A stretch of DNA of 45,651 nucleotides from a virus. The notes under the pieces are model-generated. The model was not told the origin of the DNA, made no database searches, and saw only the letters and a list, made by a program, of their open reading frames with translations. The stretch spans positions 1-45,651 of IMG/VR virus record IMGVR_UViG_3300042527_000896; one strand, 5' to 3'. The translations under genes and the position numbers were made by a program. Of this stretch, positions 1 to 45,651 are shown in pieces. Every line of letters starts with the position of its first letter. The stretch's first letter is position 1.

Positions 1-169
1 CGGGAATATGTCTAGGGTCATAAGGACAATGTTTACATTTAAAACCACAACAATATCCACGATTTAAATGATAAGCCTCAGTCAAAACGACTAAACCATT
101 TTCATTGTGATAGTAAAAAGAAGGGTCAAGCTTTATTTGCTTGACCCCTTTTGGATTTTCTTTTTCCAT
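1..169 (-). CDS. DUF5522-like small Cys-rich protein (3' end cut by window)
   Basis: An open frame starts with ATG at 169, three bases after the ribonucleotide reductase stop, and runs off the left edge with 56 codons visible. The protein reads through LTEAYHLNRGYCCGFKCKHC followed by PYDP. A Cys-Cys-Gly-x-x-Cys-x-x-Cys-Pro-Tyr cluster preceded by a T-E-A-Y/F-H-L-x-R-G-Y segment is what I know of the DUF5522 family, short proteins of unknown function found mostly in Bacteroidota. The four cysteines (CC-x3-C-x2-C) suggest metal binding. Function is unknown. Codons about 8-17 coincide with a strong hairpin that looks like the terminator of the upstream gene. The family call rests on the motif alone; the missing C-terminus is outside the window. 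Confidence 0.7.
   Translation of the reverse strand, partial: MEKENPKGVKQIKLDPSFYYHNENGLVVLTEAYHLNRGYCCGFKCKHCPYDPRHIP
121..147 (-). terminator. Hairpin terminator after ribonucleotide reductase, inside the next ORF
   Basis: On the minus strand a 9-bp perfect stem, GGGTCAAGC pairing with GCTTGACCC around a 7-base AAATAAA loop, is followed at once by TTCTTTTT. This has the form of an intrinsic terminator. It lies 28 bases past the reductase stop codon, within the first codons of the DUF5522-like frame, so it would also act as an attenuator for that gene. Confidence 0.7.
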
Positions 170-172
170 TAA

Positions 173-2035
173 TTAAGCCATTACTATTTCACAAGCACCA
201 CCAGCACATGCCACTTCACCACTTAAGTTTGTATCATCGTTTTCTTCAACGATTTTTGACAAATCAATCTCATGTAAAGTTTTCATTAGCTCTTCGTATT
301 TTTCTTTAGTACAATCTTCGAATGGTGCTTGGATATATGTACCACCATCATATGGTAACACTGACAATCCATTATAGTGTTCTCTATTTTCCCACATCCA
401 TTCACCAACAGCAGGCCACTCATGTTCTCTAATTGAGACCGTAGCACTTACATTGTGTGAGTTCGAACCACTTCTGTGAGCGGGTTTAATCCATTCCGTA
501 TGAACTTTCTTAACTCTTTCTAAGAGTTGGATTGGAGATTCATTTCTAAGAATTGAACCTTCGGGTGCTCTTTGTGGGATTCCAATTACCGCAGTATCGT
601 GTGGTCTGAAATATTCGTCCTCAATTAATTCAGGATGATTTTTTTGTAAATGAGAATAGATTGCCTCATTTTTACCAACACGTACTCTTCTAATATAATA
701 TTCGTTATGCCAAGCGTGAATTCCTGATGAGGTTCCAAGTGTCAACGAAGTTGTTCCTGCTGGTTTAACGGTTGTTGTTCTTGCCGCCTGATTAATACCA
801 AGGATTTCCGCAACTCTCTTATTTTCTTCTTTAACAACCTTAGCAGCTGCTTTCATATCTAATTTAAGAACAGCCCCTGAACCGATACCTGTCATTGAAA
901 TTCCAATCAAAGCATCTTTTTCAGTTGTTCTTTGCCAAATAGGTCTAAGATAATGAAAATCAGTGTATCCAGCCTGTAGTGTCCCAATAAAGGTCGCCGC
1001 TTTAACTCTTCCTTCGTAATCTTCTTGAGATACTACGTTTGACACGTTAACCTCAGTTAAATTACAGAATTGGAAAGGTCTAAGAGCAATTTCACAACAT
1101 GGATTGGTTCCCCAATCTTTATCATTTGTCAAATAGATACCAGGTTCACCGGCCCCACTATTCTCAATTCTTTTCCAAAGTTCCATAAAATAATCTTTGG
1201 TAATCTTGTGTCTCACCAATACTGCTGAGTTGTTAGCTCTTCCTCTCTGAGGATTCGTTTCCCACCAAGAGCCACTCTTACAACCAATCATTTCATCGTC
1301 AGTTGCTGAGAATAAAGAGATTAGTGCCGCTCTTCTGATACCACCAGCCAATACCGCATCAGCAATATGACAAACCATATCATGAACTTCAATTGCTTTG
1401 AGTTTTTCTCCACCTTCCTTAGAATCAAGGATACCCTCTAATTTAATTAAACACTCCTTGAGAGGTTGAGGACCAGGAGCTTTTCCGCCTGATGTAACCA
1501 ATCTAGCACCTTTCGGTCTGATGTCACTAAAATCGAATTGAATATGTGAACCTCCGAAGAAATAAGATTTCACTAATACTTTTACCGCGTCAGCCCAACC
1601 TTCGATGGAGTCTGCCACCAACCATCTTCTACTTCTCTCTTTTGATGGTTTTCTAATCTCAGGTAATAATTCAACGTGATGTTTTTGAACTGAGTATCCA
1701 ACACCTGTTCCCCCAAGTAACAAGAACATGATTTCTGAGAATACTCTCCAGTCATCAACAGGAGCGTAAGCACAGTTGTAAATTCTATTAGGTGAAATAT
1801 CAATAGGTTTACCAGCGAACTGCATTGACCTCATTGATGGGAGAACTTGTTTTTTGAATACATACATGTAGTTCTCTCTGATTTCTTTTTCAAGTTGTGG
1901 ATACTTTTTGATATGCATATCCATGTTTCTTGTGACAAGTTCTTGCCACGTCTCTCTTCTCTTCAATTCCGGAATGTACTTAGCATACTTCATGTACACT
2001 GTGATGTCCGATAAAATCCTGTTCGAAATGTCCAT
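173..2035 (-). CDS. nrdJ: Adenosylcobalamin-dependent (class II) ribonucleotide reductase
   Basis: Reduces ribonucleotides to deoxyribonucleotides for phage DNA synthesis, using adenosylcobalamin to start the radical. The 620-aa protein matches the monomeric triphosphate-reductase type. C88 (in YNCAYAP) and C324 correspond to the redox pair in the active site, and NPCCE at 312-316 carries the thiyl-radical Cys (C313) and catalytic Glu (E315). The spacing C313 to C324 equals C408 to C419 in the Lactobacillus leichmannii enzyme. The tail CAGGAC near the C-terminus gives two cysteines five residues apart, as in the shuttle pair that re-reduces the active site. Glycine-rich LLLGGTGVGYS lies at about 105-115. 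No nrdA/nrdB pair is visible. The start is the ATG at 2035; a TATTTAT motif lies about 55 bases upstream. It is the second-last gene of the replication block. Confidence 0.9.
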   Translation of the reverse strand: MDISNRILSDITVYMKYAKYIPELKRRETWQELVTRNMDMHIKKYPQLEKEIRENYMYVFKKQVLPSMRSMQFAGKPIDISPNRIYNCAYAPVDDWRVFSEIMFLLLGGTGVGYSVQKHHVELLPEIRKPSKERSRRWLVADSIEGWADAVKVLVKSYFFGGSHIQFDFSDIRPKGARLVTSGGKAPGPQPLKECLIKLEGILDSKEGGEKLKAIEVHDMVCHIADAVLAGGIRRAALISLFSATDDEMIGCKSGSWWETNPQRGRANNSAVLVRHKITKDYFMELWKRIENSGAGEPGIYLTNDKDWGTNPCCEIALRPFQFCNLTEVNVSNVVSQEDYEGRVKAATFIGTLQAGYTDFHYLRPIWQRTTEKDALIGISMTGIGSGAVLKLDMKAAAKVVKEENKRVAEILGINQAARTTTVKPAGTTSLTLGTSSGIHAWHNEYYIRRVRVGKNEAIYSHLQKNHPELIEDEYFRPHDTAVIGIPQRAPEGSILRNESPIQLLERVKKVHTEWIKPAHRSGSNSHNVSATVSIREHEWPAVGEWMWENREHYNGLSVLPYDGGTYIQAPFEDCTKEKYEELMKTLHEIDLSKIVEENDDTNLSGEVACAGGACEIVMA

Positions 2036-2089
2036 TTTTTAAGTTTTTGTTAGTTTGTATTTTTTATCAAAAAATCGGTGATTTTTATG

Positions 2090-2096
2090 ATAAATA
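2090..2096 (-). promoter_or_regulatory. Candidate promoter element TATTTAT upstream of nrdJ
   Basis: Coding-strand TATATTTATCATAA lies in the 135-base gap between the helicase and nrdJ, about 55 bases before the ATG. The same core occurs before many other genes in the window. The rest of this gap is A/T runs with no ORF or convincing hairpin. Confidence 0.4.
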
Positions 2097-2170
2097 TAAT
2101 GTTGTGTTATAAGCGACCTTGTTTTTTTATAAAAAAAATTAAGTTTTTTTTGAAAAAAGTAGATATTTAA

Positions 2171-3547
2171 TTAGCTAGTTTTTTCTTCCCGTTGTCTTCT
2201 TTTTTCTAAAAGTTCTCTGACTCTATCTCTCTTCTTTTCTTCTTGTTGTTCTTCAAAACCTAAGAATGTTATTGAGGACTCTGTATCGATTTCTAATAGT
2301 TCATTATTGAACTTACAATTTTCGAATACAACACCGTCTTTACCCAATCTCGATTTAGTAATCGCGATTGTCGCCAGATTCATTTCTTTTTGTTGGAGTG
2401 TTTTGGCAACTGTTATAATAACGTGTCCGACTTGTGCTTTTTTGATTGAACCGCCCATTTGGTCTGTGGTTACAACTTCAGATGAGATTGAACTTCTGTT
2501 ACCTTGTGTTGCCGTCCATCCAACCAAATTGAGTTCGTGACACATTGCTTCAAAAGCTCTCATTACTGAACCTTCGGCTTTCCACTCATCTTTAGCACTT
2601 TGTTCTGGAAGAACACAATCGATATAATCCAAAAGAATTAAATCAATCTTTGTACCATCAGCAATGATTTTACGAACTTGATTCTTGATTGAACCCATTG
2701 TGACAGTATCCGAAGCCAACTTTTTCAGGATTAACTTATTTTTCATAGTCTCCTGAATTTCGGTGATTTTTGATAAAACATCTTCTTTGTGAAGGGCTAA
2801 CTCGTCAGGAGCTATACCTGTCCAAATTGTAAAATGTTTTCTTTGAACAATTTTAGGATTGTCTTCAAAAAATATTTGTAAGACATTGTATCCCATATTG
2901 AACGCTGTGTTGGCTATCTTAGTGAGAATTGTAGTTTTACCCACACCAGTTGGTGCCAATATAACTCCAATCTCCCCTTTCGCCAGTCCACCTTTGAGCA
3001 GTTTGTCAATACCTTGAATTCCCATAGGGATTGGATGTCTGTAGTCCTCTTCCAATACAGTGTCAAGTCCAGTGAAGATGTCAGAAACATTTTTTTCAAC
3101 CTCCCCAACTTGTAGGGCTTCTCTAACTAAACCTTCAACTTTGTCATAGGATTCGAAGTCTCCCTCGGTAATAATCTTTTGGGCTTTGTCCATGGCTTTT
3201 TGTAACTCTTGTTGTTTACAAAATTTCAAAGCCTTTTCTTGGACAAATTGGGTACCTTCAAAGGGTGCGTCTTTGACTTGTTTTAGTGTGTCCAAAACAA
3301 TTTTAGCAACTAACTCTTGTGTAATCTCAGACTTGATGAGTTGTTCTAATGTCTCAAAGTTTGGTGCCGACTCATATTTTTTATGGTACTCTTTGATTAA
3401 CTGTAAAATTATCTTGAAATACTTGTTGTCAAAATATGATGGTTCTATTACATCAATAATGGAAGATGTAAAATCTTTATCTTCCATTAATTGATTGAGT
3501 AATTGTATTTGAAACGTGTTCCCTAAATAGTCAAAATTTTTATTCAT
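2171..3547 (-). CDS. DnaB-like replicative helicase (T4 gp41 type)
   Basis: Hexameric 5'-3' helicase that unwinds DNA at the phage fork. The 458-aa length fits gp41/DnaB. The first ~150 residues form the helical N-terminal domain; a RecA-like motor follows with Walker A APTGVGKTT at about 198-206, a Walker B-like hydrophobic strand LILLDYID near 303-310, and the GWTATQGNRSS sensor segment typical of DnaB motors. The C-terminal ~30 residues are charged (Glu/Lys/Arg-rich). It sits in the replication run with UvsX, RNase H and gp32. No primase (gp61-like) gene is in the window. The start ATG at 3547 follows the preceding gene by 34 bases. Confidence 0.9.
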   Translation of the reverse strand: MNKNFDYLGNTFQIQLLNQLMEDKDFTSSIIDVIEPSYFDNKYFKIILQLIKEYHKKYESAPNFETLEQLIKSEITQELVAKIVLDTLKQVKDAPFEGTQFVQEKALKFCKQQELQKAMDKAQKIITEGDFESYDKVEGLVREALQVGEVEKNVSDIFTGLDTVLEEDYRHPIPMGIQGIDKLLKGGLAKGEIGVILAPTGVGKTTILTKIANTAFNMGYNVLQIFFEDNPKIVQRKHFTIWTGIAPDELALHKEDVLSKITEIQETMKNKLILKKLASDTVTMGSIKNQVRKIIADGTKIDLILLDYIDCVLPEQSAKDEWKAEGSVMRAFEAMCHELNLVGWTATQGNRSSISSEVVTTDQMGGSIKKAQVGHVIITVAKTLQQKEMNLATIAITKSRLGKDGVVFENCKFNNELLEIDTESSITFLGFEEQQEEKKRDRVRELLEKRRQREEKTS

Positions 3548-3581
3548 AAACTATATCTATACCCCTTCATTAATTAAATAT

Positions 3582-4034
3582 TCAGGCAGAGAGGTCGAAT
3601 TCCAAATATTTGTAAGTCAAATCTTGATTTGAAAAAATGTCAGTAAGTTCTTTGAGAATATCTTTCAAAAATGGTCGCACGTCCACTGTATAACGAACCT
3701 TTGGTGGAAATTTTTTTCCGTCAAAAATTCTATGACAAAGTGTCTGTTCTCCGAGTTTGACATAGATATTGAAAACTTCGGGACCATCAGTTTGAGAAGT
3801 TTCCATGATTTTTGGGTCGTGGATGATTGACTCTTTGTTGTCCATCATGTAAACAACAGTTTTCATCTTTAGGTAGTACTGTAAAGATTCTTTTACCGAC
3901 TTGATAAATTCGTAAAACTCAAGTGAGTTTTTTGCTTCGGGATTGTAACCCCTAACATTGTAATACCTTTGGACTACAATGTTGTCATTTAGAGTTAACA
4001 GGAACTCCATTTTAATACTGTCTTGTTCTTTCAT
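3582..4034 (-). CDS. Unknown phage protein in the replication block
   Basis: I do not recognise this protein. The frame is open from an ATG at 4073, which would overlap the oxygenase gene by 23 bases. The second in-frame ATG at 4034 (MKEQDSIKMEF) leaves a 16-base gap and avoids the overlap, so I prefer it (150 aa). The protein is soluble, mixed alpha/beta in appearance, without transmembrane segments or a clear catalytic motif. It opens with a strand-like MEFLLTLNDNIVVQRYYNV, and its C-terminal half carries the KVRYTVDVRPFLKDILKEL segment. Its position between the helicase and a 2OG oxygenase suggests early or middle expression with the replication genes, but nothing shows its role. Confidence 0.65.
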   Translation of the reverse strand: MKEQDSIKMEFLLTLNDNIVVQRYYNVRGYNPEAKNSLEFYEFIKSVKESLQYYLKMKTVVYMMDNKESIIHDPKIMETSQTDGPEVFNIYVKLGEQTLCHRIFDGKKFPPKVRYTVDVRPFLKDILKELTDIFSNQDLTYKYLEFDLSA

Positions 4035-4050
4035 GTTTGTTTTATTAAAA

Positions 4051-4782
4051 TTAAAATTTAAAAATTTCTTCAATACCTAATTCTTGGTTTTTATAAAATA
4101 TTACCATATGGGGATTTTCAGGAGAATTATCAGTAAAGTAATATAACGCCAAAGATAAACGTTCCAAATTGTCGGGACAATTAAGAGGAGTTGGGTGTCC
4201 GTGAAGAGCATTGTCGATGTCGAAAATAACCGCTCTATTGTATATAGGTTCAATTTCAACTTCTTTTTTCCAAGTTTCTTTATTCCATAGTTCGAGATTA
4301 CCCCCATACTCGGTTACCCAATTTTTATTTAAATAAAGTAATAAATTCAATCTTCTATGTTTTTTTGTACCTGGTTGTAAGTTGTAATCTTCATGAATTG
4401 ATAGTGAACCCCCTTTTTTTATTTTGTGAATTCCTCCACCAATCAAATAAGGGTCCCTGAAAAGATTATCTATACCCGTAAGACTTTGTAAGAATATTAG
4501 AAATTCCTTGGAATTTAGATATTCCATTAGAAGATTTGTTATAGGAAGTTTGTTCTTTATTTCTTGAGCGGTCGTGTCATGGTTTGGATAATAAAATTTA
4601 TTAATCTCATGTTCATTCACCCACTCAGTAGTATTATGAAACCAATCTTGATGGTTTTTGATTTCTTCCAAAACATTATCTAATAAAAATTCAGATAAAA
4701 AATTATCAATTATAATGTGAGGATATGGCTTGGCAGATAAAAACTGTGTTCTTAAATTATTCGCCAAATTTAGGTTTATCAT
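4051..4782 (-). CDS. 2-oxoglutarate/Fe(II)-dependent oxygenase, prolyl-hydroxylase-like
   Basis: Predicted non-haem iron dioxygenase of the prolyl 4-hydroxylase-like fold (243 aa). The iron triad is visible: H130-x-D132 in LSIHEDYN and distal H194 in NALHGHP. R208 in ERLSLALYYFT is the expected 2-oxoglutarate salt-bridge residue. RRLNLLLYLN at 143-152 and the GGNLELW turn are typical core strands of 2OG-FeII_Oxy_3-like enzymes. Proteins of this class hydroxylate proline or other side chains, and some modify nucleic acid bases; the substrate cannot be read from the sequence. Its 3' end lies just before the unknown gene at 4034, and its ATG at 4782 overlaps the RNase H stop by 4 bases (ATGA), so it is translationally coupled to the replication genes. 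Confidence 0.8.
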   Translation of the reverse strand: MINLNLANNLRTQFLSAKPYPHIIIDNFLSEFLLDNVLEEIKNHQDWFHNTTEWVNEHEINKFYYPNHDTTAQEIKNKLPITNLLMEYLNSKEFLIFLQSLTGIDNLFRDPYLIGGGIHKIKKGGSLSIHEDYNLQPGTKKHRRLNLLLYLNKNWVTEYGGNLELWNKETWKKEVEIEPIYNRAVIFDIDNALHGHPTPLNCPDNLERLSLALYYFTDNSPENPHMVIFYKNQELGIEEIFKF

Positions 4783-5771
4783 AATCTACGTTTTTCTTTT
4801 CTTATAAGTTTCATAAAGGGTCTTAAGAAATTAACCCAAGCTTCGTCATTTTTCGGAAGGTACTTAAAAAGTCCATCTTCCATCATAAGTCTCATCAAAT
4901 TTTTATATCCTCTGTCGGTGGGGTCAATTGTGTCAATATGAATTTGTTCGACAAGTGATTTACCATCCTCCGTGATTAAGGGATTACTGAGGTCAACAAT
5001 TTTTTGGTTAACTCTATAAAACTCTTCTCCAAGTATACCATTTTTGGTCCGTCCAGTCAAAATATTTTGAACTGTTTTGGGAACCTTTTTTTGCCTTATA
5101 TCTCGTGCGTTATCGAGAATTTCTTGAATAGTGCTTGGTTTATCAAGCAAAAAAGGGAATAATTTGACTAAAGTTTTTTCACCCAAACCCTCGATACCAT
5201 CGATGTTGTCAGATTTATCACCTGTGAAAACTTTTGTAATAGTTACGTTGTAGTGTGGTATATCCACTTTGTTAATAGTAACCTTATCTCCGAACTTCAA
5301 ATACTTCTTTATTACAGGGGAATAAATTGTCACATTTTCTGAAATGAGTTGTGTCAAATCTTTGTCCGCAGAAAAAATTATAATTTGTTCATCGTTAGCG
5401 ATTTGACAATAATGAGCAATCAAATCATCAGCCTCGTTGTTTAACATTTCGACTTGTCGAACATAAACTTCTTCCAAATACATTTTTACTCTTGCCTTTT
5501 GGTTCAGATAAGATTCGTATTTATACTCATTCATGTCTTGTCGACGATTACCCTTGTATTGAGGGTAAATTGATTTACGAATTGATGAGTTCGAATCTCC
5601 ATCCCAAAACACAACCACTTTATCGTGATTATGCTCCTCCAAGAATCGTCTAAGTGTATTTATGAAGTGGTATACTCCCCCGATGTGAGAACCGTCGTTA
5701 AAGAGGTCCTTTACCCCGTGAAATCCAATTTTAAATAGGTTGTCCCCATCTACCAACAAAGTCTTTGTCAC
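4779..5771 (-). CDS. 5'-3' exonuclease / RNase H of the FEN family (T4 Rnh type)
   Basis: Removes RNA primers and 5' flaps during lagging-strand synthesis. The 330-aa size fits T4 RNase H (305 aa). Acidic metal-binding residues appear in order: LLVDGDNLF at 5-13, VVFWDGDSNSS near 53-63, NNEADDLIAHY near 110-120, FSADKDLTQLI near 133-143, and the helix-hairpin-helix segment TGDKSDNIDGIEGLGEKT near 184-200. The start is a GTG at 5771: the only in-frame codon that keeps the N-terminal VDGDN metal site, because an in-frame stop (TAA) lies at 5781-5783. It follows UvsX by 23 bases and overlaps the oxygenase gene. Confidence 0.88.
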   Translation of the reverse strand: MTKTLLVDGDNLFKIGFHGVKDLFNDGSHIGGVYHFINTLRRFLEEHNHDKVVVFWDGDSNSSIRKSIYPQYKGNRRQDMNEYKYESYLNQKARVKMYLEEVYVRQVEMLNNEADDLIAHYCQIANDEQIIIFSADKDLTQLISENVTIYSPVIKKYLKFGDKVTINKVDIPHYNVTITKVFTGDKSDNIDGIEGLGEKTLVKLFPFLLDKPSTIQEILDNARDIRQKKVPKTVQNILTGRTKNGILGEEFYRVNQKIVDLSNPLITEDGKSLVEQIHIDTIDPTDRGYKNLMRLMMEDGLFKYLPKNDEAWVNFLRPFMKLIRKEKRRL

Positions 5772-5794
5772 ATATTCATTTTAAGGGTGAACAA

Positions 5795-6796
5795 TCAATC
5801 TTCTTTTTCTTCTGTTAAAGTGAAATCCCCTTCAGCGCCAATGATATCTTTCCAGTAATCAGCATACTCTTTTTTATAGGATTCGATAGAAGCCTTTTCT
5901 TCAGCACTGTCCTTTCCCGCTAAGAACCCATGTGGGGTAACAATAATTCTTCCGTCGTCATATCCTAATCCGTTGATATGATTTTTCATAACGGACACTT
6001 TACTTCTAACGGCAAATTTAACTGAACGTTTGTCTTTGGTTGCTGTAATTTTTGTAGTTCCAGCACCTTTTTGATTTCCGAATAAAAACACAAGTGAGGA
6101 GTTCAACCATACTGATTCGCCACCTTTCGCTTTAATTTTCGGTTGACCAAATGGATTATCCGGAAGTTCAACCCAAGGTTGATTGATAATGATTAGAGTA
6201 TTCTCGTATTCGGTATCCGCCTTTCTTGAGCCTGAAATTCTTTGATTGATACCCATTCCAATCTTGTCAGATAATACAGAGGCATTGTGTTGTTTTCCAC
6301 CTTTACCTTCGTAGGTCATCTTACAAGGGACAGAACCAACAGAGTCCCAAATAAAACAAAGACTATAGTTCAATTCACCTTTTTCTTGAGCATCTAACAA
6401 CTCATTGATGTAGTCGGTAATTTGTTCGATATAACTAAAGTTGTTATTGAATAAGAAAAATCCGTCCCAATCCATTTCACCTGTTTCTTTATCAACGACT
6501 TCTTCACATTGGAACCCCATTAATTTTGCGTGGTCGAAGCTCCATTTTTGTTCAGTAATGATGAATACGGGAAGAATCTCTTTTTTCTGAGCATCAACAG
6601 CAGCTTTGATTGCGGCAGTCGTTTTACCTGTATCTGAGTGCCCCAAGAACATATTAATATGTCCAATAGCAGGACCAGGTAGTCCCACGGCATCCAAGAA
6701 ATCTGAACCTAAATCCAAAAATCTTTGGGGTTTATATTTCGCAGAAGTTGAGAACTTCTTTTTTAAATTACTAAAGTCGTTTTTCTTAATAGCCAT
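5795..6796 (-). CDS. uvsX: UvsX, RecA-like recombinase
   Basis: Strand-exchange ATPase for recombination-dependent replication and repair in T4-like phages. The 333-aa protein has Walker A GHSDTGKTT at 52-60, a Walker B-like strand LCFIWDSVGSVP near 145-157, and a disordered DNA-binding loop region GKGGKQHNASVLSDKIG near 164-180. The LIIINQPW strand that follows matches the RecA motif before loop L2. The C-terminus is acidic, as in RecA and UvsX. It is placed between the small ORF following gp32 and RNase H, a usual T4-type cluster. The start ATG at 6796 has no Shine-Dalgarno sequence. Confidence 0.9.
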   Translation of the reverse strand: MAIKKNDFSNLKKKFSTSAKYKPQRFLDLGSDFLDAVGLPGPAIGHINMFLGHSDTGKTTAAIKAAVDAQKKEILPVFIITEQKWSFDHAKLMGFQCEEVVDKETGEMDWDGFFLFNNNFSYIEQITDYINELLDAQEKGELNYSLCFIWDSVGSVPCKMTYEGKGGKQHNASVLSDKIGMGINQRISGSRKADTEYENTLIIINQPWVELPDNPFGQPKIKAKGGESVWLNSSLVFLFGNQKGAGTTKITATKDKRSVKFAVRSKVSVMKNHINGLGYDDGRIIVTPHGFLAGKDSAEEKASIESYKKEYADYWKDIIGAEGDFTLTEEKED

Positions 6797-6798
6797 AA

Positions 6799-7011
6799 TT
6801 AAAATTCTAAATCGTAATCAATAAAATCGAGTAGGTCATCATCAGGATAATATTCCACCCAAGTATCGTTCACTTTGAGGTAAAAACCCCCACCATTCCC
6901 ATCTTCCCACTTTCTCAATTGGAGTGTATCTCCTTTCTCATTTTCCAATTTAAATTCAAAAGTAACGGATTCGTAAATTTTTTTTGGTTTTTCTCTTACT
7001 TTGAAACTCAT
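6799..7011 (-). CDS. Small unknown acidic protein between gp32 and uvsX
   Basis: A 70-aa ORF whose stop lies two bases before the uvsX ATG, so it is very probably cotranslated with it. The sequence is strand-rich (VTFEFKLENEKGDTLQLRKW, then GGGFYLKVNDTWVEYYPDD) and ends in an acidic DLLDFIDYDLEF tail. This looks like a small beta-barrel or beta-sheet protein. I do not recognise the family. It lies downstream of the gp32 terminator, so it probably heads the uvsX transcript or depends on readthrough. Confidence 0.65.
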   Translation of the reverse strand: MSFKVREKPKKIYESVTFEFKLENEKGDTLQLRKWEDGNGGGFYLKVNDTWVEYYPDDDLLDFIDYDLEF

Positions 7012-7023
7012 AAAATAAAAATA

Positions 7024-7044
7024 AGGGCGGTTTTTAGCCGCCCT
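7024..7044 (-). terminator. Intrinsic terminator after gp32
   Basis: On the minus strand AGGGCGG pairs with CCGCCCT around a 7-base CTAAAAA loop (7 bp stem) and is followed by TATTTTTATTTT. It lies about 11 bases beyond the gp32 stop codon and before the small gene at 7011, separating the highly expressed gp32 from uvsX. Confidence 0.85.
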
Positions 7045-7054
7045 AAGTTATAAA

Positions 7055-7903
7055 TTAGAATGGTAAATCTGTGTCAGCGTCTTGGTCTGCTTGTGGGTCA
7101 ACAAGTTTTGAACCTTTGGAACCACCCATTGCCGTTTCTGAAACTTCGTCGTCACCATAAACATAACCACCTTTTTCAGAATCCCATTTTGGTGTTTTAC
7201 CTTCAGCAATTGCTTCAAGATACTCAACAGGTTTTTTACTATAAACGTCAGTCCAAGTTAACTCATCAGATAACCATGCTTTAGCTTGGTCTTTATCTTC
7301 AGAGATTGGTGCTGGGTCGTCATACATAATAGCAGAAACTGTTGTGTATTCTTTACCTTTTGGAGTTTTAGATTTAGCCAACTCGATGATTAAGTCACGA
7401 CCTTTATCAGGGTCAGTGATATCCCCCTTATTTCTCCAAATTGGAATAATCTTATCTAAGATACCTTCGTTCTTATAGTTGTGTTTGAATCTCCAAAACT
7501 TTGGGCCGTCTTGTTCATTGTCACGGTCAATAACTTTAACGATATAGAACTTACGTGACTTATATTGTTTAGCTAATTCTTTGTCAGATTCTTTACCTGT
7601 ACTCATTAGCTCTTCGTAAACTTCGTTCAAAGGTGAACGTTCATTGTCATTTTTTCCTGGGTCGTAGAACTTTTGCCATTGACCACCAACTTGGATTTCA
7701 TGATACCAAGCCTCTTTAAATGGTGAAGAACCATCTGCTGTTGGAAGGATACGAATTTTACGTTGTCCTGATTTCTCTTTATCACCAAGGATTAAAGCGA
7801 AATACTTTTTCATTCTTTCGTCTTGCGACATTCTTGATTGGGCCCCGCCCCCTGTTTGATTTTTTTCATACTGTGCCAATACGGCGTCTAATACATTACT
7901 CAT
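7055..7903 (-). CDS. Single-stranded DNA-binding protein (T4 gp32 type)
   Basis: Coats single-stranded DNA at forks and recombination intermediates and recruits partner proteins. The 282-aa protein has a basic N-terminal start (MSNVLDAVLAQYEKNQTGGG), an OB-fold core with aromatic strands (KIRILPTADG near 49-58, YHEIQVGGQWQKFYDPG near 67-83, RKFYIVKVIDRDNEQDGPKFW near 117-137), and a glycine/acid-rich tail ending in ADTDLPF. The acidic tail is the protein-interaction element in gp32. Unlike T4 gp32 it shows no cysteine/histidine zinc site in the core. Terminators stand on both sides (7024-7044 and 7961-7984), so it appears to be a one-gene unit, as is usual for gp32. Confidence 0.88.
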   Translation of the reverse strand: MSNVLDAVLAQYEKNQTGGGAQSRMSQDERMKKYFALILGDKEKSGQRKIRILPTADGSSPFKEAWYHEIQVGGQWQKFYDPGKNDNERSPLNEVYEELMSTGKESDKELAKQYKSRKFYIVKVIDRDNEQDGPKFWRFKHNYKNEGILDKIIPIWRNKGDITDPDKGRDLIIELAKSKTPKGKEYTTVSAIMYDDPAPISEDKDQAKAWLSDELTWTDVYSKKPVEYLEAIAEGKTPKWDSEKGGYVYGDDEVSETAMGGSKGSKLVDPQADQDADTDLPF

Positions 7904-7924
7904 TGTTTAAGTTTTAAATGTTTA

Positions 7925-7932
7925 TTAAATAT
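7925..7932 (-). promoter_or_regulatory. Weak candidate promoter element upstream of gp32
   Basis: The minus strand reads TTATATTTAATAAAC about 20-30 bases before the gp32 ATG, in the short gap between the upstream terminator and gp32. It is one base off the TATTTAT core seen elsewhere. gp32 needs its own promoter because a terminator lies just upstream. Confidence 0.3.
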
Positions 7933-7960
7933 AATTGGGATTTCCCTATTTGTCAAATTG

Positions 7961-7984
7961 AAAAGGGACCTTTCGGTCCCTTTT
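7961..7984 (-). terminator. Intrinsic terminator at the end of the tail block
   Basis: A perfect 10-bp stem, AAAAGGGACC pairing with GGTCCCTTTT, closes a four-base loop that reads GAAA on the minus strand (a stable GNRA tetraloop). It starts one base past the stop of the 217-aa gene and marks the end of the long tail transcript. Confidence 0.85.
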
Positions 7985-7985
7985 A

Positions 7986-8639
7986 TTATTTTTTAAACTC
8001 GAAACTGTCAGATGTTTGACTACCAGGTTGAAATGAATTTTTTATATCATTAACATTTATATCTGTCACTTCATCTGAAGTTAGGACATAATCATGTTTA
8101 CCTGTTTTTTCCATATCTTCTTTTTTATCTTCAAAAAAATCTGAAAGTTTTTGGTTGAATGGATATGAGTCGTATGTTCTAAGTTCTAACTTTTCTTGTG
8201 GAGTTTTCTCTCTGTATTTCTCAATTTTGTTTTCAAGCGAATTCAATTTAGACATTATTGAATCCATTTCAGCTAATTTGGATTCCAATGTTGAAAGTTG
8301 ATTGAATAGATTTTGGAAATACTCTTCTTGTTTAGTTTCAATATTTTTCTGAGAATCTACCAAGTCAGTAATTTCTAATTCTTCGGTATCACCACCCTTT
8401 TCCTCTGAATCACCTTTATCATCTATCTTTTCAACGTCGGGGTCATTCTCCACATCTATCGGTTCAGCGGTCGCTGGTTTGGGTTCCCCTTCTGCTGCTG
8501 GTGCCTCTGCTGGAGGTGCCTCACCTGATGGTGCTTCCTCACCTGGCACCGGTAGAATCTCAGCGGCTTGCTCGGTTATATATTGATTGATACTTTTGTA
8601 TCTTTCGATTTCACTTATAATTTTTAAATCTAAACTCAT
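7986..8639 (-). CDS. Unknown Pro/Ala/Glu-rich coiled-coil protein, last gene of the tail block
   Basis: The 217-aa protein has three parts: a short N-terminal helix with SINQYITEQ; a low-complexity Pro-Ala-Glu linker at about 30-65 (GEEAPSGEAPPAEAPAAEG) running into an acidic stretch to about 90; and a coiled coil at about 95-145 with heptads such as LFNQLSTLESKLAEMDSIM. The C-terminal ~70 residues are charged. No enzyme motif is seen. Being the last gene of the tail operon, it could be a virion-associated or assembly protein. The N-terminal I-T-E-Q resembles the (I/L)-x-E sites cut by T4-type prohead protease, which is only suggestive. Confidence 0.7.
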   Translation of the reverse strand: MSLDLKIISEIERYKSINQYITEQAAEILPVPGEEAPSGEAPPAEAPAAEGEPKPATAEPIDVENDPDVEKIDDKGDSEEKGGDTEELEITDLVDSQKNIETKQEEYFQNLFNQLSTLESKLAEMDSIMSKLNSLENKIEKYREKTPQEKLELRTYDSYPFNQKLSDFFEDKKEDMEKTGKHDYVLTSDEVTDINVNDIKNSFQPGSQTSDSFEFKK

Positions 8640-8643
8640 TTTG

Positions 8644-8868
8644 TTAATCGTTTAAAAGTTGTTTTATCCCTCTTGCGGTTTCAACTCTTACTTTTCTATT
8701 CAAAGTCTGCATATGCCCAGCTCTTTCAATCAAACCATCTCTTTCTCTCACAACGTAACAATCACCAGTTTCTAAATCACAAACTTGTTTTGTTCCGTCT
8801 CCTAAATCTTGCTCAGTATATTTAACTGATTTTCCAAGATAGTTGTTCAATACTGTTTTTAAATCCAT
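8644..8868 (-). CDS. Small unknown protein after the hub-like gene
   Basis: A 74-aa ORF four bases before the following gene. It contains a KQVCDLETGDCYVVRERDG segment with two cysteines and looks like a small beta-hairpin protein with a basic, helical end (RKVRVETARGIKQLL). I do not recognise the family. It is preceded by two copies of the TATTTAT motif (8883-8889 and 8902-8908) in a 44-base gap, suggesting its own promoter in addition to readthrough from the hub-like gene. Confidence 0.65.
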   Translation of the reverse strand: MDLKTVLNNYLGKSVKYTEQDLGDGTKQVCDLETGDCYVVRERDGLIERAGHMQTLNRKVRVETARGIKQLLND

Positions 8869-8882
8869 AAAATATATTTCCT

Positions 8883-8908
8883 ATAAATATACAATAGTTA
8901 GATAAATA
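8883..8908 (-). promoter_or_regulatory. Two tandem TATTTAT candidate promoter elements
   Basis: The coding strand reads GATATTTATCTAAC and then, 12 bases further, GTATATTTATAGG, both within the 44-base gap before the ATG at 8868. Two copies of the core in so short a gap is the densest occurrence in the window. Confidence 0.4.
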
Positions 8909-8912
8909 TCAA

Positions 8913-11900
8913 CTATGCCGTGTATGTAAAGTTAGTTGTGGAATTAATCGGGTTCGGTGTGGATGAGCTAGTTATTTGGATAGGACCTGAGACAGGTAAT
9001 GCTCCAACTCTTGGGGGAACAGAAAATTTGATTTTTTTGGTATTAATAAATTGAAGTGTTCTCTTGTCCACTAATGAGCCAGCAACAGTAATTGTTTTTA
9101 CAAATTGTAAAGCGTCTCCCTCTAAGGTTATAATATCACCTTCCTTACCACTTGTAGGACTGAATGATGTTATTAGGGTTAATGGACAAACCGGAGATGC
9201 GGGAGTCTGTGTATTTAAACTGTTTGGATTAGACGGCACTGGTGACTCAAAAATAGAAAGTGTAGTTTTAATTCCAACACTTTGAGCACTTTTTTCCGCC
9301 TGTTCTAGTACAGGACCAAACTCCCTGTTATAATAATCAGAGAAAGTTTCAAAATACTCTTCAGATATATTGGACTGTGGGAAAAAACATATGTAGTACT
9401 TCAACATTCCGACTTGAGCTCTTTCTTTATTTGGAGTTAAAATAGCAATCATAAAATCAATATATGCGTCGAGAGTTTGGAATAGGGCAACAGGCATTGA
9501 TTTTTTTTGACTTACAGTTGTAAGATTAACACAAGTATAAACCCCTTGTATCATGAACTGAGTTGGTCCTGCGTAATTGAAGTCCAAAGTTATATTACCC
9601 AAGTTGTTTCCGAAAGCACTAAACTGACCTGAAGGATTTCCGCTTTTAGCGTACGTCCTAACATAAGAAATCATATAAATCATTGTTTGTAACAACGAGT
9701 CATTCGGTAATTTCTCCTTAAGTTTAGCTGCGAACTGGGTTGGTGTTACTCCGCTAAGTAGATTTGTAGAACTTGTGGACTGCCAGTTAGCGTAGGCAGC
9801 ATTTAGGTTTTCGGCACAAGAATTTTCAGCGGCTGCTGAATTATCATCAGCATTTTTAATTAGTTGGAACGAACGAGCAATTTCCGTTACGTCGGCATTT
9901 TTAGTCGCGGCTTTTTGTTGAAGAACAAGAGCTTCAATTTTTGAAATCAAATTTGAATTAACCTTTTGTAAATAATTTTCAATTGAAGGTAAATCATAGA
10001 TTGACTGTCTTGTTCCTTTGAAAGTAGTTTGGAATGAACCTGGTGTAATAGAATGACTTACTTCTGTAATCATGTAAGGTCCGTTGAACATTGGTACGTG
10101 CCTTAGATTAAAGTACATCATTGGTTGTATAAGAGCGTTTCCTAAACATGTTATTTCCGCCGAGTAACTTCTCTTTTTATAGTAGTTGTAAAGGCTAACA
10201 TTTTGTGTACCAGTATTTCTCGTTTTTGATAAATTAATCATATCTAACAATGCTTGTATAGATTCCGATGTTGCCAACCCTGGGTCTTGAGCAACGGTAA
10301 TCTGAGAAAATACATTCTGATTCCTTATACCCATATCAACGTTGAAACCAACACACTTGTTAGATTGAACGTAGTCTCTAGCAGATTTTCCTGATAAATC
10401 TTCAATTAACGGTACTTCAGAAACTCTTCTTAAATCAAATGAATCGTCACCGTAACCAGTCTCTGTTGATGGTAACTGAACGTGTTCTGAAGGTTTACCA
10501 ACAAAGAAACATACAAACTTAGGAGTTGCCTTCCTATAATCAACAACATTATAAGTTCCCCAAAGTTGGTCACCGAACTCTAATGAGCCTTGAGGGTTCG
10601 GAACCGTTAGCCCCTCAACGTCTTGAATATTATAGAAATTAACATAGGCCGGTAGTGGCATAACCGTAAAGTTATTTTGAATCAAAAGTCCACTGATTAA
10701 AGTAAACACACTCATACCTTCATTGAGAGCGTTTTTGTTAATCATATTTTTTACCCCAAATATATCAAGTATAACGGTGTCCCCGATATTTCTTGACGCT
10801 CTATCCAAGAATAAGAAATCTTCGAACAACGTGGTTGTTTTGTAATCCGCACCAGAAATCCATTTATCATTAATCGATTGGAACAATGTATACAACTCCA
10901 ATCTAGCTTGCTCACCTACCAACGGTGCGGGTGCTTGTGGAGTAGGTAGTTCACTTTGATTTGGAAGATTTTTCTGGGTCAAAACTATAACCTCACGGAG
11001 AAATCTATTTTGGAGTGTTTCCAAACTATTGATGTATGTTCTAAGATTTGTTTTGAAGGTTTGTGAATTCAGGTTTGCGTTTTGAAGTTTCTGAGTAGCA
11101 TAAATCTTAATAAGTTGTGAAAGTATTGTGATGTTATCTACGGTAAAACTTATGTTGTTGTCCACAAAGAAATCCGTTATGTATGACCCTTGGTCTGTAT
11201 ATGTCAAACCCGGAATTGTTGAAAACCCTACTTGTGTTTCTAACTGTCTCCAAGCGGCCAAATTGGCAGTTCTCGATTGAGCCAATGTAGTTGTTCCATT
11301 TGCTGTTGGTAATGAACCATCAACATAAGGTAGGAATGGAATCGGTTGAACCAAAGTGGGTTGTGCCTCTTGCCATGACAGATAAGATTCCCAAATTCTA
11401 CGATTGAAATTCGATGGGTTCCCATTTCTTAAAATAACATCATATTCCATGATAGATGTTACCTGTGATTTAAAATTATTGTATTGATTTTCAATCACGT
11501 TATTGAAATATGTGTCCATAGAGTCCCCCGATAACTTCGGTGACACTTTCATAACACTTGTCATGAATGATTGAAAATTTCTGGCAGTAGCATCTATTTG
11601 AACTAACTGTTGACCAATCTGAGAATTGACTATACCATAATTTATATCGGTACTCGGATTAGTATAATTTAAAAACTCTTTCTCTATGATATCCAATGTT
11701 TTTGAATCAAACACTGAAAATATTTCCTCGATTTTTGAATAGTCAGTAAACCTTAAATCTAAGGGTGAAACATTCTCAGCGTCAGGCTGAATCTTGGTTA
11801 AATACGAGTCTGGGTTTGGTTTTGTAACAAGACTGTTGTCAAAGTATCCATAGTTTGAGGCCGACCACAAAAACCTAGCACTACCATTGTACATAGCGTT

Positions 11901-14900
11901 GTTGTCAGTAAGATTCTTAACCGTCACGGGAGCCGTGTTTAAGTTACTCACACACTCTACCGCCGCTTGATTCAAATTACAACCAAATGAGGGTAAAATG
12001 AAATAATCAACATTTTCAACAGTCGGGTTCGGAGGTAAGCAGTTGGTTGGGTCAGTAAAGTTGTTCTTTACAGTACCTGGTACAACAGCTGACCATGTTG
12101 TAAGGTTCAGAGTGTTAGAACCCTGTTGAGCCCCAACTATATTAGAACCATCATAATTGTTATAAAGTAATAACCCAGCAGATATTGAGGACTGAATCTC
12201 TGCGTCTGTATAGTTAACATATAAATCTTGACCCGTATAAAAATAATATAAGTCATTATACAACTTCGGGTAGAATCCTGTTTGAATACTTATGTTACTT
12301 GTAGTATCATCCTGAAGAACAACAGATGTAGTGTTAGCGTCTCTGTTAACCTTGAATTGATATTGTTTCAGTTTTGAATTTGTTTTTGGGTCATAGTTAC
12401 CAACGTAGTCCCAATCTTTCCAAACGGAAGTTAAAATATCGGTGCTAGAGTTTACAAAAGTTTTATATCTATGCCAAGCAGCACCCAACTTTAAAACCCA
12501 AACGTACGGGACCTTATGTATAGCACCAAATTTATTGAAACAAGATGCAATATAATCCAACTGTTCCGTTTGGTTGTAGGTTTTATATCTTTCCCGAAGC
12601 GTTCCAACAGGAAGTGACATTAGGAATAGATATGCGGCTTTCAAATACGGGTTATTTTTATCGTTCCTTTGATTGTCAACACCTTCTTGTATCGCATTCA
12701 AAAAATAAGGCGTATTAAGAATTGATGTTGTTGTTTGGTTAGGAAGAATTCTCGTTGGAGAATCTGACGTTGTGAATCCCTCTGTGGGTATAAAAGTAGT
12801 TATCCTATTTGGACTGTTTTCGTAATAAGCTCGAAGGTTTGATGAAACCAAAGTTTGTGTTGTTGAAAGAATATCAGGTAGAGTGGTATCGTAATATGAA
12901 AAATTTGTGACAGGTCTCGCTGTTTTGTAATCGAAAATATTGTTGAAATTGGATATTTGGTCTCTCGGGTCATAAACCGTTAAAACTTTATTAGTATTAT
13001 AAACTTCATCGAAAGAGGCGTCGGTACCAAGAGCCATATTGGATTGTACCCAACCCAAATCTGTAAATGGATATGTGTCAACAATTATTGGAGCGTTCGT
13101 ATTTGTACTACCAACTAACTCTTGAAGAGGTGTTAAAGGTAAGTTCTTTTGTGGTTCGGGTCCGATTTGAGTTATCTTGATGATAGAAAAAGGATTCTCT
13201 GTGTAAGTCTTCAAATATGAAGTGACAAATCTGTCGGACGCAAATTGTAACCAACTTTGACCTGTACCTTGATTAGATATTTGCTCAAGAAAAGCAGGAT
13301 ATGTTTGTGGTGTTAATAATGTGTTCTTCAACTTGTACGACAAATATGGAGAACTGACTCCTAACGATAAAATTATATTACTTGCCTCAGTATCTCTATT
13401 CAAGTTAGTCAACTGATTAAGTTGATTTTCATTAGCCCTTATGAAACCCAAGTAATGACTACTTACAATCTGTCTTTCATAAATTTCATAAAAGAAAGGT
13501 ATCTCTATCTTATTTGAATAACTAAGAACGGGGGATGGAAAATATAGAGGATTATAATTTGTGATGAACGTTACTCCATTAACGTCAATAGGGCTTTGTG
13601 AGACAGGTGGGTTGAACTTCTGAGCCAGTCCCTTAACATATTCTTCAACAAATTCTACTTCCGGCCAAATCTGAGAATTAAGTCCCTTTGTAAAATTAAC
13701 GACAGATGGGCTAGCCAGATACTGAAGTTGGAATCTTCCTTTTTTGAAATCGGTACTTTCCTGATAGAACGTTGGCCAAGGATAGACAGGTTCTTGTGAT
13801 GTAACCAATCCTTGATTGTCGTTTTGCGCTGTGGCAGTGAGGGCGACGTTTCTATTATTCTCCAAATTGTTAGCTGAAGATGGATTGTTTCTCACAACCA
13901 ACCTCCTTACGTCATTATCCTTTACAGCCCAAGCATTCGTATGGACATCTTCTAAAAGTCTTATAAATCCCTCAGCGGTCGCCATAATGACAGCTATTAT
14001 GTTCCTCACCGTGGGTATAAATCCAATTCCGTTTGATTGTTCTTGGATTATTGCTCTCAATTCTTCTGTGATAGCTTGTTCAAATTGTTGTAGTTTTTTA
14101 CCCGCCTCAGTATCAAGTTTTTGAATCGTTTCTGTAAATCTTCCCTGACCCTCGAAGACAAAATAGGTTTTCGGTATTTCTTTTTTTGTTGCCCCATCTA
14201 TTAAGGGTTTGTTTTTTGCTTCGAAATCTTCTGTCACTTTTCTGATTTGTTCATCAGTTGGTGAGGTAACCCCAAAGAAGGATTGTGCTGTCTTATTGAA
14301 ATCTATAACATCTTTAGTAAGACTTACCGCAATCATGTCATAACTTATGTTATTAAGTTTGATTTGTTCTGGTTTACCCTTCCCAAGAGTTGGGTTGTCG
14401 TTCAATATAGCATTATATTGTGTAATCAGATTTTGAAGGTTGGTTATTGCCGCAAACTCAAAACTGATGTTACCTAAAATATTTTCTTGGAACCTATAAA
14501 CATTTGTATTGTCCTTAAGAACAATCGGTTTCGGGTTCAAGTATCTTCCATACCAACTTGTACCTGCTGTTCTTACCTTATCAAAATAAGCAGCCAATGA
14601 TAATCTGTAGTTTTTTATGTTCGTTAAGGGCTCGATGTTCGCCGCAGGATAAGAGTTAGCAATGAGTTGCTCAAACGTATCCAACTTGTTCATTAATTGA
14701 ACTAGAGTTAGTTCAGGAAAATCAGGGACGATAAGTCCCTTACTTTTATATTCCTTATATACTTCAACAATTTTTTGATAACCTTTCTCACTGACCAAAC
14801 TTTCTGTAACTGTGTTCTGATTACTGTTAGATGTATTTTGGTTTCTTGTAATTGTTGTTGAGTTTTGTTTTTCTAAATTAGCATTCGAAGTCGAACTATT

Positions 14901-15707
14901 CGGAATTATAGGTTGCGTTTTGATGTCAAACACTCTACTATACATGTGAGGTGCCGCAAGCAAGTGAGCCACCAATATTTCATTCAAGATATTGAATTTA
15001 AAACCTCTAAATTCCAAAGTGACGTGATAATTTCCTGTCGCACTGTTGAACCTTGCATTAAACTTTTCGAGATTCAACTGATACTTTATCGCTTGACCAT
15101 AATACCCTTTCAGCGTTAGATAGAATTGTGGATAGGGTAAGTTAAAAAAAGCAGCATATGGTGATTTATTTCCAAGTTCAAAAAGTCCTTTACCTTGTAT
15201 ATCCTCCAACTCTATCTGAACGGATGGTATAAAAGAAGAAGAAACTTTAACATTTATTGATGTGATACCTAACAACCCTGTATCAATAACGTTTTGCTCA
15301 TCAACAACAGTATCTTCATAGTAGGGTTGGTTCGTACCTGGAATTAGGTCAATTTTCTGTAGGGGTTGATTCGATGCTTGTTGTTGAAGAGCATTTCTAC
15401 CCGTTAATTGGTCATAATACCCTTGTCCCAAATATGTGTTCTTGGTGGGTCTGAGAAAATTAATTTTGGCAATGGTAGTGGTCTGTCTGATGTTATCGGT
15501 TGGTGTAAACCCTAAAGCAAGTTTGGTTCTTGGAATGACCTCTGCCTCCAAGTTAGCGAACATAATCAAGTTCTCATGGTCTACCAATCTTTCGTAAATC
15601 CTCCCTTGGTTGTCTATTGTTCTGTTGGGGTCTACAAGAATGATATTATTATAATCGAACTCAACGTATATATTCCCACTTTGGTCAGGTTGTTGATTAT
15701 CTGCCAT
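8913..15707 (-). CDS. Giant baseplate hub-like structural protein with C-terminal TIG/IPT domain
   Basis: A 2264-aa virion protein. The N-terminal ~250 residues (for example FIPSVQIELEDIQGKGLFEL and YPQFYLTLKGYYGQAIKYQL) are beta-rich and resemble tube/hub-type domains. Around 1670-1900 the pattern GMSVFTLISGLLIQNNFTVM, then YSAEITCLGNALIQPMMYFN and YMITEVSHSITPGSFQTTFK, matches how gp27/late-control-D-type hub proteins end (a barrel strand followed by a tevsH-type turn and T-x-F-x-G-x-R). The last ~95 residues (TSFSPTSGKEGDIITLEGDA onwards) are a typical immunoglobulin-like IPT/TIG domain. The middle 1400 residues are Asn/Thr/Tyr-rich and unrecognised. T4 gp27 is only 391 aa, so this is a greatly enlarged protein or a fusion of hub and other baseplate parts. 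The start at 15707 overlaps gp53 by 11 bases. Confidence 0.65.
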   Translation of the reverse strand: MADNQQPDQSGNIYVEFDYNNIILVDPNRTIDNQGRIYERLVDHENLIMFANLEAEVIPRTKLALGFTPTDNIRQTTTIAKINFLRPTKNTYLGQGYYDQLTGRNALQQQASNQPLQKIDLIPGTNQPYYEDTVVDEQNVIDTGLLGITSINVKVSSSFIPSVQIELEDIQGKGLFELGNKSPYAAFFNLPYPQFYLTLKGYYGQAIKYQLNLEKFNARFNSATGNYHVTLEFRGFKFNILNEILVAHLLAAPHMYSRVFDIKTQPIIPNSSTSNANLEKQNSTTITRNQNTSNSNQNTVTESLVSEKGYQKIVEVYKEYKSKGLIVPDFPELTLVQLMNKLDTFEQLIANSYPAANIEPLTNIKNYRLSLAAYFDKVRTAGTSWYGRYLNPKPIVLKDNTNVYRFQENILGNISFEFAAITNLQNLITQYNAILNDNPTLGKGKPEQIKLNNISYDMIAVSLTKDVIDFNKTAQSFFGVTSPTDEQIRKVTEDFEAKNKPLIDGATKKEIPKTYFVFEGQGRFTETIQKLDTEAGKKLQQFEQAITEELRAIIQEQSNGIGFIPTVRNIIAVIMATAEGFIRLLEDVHTNAWAVKDNDVRRLVVRNNPSSANNLENNRNVALTATAQNDNQGLVTSQEPVYPWPTFYQESTDFKKGRFQLQYLASPSVVNFTKGLNSQIWPEVEFVEEYVKGLAQKFNPPVSQSPIDVNGVTFITNYNPLYFPSPVLSYSNKIEIPFFYEIYERQIVSSHYLGFIRANENQLNQLTNLNRDTEASNIILSLGVSSPYLSYKLKNTLLTPQTYPAFLEQISNQGTGQSWLQFASDRFVTSYLKTYTENPFSIIKITQIGPEPQKNLPLTPLQELVGSTNTNAPIIVDTYPFTDLGWVQSNMALGTDASFDEVYNTNKVLTVYDPRDQISNFNNIFDYKTARPVTNFSYYDTTLPDILSTTQTLVSSNLRAYYENSPNRITTFIPTEGFTTSDSPTRILPNQTTTSILNTPYFLNAIQEGVDNQRNDKNNPYLKAAYLFLMSLPVGTLRERYKTYNQTEQLDYIASCFNKFGAIHKVPYVWVLKLGAAWHRYKTFVNSSTDILTSVWKDWDYVGNYDPKTNSKLKQYQFKVNRDANTTSVVLQDDTTSNISIQTGFYPKLYNDLYYFYTGQDLYVNYTDAEIQSSISAGLLLYNNYDGSNIVGAQQGSNTLNLTTWSAVVPGTVKNNFTDPTNCLPPNPTVENVDYFILPSFGCNLNQAAVECVSNLNTAPVTVKNLTDNNAMYNGSARFLWSASNYGYFDNSLVTKPNPDSYLTKIQPDAENVSPLDLRFTDYSKIEEIFSVFDSKTLDIIEKEFLNYTNPSTDINYGIVNSQIGQQLVQIDATARNFQSFMTSVMKVSPKLSGDSMDTYFNNVIENQYNNFKSQVTSIMEYDVILRNGNPSNFNRRIWESYLSWQEAQPTLVQPIPFLPYVDGSLPTANGTTTLAQSRTANLAAWRQLETQVGFSTIPGLTYTDQGSYITDFFVDNNISFTVDNITILSQLIKIYATQKLQNANLNSQTFKTNLRTYINSLETLQNRFLREVIVLTQKNLPNQSELPTPQAPAPLVGEQARLELYTLFQSINDKWISGADYKTTTLFEDFLFLDRASRNIGDTVILDIFGVKNMINKNALNEGMSVFTLISGLLIQNNFTVMPLPAYVNFYNIQDVEGLTVPNPQGSLEFGDQLWGTYNVVDYRKATPKFVCFFVGKPSEHVQLPSTETGYGDDSFDLRRVSEVPLIEDLSGKSARDYVQSNKCVGFNVDMGIRNQNVFSQITVAQDPGLATSESIQALLDMINLSKTRNTGTQNVSLYNYYKKRSYSAEITCLGNALIQPMMYFNLRHVPMFNGPYMITEVSHSITPGSFQTTFKGTRQSIYDLPSIENYLQKVNSNLISKIEALVLQQKAATKNADVTEIARSFQLIKNADDNSAAAENSCAENLNAAYANWQSTSSTNLLSGVTPTQFAAKLKEKLPNDSLLQTMIYMISYVRTYAKSGNPSGQFSAFGNNLGNITLDFNYAGPTQFMIQGVYTCVNLTTVSQKKSMPVALFQTLDAYIDFMIAILTPNKERAQVGMLKYYICFFPQSNISEEYFETFSDYYNREFGPVLEQAEKSAQSVGIKTTLSIFESPVPSNPNSLNTQTPASPVCPLTLITSFSPTSGKEGDIITLEGDALQFVKTITVAGSLVDKRTLQFINTKKIKFSVPPRVGALPVSGPIQITSSSTPNPINSTTNFTYTA

Positions 15708-16020
15708 AATAATAAAAATAATTTTCCAACGCGCCTTTATAATCCTGTAATGATGGGATGAGCGGGAACGGAATTACCAAAACCGCACCATCATAGATAT
15801 TGTTTTCCATCCCCATGAATATAGGGTTAGCCTGTAATATTAACCAACTATAATAGGGTGAATTATAAAACTGTTGTGATACTTTATCTAATCTACTTAT
15901 ACCGACCCTATAAATAAAGGATTTATCGGTTGTTTTGGCTGGTAGTTGAACAAATGGTACCACAGTTTGTTCACCATTAATTAAAAACTCATTGTATCTG
16001 TTATAATATTGGTAAGCCAT
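15697..16020 (-). CDS. Baseplate wedge protein, gp53-like with LysM-type fold
   Basis: A 107-aa protein whose core RVGISRLDKVSQQFYNSPYY, then SWLILQANPIFMG and the VLVIPFPL strand, matches T4 gp53-type baseplate wedge proteins, which include a LysM-like element (around residues 35-92). In T4 this subunit joins wedges into the baseplate. It is short compared with T4 gp53 (196 aa). The ATG at 16020 overlaps the preceding stop by one base (TAATG), and its 3' end overlaps the hub-like gene, so three baseplate genes are tightly coupled. Confidence 0.7.
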   Translation of the reverse strand: MAYQYYNRYNEFLINGEQTVVPFVQLPAKTTDKSFIYRVGISRLDKVSQQFYNSPYYSWLILQANPIFMGMENNIYDGAVLVIPFPLIPSLQDYKGALENYFYYYGR

Positions 16021-19000
16021 TAGTTAAGTTTTATTTTAGAAACCCAAGCATTGGTTGATACCTCGTCATTCCAAGTTTGTTTATTAGAAGCCAAATTAGT
16101 GGAAGCCCCCAATGATTTTATCATTGTCGTTTGTGATGACAGTGGCGGCTTAAACAACTTATATGTTAACACTCTTTCTTTAGAAGGGAATGGATTATAG
16201 TTGATAAAAGTCTTAAGTTGGGTATCAGAGGTTTCCATTGTTTCTAGAAACTTGGTGGCAATAGCCGTTTCTTTATCGAAGAAACTTTTTGCCATAACCT
16301 TCCAATAGGCATCGAACTCGGCTTCAATCTGTCTGTAGTCAGCACCACCAACTGTAATCTCAGGCGCATTTTTCAAGTTGCCAATAATGGCATTTTTGAA
16401 AGATTCATAGTTATCTGTCTTCAAATCTTGAGAACACAATAGATACATTCGTTTGAATTGTTTATTCAAAAAGTCTGAATTGTCAAAATTAGGATTTGGG
16501 TCAAGATTGAATGGTACAAACACTTGACCGATAACATCAGCAATCGTTGGTGACGGTGCTGAGTTTGGAACTGTCATACCATATATCATAAAGCCTTGAT
16601 AATCTTGCCCACCATAATCGAAGTCAACCGAACTGTTTGTTTTTATTTGGAACTCAATCAAATTTTTTCTTATGGTTTTGATATCCTCAATCATCTCATC
16701 CAAAGTGTTGGTTATTAAACCAGCGTTTGCCGCAACCTTAGTTGTTCCACTAGTTTCGAAAACCCTTATCGTCATGTTCTGCTCTTGATATCCGTCAGTA
16801 CCTGTTCCAGGTGCAGAAGCACCCAAAGGTACAGTGTTAGCCCTCGCAATAAACTGTAAATAATTTTGTTGTTGATTTGTAACCTCTTGGATTATATTAG
16901 ACAACGGTGTAAGGAATGCCGATTTTTTGTTTTTGATAAATGTTGTATAATTCCTTTTTATTTGTCTGATTGTTTTCGGTGTGAAACTTTTCTGTGGTTT
17001 CGATATAAAAGTTATGAAACCGTCTTGATTATTGAATGAGTTTGTATTAATAGCCGTTTCATATTCATCAAAAAAAGGATTAAATAACTTTTGAATATTG
17101 TCCGGTTTACCAAAGATATAAACATCCTCTGGCATTGATTGCTCAACATAAAATGTGCCCTTTTGATAAATTCTTTGTAGGGACCAAAGTTGTAACATGG
17201 CGTTATTGTATTGTTGTAAAACTTGTTTTTCTTTGTTCATTATTGTTTGGAAATAATTCCTAGTTTCACCAACAAATCCGTCCATAAATTCTTTATAAGA
17301 TATGTCACCGAACTCATCCGTTGAGGTAATCTGACTCGTAAGTCTTTTACCAATGGTATTTGTGTTAGAAAAGGTATAATTGTTCTGTACTTGATTAGAT
17401 AGTGGTGGAGGTGGATTTCCTATCGATTGAAGGAAGTTTTTATCCAACACTTTTATACTCGTGTCTGTTACATCTGCTCTATCATCCCACATTTCGGTGT
17501 TCGCGTAATAGTTGAATGATAATGCGTTTTGTAGTTTATCAACGGCTTGAGCTAGTCCACTACCACCAACGAAGTTGAAATTCATAGATACATTAGCAAT
17601 CATTGGCTGTACACCAATTCCTTCAGGATTTATATCTAAGCCTTCAAAAGTTAATGAAAGGGATGTCGGAATAATCTTAGTGTTATAAAAATCTCCAACA
17701 CGAAGGACCAACACAGGTGGTGTACCGAATGCTGTGTTCGTGGCGTTGTTGTATTGTAGTTCTGTTGCTCCGTTTATATCTTTGATTGTTGGTATAGTGT
17801 CACCTGGTCTCATACATTGTTGTAAAAATGTAAGTCTTGAATTAAGACCTTCAGGTGTTGTTGAGTGAAATGCCGGTTGGAAAAACTTCAACTTATCTTT
17901 GAGGTTGTCGTAAACCATTGGTGTCTCGGTCTTAATTGTTTCGAAATAATCACACTCGGATAATAAAGCCCTCAAAACTCTTTTTGTTATGTTATCTCTT
18001 TGAATGTATTTTTGTTCGATTTGGGTTGTAGGTGGAATTTGTGGTATTGGTTGAAGTTGTGGTTGAGGGTCATTGTTTGGTTGTGGTACAGGACCAGGGT
18101 TAGGAAACTCGGGGGTTGTGGTTGTTGTAACAGTTATTTTTTCGATTGTTGTCCTCCTACAAGCCATTGCTCGAGTGGTATAAATTTCATCACCCGTATT
18201 TGTACAACTCCCTTGATTTTTTACAGTTCTATTTGCGTTAGCATCAAAAGAAACCACATCACCATTTTCACCAAAGTTTTTTTCAACAAAAGTCAATCTG
18301 TTTTGGTCACTCGCCTTTTTGACTTTTGGAAAAGACAGGATAAATTTCTTCATAGATTCTAATCTTCTTTCTCCTAAACTCTCATTGTAAGTTACACTTG
18401 CTCTTCCTGATGTGTTAGATAATAAATTAAGAGAAACGGTCGCACTTTTATTTGTTTCCAAATCAGTACCTAATTTTTCTAAAAATTCTTTCATTTTCGA
18501 GAAGTTAGGTTTGATAACTGTTTCGAAAAAGTTGTTCAAAGATGACCCCTTAGCACTATAAAGTGATTGTTGACCCAAATAAACGTTATAGTAGTCTTCA
18601 TAAGATTTGACAGGTTCTCCACTTACAGGTTCGTTATTAGGGAAATATCCAGCAAGTCCTTCGTATTCTTGTACGTTGGTTGTTGGTGTGTTAGTGGTTG
18701 GGTCAGTTGTAGGTTGTCCCGTACCATTGTTACCACCAGGTTGAACGGTTGTATTGTTTCCTGTCGCAGTTGTATTGACGATAGCTGAAATTTGTTCTCT
18801 ACTAGCCTCTTTCGATGAAATTATTTGTTGTAACTCATATAGGTCACTCGGGCTAACAGTATAATATTTTTTCGCCAATTCATACAAATCGTATTTTCTA
18901 CATCCGGCAAAGAATGAATCCAAAATACCGTTAATCCTCGTTTTGTTGGTTTCCTTATTGAGAATCTTATTAACAATGACATTCAAGACGGATGGATGGT

Positions 19001-21104
19001 CAACAACGATTTTCCAGTTAAGTGTCCCCGTTCTTTGAGTGTTTGTATAGGTATAAATTGGTTCAGGTCTTCCCAAGAAATCTTGTCCTTTCCAATTGGC
19101 TGTCACGCTCTCAGTAAACTTCAAATCATATGGTGGGAACCACATTACTCTTCCTCCGTTAGGTCCTCTTTCACAAACGGGTAACTCAGAGACATTAAAA
19201 CCTGGTGTGTTTGAGGTTCTCCAAGCTAGATTTTCCAAGGAGAACATATATTTTTTTGCCACGGAAACATTACTAGCGGTGTCCAAAATTAAGTTTGAAG
19301 AATCTTGTCCACCTTCTCTTTTGTTTGGAGCAATGTTCAAATTATAAGTTTTATCTAAAACAGAAAAGGCGAATTTTCTTCCTTCTGTAGTCATACCATC
19401 CACTTTCTGTAAATCATTGTATTGGAGATATGGGATGTCTTTGGCAAAAACACGACAATACTCTGAACCAACCTCTTGTCCAATAGCACCTATATATCTA
19501 TAAACCCTTGAACCCTTAGTAAGTTCCTTATATCCGTCATTAAAGACTTTACTAACTTGGTCTATAGCATTTCCAACGTGTTGTAATCTTCTCCCCCCTT
19601 GTGGTTGACTATCAATTATTTTTTGTGTGTCATATAGAATAGAACCCTCTCTAAACACATTATTTGTAGATTCAGTTGAGTTGTATGAGGACGGCTTAAA
19701 ATCTTCATCTTGTTCAGTTACTTCTCCACCTAACCCCACTTTTTTGCCGGCATTGTCTTTGTATTTAGGTGACACCCATGTGAACCCTCCTTCAATACCA
19801 CCACCGTCAATGTAGGTTGGCGCGTTAGGACCCAACTTAACAGACTTACTTGGTCCTTCGTAAAGTTGTGCTAACTCACTTGGACCATAAACAGGGGATT
19901 GAAGCTCCCTATTAAACTGGTCAACAGGTAAATCACCACCAGGAGAAAAAACTCTTGATGGGTCAGATGTAGTACTCCCAACATAAAAGTTACTATTGTT
20001 TTGTGTAGTACCTACTAGTTCACCAGCAAGTCTATTGAAAACGTTTCTATCGTAGTTTGGCTTATATTTGTTGTAATCTAAGTTGAGAAATAATCTTCTT
20101 CTTGTTCCTGCGCCAGTGTTGTCTAAAAAGAGTTGTGAACCTGTCTTGGTTCCTCCTAATAATCTTGAGAAGAAGTTTCCTAAAATCGATTGTGTACCTG
20201 TTGCTGCGAGTGTAAGTTGTTGTATAGTAGTAGGTTGTTGTGAATTGATACTTGGGTCAAAATAAGAGCCAGGTATTGTTGAAGTAGGTAAAATACTCCC
20301 CGCCAATCTCAAAGCAAAATCTGTTGCAGCTAAGATTGGTGTTTGAGGTACTGTAATTGAATAATTAGGTTCTATTAATGGAACCCTTCCTGTTACCATA
20401 CCTAAAATGTCAGTACCGCTGTTAGCAGTAAAAATATTTGCTCTCCCTAATGTTTGTCTCCTGATTTGAGCCGCAACTCTATCTATAAAATCTTTCTTAA
20501 GTGTCTTGGCTCCAAGTGCCGCCAAAAAAGAATCTTGACTCAGAAGCCCATCACTTCCTGAAGGGTCTTGTTGAAGTAAAATGTTAATTGGTGCGTAAGA
20601 AGATGGGTTAAATGTAGATGGATATGGTTGGTTATTATAATAATTTCTATAGGCTTGAGGTCTTTCTAAACTCTCTACAAATTGTCCCGCGTCAGCAAGT
20701 TGAAGAGACCCTCCCCCATAAGCATTAAGTGGTCTCCATGCCGGAGATATCGTTCCAAAACCAGTTTGAGCCGCTATTTCTGATTGGTCCAAAATTTTAG
20801 CATCTTGTTGGTATGGACCATACTCTCCTTCATTTGATTTTGTATTAAGAAGAGCGTTTGGGTCAGGGACTTGTCTGTAACCACCTTCAGGTCCAAACTG
20901 ATTTTTTGGATATAACTCATCAGCAAAAATAGGTGTATCAATTAAAGAATCTGGTGAATCAACCACCGGAGTTATGTTGTAACTATACTCCGTATTAACA
21001 GGTGGAGTCAGTCTCCTTGGAGATTTTGGATAGGGTGGTAAATTTTTTGTCAAACACCTATTTCTAAAGGCTTCCGTATTTACAAAATCTAAAGGGCTTG
21101 GCAT
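16020..21104 (-). CDS. Giant baseplate/tail protein with embedded OmpA-like domain
   Basis: A 1694-aa structural protein. The start is best placed at ATG 21104; the TTG one codon upstream is unnecessary. Residues 1-770 are Asn/Gly/Tyr-rich and include a conserved-looking WRTSNTPGFNVSELPVCERG segment. At about 860-1000 lies an OmpA C-terminal-like domain (VTYNESLGERRLESMKKFI at about 902-920, with the N, L and R spacing of peptidoglycan-binding OmpA domains), flanked by Thr/Asn/Pro and Pro/Gln linkers at about 776-810 and 995-1030. After it, VLVLRVGDFYNTKIIPTSLS and ANVSMNFNFVGGSGLAQAVD resemble tube-initiator or LysM-type baseplate segments (gp48/gp54 region); this is a guess. It lies between the tape measure and gp53, which fits a baseplate role. 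Confidence 0.65.
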   Translation of the reverse strand: MPSPLDFVNTEAFRNRCLTKNLPPYPKSPRRLTPPVNTEYSYNITPVVDSPDSLIDTPIFADELYPKNQFGPEGGYRQVPDPNALLNTKSNEGEYGPYQQDAKILDQSEIAAQTGFGTISPAWRPLNAYGGGSLQLADAGQFVESLERPQAYRNYYNNQPYPSTFNPSSYAPINILLQQDPSGSDGLLSQDSFLAALGAKTLKKDFIDRVAAQIRRQTLGRANIFTANSGTDILGMVTGRVPLIEPNYSITVPQTPILAATDFALRLAGSILPTSTIPGSYFDPSINSQQPTTIQQLTLAATGTQSILGNFFSRLLGGTKTGSQLFLDNTGAGTRRRLFLNLDYNKYKPNYDRNVFNRLAGELVGTTQNNSNFYVGSTTSDPSRVFSPGGDLPVDQFNRELQSPVYGPSELAQLYEGPSKSVKLGPNAPTYIDGGGIEGGFTWVSPKYKDNAGKKVGLGGEVTEQDEDFKPSSYNSTESTNNVFREGSILYDTQKIIDSQPQGGRRLQHVGNAIDQVSKVFNDGYKELTKGSRVYRYIGAIGQEVGSEYCRVFAKDIPYLQYNDLQKVDGMTTEGRKFAFSVLDKTYNLNIAPNKREGGQDSSNLILDTASNVSVAKKYMFSLENLAWRTSNTPGFNVSELPVCERGPNGGRVMWFPPYDLKFTESVTANWKGQDFLGRPEPIYTYTNTQRTGTLNWKIVVDHPSVLNVIVNKILNKETNKTRINGILDSFFAGCRKYDLYELAKKYYTVSPSDLYELQQIISSKEASREQISAIVNTTATGNNTTVQPGGNNGTGQPTTDPTTNTPTTNVQEYEGLAGYFPNNEPVSGEPVKSYEDYYNVYLGQQSLYSAKGSSLNNFFETVIKPNFSKMKEFLEKLGTDLETNKSATVSLNLLSNTSGRASVTYNESLGERRLESMKKFILSFPKVKKASDQNRLTFVEKNFGENGDVVSFDANANRTVKNQGSCTNTGDEIYTTRAMACRRTTIEKITVTTTTTPEFPNPGPVPQPNNDPQPQLQPIPQIPPTTQIEQKYIQRDNITKRVLRALLSECDYFETIKTETPMVYDNLKDKLKFFQPAFHSTTPEGLNSRLTFLQQCMRPGDTIPTIKDINGATELQYNNATNTAFGTPPVLVLRVGDFYNTKIIPTSLSLTFEGLDINPEGIGVQPMIANVSMNFNFVGGSGLAQAVDKLQNALSFNYYANTEMWDDRADVTDTSIKVLDKNFLQSIGNPPPPLSNQVQNNYTFSNTNTIGKRLTSQITSTDEFGDISYKEFMDGFVGETRNYFQTIMNKEKQVLQQYNNAMLQLWSLQRIYQKGTFYVEQSMPEDVYIFGKPDNIQKLFNPFFDEYETAINTNSFNNQDGFITFISKPQKSFTPKTIRQIKRNYTTFIKNKKSAFLTPLSNIIQEVTNQQQNYLQFIARANTVPLGASAPGTGTDGYQEQNMTIRVFETSGTTKVAANAGLITNTLDEMIEDIKTIRKNLIEFQIKTNSSVDFDYGGQDYQGFMIYGMTVPNSAPSPTIADVIGQVFVPFNLDPNPNFDNSDFLNKQFKRMYLLCSQDLKTDNYESFKNAIIGNLKNAPEITVGGADYRQIEAEFDAYWKVMAKSFFDKETAIATKFLETMETSDTQLKTFINYNPFPSKERVLTYKLFKPPLSSQTTMIKSLGASTNLASNKQTWNDEVSTNAWVSKIKLN

Positions 21105-21119
21105 CAATTATTATTTCTG

Positions 21120-21126
21120 ATAAATA
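21120..21126 (-). promoter_or_regulatory. Candidate promoter element TATTTAT before the 1694-aa baseplate gene
   Basis: Coding-strand CATCTATTTATCAGAAATAA lies in the 38-base gap between the tape-measure stop and the ATG at 21104, 15 bases before the start. Confidence 0.4.
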
Positions 21127-21142
21127 GATGTTTCTAAATTTT

Positions 21143-22963
21143 TTATGGTTTCTTGGCCGGAGCGAGTCCCAATTTTTTCAGAAGCATTTCTTTTTGTTGT
21201 GTGGTTAACATGTCAATCAGTTCATTGAGGTTAACTTGTGTTGTCTTATTTTTATCTCGGTCGTATAGGTCTATGACACCCCTAATATTATGCGTAAGTT
21301 GTAGCGGACTCATCGTGTTCATAACCATTGGATTCATAGCACTCGATGGACCATAAACCGTAGGTGATGGGATTGCCTTCGGGGCGGTTTCTGTCTTTTT
21401 TGGTACTTTTATACCAGTAACTTTTTCCCCTTTTCCCCCTTGGGTTTCTATACCCGGTATAGCACTTACAATTTCTTTCAAAAATTCTTCCCCGAATCCC
21501 TCTGTCACATCACCCAAAACAACACCCATATTTTTTAACGGTGTCATAATCGATGATTTCATTAACTCCATTATATCTTTATAAGCCTCTCTTTTTTGGG
21601 TTTCATCTCCAGAGCTGGCCTTATCATACAAACTTTGAAAAGCCACCTTCATTTGTCCACCTGTTATGTCTTGTGTTATCTCCTCCATTTGTTTCCTTAT
21701 ATTTGTGGTGGTATTCTCCAAAAATCCCATATATCCTGGTGCACCCAAAACATTTCCCGCCACAGTTGCGTTGAGTTTTTTAAATTCTGCCAATGTTTTT
21801 TCCCCTGTTGTTAACTGTGCTCTTTGTAGGTCCTCCATTGTTTTTGGGGCCTTTTTCTGTTCTTCCACAATCCTTGACATTTCCTCTTTAGTAACATCGG
21901 CAATGTTCTTGTAAGCCTCTGCTTCACCTGGTCTTGAAACTTTAACCTCCATGGTACCCTTATCACCAATTCTCGAAATATTTGCTAAAAGAGTTTTGTC
22001 GTTTTCACTCATATCCAAGGCTAGCCCTGTTTGGTTAATCAACGCTAATCTTTTATCCAAATCAGCAGCAGCTAAAGCAGCTTCTCTCATTGCCTTAGCA
22101 CTAACCCCTGTTTGTGCTTCCATTTCTCTCAGTGTCAAAATACCTTGGGGATTTATCTTGAAACTCTTTGTTTGTTCGTCGAAATAAGTAAATTGTCTAG
22201 CAACATTGATAAGACTATCTTGTAACCCTGAAGGGTCGGTTAGCGATTGATTCAATAAAGCCATAGGGTCAACAAGGTTTCCAGCCGCAACACCCAATCT
22301 TTGAAATGCCGAAGCCACACTAACTGCTTGGTCTGGGTCTAAAACCTTTTCCGCCAACTGAAACGTTTGATTCATATCAAACCTCAACATTGAAGCCTGT
22401 GCCGCCATTTTAGTAAGGCCTTGTACCCCATTACTGAAATTGAACCTTGACATTTGGTCCATGTTTTTCAAAACATCTCCCATCACTGTTTTAGCATTCA
22501 GCCCATAACTTTGTACTTGTACAATTGAATTCAAAACATTACTTGAAATCTGTTGGTAGTTATAACCAACGGCTCCGAAGGCTTCAACAATTTTAGCAGT
22601 TTCTACACCCAAAACTTGTGATACTGAATAAACTTCTCTCAAATCTTCAGAGGAAGCGACCACTACTCGTCTAGCACCAGCAGCTATACCGGCAATTGTG
22701 TTAGCAACGTCCTTGGTTTCCGCACCCAAGGCTTTCATTGCTGGTGTGGCATTCTGTATCCTTACCAAGAACTCATCCATTCTTTGTCTTGACTGAATGA
22801 AAGCCTTGTTCAAATTTTCACCACCCTCAACTAACTCTTGAGTTGCGGTTTTTAGATTACCGAGAACATCAGGTATCTTGAGAATTTCGTTCTTAATCTG
22901 GGCCCAGACATTGAGTTTCTCTGCGTCGCCCGGATTTTCGGCCTCTACTCCTGTTTTTGCCAT
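21143..22963 (-). CDS. Tape-measure-like tail protein
   Basis: A 606-aa, strongly helical, Ala/Gln/Met-rich protein close in length to T4 gp29 (590 aa). It contains long amphipathic helices (for example NLKTATQELVEGGENLNKAF and TLREMEAQTGVSAKAMREAA) and a hydrophobic small-residue stretch, KDVANTIAGIAAGARRVVVA, near 84-103. Its place fits a tape measure: after the tube gene and after a chaperone-like gene with an overlapping small ORF, before the baseplate genes. In this role it sits inside the tube and sets its length. No peptidase or lysozyme motif is seen. The call rests on composition and gene order more than on direct family recognition. Confidence 0.6.
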   Translation of the reverse strand: MAKTGVEAENPGDAEKLNVWAQIKNEILKIPDVLGNLKTATQELVEGGENLNKAFIQSRQRMDEFLVRIQNATPAMKALGAETKDVANTIAGIAAGARRVVVASSEDLREVYSVSQVLGVETAKIVEAFGAVGYNYQQISSNVLNSIVQVQSYGLNAKTVMGDVLKNMDQMSRFNFSNGVQGLTKMAAQASMLRFDMNQTFQLAEKVLDPDQAVSVASAFQRLGVAAGNLVDPMALLNQSLTDPSGLQDSLINVARQFTYFDEQTKSFKINPQGILTLREMEAQTGVSAKAMREAALAAADLDKRLALINQTGLALDMSENDKTLLANISRIGDKGTMEVKVSRPGEAEAYKNIADVTKEEMSRIVEEQKKAPKTMEDLQRAQLTTGEKTLAEFKKLNATVAGNVLGAPGYMGFLENTTTNIRKQMEEITQDITGGQMKVAFQSLYDKASSGDETQKREAYKDIMELMKSSIMTPLKNMGVVLGDVTEGFGEEFLKEIVSAIPGIETQGGKGEKVTGIKVPKKTETAPKAIPSPTVYGPSSAMNPMVMNTMSPLQLTHNIRGVIDLYDRDKNKTTQVNLNELIDMLTTQQKEMLLKKLGLAPAKKP

Positions 22964-22976
22964 TGAATCTTTTTAA

Positions 22977-22983
22977 ATAAATA
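22977..22983 (-). promoter_or_regulatory. Candidate promoter element TATTTAT before the tape-measure gene
   Basis: Coding-strand CTTCTATTTATTTAAAAAG lies between the small overlapping ORF stop (22999) and the tape-measure ATG (22963), 13 bases before the start. Confidence 0.35.
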
Positions 22984-22998
22984 GAAGATTATGGATTT

Positions 22999-23178
22999 TT
23001 AATCTTTTTTATTGTTTTCAATCCATTTGTTTAAGAGATATTTTCTCATAAACAAGGGCATGATAAGGAAATCTTGATATGTTACACTGAAAATTGTGCT
23101 TAATAAATAAAATTCGTCTATTTGTCCCTGTCTATAATCAGAAGAAAGGGCGAAAAAATTCAACCCCAAAACCAACAT
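22999..23178 (-). CDS. Overlapping small ORF, possible frameshift extension of the tape-measure chaperone
   Basis: A 59-codon frame with ATG at 23178 overlaps the last 41 bases of the gp26-like gene in another frame and ends 35 bases before the tape measure. It reads SSDYRQGQIDEFYLLSTIF and then FLIMPLFMRKYLLNKWIE. The pattern of an aromatic-rich helix, a conserved Met/Leu-Pro, then an Arg-aromatic helix matches small proteins that I know from T4-like phages at this site. It could be made on its own from the ATG, or as a fusion: the T6 run at 23153-23158 sits where a -2 (or +1) slip would join it to the gp26-like frame. Two overlapping frames just upstream of a tape measure is the layout of lambda G/GT and Mu tail chaperones. 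Confidence 0.7.
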   Translation of the reverse strand: MLVLGLNFFALSSDYRQGQIDEFYLLSTIFSVTYQDFLIMPLFMRKYLLNKWIENNKKD

Positions 23179-23878
23179 TGACCGTTAGTTTTTCTCCTGA
23201 TGGGGCTGTTACTGTCTTTTTTAAATCCAAACGTGGTTCGTTTTCTAATAAGAAATTTTTGATATACTTTGAGTCAGTAATTGGCATTCTTTCGATTTCC
23301 TTTGACAATTCCCCCTTATCTGTAATCCCATTAAGTTCAACAATTTGTCTTTGTAATTTCCATGTTACTCTCGGGGCAATCCTACCTTGTGGATAAGAAT
23401 CTGCCATACTTTCGATTTCATTTGCCTCCCCGAAGGTCAGTGGTCTTATTTTAGCAACTGAGTTGGATTTGGGTAGTGTTATTGTAAAAGTACCATCTTC
23501 GTTTGGTTTCATTCCTTGTTTTATTGACATTTGGTCTAACAACACATTTGTCTCGAAATTTTTTCTTGTTGAGGGGTCAACAAGGTTCAAAGTCATCTCA
23601 GGACCAAAAGAGGTATTTCTCAAGAAAATCAAAATTGCTTCTACATCCCCTTGGAGTAGGTCTTCAACTCTTAGGTCAGGTTCATAAATTTTATTTCTAA
23701 GGAGAGTTGTTGTTATATCCCCTGACCCTCCCATCAAAATGTTTTCATCGTTCGCAGTTAGATAACCAACTTTGACTGATGACTTTTTATTTTTATAAAA
23801 AACTCCACCTGAAGGGAGAGGTACCACGTCATGTGGTAAGTTCATATATTGTTGTCCGTATTCTCTTGATTGGTCCAT
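23138..23878 (-). CDS. Baseplate hub assembly / tail chaperone protein, T4 gp26-like
   Basis: A 246-aa protein with the layout of the T4 base plate protein family: N-terminal VVPLPSGGVFYKNKKSSVKV, the sequence LTANDENILMGG near 39-50, an LLQGDVEAILIFLRNTSFGP helix near 74-93 and a C-terminal FGVEFFRPFF. In T4, gp26 takes part in assembling the central baseplate hub; related genes just upstream of tape measures act as tape-measure chaperones. It follows the tube gene after a strong terminator and overlaps the small ORF at 22999-23178. The A/T-rich leader has no Shine-Dalgarno sequence; the ATG at 23878 begins right after the terminator T-run. Confidence 0.7.
   Translation of the reverse strand: MDQSREYGQQYMNLPHDVVPLPSGGVFYKNKKSSVKVGYLTANDENILMGGSGDITTTLLRNKIYEPDLRVEDLLQGDVEAILIFLRNTSFGPEMTLNLVDPSTRKNFETNVLLDQMSIKQGMKPNEDGTFTITLPKSNSVAKIRPLTFGEANEIESMADSYPQGRIAPRVTWKLQRQIVELNGITDKGELSKEIERMPITDSKYIKNFLLENEPRLDLKKTVTAPSGEKLTVNVGFGVEFFRPFF
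23153..23158 (-). other. T6 run, candidate frameshift site
   Basis: The minus strand reads GAA TTT TTT CGC in the gp26-like frame. A -2 slip on the T6 run (or a +1 shift) leads into the overlapping frame as TTC GCC CTT. It resembles the homopolymer plus CG context that I recall for the Mu-type -2 frameshift. No experimental support can be seen here. Confidence 0.35.
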
Positions 23879-23886
23879 AAAAAAAA

Positions 23887-23916
23887 TTAACCGTATAGTT
23901 TATTCTATACGGTTAA
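23887..23916 (-). terminator. Strong terminator after the tail tube gene
   Basis: A perfect 12-bp inverted repeat, TTAACCGTATAG pairing with CTATACGGTTAA around a 6-base loop, is followed on the minus strand by TTTTTTTT. It lies 32 bases past the tube stop and directly before the gp26-like ATG. It would limit transcription from the very abundant tube into the low-copy assembly genes. Confidence 0.9.
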
Positions 23917-23948
23917 ATATAATTTGTATTGATTTTTTCTAAATAGTA

Positions 23949-24437
23949 TTAGAAAACTAATACACAACGGTCCATTCTCATTTGACAAGAAATCGTAGCC
24001 AACTTATCGTCTGAGTAGTTCAAAGCATTGAAGTTAGCACTTGTTAGGAATGTACCATAAAGAATCCATTTTTCAACAACAACTCCCGTTGGGTCCAACA
24101 TCTCGAGGTCCACGTCTTTCTTATAACCCGCGGCATATCCCATACGTCCTGTTACAGACTCGGCGTGTAATCTCACCCACTCCATAAGTGCTTGAGCCGC
24201 TGAGGGTCCGATTGGGTCTCTAAACACCACTGGTAAAGCATCCCACGTAAATCTTCCCGCAACAAATGTTGAGGTGTTCAAGAAGGGTATTTCAGTTTCA
24301 GCAATTTTGATACTTGGTCTTGCCGTTGATTCAACGAACCACTCATTAATCCCTAAAGACGAAGGAAATCTTAGAATAAATCTATTATTCCTTTTTGGTT
24401 CGTAAGGTAACGGCATCCGCATTAGTAAATCTGCCAT
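23949..24437 (-). CDS. Tail tube protein (T4 gp19 type)
   Basis: Major subunit of the inner tube, 162 aa against 163 in T4. Family features: the N-terminal PLPYEPKRNNRFILRFPSSL, then GINEWFVESTARPSI (the W-F/Y-V-x-S-x-x-R-P-x segment), and the mid-region TWDALPVVFRDPIGPSAAQA followed by a W-x-R-L-H segment. The C-terminal strand MRMDRCVLVF is also typical. The gene follows the HAD-like gene and is followed by a strong terminator. A TATTTAT motif 34 bases upstream of the ATG probably marks its own promoter. Confidence 0.9.
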   Translation of the reverse strand: MADLLMRMPLPYEPKRNNRFILRFPSSLGINEWFVESTARPSIKIAETEIPFLNTSTFVAGRFTWDALPVVFRDPIGPSAAQALMEWVRLHAESVTGRMGYAAGYKKDVDLEMLDPTGVVVEKWILYGTFLTSANFNALNYSDDKLATISCQMRMDRCVLVF

Positions 24438-24470
24438 ATTAAAAATTTTTTGTTATTCTGTTTATATGTT

Positions 24471-24477
24471 ATAAATA
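24471..24477 (-). promoter_or_regulatory. Candidate promoter element TATTTAT before the tube gene
   Basis: Coding-strand GGTATATTTATAACATATAAAC lies 34 bases before the tube ATG, in a 95-base A/T-rich gap. The spacing is the same as for the sheath gene (about 39) and the 28743 ORF (about 34). Nothing else is seen in this gap. Confidence 0.45.
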
Positions 24478-24532
24478 TACCTATTTACAATTTTTTCTAC
24501 TTTACTTTTTTTTTAACTTGAATATATATCTA

Positions 24533-25357
24533 TTATACTTCTTTTTTCTTGCCTCCAGCAGTAGAATATGTTTTAACTATATTATCTGGCTTATCTTTAA
24601 AATGTCTTTTCATTACTTCTACGTTCTTAGGGTCATCATCTGAAAAACCTATTTGAGGCATAAATTTGTTAGCTATATCTTTTTTTAGAAATGCTCTTTT
24701 TTCTAGTAGTGCCGCCATCCCTTTTATATAATTCACAAATGATTCCATAGCTCTTACCTTAGCTTCCTCAGGATTGGTTGCCCCCGACTCATCCCCAAAA
24801 GACACAGGGTTATATTTGTTCAGTTCCAAGTATGTCTTAATCAATTGTTCATCGTCCATTTCTTCCTCACCTACAAACGAACGGTATTTTTTTAGATTCT
24901 TGACGAGCTCGTCTTTATCAATACCTTTGAAATCTGATACAATATAGTTGTAGACAGCTTGTTTTAAAATTTCGGGATTATGACCACGAGCTGTTATTAT
25001 GGCAAATATCGAGCCGTTGTTTATTGCTTCCCTAAAATCATCAAACGCAGGACCAACTTTAGCGTTCATAGCATCAACCAAAAATTGTTTGTCACCTTCG
25101 GTTCTGAAATTTCTAAATGGGTCTTCAGCAAAACCAACAATTGTTTGTCCGTTATAATTAAAATTTTCCTTACCCACCATAGTTCTGTATGTGGCAAAAT
25201 CTTCTGTACTCATACCAACTTCTTCACCCTCACTGTTTTTTAGAATAATTTTTGTTGGCATGTGGACAATATTATCGTCCCAATCAAATGCATAATATTT
25301 CAAGTCTGGGGAACCTTCAGGTTTGAAACCTTCGTGTATGTCGTATTTTTCAATCAT
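24533..25357 (-). CDS. HAD-superfamily-like phosphatase between sheath and tube genes
   Basis: A 274-aa protein with the motifs of a haloacid dehalogenase-type phosphohydrolase. Motif I YYAFDWDDNIVHMPT has nucleophile D25 and acid D27, the strand FAIITARGHNPEILKQAVYN has the motif II Thr, and GFSDDDPKNVEVMKRHF gives an acidic motif IV candidate; VSFGDESGATNPEEAKV is a further acidic loop. HAD enzymes dephosphorylate sugars, nucleotides, proteins or nucleic acid ends; the substrate is not evident. The start is ATG 25357: the upstream in-frame TTG at 25378 lies against the terminator T-run. It stands between sheath and tube, where T4 has no gene, so it may be a virion-associated or regulatory enzyme. 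I cannot tell whether it is active. Confidence 0.7.
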   Translation of the reverse strand: MIEKYDIHEGFKPEGSPDLKYYAFDWDDNIVHMPTKIILKNSEGEEVGMSTEDFATYRTMVGKENFNYNGQTIVGFAEDPFRNFRTEGDKQFLVDAMNAKVGPAFDDFREAINNGSIFAIITARGHNPEILKQAVYNYIVSDFKGIDKDELVKNLKKYRSFVGEEEMDDEQLIKTYLELNKYNPVSFGDESGATNPEEAKVRAMESFVNYIKGMAALLEKRAFLKKDIANKFMPQIGFSDDDPKNVEVMKRHFKDKPDNIVKTYSTAGGKKKEV

Positions 25358-25362
25358 TGTAT

Positions 25363-25369
25363 ATAAATA
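25363..25369 (-). promoter_or_regulatory. TATTTAT element just before the HAD-like gene
   Basis: Coding-strand AACTATTTATATACAATG places the core five bases before the ATG. If it works as a -10 element, the transcript would be nearly leaderless; if so, translation would not need a ribosome binding site. Confidence 0.35.
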
Positions 25370-25383
25370 GTTTGACAAATAAA

Positions 25384-25411
25384 AAACCCCCCAAAATTGC
25401 TCGGGGGGTTT
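25384..25411 (-). terminator. Strong terminator after the tail sheath gene
   Basis: On the minus strand AAACCCCCC pairs with GGGGGGTTT (6 G-C pairs and 3 A-U pairs) around a 10-base loop and is followed by TTTATTTG. It lies 18 bases past the sheath stop, isolating the most abundant tail transcript from the HAD-like gene. Confidence 0.9.
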
Positions 25412-25429
25412 GTATATTTTACTTTTCTG

Positions 25430-28400
25430 TTAGATGTTCTCAAATGAAGCACCTGTCGGAGTTATAAAGAACTCAATATCAATAAACTCGAGAGCTTTCG
25501 TAGGTTTAAGATAAATCTTACCTGTTAGAGTGTTTCTATCTAAATCCTCTGGTGAAGATGAAACTGTCACACGGAAGTCATACAAACCTCTATCTCTTCT
25601 TATTGAGTCTAATATCGGATTAACACTATCTAAGAATTGTTGTCTTACGATTTGGTCGTTTTGTTCAAACAACAATCTAACAGCTACAGCAGATATTAAC
25701 TTACGTGCCTGAAGTAATAATCTTCTAACATTTAATCTGTTGAGTGCCGTATCCGCCACTTGAAGTGTTTTGTTACCCCAAATTACAGTTCCTACATCAG
25801 CAAATGTTGCGATTGGGTTGATTCTTCCTTGATAAAGAGTATCTCTATCTTGTTGAGTCAACTTAATTCTAGCCTTGATTGAATTTACAAGACCTCTTGT
25901 GTAACCCGCCGATGCGAACCAAGGGAATGAAATATTGTCAGTTAAAGCCAAGTTTCTACAAACCTCACCTGTCGGTGGTAAGTAAATTTGGGTATTATTA
26001 ACAGTATCTCTAACTAATATCCAAGGATAATAAGTTGCTGTATAGTTCGAGTCAATTCCAGTGTCATCCAATCTGTCAACCGCAGTTTGTGGGTATTGAA
26101 TCAACTGAGGGTCAGTACCGTCAGGTGAAAGCAAATCATAGTCTGGTGTTGTCGTGATATAAACGGAATCAGCTCTTTGGAATTGTATCATATCAATTGT
26201 TTTTTCAACAAGTGAGAAGTTATTGATATAATCGATACTAGCTGTCGCGAATACGTTTATGTTTGTTGCCTCAGGATTTGCGAACGTTAGAATACCAAGT
26301 AAATAAGCGTAGTAATCTGAGTTAGCAAAGTCTTGAGTATTATCTTCAACAACAATTCTTTTGAAGATACCTTGACCTGTTGCGTTGGGGTAACGAGAAG
26401 AAGGGAAGAACCCTGCTAAGAATCCACTTTGACCGATTTGGAATCTGTCTTCGTTTGTTCTGTATTCTCTATAAATGTCCCATCCGTCAAAACCACCAGC
26501 AAAACAAATAGTATATTTTCTTGCGTAGATGAAGTAGTAAGGGTTTGCTTGGTCTTGAGGGTCGTTTCTGAATTCAGCTACACCACATTCGAATGCGGTC
26601 TGCCCTGAAGTTTGGAAAGCGGAACCAATTGTAACAACAGTTGCTCCAGAATCCATGTGGAAACCTTTTGAAATTTGGTTGAAAGGTAGGGATGTAGTTG
26701 CGTTGTAGAAATCCACAACAGGGTTAAGTCTACCTTGATACCCTAACATTGATTCGTCCACTCCTACAGTATTAGAAAATCCTAAATATGTTCTTCTTAC
26801 GATGTCTCCAGGAGATTCGTCAGCAGGTCCCGAATAAAAAGGTGTGTTGTAAACTGTTTCACCAGGGAAAAAGTATTTCACTTTGAATTTTGGTACAGGT
26901 GCTAAGTTAGTTGGTGACCCGTATATTTTTTGGTTGTAACCATAGAAACCACAAGGTAAAGCATCGATTGGGGCATTCTCTGCCATTTCCACCATGATAA
27001 ATTTAGATATTAAAGCAAATTCACCATCATGGGAACCGATTCTTTTTGCCACAAAATTATTAGACGCTGGGTCCATTGTACAGTTTGTGAACTTCTCAAT
27101 TACAACTGGGTTAGCATCTGTATCGAAGAAATTACGTACTAATACATCAAATGTCATATTGTTGAAAGACAAGTTAGCAATTGAAACTTTGATTTCAACG
27201 TTCGCTGAATCCCCGTCTGAAATAGAAATAAATCTAAACAAATCATAAACCTTATTACCTCTCAATTCCGAAACTAAGAAAGGAGATTTTGGTGATTGGT
27301 ATTGCTCTAATCTCCATCCGATAGATGTGTTAGACAAAGACCTAGCACTATCTAATGAGACTAAATTACAATTTAAACCTCTTATGTAAGATTGAAGATA
27401 CGCATTCGAAAGAGCCGCAGGATAAACTTCGTCAACAAAAATAGGAACCTCATTTCTAGGTTTTCCAAAGTTTGTTGTACCGAGAACTTTAGTTATGAAT
27501 TTTGAAGATGTAGGACTCATAGAAGTCTCAAATGAGAAGTCATCACCAGCGTTAGTAACCCCCGAAAGTAAGAATGTAAAATATGGGTCAGTTGTTATAC
27601 CAGAATATTGGTCAGTACAAACCATTGTAACACCTGTTGTAGCACTAACCTCATAAATTGGACCGTGATTCTCACTTGTATTACTGTTAGTAAATAAAGA
27701 TATACCTCTTGACCTCAAAGTAGCAATAACCATATTATTGTACTCAGTAAAGGAGAATGCTGAAAAAGTATAAATGTTACCTGACACAGTACCTGAAAAT
27801 TCGTCAGTTCCTGTCGAGACTAAATTAGTTACAAAATAATCGTAAGAATAACCTGAATATAAATTACCTGTTGTAATATCGAAGTTAGCATAAAACCAAG
27901 CATCGTTATCACCTGATGTTAATTCGTTGAAGTCTAAATTTGCAGAGTTAGTCTCGAAACCATTTATGACAACAGGGTATGTTGTAATCAATGATTGAAA
28001 ATCAGAATTCGGAATAGCTCCATAAATGAAACATGTATAACCAGAGGATGCTGGTGCTTCCATTATTGAATCCAAATTCGTTGTGAACTCTTGATTGATT
28101 GTTGAAGTACCTCCATTACTTAATCTGAATTGAACTTGTAATGAATTAGCAAGTATAGACGGTAAAGCAGTTAAATAACTGATTGTATTGTTAGCAGAAT
28201 TTCCTGAGAAATCAAAAGAAAATGGAATTATACCACCATCTAAAGCCATTGTTGTGGGGTCAGGATTTGCTACGGTTGTTATACTCCAAGAAGGACCGGC
28301 ATCATAACCAGACAATCCCAACACCCTTGTTACAAAAAGTTGGTTTGATTGTTGAAGGTATGATTTAGCAATATATGCCGCCTCATACTTTGGAATTTGT

Positions 28401-28618
28401 GTACCCACAAACTTGACAGGTTCAGTACCACCAAAATAGGCCTGAAACTCATCGTAGTTGGTAATGAACACTGGCTCGAAAGCTGGTCCTTTTATAGTCT
28501 CTCCAACGAGACCTAATGTCGTTACACCCACACTCTGAGCCACGAACGATAAATCGGTCTCAGAAGTATAAACTCCGGGGGAAACATAAACTTTTTTGTT
28601 AGCGATTGCTGTTGCCAT
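25430..28618 (-). CDS. Tail sheath protein (T4 gp18 type), enlarged
   Basis: Contractile sheath subunit. The N-terminus KKVYVSPGVYTSETDLSFV is the standard sheath opening, with VGVTTLGLVGETIKGPAFEP next. The C-terminal third is also typical: NISFPWFASAGYTRGLVNSI, then NPIATFADVGTVIWGNKTL, QVADTALNRLNVRRLLLQAR and the final strand-rich DFRVTVSSSPEDLDRNTLTG. At 1062 aa it is about 400 residues longer than T4 gp18 (659 aa). The extra sequence is mostly between about 110 and 600 and is Ser/Thr/Asn-rich with beta-type patterns, suggesting extra domains on the outside of the tail. It is flanked by a promoter motif 39 bases upstream and a strong terminator downstream. Confidence 0.93.
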   Translation of the reverse strand: MATAIANKKVYVSPGVYTSETDLSFVAQSVGVTTLGLVGETIKGPAFEPVFITNYDEFQAYFGGTEPVKFVGTQIPKYEAAYIAKSYLQQSNQLFVTRVLGLSGYDAGPSWSITTVANPDPTTMALDGGIIPFSFDFSGNSANNTISYLTALPSILANSLQVQFRLSNGGTSTINQEFTTNLDSIMEAPASSGYTCFIYGAIPNSDFQSLITTYPVVINGFETNSANLDFNELTSGDNDAWFYANFDITTGNLYSGYSYDYFVTNLVSTGTDEFSGTVSGNIYTFSAFSFTEYNNMVIATLRSRGISLFTNSNTSENHGPIYEVSATTGVTMVCTDQYSGITTDPYFTFLLSGVTNAGDDFSFETSMSPTSSKFITKVLGTTNFGKPRNEVPIFVDEVYPAALSNAYLQSYIRGLNCNLVSLDSARSLSNTSIGWRLEQYQSPKSPFLVSELRGNKVYDLFRFISISDGDSANVEIKVSIANLSFNNMTFDVLVRNFFDTDANPVVIEKFTNCTMDPASNNFVAKRIGSHDGEFALISKFIMVEMAENAPIDALPCGFYGYNQKIYGSPTNLAPVPKFKVKYFFPGETVYNTPFYSGPADESPGDIVRRTYLGFSNTVGVDESMLGYQGRLNPVVDFYNATTSLPFNQISKGFHMDSGATVVTIGSAFQTSGQTAFECGVAEFRNDPQDQANPYYFIYARKYTICFAGGFDGWDIYREYRTNEDRFQIGQSGFLAGFFPSSRYPNATGQGIFKRIVVEDNTQDFANSDYYAYLLGILTFANPEATNINVFATASIDYINNFSLVEKTIDMIQFQRADSVYITTTPDYDLLSPDGTDPQLIQYPQTAVDRLDDTGIDSNYTATYYPWILVRDTVNNTQIYLPPTGEVCRNLALTDNISFPWFASAGYTRGLVNSIKARIKLTQQDRDTLYQGRINPIATFADVGTVIWGNKTLQVADTALNRLNVRRLLLQARKLISAVAVRLLFEQNDQIVRQQFLDSVNPILDSIRRDRGLYDFRVTVSSSPEDLDRNTLTGKIYLKPTKALEFIDIEFFITPTGASFENI

Positions 28619-28657
28619 TATTTTTGAAATTAATTCTTGCTAAGATTTATTTTATTG

Positions 28658-28664
28658 ATAAATA
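28658..28664 (-). promoter_or_regulatory. Candidate promoter element TATTTAT before the sheath gene
   Basis: Coding-strand GAATATTTATCAATAAAATA lies 39 bases before the sheath ATG, in the divergent gap between the sheath and the small ORF at 28743. Confidence 0.45.
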
Positions 28665-28701
28665 TTCATATGCGAATGAAAAAACTTTACTTTTGAATAT
28701 C

Positions 28702-28708
28702 TATTTAT
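28702..28708 (+). promoter_or_regulatory. Candidate promoter element TATTTAT before the small RHH-like ORF
   Basis: Plus-strand ATCTATTTATAAACGG lies 34 bases before the ATG at 28743. TACTTTTG at 28688-28695 also fits the Bacteroidota -7 consensus TAnnTTTG, so either could drive the gene. Confidence 0.4.
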
Positions 28709-28742
28709 AAACGGTGAGAATAAATTCTACCTTTTTTCTACC

Positions 28743-28904
28743 ATGAAAGAAAAGAAAGAAATAAAGAACATAAAAATTGACCCTAAAGTACATGAAACAC
28801 TAAAAAAGTATTGTGACAAAAGGGGTATCAAGATTTACAAGTTTCTCGAAAATTTGATAATGGAAAAGTGTAAAGAAAAGAAAGATATATATGGTGAGGA
28901 TTAG
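28743..28904 (+). CDS. Tiny ribbon-helix-helix-like protein
   Basis: A 53-codon frame on the plus strand amid minus-strand virion genes. It reads KNIKIDPKVHETLKKYCDKR, then GIKIYKFLENLIMEKC: one short beta strand, helix, G-I-K turn and second helix, the layout of Arc/CopG-type DNA-binding proteins, where two chains pair their strands. Such proteins usually repress transcription. It lies 124 bases from the divergent sheath gene and its TAG stop overlaps the opposing stop of the 346-aa gene (28901). The DNA between it and the sheath holds a TATTTAT core for each direction, so it could regulate itself and the sheath. It is short, so the call is moderate. Confidence 0.65.
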   Translation: MKEKKEIKNIKIDPKVHETLKKYCDKRGIKIYKFLENLIMEKCKEKKDIYGED

Positions 28905-29941
28905 ACCAATTTACTCTCCCATGTAATCACCGCTTCTTTTGTGTTGTCCAACTTTGTAACAGTTAGTGTAAGAGTATCGTTTGTTGTGATTTGAATTAAT
29001 GAAACGTCATTCCCATAATAATCTCCATTTATATAAACATCATAGTTGTCCACATTCTCTGAGGATATGAATTCCATGTCAGCGGTAAAGTCGATTGTAT
29101 CAACAAGTGTGTTATTCCCAACAACAAAAAGAAACCTAGAAGGAAATTCATCAGGGTTCGATGGATATAATTCTCTTTTGACTTTTCTGACAGAAGTGTC
29201 AACCTCCACCAATTGAGTCACCCGAGCAATAGCAGGTTTAACCTCAAATTCCTCTTCATCAATCAAATAACCCAACATAGTAAAATCATAAGATTGAACA
29301 TAATACTTTCTAGCCTCCATAGTCATCTGAGACTCGTCCGAAATATTATTCATAATGATTGGAACATATTGTCCTTTTATAAAAGTGTATGCTTGTCTTG
29401 ATGAGAACTTCTGCATTACAATTTTATTAAGTTGATTAAGTTCCCTCATTCTATTACAAATAATTTTAACACTGTAATTAATATCTACTGGCACAGGTTG
29501 AGGTATTGTGTAAATGTCCATACCCTGCATGTTACCGTTCCAAGTCGGTACAGAAGCATAATAGAATTGTTTCCTTACAGGTATTGTATAAAGTAAAGCT
29601 GGATTTGTACCATACTTTACTTCAGGACTTCTCACAACTGTTATGAAGGGAGGAGACGGGTTATAGTCCAAATCAACAAACTTCCAAGTTTCCAAATATT
29701 GTGCCCAGTTTTGAGTAGTTATGATTATATCCAACATGGGCACTGTTTTTCCGGCAGTAACAACTTCCAAATCAGTTTTAACAAAATCCAACATTCCTCT
29801 ATCCAAATCGGCATGAAGAACAGACTTTGGAAGATATGTACCATCTTTATTAATATACTCCAAAAGTTGTTCCCTCCTCGGGTATAATGTTTTCTGAGGA
29901 GTGAGAGGTAAGGTTGGTATTACTTTTTTTGGTAGTGGCAT
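28901..29941 (-). CDS. Probable tail terminator / neck protein with C-terminal Ig-like domain
   Basis: A 346-aa virion-type protein. The N-terminal 260 residues carry FITVVRSPEVKYGTNPALLY, IPQPVPVDINYSVKIICNRM and LNKIVMQKFSSRQAYTFIKG; a P-V-D-I-N-Y strand followed by a helix ending in F and a Y-T-F strand resembles tail terminator proteins (T4 gp15/gp3 type). The last ~80 residues are a beta-rich, Asn/Asp/Thr-rich stretch (ISSENVDNYDVYINGDYYGN and onwards) that looks like an added Ig-like domain. It lies next to the sheath and two other neck-region genes. The role is inferred from pattern and position; an alternative is another connector protein. Confidence 0.5.
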   Translation of the reverse strand: MPLPKKVIPTLPLTPQKTLYPRREQLLEYINKDGTYLPKSVLHADLDRGMLDFVKTDLEVVTAGKTVPMLDIIITTQNWAQYLETWKFVDLDYNPSPPFITVVRSPEVKYGTNPALLYTIPVRKQFYYASVPTWNGNMQGMDIYTIPQPVPVDINYSVKIICNRMRELNQLNKIVMQKFSSRQAYTFIKGQYVPIIMNNISDESQMTMEARKYYVQSYDFTMLGYLIDEEEFEVKPAIARVTQLVEVDTSVRKVKRELYPSNPDEFPSRFLFVVGNNTLVDTIDFTADMEFISSENVDNYDVYINGDYYGNDVSLIQITTNDTLTLTVTKLDNTKEAVITWESKLV

Positions 29942-29944
29942 TTC

Positions 29945-30493
29945 TTACAAATAGTTTTTATATTTTCTAAAAAAAACAGAGGGTTGTTCCCGATGAATAA
30001 CATCTACATTAACAACTTTGTTTTTACCCAAAAGTTTCATTGCGTGATTCAAAGATTTCAAACCCCAAGTTCTATCGGGTTTCCAAGTCAGAATGGTGTT
30101 TGTTCCTGATGGGTCGTATTTTAAATAGTTTCCCTCAATAGAAGGGTCAATTAATCCGACAAAGTTATAGTTCCCAACTTCAGGATAAGCCCTTAATCCC
30201 CCCTTCGAAAAACCCGAAACCGAATTAACTTTAGCATTTGGATATTTTCGTTTTATAGTTTCAGTAACAAATCCAACTGAATTTTCCCAAATACTATAAG
30301 CGACGTTTTTATCTTTTAAAATATCTTTCCCTTGACTATACAAAAACTTGGCACCGTATTTTGAGCTAGGGGTCCCTCCAAAAATAATTGCCCAAGAATT
30401 AGAGTTATTCCCCTTGTTCAATATTATGGAATCATCCGACGAAGACAATTTCTCGAATAATTTATATTGAGATTCTGTTACAAGTATTTTCAT
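29945..30493 (-). CDS. Alpha/beta-hydrolase-like protein among neck genes
   Basis: A 182-aa protein with a lipase/esterase-type nucleophile elbow, VNSVSGFSKGGLRAY (Ser at 96 in G-x-S-x-G-G). The preceding helix FVTETIKRKYPNAKVNSVSG and the strand YNFVGLIDPSIEG, with a possible acid at D116, follow the fold order, and VNVDVIHREQPSVFF offers a late His. At 182 aa it would be a minimal alpha/beta hydrolase. It lies two to three bases from both neighbours, so it is cotranscribed with neck/tail genes; a virion-borne esterase or lipase acting at the host surface is possible. The opening MKILVTESQYKLFEKL resembles short N-terminal tags I associate with several phage proteins. Activity is unproven. 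Confidence 0.6.
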   Translation of the reverse strand: MKILVTESQYKLFEKLSSSDDSIILNKGNNSNSWAIIFGGTPSSKYGAKFLYSQGKDILKDKNVAYSIWENSVGFVTETIKRKYPNAKVNSVSGFSKGGLRAYPEVGNYNFVGLIDPSIEGNYLKYDPSGTNTILTWKPDRTWGLKSLNHAMKLLGKNKVVNVDVIHREQPSVFFRKYKNYL

Positions 30494-30495
30494 TA

Positions 30496-31011
30496 TTATA
30501 TTCCTCTAAACTCGTTTTCACTCACATATGTGGCAACAACAGTTCTATAAAAAGGTTTGTATCCACCATATGTGTGTTTATTATCTGACCTCACATATCC
30601 ATCATCACTTACAGAATAATATCTCACTCTATCTTCGGTTTCATAATATCCCAAATAATCACCCATGAATATTTCCACACCCAAATCATCCAACTGTTTT
30701 TGGTAAAGAGAAAATCTCATATTACCTGGCTCTTGTTGTTCAACTTTAGAATTACCCAAAAATTTGTTTGTAGGTGCCATTACCTGAACAAGACCCTTCA
30801 ACTCGACAGGTGCCAAGAATTGAACTCCGTCTTCCAAGACCTCGCCGTAGACGTCATCAGTTTTCGTTTTGTATCTATCGATTCTATAAAGAATTACAGT
30901 AAAGTTCATGTCCCCCTCTAACCACTCCTGCCCCATAGAAATGTCCAAAGCAAAATCCTCCCTTCCGAAAAACTTACCTAACCGAGAAATTGGAACTAAA
31001 TTTTCTGCCAT
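30496..31011 (-). CDS. Probable neck/head-completion protein, T4 gp14-like
   Basis: A 171-aa protein with a D-D-V-Y-G-E segment (KTKTDDVYGEVLEDGVQFLA), a mid-region helix LGNSKVEQQEPGNMRFSLYQ and then LGVEIFMGDYLGYYETEDRV followed by RYYSVSDDG. T4 gp14 and its relatives also combine a D-x-x-x-G-E motif with a later G-D-x-I/L-Y-F strand pair. On that basis, and from its place beside the tail terminator candidate, I call it a neck or connector protein. It could also be a head-tail joining protein of another type. The ATG at 31011 is preceded by TATTTAT (31016-31022), only four bases upstream. Confidence 0.45.
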   Translation of the reverse strand: MAENLVPISRLGKFFGREDFALDISMGQEWLEGDMNFTVILYRIDRYKTKTDDVYGEVLEDGVQFLAPVELKGLVQVMAPTNKFLGNSKVEQQEPGNMRFSLYQKQLDDLGVEIFMGDYLGYYETEDRVRYYSVSDDGYVRSDNKHTYGGYKPFYRTVVATYVSENEFRGI

Positions 31012-31015
31012 ATTG

Positions 31016-31022
31016 ATAAATA
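31016..31022. promoter_or_regulatory. TATTTAT core in the divergent gap between the neck gene and the SET gene
   Basis: Read on the minus strand the core is AAATATTTATCAATATG, four bases before the neck gene start. Read on the plus strand it is TTGATAAATATTTT, 34 bases before the SET gene ATG. The 45-base gap is entirely A/T-rich and must hold signals for both directions. Confidence 0.35.
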
Positions 31023-31056
31023 TTTTAATTTCATTTATATTTCAAGTAAAAATTTT

Positions 31057-31455
31057 ATGAAAATATTTCCACCACAAAAAGTTTATGTCTCTGAAAGCAA
31101 AATTCATGGTATGGGTGTCTTTGCTTCCGAAACAATAGAACAAGGAGAAATCTTCGAAGTGACACCATTGTTAGATTTGAAAATTCCAAAAGGGGAGCTA
31201 AGTGGGTGTATGATTGATTACAGATTCAACTGGCCACAAGGCACAAATCCAGAACTTCAAGTTGTAGGGTGGGGATACGGTAGTTTATATAATCACTCCG
31301 AAACTCCAAATGCCGCTTGGAAATCAAACATGGATAACTTCACCTTCGAATTTTATGCCACCCGAAAAATAGAAAAGGATGAAGAAATCCTTGTTTACTA
31401 TGGTGATAGTCTTTATTGGAATGACGGAAGAGACCACGTCCAAATTAAATCATGA
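31057..31455 (+). CDS. SET-domain protein (predicted protein-lysine methyltransferase)
   Basis: A 132-aa single-domain SET protein. It shows VSESKIHGMGVFASETIEQG at 11-30 (the S-x-I-x-G-x-G-V-F-A opening), the pseudoknot motif GSLYNHSETPNAAWKS at 75-90 (N-H-S-x-x-P-N) and the closing FYATRKIEKDEEILVYYGDS at 99-118 with the catalytic-type Tyr. These match SET enzymes that transfer methyl from S-adenosylmethionine to lysine in proteins; small viral SET proteins are known from chloroviruses (vSET). The target is unknown. Its last four bases overlap the SNF2 helicase start (ATGA), so the two are translationally coupled. It is the first gene of a plus-strand cargo block that interrupts the neck genes. 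Confidence 0.85.
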   Translation: MKIFPPQKVYVSESKIHGMGVFASETIEQGEIFEVTPLLDLKIPKGELSGCMIDYRFNWPQGTNPELQVVGWGYGSLYNHSETPNAAWKSNMDNFTFEFYATRKIEKDEEILVYYGDSLYWNDGRDHVQIKS

Positions 31456-33206
31456 GTATAGAAGTTTCATTAGAATCTAAGGCACTTAGCATCCTTCAAG
31501 ATTACGAAGGGGCTAACAATTATATTTTAGAACTTAAAAGAAAGTCTCAAGTCAACAAAAAATTTTATCCAACAAGAAGTCAGTCTGAGTACATTATCAA
31601 TTTCCACGACAAGCAACCCAAGGTTGCTAAAAAATGGGTAATCTTGGACGCTTATTTTGCTCAAAAACTTGCGGATGATAAATTACTCACACAAGTACCT
31701 GAAAAAGTATGGGTAGAAAAACTTTTAGCGGAAAAAGAAAAGGCTTATCACATTTGGGGTAAAATCCAAGACTCAGAACAATTACACGAATTTTGGCTAC
31801 CAAAAGCCTCTCTCATCAAAGATAATACAGTCAAAGACGTTGTCATCGATTATTCAAAATATGAACATCGTCCACCTCTTACACATCAAAAAGAAGCAAT
31901 CCAAAAACTTGTAGAAAATAAAAAATATATTTTGGCTGATGATATGGGTTTGGGAAAAACTACGTCAACAATCATTGCTGCTTTGGAGTCAGGTGCCAAA
32001 AAGGTTTTAATAATTTGTCCCGCAACATTAAAAATAAATTGGAAGAGAGAGATTCAAAACTACTCCACCAAAAGTGTGTATATTTGTGAAGGGAAAAACT
32101 TTGAACCGAATCACGACTTCATTATAATAAATTATGACATAATAAAAAATTTCCATGACACTAAAAGAAAAAATGAATCGCAAATTGTTAGCGCCGATTT
32201 TGATTTGGTGGTTGTTGATGAAGCACACTATATCAAAAATGCTCAAGCTCAACGTACGAAACTAATCAATGATATTGTTAAAAAAGTCGATAGGTTGTGG
32301 CTTCTAACCGGAACTCCAATGACATCAAGACCAATTGATTATTATAATCTATTGAATTTGGTTGATTCCCCCGTGGCAAAAAATTGGATGGCATACGTTA
32401 TTAGATATTGTTCCGGTTATCAATTTAGAGTTGGTCCAAGAAAGGTGTGGAACGTGATGGGGGCATCTAATTTGGAAGAACTAAGAGACAGAACGTTAAA
32501 TTCAACTTTGAGGCGGTTGAAGGAAGATGTTTTAGATTTACCTGAAAAAATTATTACCCCCGTATACTTGAGATTAAAATCCAAAATATATGAGGAGGTT
32601 ATGGGTGAGTATTATAATTGGTATGAAAAAAATCCTGACGAATCGAAATCACTAACTGTTCAGTTCACAAAACTCACAAAGGTTAGACAGATTTTGGCGG
32701 ATGAGAAAATTGAAAAAACAATTGAATTAGCAGAAAACATTTTAGAACAAGACAAAAAAGTTATAATATTCTGTAACTTCACAAATTCATTAAATAAGAT
32801 TACGGAACACTTTGGAAAATCTGCCGTCAAACTCGACGGCTCAATGTCTAAAACTGAAAGACAATTCGCAGTGGACCAATTTCAAGAAAATGAAAAAGTT
32901 AAAGTTTTTGTGGGAAACATCAAGGCAGCTGGTGTTGGTATAACACTTACCTCAGCAGAAGCAGTTATAATGAATGATTTGTCATTCTTACCATCAGACC
33001 ATTCACAGGCGGAGGACAGAGCTTACAGATTCGGGCAAAAGAATAACGTCTTGGTTTATTATCCCATTTTTGAAAACACCATTGAAGGAATAATATACGA
33101 TATTCTCAATAACAAAAAAAATGTAATTGCGACAGTTATGGGAGATAACAATCAAGTCGATTACGTCGAAGAAATTTTACAAAGAATAAATGAATTAAGA
33201 AATTAG
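31452..33206 (+). CDS. SNF2-family helicase/translocase
   Basis: A 584-aa two-lobed ATPase. Residues 1-130 are a separate N-terminal region. The motor has a Q-motif-like LTHQKEAI near 143, Walker A ADDMGLGKTTST at about 162-173, ICPATLKINWKREI (motif Ia), DLVVVDEAHYIKN with DEAH at 256-259, LLTGTPMTSRPID (motif III), and in lobe 2 KVIIFCNFTNSLNKI, VFVGNIKAAGVGITLTSA and SQAEDRAYRFGQ. DDMGLGKT plus the final arginine-finger motif indicate the SNF2 rather than the UvsW/RecG type. Single-polypeptide SNF2 proteins such as SMARCAL1/HARP anneal or remodel DNA; in a phage, roles in fork repair or stripping proteins from DNA are possible. It is coupled to the SET gene. Confidence 0.9.
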   Translation: MSIEVSLESKALSILQDYEGANNYILELKRKSQVNKKFYPTRSQSEYIINFHDKQPKVAKKWVILDAYFAQKLADDKLLTQVPEKVWVEKLLAEKEKAYHIWGKIQDSEQLHEFWLPKASLIKDNTVKDVVIDYSKYEHRPPLTHQKEAIQKLVENKKYILADDMGLGKTTSTIIAALESGAKKVLIICPATLKINWKREIQNYSTKSVYICEGKNFEPNHDFIIINYDIIKNFHDTKRKNESQIVSADFDLVVVDEAHYIKNAQAQRTKLINDIVKKVDRLWLLTGTPMTSRPIDYYNLLNLVDSPVAKNWMAYVIRYCSGYQFRVGPRKVWNVMGASNLEELRDRTLNSTLRRLKEDVLDLPEKIITPVYLRLKSKIYEEVMGEYYNWYEKNPDESKSLTVQFTKLTKVRQILADEKIEKTIELAENILEQDKKVIIFCNFTNSLNKITEHFGKSAVKLDGSMSKTERQFAVDQFQENEKVKVFVGNIKAAGVGITLTSAEAVIMNDLSFLPSDHSQAEDRAYRFGQKNNVLVYYPIFENTIEGIIYDILNNKKNVIATVMGDNNQVDYVEEILQRINELRN

Positions 33207-33218
33207 TAAGGTTCGTGT

Positions 33219-33225
33219 TATTTAT
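33219..33225 (+). promoter_or_regulatory. Candidate promoter element TATTTAT before the SOD fusion gene
   Basis: Plus-strand GTGTTATTTATATACACAG lies 15 bases before the ATG at 33241, in a 34-base gap after the SNF2 gene. Confidence 0.4.
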
Positions 33226-33240
33226 ATACACAGACCTCTT

Positions 33241-34779
33241 ATGTTAGAAATAGAAAAAAAAATATCACAACTCGAATTTAGGATTTTAGAGAATCACATA
33301 AACAAAGAGAAAGAGTTGTTACTTACAGAAATGAAAAAAATAGGGATTGAAAAACTCCCATATTCTTATTCAGCCCTCAAACAATTTATTGACCCTGAAA
33401 CAATGGATTTCCATTATAATAAACATTATAAAGGATACGTTGATAAATTAAATGATGCCTTAGCTAAGAAAAAATATGGTGATTTAGAATTAGAACAAAT
33501 TATCAAATCGATAAGTAGATTTGACAAAACAATCAGAAATAATGCTGGTGGGGCATTTAACCACGCATTGTTTTGGAACATGCTGACCCCAAACCCCAAA
33601 AAATTAACAGGAATACTTTACGAAAAAATTGTGAAGGAGTTTGGTTCATTCACCTCATTCAAGAAAAAATTCGAAACAGTAGCTAAAGACAGATTTGGTT
33701 CTGGTTGGGTATGGTTGGTTTTGACAGCAAAAAATAAACTTAAGATAATGTCTACCCCAAACCAAGATAACCCATTGATGAATGTCATCGAAGGTGGGGG
33801 TTTTCCAATTTTAGGATTAGATTTGTGGGAACATGCTTATTATCTGAAATACAAAAACAAAAGAGATGAATATATTTCTAACTTTTGGAAAGTTGTAAAT
33901 TGGGATTTTGTGACAAAACTTTATGAAATGAAGACCGAAACCAAGCTTTTGGAAACCCAAGAAATCAGAAAATTAATTAACGAATCTAAGGAGCCTAAAT
34001 TTTGTAACCCTAAAGAAACAATATCTTATAAAGCAGTAATAGATAATCCAAAATTGAAAAGAATTTACCAAGACGGTATAACAAAAGTATTAAAAAAGAT
34101 ATTCGGTGAATTTTGGGTTGAGTCTGAAAAAGGGGAAATGTCTGGATTTTACGGTATCGAATCAGAACAAGGAAGGTCGATTTTGAATAACTTGAATACG
34201 AATTTCAATACATTTTGTTTACTAACAAAGGCTATTAATAAAGAAATCTTGACAGAAAAACCTGATGGAAGGACCTTTGATTTTTCTCAAGAAAAAAATA
34301 GAACTTTGGAAGAAATGAATAGATTCATCAAAGTTTTAGACATTTTCAGAAAAAGAATTTTCAATAAGAACAACGAGGACTTCATAAACATAATAAATGT
34401 TTTGAGTAAACTTTGGAAAAGAGGACAGAAGTCTGAAGATAACGCCCTGAAGAAAATGGAAGATTATTTTGGTAAAGACGTAGAAATAGAAAAACTCGGA
34501 GCTCATGGTAGTAAAAATGATGCTTTGAAAGGTATAGACCTGAAAATCAAACTATCCGGTGATTCTTTCACTGCACAAGTGAAACCATATTCTGTTTTTT
34601 CTGTTATCAAAGATAAAATTGAATTATTAGATACGGGTAATGTAAAACCTTACGATGTAGACTGGTTGATTTTTATTCAACCAAAATCCAATAAAACGTT
34701 AATATTTAAGAATAAACCATTGAGTAGTGAAGGACAATACGTTTTTAACGTGGAGTCACTAATTCATGAAATTGAATAA
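33241..34779 (+). CDS. Fe/Mn superoxide dismutase fused to a nuclease-like domain
   Basis: A 512-aa fusion. Residues ~38-230 are a full iron/manganese superoxide dismutase: LPYSYSALKQFIDPETMDFH, then NNAGGAFNHALFW, FGSGWVWLVL and GLDLWEHAYYLKYKNKRDEY. All four metal ligands are present (H58, H108, D194, H198). Residues 1-37 are a charged helix not found in ordinary SODs. Residues ~240-400 are helical and unrecognised. Residues ~400-490 (AHGSKNDALKGIDLKIKLSG, followed by DSFTAQVKPYS) resemble a PD-(D/E)xK nuclease core: D433, then Q446-V-K448 on the next strand, then a helix and a hydrophobic DWLIFIQ strand. The SOD half converts superoxide to peroxide and oxygen; the C-terminal function is inferred. 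It lies between the SNF2 gene and a neck gene. Confidence 0.8.
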   Translation: MLEIEKKISQLEFRILENHINKEKELLLTEMKKIGIEKLPYSYSALKQFIDPETMDFHYNKHYKGYVDKLNDALAKKKYGDLELEQIIKSISRFDKTIRNNAGGAFNHALFWNMLTPNPKKLTGILYEKIVKEFGSFTSFKKKFETVAKDRFGSGWVWLVLTAKNKLKIMSTPNQDNPLMNVIEGGGFPILGLDLWEHAYYLKYKNKRDEYISNFWKVVNWDFVTKLYEMKTETKLLETQEIRKLINESKEPKFCNPKETISYKAVIDNPKLKRIYQDGITKVLKKIFGEFWVESEKGEMSGFYGIESEQGRSILNNLNTNFNTFCLLTKAINKEILTEKPDGRTFDFSQEKNRTLEEMNRFIKVLDIFRKRIFNKNNEDFINIINVLSKLWKRGQKSEDNALKKMEDYFGKDVEIEKLGAHGSKNDALKGIDLKIKLSGDSFTAQVKPYSVFSVIKDKIELLDTGNVKPYDVDWLIFIQPKSNKTLIFKNKPLSSEGQYVFNVESLIHEIE

Positions 34780-34786
34780 ATATTGA

Positions 34787-34793
34787 TATTTAT
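34787..34793 (+). promoter_or_regulatory. TATTTAT element just before the gp13-like gene
   Basis: Plus-strand TTGATATTTATAGATATG places the core four bases before the ATG at 34798, the same close spacing as before the genes at 25357, 31011 and 39510. Confidence 0.35.
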
Positions 34794-34797
34794 AGAT

Positions 34798-35925
34798 ATG
34801 GCAGTAATTCCAGAACCAGAAAGAACCAGAATATATACGAGAATCAAACACCTTCTCGGTGCCCCGTTAAGGAGCGTCGAATTAGAAGATGAAATGTTAG
34901 ATTCCTTAATGGAACTATCCATCGGTGATTACGAAGAATACGTTCTACAATGGTTAATTGATAGTCAATGGGTTAACTTAGTAAACCTCAACATGTCTGA
35001 AAAATCAGTTGCTCAAGCTTTGATTACTAGGACCATGGATTTCGAACAACAATTTGCCTACTCATATTCTAAAATTGTGGGACTACAAACTGTGGGACCT
35101 TGGGTGTTGAAAAAAGATTATTTTATTCTCGAGGCTAACAAACAAAACTATGAAATCCCTGCTGGACGTGAAGTTAACGAATTACTTTGGTTCAGTAACC
35201 AACCTTGGACAGCATTTGGTTTAGGTGGTGTTGGCGGATTCGGATTTGGTGGAATAGGATTAGGTGCTAATGAAGCCGGATATGCTCAAATGGGATACCA
35301 AGGTTCATATTTTATGATGTCTGGTTTTGACTATTTGATTAGAATGCAAGAAGCCAATATCTTAAATAGAATTTTAGGGGGGTCATTAACATATAGAATA
35401 ACGGCCCTTCCTGATGGCAAGAAGAACATTTTCTTATATAATACGCCAGGTGGAAGATTCAATTGGAGCAACTACAGTCTATACGCTGGTAAAGCAGTTT
35501 GGTATTGGTATTATGATGTAAATCCTGATAACAGAGCAGATTGTTTGAAAAATAACCCTGATGTTATTAAGTTACCAACAGATGTTCCCATCTCTGAATT
35601 ATCTTGGGAGGACTTGAATGTCCCTGGTCAACAATGGGTTAGAAGATGGTTTACTGCTTATTGTAAAGAAACGTTATCTCGAGTACGAGGTAAGTACATG
35701 GGTAACTTGAAAACTCCTGATACCGAAATTCAAATGGAATATCAGAGTTTGTCAACTGAAGCAAAAGACGAAAAGGCGAAACTTTTAGAAGAACTCATCG
35801 GTGAGAACGGATGGTTGTCAAGACTTAGACCTGAGAAGGTTATGGAGCGAGAGGCATCTATAGCTGAAAACTTAAATAAACAAATGAAATTCAGAGCGTT
35901 CCCACGTCAAATTTATGTAATCTAA
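34798..35925 (+). CDS. Probable neck protein, T4 gp13-like
   Basis: A 375-aa structural protein. The start is ATG 34798 (MAVIPEPERTRIYTRIKHLL); an in-frame TTG at 34783 lies inside the upstream motif. Residues 1-60 are a helical segment with LGAPLRSVELEDEMLDSLME, like head-tail connector proteins, then an aromatic middle (QWLIDSQWVNLVNLNMSEKS), a Gly-rich stretch (GLGGVGGFGFGGIGLGANEA at about 140-160), and a C-terminal W-x-x-x-W-F-T-A-Y segment running into VRGKYMGNLKTPDTEIQMEY. This resembles T4 gp13-type head-completion/neck proteins. Its position, on the other strand from the other neck genes and following the cargo genes, is unusual. The identification is by pattern only. Confidence 0.5.
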   Translation: MAVIPEPERTRIYTRIKHLLGAPLRSVELEDEMLDSLMELSIGDYEEYVLQWLIDSQWVNLVNLNMSEKSVAQALITRTMDFEQQFAYSYSKIVGLQTVGPWVLKKDYFILEANKQNYEIPAGREVNELLWFSNQPWTAFGLGGVGGFGFGGIGLGANEAGYAQMGYQGSYFMMSGFDYLIRMQEANILNRILGGSLTYRITALPDGKKNIFLYNTPGGRFNWSNYSLYAGKAVWYWYYDVNPDNRADCLKNNPDVIKLPTDVPISELSWEDLNVPGQQWVRRWFTAYCKETLSRVRGKYMGNLKTPDTEIQMEYQSLSTEAKDEKAKLLEELIGENGWLSRLRPEKVMEREASIAENLNKQMKFRAFPRQIYVI

Positions 35926-36260
35926 TGGCAATCGTAAGAAGCATACCATCAAGAAGAATTATAAACGGACATTCTATACAAACTTCCGAAATTTCTGTAG
36001 TTTCTGAACTTAATTATAAAACTAACGGAGAGTCTTGCGTTATCATCCGAGGTGTTGAAGAATCTTTCGTTGTATTAGATTCCACAACTACTGACCACGT
36101 TGTTGTAAAAGCAATGACATACCTCACTGTCACACCTGATGTTGGAAAAATTGACGAAGAATATGATGAACTTGTTATGGACAAATTTGCCTGTGTTGAA
36201 TTCAGATTTGCCAACAACAATTGGTATATTCTTTCATCAGACGGATTGAAACAATCCTAA
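35925..36260 (+). CDS. Small unknown virion-type protein
   Basis: A 111-aa protein starting in the stop codon of the gp13-like gene (TAATG, one-base overlap) and ending 24 bases inside the convergent polymerase gene. It is beta-rich and Thr/Val/Ser-rich (SFVVLDSTTTDHVVVKAMTY, then LTVTPDVGKIDEEYDELVMD), with a final FRFANNNWYILSSDG strand pair. Such a pattern is common in small phage structural or decoration proteins, but I do not recognise a family. Cotranslation with the neck gene suggests a virion role. Confidence 0.6.
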   Translation: MAIVRSIPSRRIINGHSIQTSEISVVSELNYKTNGESCVIIRGVEESFVVLDSTTTDHVVVKAMTYLTVTPDVGKIDEEYDELVMDKFACVEFRFANNNWYILSSDGLKQS

Positions 36261-39035
36261 TTTTTGTTCCCAACCATCCTCAGCTAATTCGTAAATATAA
36301 TTCGGACTTAGTCCTCTTTTTTCCCAATAAGATAACTCTTGTTCAGTTATTTGTAGAACGTCCTCTTCAAGTTTATCTTGGTCACCTTCTTCAAAGGGCA
36401 TACCGTTGATTAATTCACATTGAGCGTTCGTGAATATACCACGGGATTCTGGGTCTGTTACAATTAAATTGTCTCTAACTTCTTGTTGAAAGACAACCAA
36501 TAAAGGTTCGATTCTTTTGTTGAAAGTTGCGATAGCTCGAGGAACATTGTACTCACCTGTCATCTCTGGATTAGTTTCCAAAATATTAGAATTAAGCATA
36601 TAACAATTAACAATTACACCATCAGAAATTGGTTTGTAATTTGGATTGAGGTTTAAGTTGTATTCGTTTGTTTCCTTAATTTGTTTAGCGGTCATTTTTT
36701 GTACATCACCTTGAGACGCCTTTTTACCATTGTTTACGTACATAATAACATCCCCAAGATTAACATTCAAACCCTCTTGTATTGCTAATTCCATATGCGC
36801 CATACGACTCATACTATTTCCAGCCTTAGTTTTTTGTGTTAACCTTTTTTTGTAGTCATCTAAGGTTAGTTTAACTTTTGCTCGTTGGGCAATTTTAGAT
36901 AATGGAACTTGTTGGTCAAATATCTTTTTCAGATACTCGTAGTAATATTCAATGAAGTTTTTACCATCACCATTCAACAAAAGTTTAATTCCTTTGTCCA
37001 AGAATTCTTCAATATATAAAGGGAGTTTTTTTGATTTAATGGAATTGCCAGTCAACTTTATCTTTCCCTTAGCATCCATAACTGCGTAATTTTTTCTGGC
37101 AAGATTTATACAGGATGGCCATACACCATCGGTATCTAACGCCATTTCACCTCTCATGAAAATATCATTATATTCTGCCACGTCAGCGTCGGGACCAGTA
37201 TATTCTTTTCCTACTTTAACTTTCCAGTTCAAACCCCGGCCAACGTAACGATGATTTTCTACTCCTTCAGGACTTGAAAAGTTTACACCGTCCGTATCCA
37301 TAACAAGTGGAACGTATCCTTTTGACATAAAGAATTTAATCATCTGTCTCAAGTACTGACGACCTGTACATGTAATTTGTTCACCCATGTACATATCACC
37401 CCAAGCATAAACCTGTGGTGCTGACAACGCACCGAACATTGAGTTAATGAAAATCTTGATTGGAAGTTGTTTGTTTGAATATGAAGAAGAAAGTGCTGGG
37501 TCAGTTGTATAATACTCTTCGGCAAGTTGTTTATACTTAATACGAGTATCACGGAAATACTTCAACATTCCTTTCATCGCACCTGTCACATCACACTGTG
37601 GGAATACATCGTGTACGAGCTGAATAGAGGGGTATAGAGACGAGAAGTCGAGCTTGAGTACATTCTTACTATACCCAACCTTAAGTAGTCGAGAAAGACC
37701 TCCTACGAAGTCTGTCTTGTCTTGTTTGGCCGGGATTGCTAAACCGTGTTTATATGACCATGCCAACATTAACATTTTCCAAAGGGTTGCGGTTCCCATA
37801 GTTGATACCCTTTCATATGTTGTTGGAATCATTGAAGCAAGTAGGAATGAGGCTTGATTGAACTCTTTATCCACCGCTAATGTTTCTTCCAAGTCATCGT
37901 CAAGATATCTTTCGACTAAATTATCTCCGGTCGTTTTTAAATAAATGTCTGAACGACTTTCACATATAGTGTCAATCTTAGTATCTTGTCCAACTTTGCG
38001 GTAGTTACCGTTCTGAATATTCAACCAATACTCTTCTTTTTTTTCATACATTTTTCCAATATGGCCGTGGTCAATGTAAACTCGGTCTTTGGCTTCTTTG
38101 CCAATAAATGTGGTTATGTATTTAAGTCCCGCAGCTTTGATATTCGAATTGATTGCCTGAGCTCTTCTGACTGCGTGAATAATATCAATAACATTATACC
38201 CCCAAATTGAAGTCTGAGTATAATCCTCCACCTCATTTGCCAATTTCAATATTGATTCTTTTCTTGTGTACGAATGTTGGGGGTGAAGTGATTTTATCGA
38301 CTTCCTCATATCTATTCCTAATCTCTGACCTCTCTCGAACAACCAATGCCAGTCGAAGTTTGCTGAGTTGTAACCTCCAATGATTGAAGGTTTTATTTGG
38401 TCGATAACATTAAAAAACTCGATGATTGCTCCCTTTTCTTGGGACTCGTCCAAACACTCAATGACTCTGTGAAAACCTTTGTTTGTTTTGATTCCAATCA
38501 TAAAAATTCGACCATCTTTAGGGTCCAAAGCATTTGTCTCCAAGTCGAATACCAAACGTGTCACATCATCATAATCAGTATATCCTTTGAATAGCCTTTT
38601 TTCCTTTGAAACAAGATATTGTTCAACGGGGGGTAAAACCATAACTTTATCTTTGGTTTTTTCTCCCCAAGGGTCACAACCACCGTCACGGAAAAATTGT
38701 ATAAGCTCACGATATCCCTTCAGAGATTTTACCATAAAGGTTAAACCTTTCTCAAGTCTTTCGTCACCTTTAGTCTCGAGCTTATCAATAACAATTCCAT
38801 ATTTTGTCATAGCCTCTTTTTGAGCCATTTTGGAGTTGTTATAGAAGTTGAGACCTCTTAGGTCACCAACCCAAGCAAAAGGGATGAATGTATCTTTACG
38901 AATTTCTTTTCCTTTACCAGGAATTTCTTTGATTTTAAAAATGGAGTTTGAAACGTAGTCAAACTCGATAGCAACTATAAATTCTTCGGGGTCGTTTCCA
39001 TGTAGGAACGACTCAATTTCTTGAGGGTCAATCAT
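36237..39035 (-). CDS. Family B DNA polymerase (T4 gp43 type)
   Basis: Replicative polymerase with proofreading exonuclease, 932 aa (T4 gp43 is 898). Exonuclease motifs: Exo I LVFDLETNALDPKDG near 161-175, Exo II IGGYNSANFDWHWLF near 219, Exo III ERYLDDDLEETLAVD near 375. Polymerase motifs: A LKLDFSSLYPSIQL near 460-472, B PIKIFINSMFGALS near 525-538, C PLVMDTDGVNFSS near 573-585. The C-terminus ends LGLFQSV; in T4 the extreme C-terminus binds the sliding clamp. Convergent with the neck genes, overlapping by 24 bases. The 97-base leader has a TATTTAT motif and a small hairpin. No clamp or clamp-loader gene is in the window. Confidence 0.93.
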   Translation of the reverse strand: MIDPQEIESFLHGNDPEEFIVAIEFDYVSNSIFKIKEIPGKGKEIRKDTFIPFAWVGDLRGLNFYNNSKMAQKEAMTKYGIVIDKLETKGDERLEKGLTFMVKSLKGYRELIQFFRDGGCDPWGEKTKDKVMVLPPVEQYLVSKEKRLFKGYTDYDDVTRLVFDLETNALDPKDGRIFMIGIKTNKGFHRVIECLDESQEKGAIIEFFNVIDQIKPSIIGGYNSANFDWHWLFERGQRLGIDMRKSIKSLHPQHSYTRKESILKLANEVEDYTQTSIWGYNVIDIIHAVRRAQAINSNIKAAGLKYITTFIGKEAKDRVYIDHGHIGKMYEKKEEYWLNIQNGNYRKVGQDTKIDTICESRSDIYLKTTGDNLVERYLDDDLEETLAVDKEFNQASFLLASMIPTTYERVSTMGTATLWKMLMLAWSYKHGLAIPAKQDKTDFVGGLSRLLKVGYSKNVLKLDFSSLYPSIQLVHDVFPQCDVTGAMKGMLKYFRDTRIKYKQLAEEYYTTDPALSSSYSNKQLPIKIFINSMFGALSAPQVYAWGDMYMGEQITCTGRQYLRQMIKFFMSKGYVPLVMDTDGVNFSSPEGVENHRYVGRGLNWKVKVGKEYTGPDADVAEYNDIFMRGEMALDTDGVWPSCINLARKNYAVMDAKGKIKLTGNSIKSKKLPLYIEEFLDKGIKLLLNGDGKNFIEYYYEYLKKIFDQQVPLSKIAQRAKVKLTLDDYKKRLTQKTKAGNSMSRMAHMELAIQEGLNVNLGDVIMYVNNGKKASQGDVQKMTAKQIKETNEYNLNLNPNYKPISDGVIVNCYMLNSNILETNPEMTGEYNVPRAIATFNKRIEPLLVVFQQEVRDNLIVTDPESRGIFTNAQCELINGMPFEEGDQDKLEEDVLQITEQELSYWEKRGLSPNYIYELAEDGWEQKLGLFQSV

Positions 39036-39061
39036 ATGTTTTTACGAGTGGTTTATTGGCT

Positions 39062-39077
39062 TTCACACTATCGTGAA
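39062..39077 (-). promoter_or_regulatory. Small hairpin in the polymerase leader, possible operator
   Basis: The minus strand reads TTCACGATAGTGTGAA: a 5-bp TTCAC/GTGAA stem with a GATAGT loop, 27 bases before the polymerase ATG. T4 gp43 represses its own translation by binding a leader hairpin; this is a possible analogue but the stem is short. Confidence 0.25.
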
Positions 39078-39098
39078 GTTCACCTTACTCATTCCTCA

Positions 39099-39105
39099 AT
39101 AAATA
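39099..39105 (-). promoter_or_regulatory. Candidate promoter element TATTTAT before the polymerase gene
   Basis: Coding-strand ATTATATTTATTGAGGAATG lies 63 bases before the polymerase ATG, in the gap after the 125-aa gene. Confidence 0.4.
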
Positions 39106-39132
39106 TAATAAAAAAAAATTACCTAATCAAAA

Positions 39133-39510
39133 TTAACAACAGGCTTGTTCGGCAATAAAACTATCCTGTATGTTTATATAAAGTTGTTCACGTATAGGTA
39201 AAATTAAATTACCTTCATCGTTTTTGATTAGAAATTGTCCTTCGTATCTCCCAGGTGTATCTGTATCCATCGAATTAAATTGGAAATAAACGTAGTATTC
39301 TGTTGTTGCTCCGTCGGGTAATAATAAAGGCACAATGTAACAAGGAGCTCCAACAATTTTTGGAATACCTGTATAATAATCAACCATTGAGAAAAAAATG
39401 GTTGAAACTTCTAAAGCGGCCATTAACTCCAAGTAGCCCGCTCTTCCGTCTTTAACAACCTGCATTTTGAGAACAGGCAACGTGGCATTTTTTTTAATGT
39501 AGAATTCCAT
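39133..39510 (-). CDS. Small beta-rich virion-type protein
   Basis: A 125-aa protein opening EFYIKKNATLPVLKMQVVKD, followed by mostly beta segments (CYIVPLLLPDGATTEYYVYF, then FQFNSMDTDTPGRYEGQFLI) and ending in QACC. The start resembles the Ig-like N-terminal domain of phage baseplate/receptor-binding proteins (BppU-type K-x-x-x-x-P-V/L), where a short beta-sandwich anchors the protein to the virion. I recognise no exact family. It closes the glycosyltransferase run; a TATTTAT motif (39515-39521) lies four bases upstream of the ATG, so it may be expressed with the virion genes. Confidence 0.6.
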   Translation of the reverse strand: MEFYIKKNATLPVLKMQVVKDGRAGYLELMAALEVSTIFFSMVDYYTGIPKIVGAPCYIVPLLLPDGATTEYYVYFQFNSMDTDTPGRYEGQFLIKNDEGNLILPIREQLYINIQDSFIAEQACC

Positions 39511-39514
39511 AACA

Positions 39515-39521
39515 ATAAATA
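39515..39521 (-). promoter_or_regulatory. TATTTAT element before the 125-aa gene
   Basis: Coding-strand CAATATATTTATTGTTATGG ends four bases before the ATG at 39510, in the 16-base gap after the 558-aa glycosyltransferase stop. Confidence 0.35.
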
Positions 39522-39526
39522 TATTG

Positions 39527-41203
39527 TTATGACTCTTTACGAAGTTCCCTACTATAATGTTCGAATCTATTGTGTTCCGTTGGAGTCAACAATAAAATAC
39601 CAGGTTTGATTTCTTCTTTTTTAGTGAGCTGATAGATGTGACTCATCCAAGTCTGTTCGAATGGATGTGCCCAAGTTGTATCCAAGAACATCTTTTTATT
39701 TCCTGTTTTAGACACTATTTGAGGCCAATTACAGTAATAAACATCACCTGTCGCATACGGTACACCTTTATGAGACAAAATATTTTTGAATTCCATTTTC
39801 GGGGCATTAGGGTCCAATCCCATCTCAGGTAATCTATTTTTCCCAGGCCAAAACTTTTCTCTCACATTCTGAGGAACATTATACCAAGACCACTGAACAC
39901 TGTTATCACCAAAAAACTCTGTATAATTTAATTTTATAAAGTCAAAATTTTCCTTTTTGATAATTTCTAAAGACTTAGTGTATAGGTTTGGTACTTTTCT
40001 ATTGAACCCATTCCTACAAACCTCTCCGTCTTTACAGAAGAAAAACATATCGTCCTCGAAAAAAAAGTAAAAATCTAAATCTGGTTCATCCTCAAAATGT
40101 TCCGCAATCCATTGTCTACCTCCACAAATACCTAAATTATCTTTTTTTATGTGTTCGAAGCCATATTCGTGACAAATACGAATATAATCAAAAGTTGTTG
40201 ATGTATCTGTAGAATTATCTAATAAAAACTTTTTCGTTTTTAAAATAAAGTCTTTATCGTATTCCATCATAGAATCAATCAATGTTTGGAATTGTTTTGG
40301 ACTATTGAAACCTATAACATAAAGGCCAACCTTACTAATATCCAAATTTGAGACGCCTACCGTAGATGTTTCATTTTTTGGAACAAGTTTGTCATCTTTC
40401 AAATCTTCAAAAAACTTACCCACCAATCCGTTAGATTCAATTTCGAAGTAGTTTATTAAATCAGCATGTTTGTAACACATAATACTGAAAATAGATTCTT
40501 CAGTACCCATGTAACCTTCCTCTAAAGTTGATTTTAACAAACCGTAATATATTCCGTTAATGTTTGATATGGAATCTTTAGGACCACCAAAAAATCCTCC
40601 TCTAGCAACCTTATTAACCTTAGAGCCGGCAATTGAGTTTAGTTTTGAATATTCAAATCCATGGATTTCATTTTCAGCATCATACGGGAAACAAATGAAA
40701 GAAAATTTAGAAATATATTTTGATAGTTTATCTAAAACTTTATCGTGTGTGAAATATCCCGGATGAACTGTATTTGTTAATCCACCGTCAATCCAAAATA
40801 GATATTCAGAATCAAACCTATCAAGGATTTTAGCGTCGTTAAGGAGAAACACTTTTGACATCACAAGTGGGTTGTAATTCTCCAATCTAGCTTGGGTAGA
40901 ATCTTTCAACCAACCCGATAAGTTTTTCCAACTGTCCTTATTTCTAATTTCTTGAATCAATGGAAAAAATTCATTATTTCTGAACCAAGAGAGAGGTCTT
41001 TCTATAAACTGAGTATTTTTTTCAGTTCTTTTTTTAAAAACAATTTCTTTTAATTCTTTATCACCATAAATAATCATATTGACATCCACATTGAGTAGAC
41101 TGTCAAACTTATCCAAATAGTGTTGATAAGGTCTTGACCAACCTTCTGAGAGGGATTCTCGTCCGATATCCCAAATACCTGTAACAAGTGTTATATTACT
41201 CAT
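39527..41203 (-). CDS. Two-domain glycosyltransferase (HtrL/WlaTC-like plus GT-A-like)
   Basis: A 558-aa fusion. The N-terminal ~285 residues look like HtrL/WlaTC-type sugar transferases: TLVTGIWDIGRESLSEGW, then YLFWIDGGLTNTVHPGYFTH near 133-152 and ARGGFFGGPKDSISNINGIY. The C-terminal ~270 residues are a second unit with VGLYVIGFNSPKQFQTLIDS at its start and LDFYFFFEDDMFFFCKDG near 378-395, a likely metal/nucleotide-sugar binding acidic motif of a GT-A fold. It probably transfers sugars to a virion protein or to surface glycans. Its start overlaps the 293-aa gene by 8 bases. Sugar donor and acceptor are unknown. Confidence 0.7.
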   Translation of the reverse strand: MSNITLVTGIWDIGRESLSEGWSRPYQHYLDKFDSLLNVDVNMIIYGDKELKEIVFKKRTEKNTQFIERPLSWFRNNEFFPLIQEIRNKDSWKNLSGWLKDSTQARLENYNPLVMSKVFLLNDAKILDRFDSEYLFWIDGGLTNTVHPGYFTHDKVLDKLSKYISKFSFICFPYDAENEIHGFEYSKLNSIAGSKVNKVARGGFFGGPKDSISNINGIYYGLLKSTLEEGYMGTEESIFSIMCYKHADLINYFEIESNGLVGKFFEDLKDDKLVPKNETSTVGVSNLDISKVGLYVIGFNSPKQFQTLIDSMMEYDKDFILKTKKFLLDNSTDTSTTFDYIRICHEYGFEHIKKDNLGICGGRQWIAEHFEDEPDLDFYFFFEDDMFFFCKDGEVCRNGFNRKVPNLYTKSLEIIKKENFDFIKLNYTEFFGDNSVQWSWYNVPQNVREKFWPGKNRLPEMGLDPNAPKMEFKNILSHKGVPYATGDVYYCNWPQIVSKTGNKKMFLDTTWAHPFEQTWMSHIYQLTKKEEIKPGILLLTPTEHNRFEHYSRELRKES

Positions 41204-42077
41204 ATATTCTGTTAAATTCTTCTAAAATTCTATAAAAACTTTTATTTCTTTCGAAAAGTGTTGGGTCTGTTCCAGGGGGACAATTGTCAGGACACCACCA
41301 AATATCAAAATGTTTTCTCGTAAATAATTCAGGGTGATTATAATACATAAGAGTCATTATAATTTCTTCGAAATAAACCCTTTCCACAGGACTAATTTTG
41401 AAAACATAATCTTCGAAAATTGTTACCACATTATCCCATAAATCTCTATGACCACCAAACATACCACCTATAATGTGGATGTCTCTTTGATATTTGTTAT
41501 ACCATTTAGGGTCTACTGTACCCGACCAAAAGTTTCTGTCATTTTCTTTACCTAATATCAAAAATTTATTTTCAGAATCAGTCACTATATTCTTCAAGAA
41601 ATCATTATTAAATAATGAACTCTCATAATATCTCCTCTGTGGATGTTGACTTCCGGTTAAATATTTGTTCGGTATCAGACCACAGTGTGACAATCCAGCA
41701 TCAATCCAAAAGTAATAATCATACGATTTATCCTCATTCCACCACCAAGAAAACTTTGCCCATTGGATTTCAATACATCTATCACCTCTTTTAGCAGAAT
41801 CATAGTCTTTATATTTCTCGAGAATTTCTTGGAACTTTGTTTTTTTCAAATCATAAATTTTGAATTCTAACTTTTCTTCACTGATACCATGCTCTTGGTA
41901 GAAAAAATTTTTCAATCTTTCTATTTCTCTTTCTGAAGTATAACATAAGAAATCGGCGTCTGTCATTTTTAATAACGACAAAAGACTATATTGATAGTGG
42001 CCTCCTCTCGAAGGTCTCCCACCTAATTCAGTTCCTGACAGGTCGCTATATATACATGTGATAAATTTAACTCTCAT
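41196..42077 (-). CDS. HtrL/WlaTC-like glycosyltransferase
   Basis: A 293-aa protein related to the N-terminal half of the next gene: both have an F-W-I-D-x-G-L core (YYFWIDAGLSHCGLIPNKYL here, near 121-140) and an I-G-G-M-F-G-G loop (IHIIGGMFGGHRDLWDNVV). The N-terminal VKFITCIYSDLSGTELGGR fits the family opening. It is likely a second sugar transferase from the same ancestral gene. Its ATG overlaps the GT25-like gene by 11 bases. Substrate not evident. Confidence 0.65.
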   Translation of the reverse strand: MRVKFITCIYSDLSGTELGGRPSRGGHYQYSLLSLLKMTDADFLCYTSEREIERLKNFFYQEHGISEEKLEFKIYDLKKTKFQEILEKYKDYDSAKRGDRCIEIQWAKFSWWWNEDKSYDYYFWIDAGLSHCGLIPNKYLTGSQHPQRRYYESSLFNNDFLKNIVTDSENKFLILGKENDRNFWSGTVDPKWYNKYQRDIHIIGGMFGGHRDLWDNVVTIFEDYVFKISPVERVYFEEIIMTLMYYNHPELFTRKHFDIWWCPDNCPPGTDPTLFERNKSFYRILEEFNRIYE

Positions 42078-42801
42078 ATCTGTAGTCCTTATGAACTTTT
42101 TGTAATTTGATGTTTTTATTTTCTTGTAAATTTAAATATTCCCTTGGAATTTTTACCGGTGAATACTGATTCCAATTATAAGTTTGGGTATAAAAATTAT
42201 TATAAACTCCGCCAGAAACATCTGACCAGTCACTAATTTGAGGACCAATTGGTAAAATTGGAACATAGCTCTGATAAACAGAGGTCACATTTTGATAAAT
42301 GAAATCATCAATAGCGTAGTATCCAATTTTCGATGGTTCCTCGATTTCTAAAACCTTGTCATAAATGGACTCGTGGTACATTATCATGTTTGTTGCGAAT
42401 ATACCTCTATGATGTTCTTCTTTAGGAGGAAGATTAGTGGCATCCAAAAACCATTTAGAATTTGTACTTAGGTTTATTGGACGATTAATCGTTGGTGCTA
42501 AATTTATAACCGCAAATTCAATCCCTGATGATTCCGTTTCAATTTGTTGAACTAAAGACTTTGCGTAAGGCATGATTGTACAATCATCCTCGATAACTAG
42601 AACCTTTTTATACCCACGGGCTTTAGCCAATTTTATTATTTCCAAATGAGATTTTGTACAACCCACATGATTATTTAAATCGATTGCGGGAAAATACTCG
42701 TAGTCCCAACCGATATATTCCATTTCTTTTTTTATCGATTCAAACCTATCTTTTCTTCTTTCTAAATTAACAACAAATTTCGGTGCGTCTGAAAAAATCA
42801 T
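42067..42801 (-). CDS. GT25-like glycosyltransferase
   Basis: A 244-aa protein with the landmarks of glycosyltransferase family 25 (LPS-type and collagen galactosyltransferase-type): FVVNLERRKDRFESIKKEM near 9-27, the sequence VGCTKSHLEIIKLAKARGYK near 46-65, and KVLVIEDDCTIMP at 66-78 with the DxD-like EDD. Family members transfer galactose or related sugars. The start overlaps the GT60-like stop by one base (42801). It is part of the four-transferase run, tightly overlapped, so all are probably made together. Confidence 0.8.
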   Translation of the reverse strand: MIFSDAPKFVVNLERRKDRFESIKKEMEYIGWDYEYFPAIDLNNHVGCTKSHLEIIKLAKARGYKKVLVIEDDCTIMPYAKSLVQQIETESSGIEFAVINLAPTINRPINLSTNSKWFLDATNLPPKEEHHRGIFATNMIMYHESIYDKVLEIEEPSKIGYYAIDDFIYQNVTSVYQSYVPILPIGPQISDWSDVSGGVYNNFYTQTYNWNQYSPVKIPREYLNLQENKNIKLQKVHKDYRYES

Positions 42802-44069
42802 TAGCTTACATGATTGTGATTTAATTGTCCCGTCAGTCTCTCACACCAACCTTTCGATTCAGAGTGTGGCCAAACAACCCAATATTTTGGTAAAACATCA
42901 GTTTGGAATTCTCTCCATATTTTACAATACTTATCGGGGTCGTTCATCATTCTTGTGATTTCCGATTTATCGGCATCTTTTCTGAAGAGGGTCTCATCGT
43001 TGGGACCATGGAAAGCAACAACCCAAAAATCGTAGTCTTTTTCAGGGACACTTGAGTAACCTACGTCTATACAATGTTTGTAAACAGAAGCGAAATCCTT
43101 TTTCCAATCTTCCTCAGTTTCATAGTTGTATGGGTTAGGGGGGTAATTTTTGTCTAAAGTATATCTTTGAACTGCTCTTTTCTCGAAAAGTAAACCTGAA
43201 TATTTTTCATAATCTCTGAGCGTTCTCACGGGTCCAAAACCGAAAGGACCATCATGACCCTCTTGAGTTTCATTATCCATACCGAATAGCTTTCTATTTA
43301 ACAAGTGTGAAACTCTATTTTTTTCTCCCCATGTTCTATCATCGTCCCACTGTTTTGTTCTACCCTTACGAGTATATTCATGATACACAACAGGGATGTG
43401 AGGGTGAAAAAGGTCATAACCCCATGTATATGCTCTAGCTGCGATTGAAATTTCTTCACCGTGGAAATAATATTCAGGGTTATGTTGAACCTCTTTAGCA
43501 AAACTTCCCAATGTAAAACAGAAATGTGCCGAGTAAAATCTGGCAGTTACGGGTTTGGTCATTTCACGCCATCCAGGGATTGTCTCAGGTAAAAAGAATA
43601 CCGCACCTTCAGGTATAAATCTATCAAATACCATTCTCCAAGCGTCTTGAGCTCTTCCCGCTGGGTCATTATCAGGGTCGAAAGATGGTACATAACCCGT
43701 AAGTAGAGGTTTTTTGTATCCATCTTTTTGTAACCCCTTTATCATATCGATTAGGATTACATCCCAATCTTTAACGAATCTCATGTGAGAATCTATTTGT
43801 AATGTATATTTTTCATTTTTATATAGTTGTTGAACTAAATGTCTTGCCCAACAAACCCCTTTTGCCTCTTCGTAAGGAATGTCTAAAATTCTGAACCTTT
43901 TATCATCTCTCCACTCATCAAGGTTGTCAAATCCGTCCGATTCTGAATATTGTCTCGCAATACCTAAAACTAAGTTTTCGGGTTTCTTGGCATTTGCTAA
44001 CATATCTTTTATTGTTAGGACTAACTGTGGGTCGCGATAACTAGCAATCTGTATAAAAATTTTACTCAT
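42801..44069 (-). CDS. Skp1-hydroxyproline GlcNAc-transferase-like enzyme (GT60)
   Basis: A 422-aa protein opening KIFIQIASYRDPQLVLTIKD, then NAKKPENLVLGIARQYSESD, the signature of GlcNAc-transferase GT60 proteins (Pfam GlcNAc). YTLQIDSHMRFVKDWDVILI at 88-107 carries the D-S-H metal/donor motif, and YYFHGEEISIAARAYTWGYD near 200-220 the conserved HGEE loop. Characterised eukaryotic members add GlcNAc to a hydroxyproline of Skp1; prokaryotic and viral members have mostly unknown acceptors. It stands directly downstream of the Thr/Pro-rich protein gene and its terminator, heading the transferase operon. The family call is from motifs; specificity is not shown. Confidence 0.75.
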   Translation of the reverse strand: MSKIFIQIASYRDPQLVLTIKDMLANAKKPENLVLGIARQYSESDGFDNLDEWRDDKRFRILDIPYEEAKGVCWARHLVQQLYKNEKYTLQIDSHMRFVKDWDVILIDMIKGLQKDGYKKPLLTGYVPSFDPDNDPAGRAQDAWRMVFDRFIPEGAVFFLPETIPGWREMTKPVTARFYSAHFCFTLGSFAKEVQHNPEYYFHGEEISIAARAYTWGYDLFHPHIPVVYHEYTRKGRTKQWDDDRTWGEKNRVSHLLNRKLFGMDNETQEGHDGPFGFGPVRTLRDYEKYSGLLFEKRAVQRYTLDKNYPPNPYNYETEEDWKKDFASVYKHCIDVGYSSVPEKDYDFWVVAFHGPNDETLFRKDADKSEITRMMNDPDKYCKIWREFQTDVLPKYWVVWPHSESKGWCERLTGQLNHNHVS

Positions 44070-44095
44070 ATAAATTATTTGGTATAAAAATAAAA

Positions 44096-44119
44096 AACCC
44101 CCTACAAAAGTAGAGGGTT
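44096..44119 (-). terminator. Terminator between the Thr/Pro-rich gene and the transferase genes
   Basis: On the minus strand AACCCTCTAC pairs with GTAGGGGGTT (one mismatch) around a TTTT loop and is followed by TTTTATTTTTAT. It lies 25 bases past the stop of the Thr/Pro-rich gene. The GT60 ATG follows 27 bases later. Confidence 0.85.
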
Positions 44120-44144
44120 GTTTTTTATTTATGAAAATTTTATT

Positions 44145-45651
44145 TTAACATGGGGAACCAAATGGTGTTGAAAGTCCGCCATTATCGATAATAACACAAG
44201 GACCACAACCCCCTGACTCATTGGTATAATATAAACCTCCTCCATTGAATGGGTTGGTCAAATTTATATCCGTAAAGAACTGAGTAACAAGTTGCCAATC
44301 ACTATTCGCACCATAAACCGTTTGTGTCAGAGATACTGGGTCAATTTGACATAAAGTGTCACCTGATGAAATTAAGAATGCAGTTGGATTAATCTGAGCA
44401 CTTATATAAACAGGTAACCCAGGAGTCCAATTTGTGGTTGCTGATTGTATCAACACGGTATTACCTGTGAATCCTGTAATTGGAGGAACACTGATTCCTG
44501 TACCGAACACAAATCCATCGCCTGCAACACCTGGAGGTGTTCCTGTATTAGCTGACCAATATTTGAATGCATTTGTATCACCAGAGTAAATTGCTGTACT
44601 TCCTGTTTGACTCATTGTAATAGTAATACTTTGTCCAGTAAATTGTGAGAAGTAACTTGTTCTATCTATTCCGTCGGAATCAATAGAATTGAAGTAGATT
44701 GCTCTACCAATACTTGTCATTTCGTTAGGGTTTGTTGTCCCTGAACTAGAGCCTGCTATTTCTGTCATTATCGTATTACCTGTAGTTGGGAAGTTGTAAG
44801 GTAATACTATTAAATTAAATGAATATCCTGTTACTGGTTCAGGTGTAACACTTGGTGTTGGCGTTAATGTTGGAGTAACTGATGGTGTTCCAGTATTAGT
44901 TACACTTGGTGTTGGCGTACTTGTAGTTGTTGGTGTAGGTGTTACTAAAGTTGCCTCACATGCTGCACAGTTAACATAGAAAAGAAGTGGTGTTGCACCG
45001 TCTGTTGGAGTTGCCACGGTCTTCTCAACAATTCTATAACATCCACTTGGTGTTCCTCCTGTGAATGTGAAATTGAATACGTCACCAGATGCTAATGTCG
45101 ATGGTCCTAAATCAGCAACTAATACGTTCAAGTTGGTACATCCCGAAATTGTGTATGTAGTAACCGAACTTAAGTCAGTTGTAGTTGGTGTTGGTGTGTT
45201 CGTTGGTGTTTCACTAGGTGTTTCACTTGGGGTTTCAGTTATTGTTGGAGTTGGTGTTTGAGTTAAAGTTGGTGTAGGGGTAGGTGTTGGTGATAATGTT
45301 CCTATAACACAAATATCAACAGCCCCTTCATTAGGAGTGAAAAGAGGGAAGAATACATGTAGTGGTTGTGTTACAGCGTTGGTTGATGTGTAAAGTAATG
45401 TTGAATTATAATAATACTTTACGCTTGTTCCATCATAATCCACTTTCCACACATCAGATGATGAAACAACAGTACCGACATTTAAAACGGTAACTTGAGC
45501 ACCGTTTTCATATATTTCAACATTGTCACTATTATACAGGTAAATACCATATGACGTATCCTCATATGTGCTGCCAGGGGTAGCGGTTGGGTTGTAAGAG
45601 AATCCACCCATTAAAATATTACCATTCGCAGAAGTTTGGAAGGTTACGGAA
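44145..45651 (-). CDS. Large Thr/Pro-rich surface or fibre protein (N-terminus cut by window)
   Basis: The frame is open without a stop to the right edge, so the gene starts beyond it; about 501 codons are seen. In order: a lectin-like beta domain (YEDTSYGIYLYNSDNVEIYE, then DVWKVDYDGTSVKYYYN and a closing FFPLFTPNEGAVDICVIG), a Thr/Pro/Ser linker (SPTPTPTPTLTQTPTPTITE and onwards), a short Cys-containing domain (GCTN to NCAACEAT), a second Thr/Pro linker (TPTPTTTSTPTPSVTNTGTP), and a C-terminal domain ending GGLSTPFGSPC with GGCGPC. Linkers of this kind are mucin-like and often O-glycosylated. It resembles head or tail fibre and host-binding proteins of phages with repeated modules. Four transferase genes follow directly. 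Confidence 0.75.
   Translation of the reverse strand, partial: SVTFQTSANGNILMGGFSYNPTATPGSTYEDTSYGIYLYNSDNVEIYENGAQVTVLNVGTVVSSSDVWKVDYDGTSVKYYYNSTLLYTSTNAVTQPLHVFFPLFTPNEGAVDICVIGTLSPTPTPTPTLTQTPTPTITETPSETPSETPTNTPTPTTTDLSSVTTYTISGCTNLNVLVADLGPSTLASGDVFNFTFTGGTPSGCYRIVEKTVATPTDGATPLLFYVNCAACEATLVTPTPTTTSTPTPSVTNTGTPSVTPTLTPTPSVTPEPVTGYSFNLIVLPYNFPTTGNTIMTEIAGSSSGTTNPNEMTSIGRAIYFNSIDSDGIDRTSYFSQFTGQSITITMSQTGSTAIYSGDTNAFKYWSANTGTPPGVAGDGFVFGTGISVPPITGFTGNTVLIQSATTNWTPGLPVYISAQINPTAFLISSGDTLCQIDPVSLTQTVYGANSDWQLVTQFFTDINLTNPFNGGGLYYTNESGGCGPCVIIDNGGLSTPFGSPC
44830..44950 (-). repeat. Thr/Pro-coding degenerate repeat, linker 2
   Basis: The DNA is made of repeating Thr-Pro/Ser-Val-Thr codon units (GGTGTTGGCGTT-like on the plus strand) coding TPTPTTTSTPTPSVTNTGTP and more. 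Near-identical units recur at 45180-45300. Such DNA can change copy number by slippage or recombination. Confidence 0.7.
45180..45300 (-). repeat. Thr/Pro-coding degenerate repeat, linker 1
   Basis: Repeats of ACxCCx-type codons code alternating Thr-Pro with Glu-Thr-Pro-Ser units (ETPSETPSETPTNTPTPTTT). It separates the lectin-like domain from the Cys-containing domain of the same protein. Confidence 0.75.

Follow-up and report, generated by a model that had tools for sequence, protein, structure and literature searches.

Superoxide dismutases (SODs) of phages are usually taken as accessory genes, which aid the survival of the host under oxidative stress. In freshwater phages SODs were reported among the ROS-defence genes (Kavagutti et al., 2019; PMC6802176), and in the passages concerned a fused nuclease is not mentioned alongside them. 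The stand-alone SODs of Vibrio phage 2.275.O and of the Pseudomonas phages PA5oct and Callisto are, like the protein described here, Fe/Mn-SODs of large phages. They differ by a length of about 180-190 aa (27-32% identity) and by another gene context in the stretch shown, and no relative of the C-terminal unit described below was found in the records scanned. A closer case is the UniProt entry A0A6J5L953 (501 aa, uncultured Caudovirales phage, BFVD), annotated as “superoxide dismutase” only. It matched our model of the C-terminal half (288 columns, E 1.8e-15, 29% identity) and, judged from this match, its length, and its name, probably possesses the same, so far unremarked, fusion architecture. 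A description of an SOD-nuclease fusion was not found in the literature searched, which was covered in part, and nothing specific emerged there on phage-encoded SODs either. Both halves are of known kinds, while their combination appears to be undescribed in the papers searched and the nuclease family appears to be unnamed. A passage considered as literature support for a DNA-bound bacterial Mn-SOD concerned Dps and not SOD, and was set aside.

Layout of the Fusion Gene

The fusion gene was found in a window of 45,651 nucleotides, which is the whole stretch of DNA analysed and corresponds to the IMG/VR virus record IMGVR_UViG_3300042527_000896. An uninterrupted ORF from ATG to stop was observed, encoding 512 aa, and the architecture of SOD, helical region, and C-terminal domain in a single gene is strongly supported. 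The gene is composed as follows.

33241..34779, plus strand: whole SOD-nuclease gene, 512 aa and a stop codon (ORF, 71 distinct fused homologues)
33241..33345, plus strand: N-terminal extension, aa 1-35, not covered by the SOD matches in Pfam and PDB
33346..33930, plus strand: Mn-type Fe/Mn-SOD domain, aa 36-230 (Pfam, PDB, and NCBIfam matches)
33931..34365, plus strand: helical middle region, aa 231-375, nearly all helix in the AlphaFold2 model
34366..34776, plus strand: likely PD-(D/E)xK-like nuclease domain, aa 376-512 (invariant residues, fold matches), with the motifs G395-x3-E399, G431-x-D433, and Q446-x-K448

A preliminary description, made from the sequence alone, had proposed that an SOD is joined to an unrelated C-terminal half in one phage ORF, and had suggested an HMM search for the same domain pair in other phages. 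Scanning IMG/VR, 80 loci were found to match along the whole protein (one from residue 10) with the same 512-aa layout. Further scans brought the fusion to 71 distinct IMG/VR proteins, all of them collinear, and the two halves were not found as separate genes at any locus examined. Two genes, or a fusion created by the assembly, were ruled out by these 71 collinear proteins and 0 split loci, and the proposed single ORF was confirmed. The N-terminal extension showed 67% mean identity to its homologues, and the helical middle region holds a conserved EMSGFYG...SILNNLNTNFN stretch. The residue M230 (33928-33930) is invariant and lies exactly at the junction of SOD and C-terminal half, with an A-rich sequence upstream. 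It represents a possible, unproven internal start for a free nuclease of 283 aa; the conservation of synonymous sites around M230 was not raised.

The Superoxide Dismutase Half

The Pfam domains Sod_Fe_N and Sod_Fe_C were matched by aa 37-115 (E 1.4e-22, 80.4 bits versus a gathering cut-off of 27) and aa 124-226 (E 7.4e-40, 135.6 bits versus a gathering cut-off of 20.9), respectively, and a phmmer search of PDB matched solved SODs across aa 38-230 (E 1.5e-60). All four Fe/Mn-SOD ligands had been noticed earlier in the first half, and these residues, H58, H108, D194, and H198, were indeed invariant in 80 of 80 homologues, as were H62, Y66, Q175, E197, and Y201. The ligand motif pattern was present in each of the 71 distinct fused proteins. 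Following E. coli Mn-SOD, we take H58/H108/D194/H198 to be the metal ligands, H62/Y66 the gateway, Q175 the Mn-type Gln, and E197/Y201 the dimer bridge. Q175, a Gln from the C-terminal SOD domain, suggests the Mn type. As far as its residues tell, the SOD half is a canonical Mn-type Fe/Mn-SOD with an intact active site. With other Fe/Mn-SODs (PF00081/PF02777; closest solved structures 6gsc and 5a9g) the fusion shares the full domain, the four ligands, the gateway His/Tyr, the Mn-type Gln, and the Glu-His dimer bridge. It differs from them by the 35-aa N-terminal and the 282-aa C-terminal helical-plus-nuclease extensions, and in being a core phage gene.

The C-Terminal Half

The PD-(D/E)xK superfamily is very diverse, and a match to a family profile is supportive rather than defining. 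For the C-terminal half no significant match was found in Pfam, NCBIfam, PHROG, PADLOC, or the PDB sequences. An alignment of 28 sequences was used, comprising 26 fused proteins and two SOD-free proteins from phages of 634 kb and 735 kb. Within the C-terminal domain, invariance was limited to G395, E399, G431, D433, Q446, and K448. E399, D433, Q446, and K448 were invariant in the fused clade and in the distant SOD-free homologues, and the numbering of D433 and K448 given in the preliminary description was correct.

When aa 231-512 were modelled with AlphaFold2 (mean pLDDT 82, pTM 0.69), a mixed alpha-beta domain was seen after the helical region; for the C-terminal domain alone a pLDDT of 83 and a pTM of 0.75 were obtained. 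The modelled core consists of a helix and then three strands; the long helix bears E399, the second strand D433, and the third strand Q446-x-K448. The usual second core helix was absent and beta structure was found instead. In a fold search of PDB, PD-(D/E)xK nucleases were the only matches above background, with weak scores, and no non-nuclease fold ranked above them. The best fold matches, with a TM of about 0.4, were I-Ssp6803I (2ost), the SPARDA nuclease chains (9qcc, 9jsz), and a Holliday junction resolvase from Thermus phage 15-6 (7bgs, 7bnx). The match to I-Ssp6803I had an E of 2.7e-3 and a Foldseek probability of 1.00 for the model of aa 231-512, and an E of 0.02 and a probability of 0.99 for the domain alone.

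The nuclease-like D...QVK pattern recognized earlier was supported by the invariant E/D/QxK residues and the nuclease fold matches, with Gln at the third motif position (QxK). In place of the second PD-(D/E)xK core helix that was expected, the models contained beta structure. Since the nuclease fold scores were modest and this helix was missing, the fold alone would not settle the identity as nuclease; the residue conservation is the strongest evidence for it. The E399/D433/QxK layout likely represents a PD-(D/E)xK active site in a QxK variant, and the C-terminal domain is likely a PD-(D/E)xK-type nuclease. Compared to the solved PD-(D/E)xK nucleases, G-x3-E on the helix, G-x-D on strand 2, and Q-x-K on strand 3 are shared, whereas the fusion differs by the lack of a sequence match, by QxK for the common ExK, by the attached SOD, and, in the model, by beta structure replacing the second core helix.

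Conservation and Gene Neighbourhood in Phages of About 320 kb

The phages carrying the fusion form a clade of giant aquatic phages of about 320 kb. A complete-looking 321-kb genome (G001), in which a direct terminal repeat of about 200 bases was read, and seven other records contained one Sod_Fe_N match each, always inside the fusion, and no other SOD. In nearly all loci whose contig reaches far enough, the genes for SNF2 helicase, SOD-nuclease, neck protein, small protein, and family-B DNA polymerase followed each other in this order. In the window the following neighbours were identified.

31057..31455, plus strand: SET-domain protein (Pfam SET 2.6e-13), upstream of the helicase
31452..33206, plus strand: SNF2-family helicase (Pfam SNF2-rel_dom 5.5e-28; phrog_62 DNA helicase 9.4e-113), directly upstream of the fusion gene with a 34-nt gap
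34783..35925, plus strand: neck/head-tail adaptor-like gene (phrog_211 head-tail adaptor 7.6e-09), downstream of the fusion gene
36237..39035, minus strand: family-B DNA polymerase (phrog_262 4e-53, synteny), convergent conserved neighbour

The true start of the neck gene is probably the ATG at about 34798, because a relative begins with MAALPEPER. The single fixed copy and the kept gene order indicate a core gene of the clade and not a drifting accessory gene; the fusion is a fixed core gene of these phages. Mean identity to the window protein was 58% for the middle region, 65% for the nuclease, and 89% for the SOD half across the clade. The helicase, neck, and polymerase neighbours were mostly 78-92% identical and are slower-evolving than the middle and nuclease parts. 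In view of this faster divergence of the middle and nuclease parts, an arms-race role fits as well as a core role.

Membership in a defence system was considered and rejected, with no PADLOC match for the fusion. An assignment of the helicase as ZorD, DpdE, or DrmD was likewise discarded; the likeness was that of an SNF2 helicase only, with scores well under the equivalog cut-offs of NCBIfam.

Relatives without SOD in Other Phages

In the 735-kb phage LR756501 a protein of 290 aa was found to match both the nuclease and the helical region before it (E 2.7e-13 by HMM; a probability of 97% by hhalign, across 225 columns), and in the 634-kb phage LR745206 a protein of 251 aa (locus L154, 5494-6249) matched the nuclease part. 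Direct searches of IMG/VR found no close relatives of these two proteins. Via a later mixed alignment an IMG/VR contig (locus L177) was obtained, which encodes an SOD-free relative of 288 aa with the nuclease motifs GNLAE, GVD, and QCK and with 66% identity to the protein of the 735-kb phage. All three SOD-free proteins carry the same nuclease key residues as the fusion. The proteins of LR756501 and L177 also have the helical region in common with it, and the SOD domain is absent from all three. Searching the records of LR756501 and LR745206 for Sod_Fe_C, none was found. To reach distant QVKPY nucleases a degenerate DNA pattern was applied to IMG/VR, and gave no matches. Two genome-contig scans found no cellular relatives of the C-terminal half, with short exact patterns which distant relatives could escape. 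A further UniProt entry, A0A8D9CCA0 (1113 aa, uncultured marine phage), matched the helical-plus-nuclease model (BFVD, E 5.4e-13).

Because SOD-free relatives exist in other megaphages, the nuclease would be older than the fusion. In the simplest reading it is the older unit, to which the SOD was added in the clade of about 320 kb; a loss of the SOD in the SOD-free relatives would be the alternative direction of change and is formally still conceivable.

The genes next to the SOD-free nucleases were inspected as well. In LR745206 a DNA polymerase-like ORF (by sequence) adjoins the nuclease gene, and no SNF2 helicase was found beside the SOD-free relatives in the stretches read. In the 735-kb phage a SET gene (locus L175, 2951-3388, minus strand) adjoins the nuclease gene, and its product is 46% identical to the SET protein of the window. 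A SET (lysine methyltransferase-like) domain is unusual for a phage; here both phages, that of the window and that of 735 kb, encode one close to the nuclease gene.

Proposed Function and Alternatives

The place beside helicase, neck gene, and DNA polymerase, together with the SOD-free relatives, points to an old nuclease of phage DNA metabolism. No matches to EndoVII, RuvC, RusA, Hjc, or T7 EndoI were found in the genomes of about 320 kb, although divergent resolvases could escape Pfam, and the lack of a known resolvase family would leave the position of a resolvase unfilled. Among the few solved structures above background was the Holliday junction resolvase of a phage (7bnx/7bgs), with weak scores. 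Our tentatively preferred reading, plausible although still short of probable, is that an old giant-phage nuclease with an acquired SOD forms a dimeric processor of branched or damaged DNA, which acts with the SNF2 helicase while superoxide is removed on site. The old nuclease, made up of the helical region and the PD-(D/E)xK-like domain, would have gained the N-terminal Mn-type SOD in the one clade of about 320 kb. The SOD half would form its usual homodimer, so that two nuclease domains come to lie next to each other, and would remove superoxide where the nuclease acts on DNA. Branched or damaged phage DNA may then be processed by resolution or trimming, together with the helicase encoded upstream, during recombination-dependent replication and before packaging. 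Both halves are presumably catalytic. Against this reading stand the weak fold scores with the missing core helix, the faster divergence of the middle and nuclease parts, to which a host-directed or counter-defence nuclease would correspond as well, and the SOD-free relatives, beside which no SNF2 helicase was found in the stretches read. A wider formulation, a bifunctional redox-coupled nuclease fixed in the clade of about 320 kb, in which an active Mn-type SOD and a new family of PD-(D/E)xK-type nucleases are combined, with superoxide removed on site or the nuclease tied to the oxidative state of the infected cell, is possible and more doubtful.

We consider it unlikely that the nuclease attacks host DNA, either for nucleotides or as counter-defence, with the SOD shielding phage and cell from the resulting or the host superoxide. 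Such a role would agree with the many ROS-defence genes including SOD reported for freshwater phages (PMC6802176). The C-terminal half also diverges faster than the neighbouring core genes, and other large phages possess stand-alone SODs. However, the fusion is present in a fixed single copy and lies in a core block of conserved synteny rather than in a variable region, and the reported ROS-defence role leaves the fusion to a nuclease unexplained. Fe/Mn-SODs form dimers or tetramers and PD-(D/E)xK enzymes often act as dimers, which favours an SOD that mainly serves as a structural dimerisation module borrowed from a host, its enzymatic activity being incidental. The SOD-free homologues, which show that the nuclease has no need of SOD chemistry, speak in the same direction. 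We nevertheless regard this explanation as quite unlikely, as ligands and second-shell residues are all invariant and the 89% identity of the SOD half, far above that of the other half, argues for selection on catalysis.

The better conservation of the SOD, the weak fold scores, and the missing core helix could also be understood if the SOD did the work and the C-terminal half were a non-cutting DNA-binding anchor which brings the SOD to the phage DNA. A mere anchor would have no need of a catalytic set, yet E, D, Q, and K are kept while nearly all else drifts, also without the SOD, and an anchor function appears very unlikely. Least probable by far, in our estimate, is packaging, with the protein injected alongside the genome for early action on host DNA or on the oxidative defence. 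The gene lies beside the neck gene and near tail genes, and the homologue of the 634-kb phage begins with MKKFTEYIKE, which we take to resemble T4-type capsid-targeting leaders and which, as a lead only, makes a virion protein possible there. Of the roles suggested in the preliminary description, which were protection of DNA, a counter to an oxidative host defence, and a packaged effector, the last gained no support: a loose scan for N-terminal leaders in a complete clade genome, a weak test, did not pick out the fusion.

The locking of an SOD to a probable DNA-acting enzyme in a core block suggests a physical link between the removal of superoxide and the DNA handling of the phage. Behind an automatic “superoxide dismutase” label of a phage protein a second enzyme can be hidden, and a hitherto unnamed family of megaphage nucleases, with members with and without SOD, becomes defined.

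Further Observations on the Phage Genomes

Adjoining the DNA polymerase, HtrL_YibB-like, GT25-like, and GlcNAc-transferase-like genes were found in the window (39527-44069, minus strand), for which functions in glycosylation are suggested. A protein with a 2OG-Fe(II) oxygenase domain (Pfam 2.2e-18) is encoded within the replication gene cluster (4051-4782, minus strand). Shine-Dalgarno motifs were nearly absent (3% of genes) and A-rich positions were observed 11-12 bases upstream of the starts; a Bacteroidota host is weakly suggested. In G001 (locus L162, 5442-5835) a tmRNA gene with the tag AEEATVVA was detected by ARAGORN near about 24 clustered tRNA genes.
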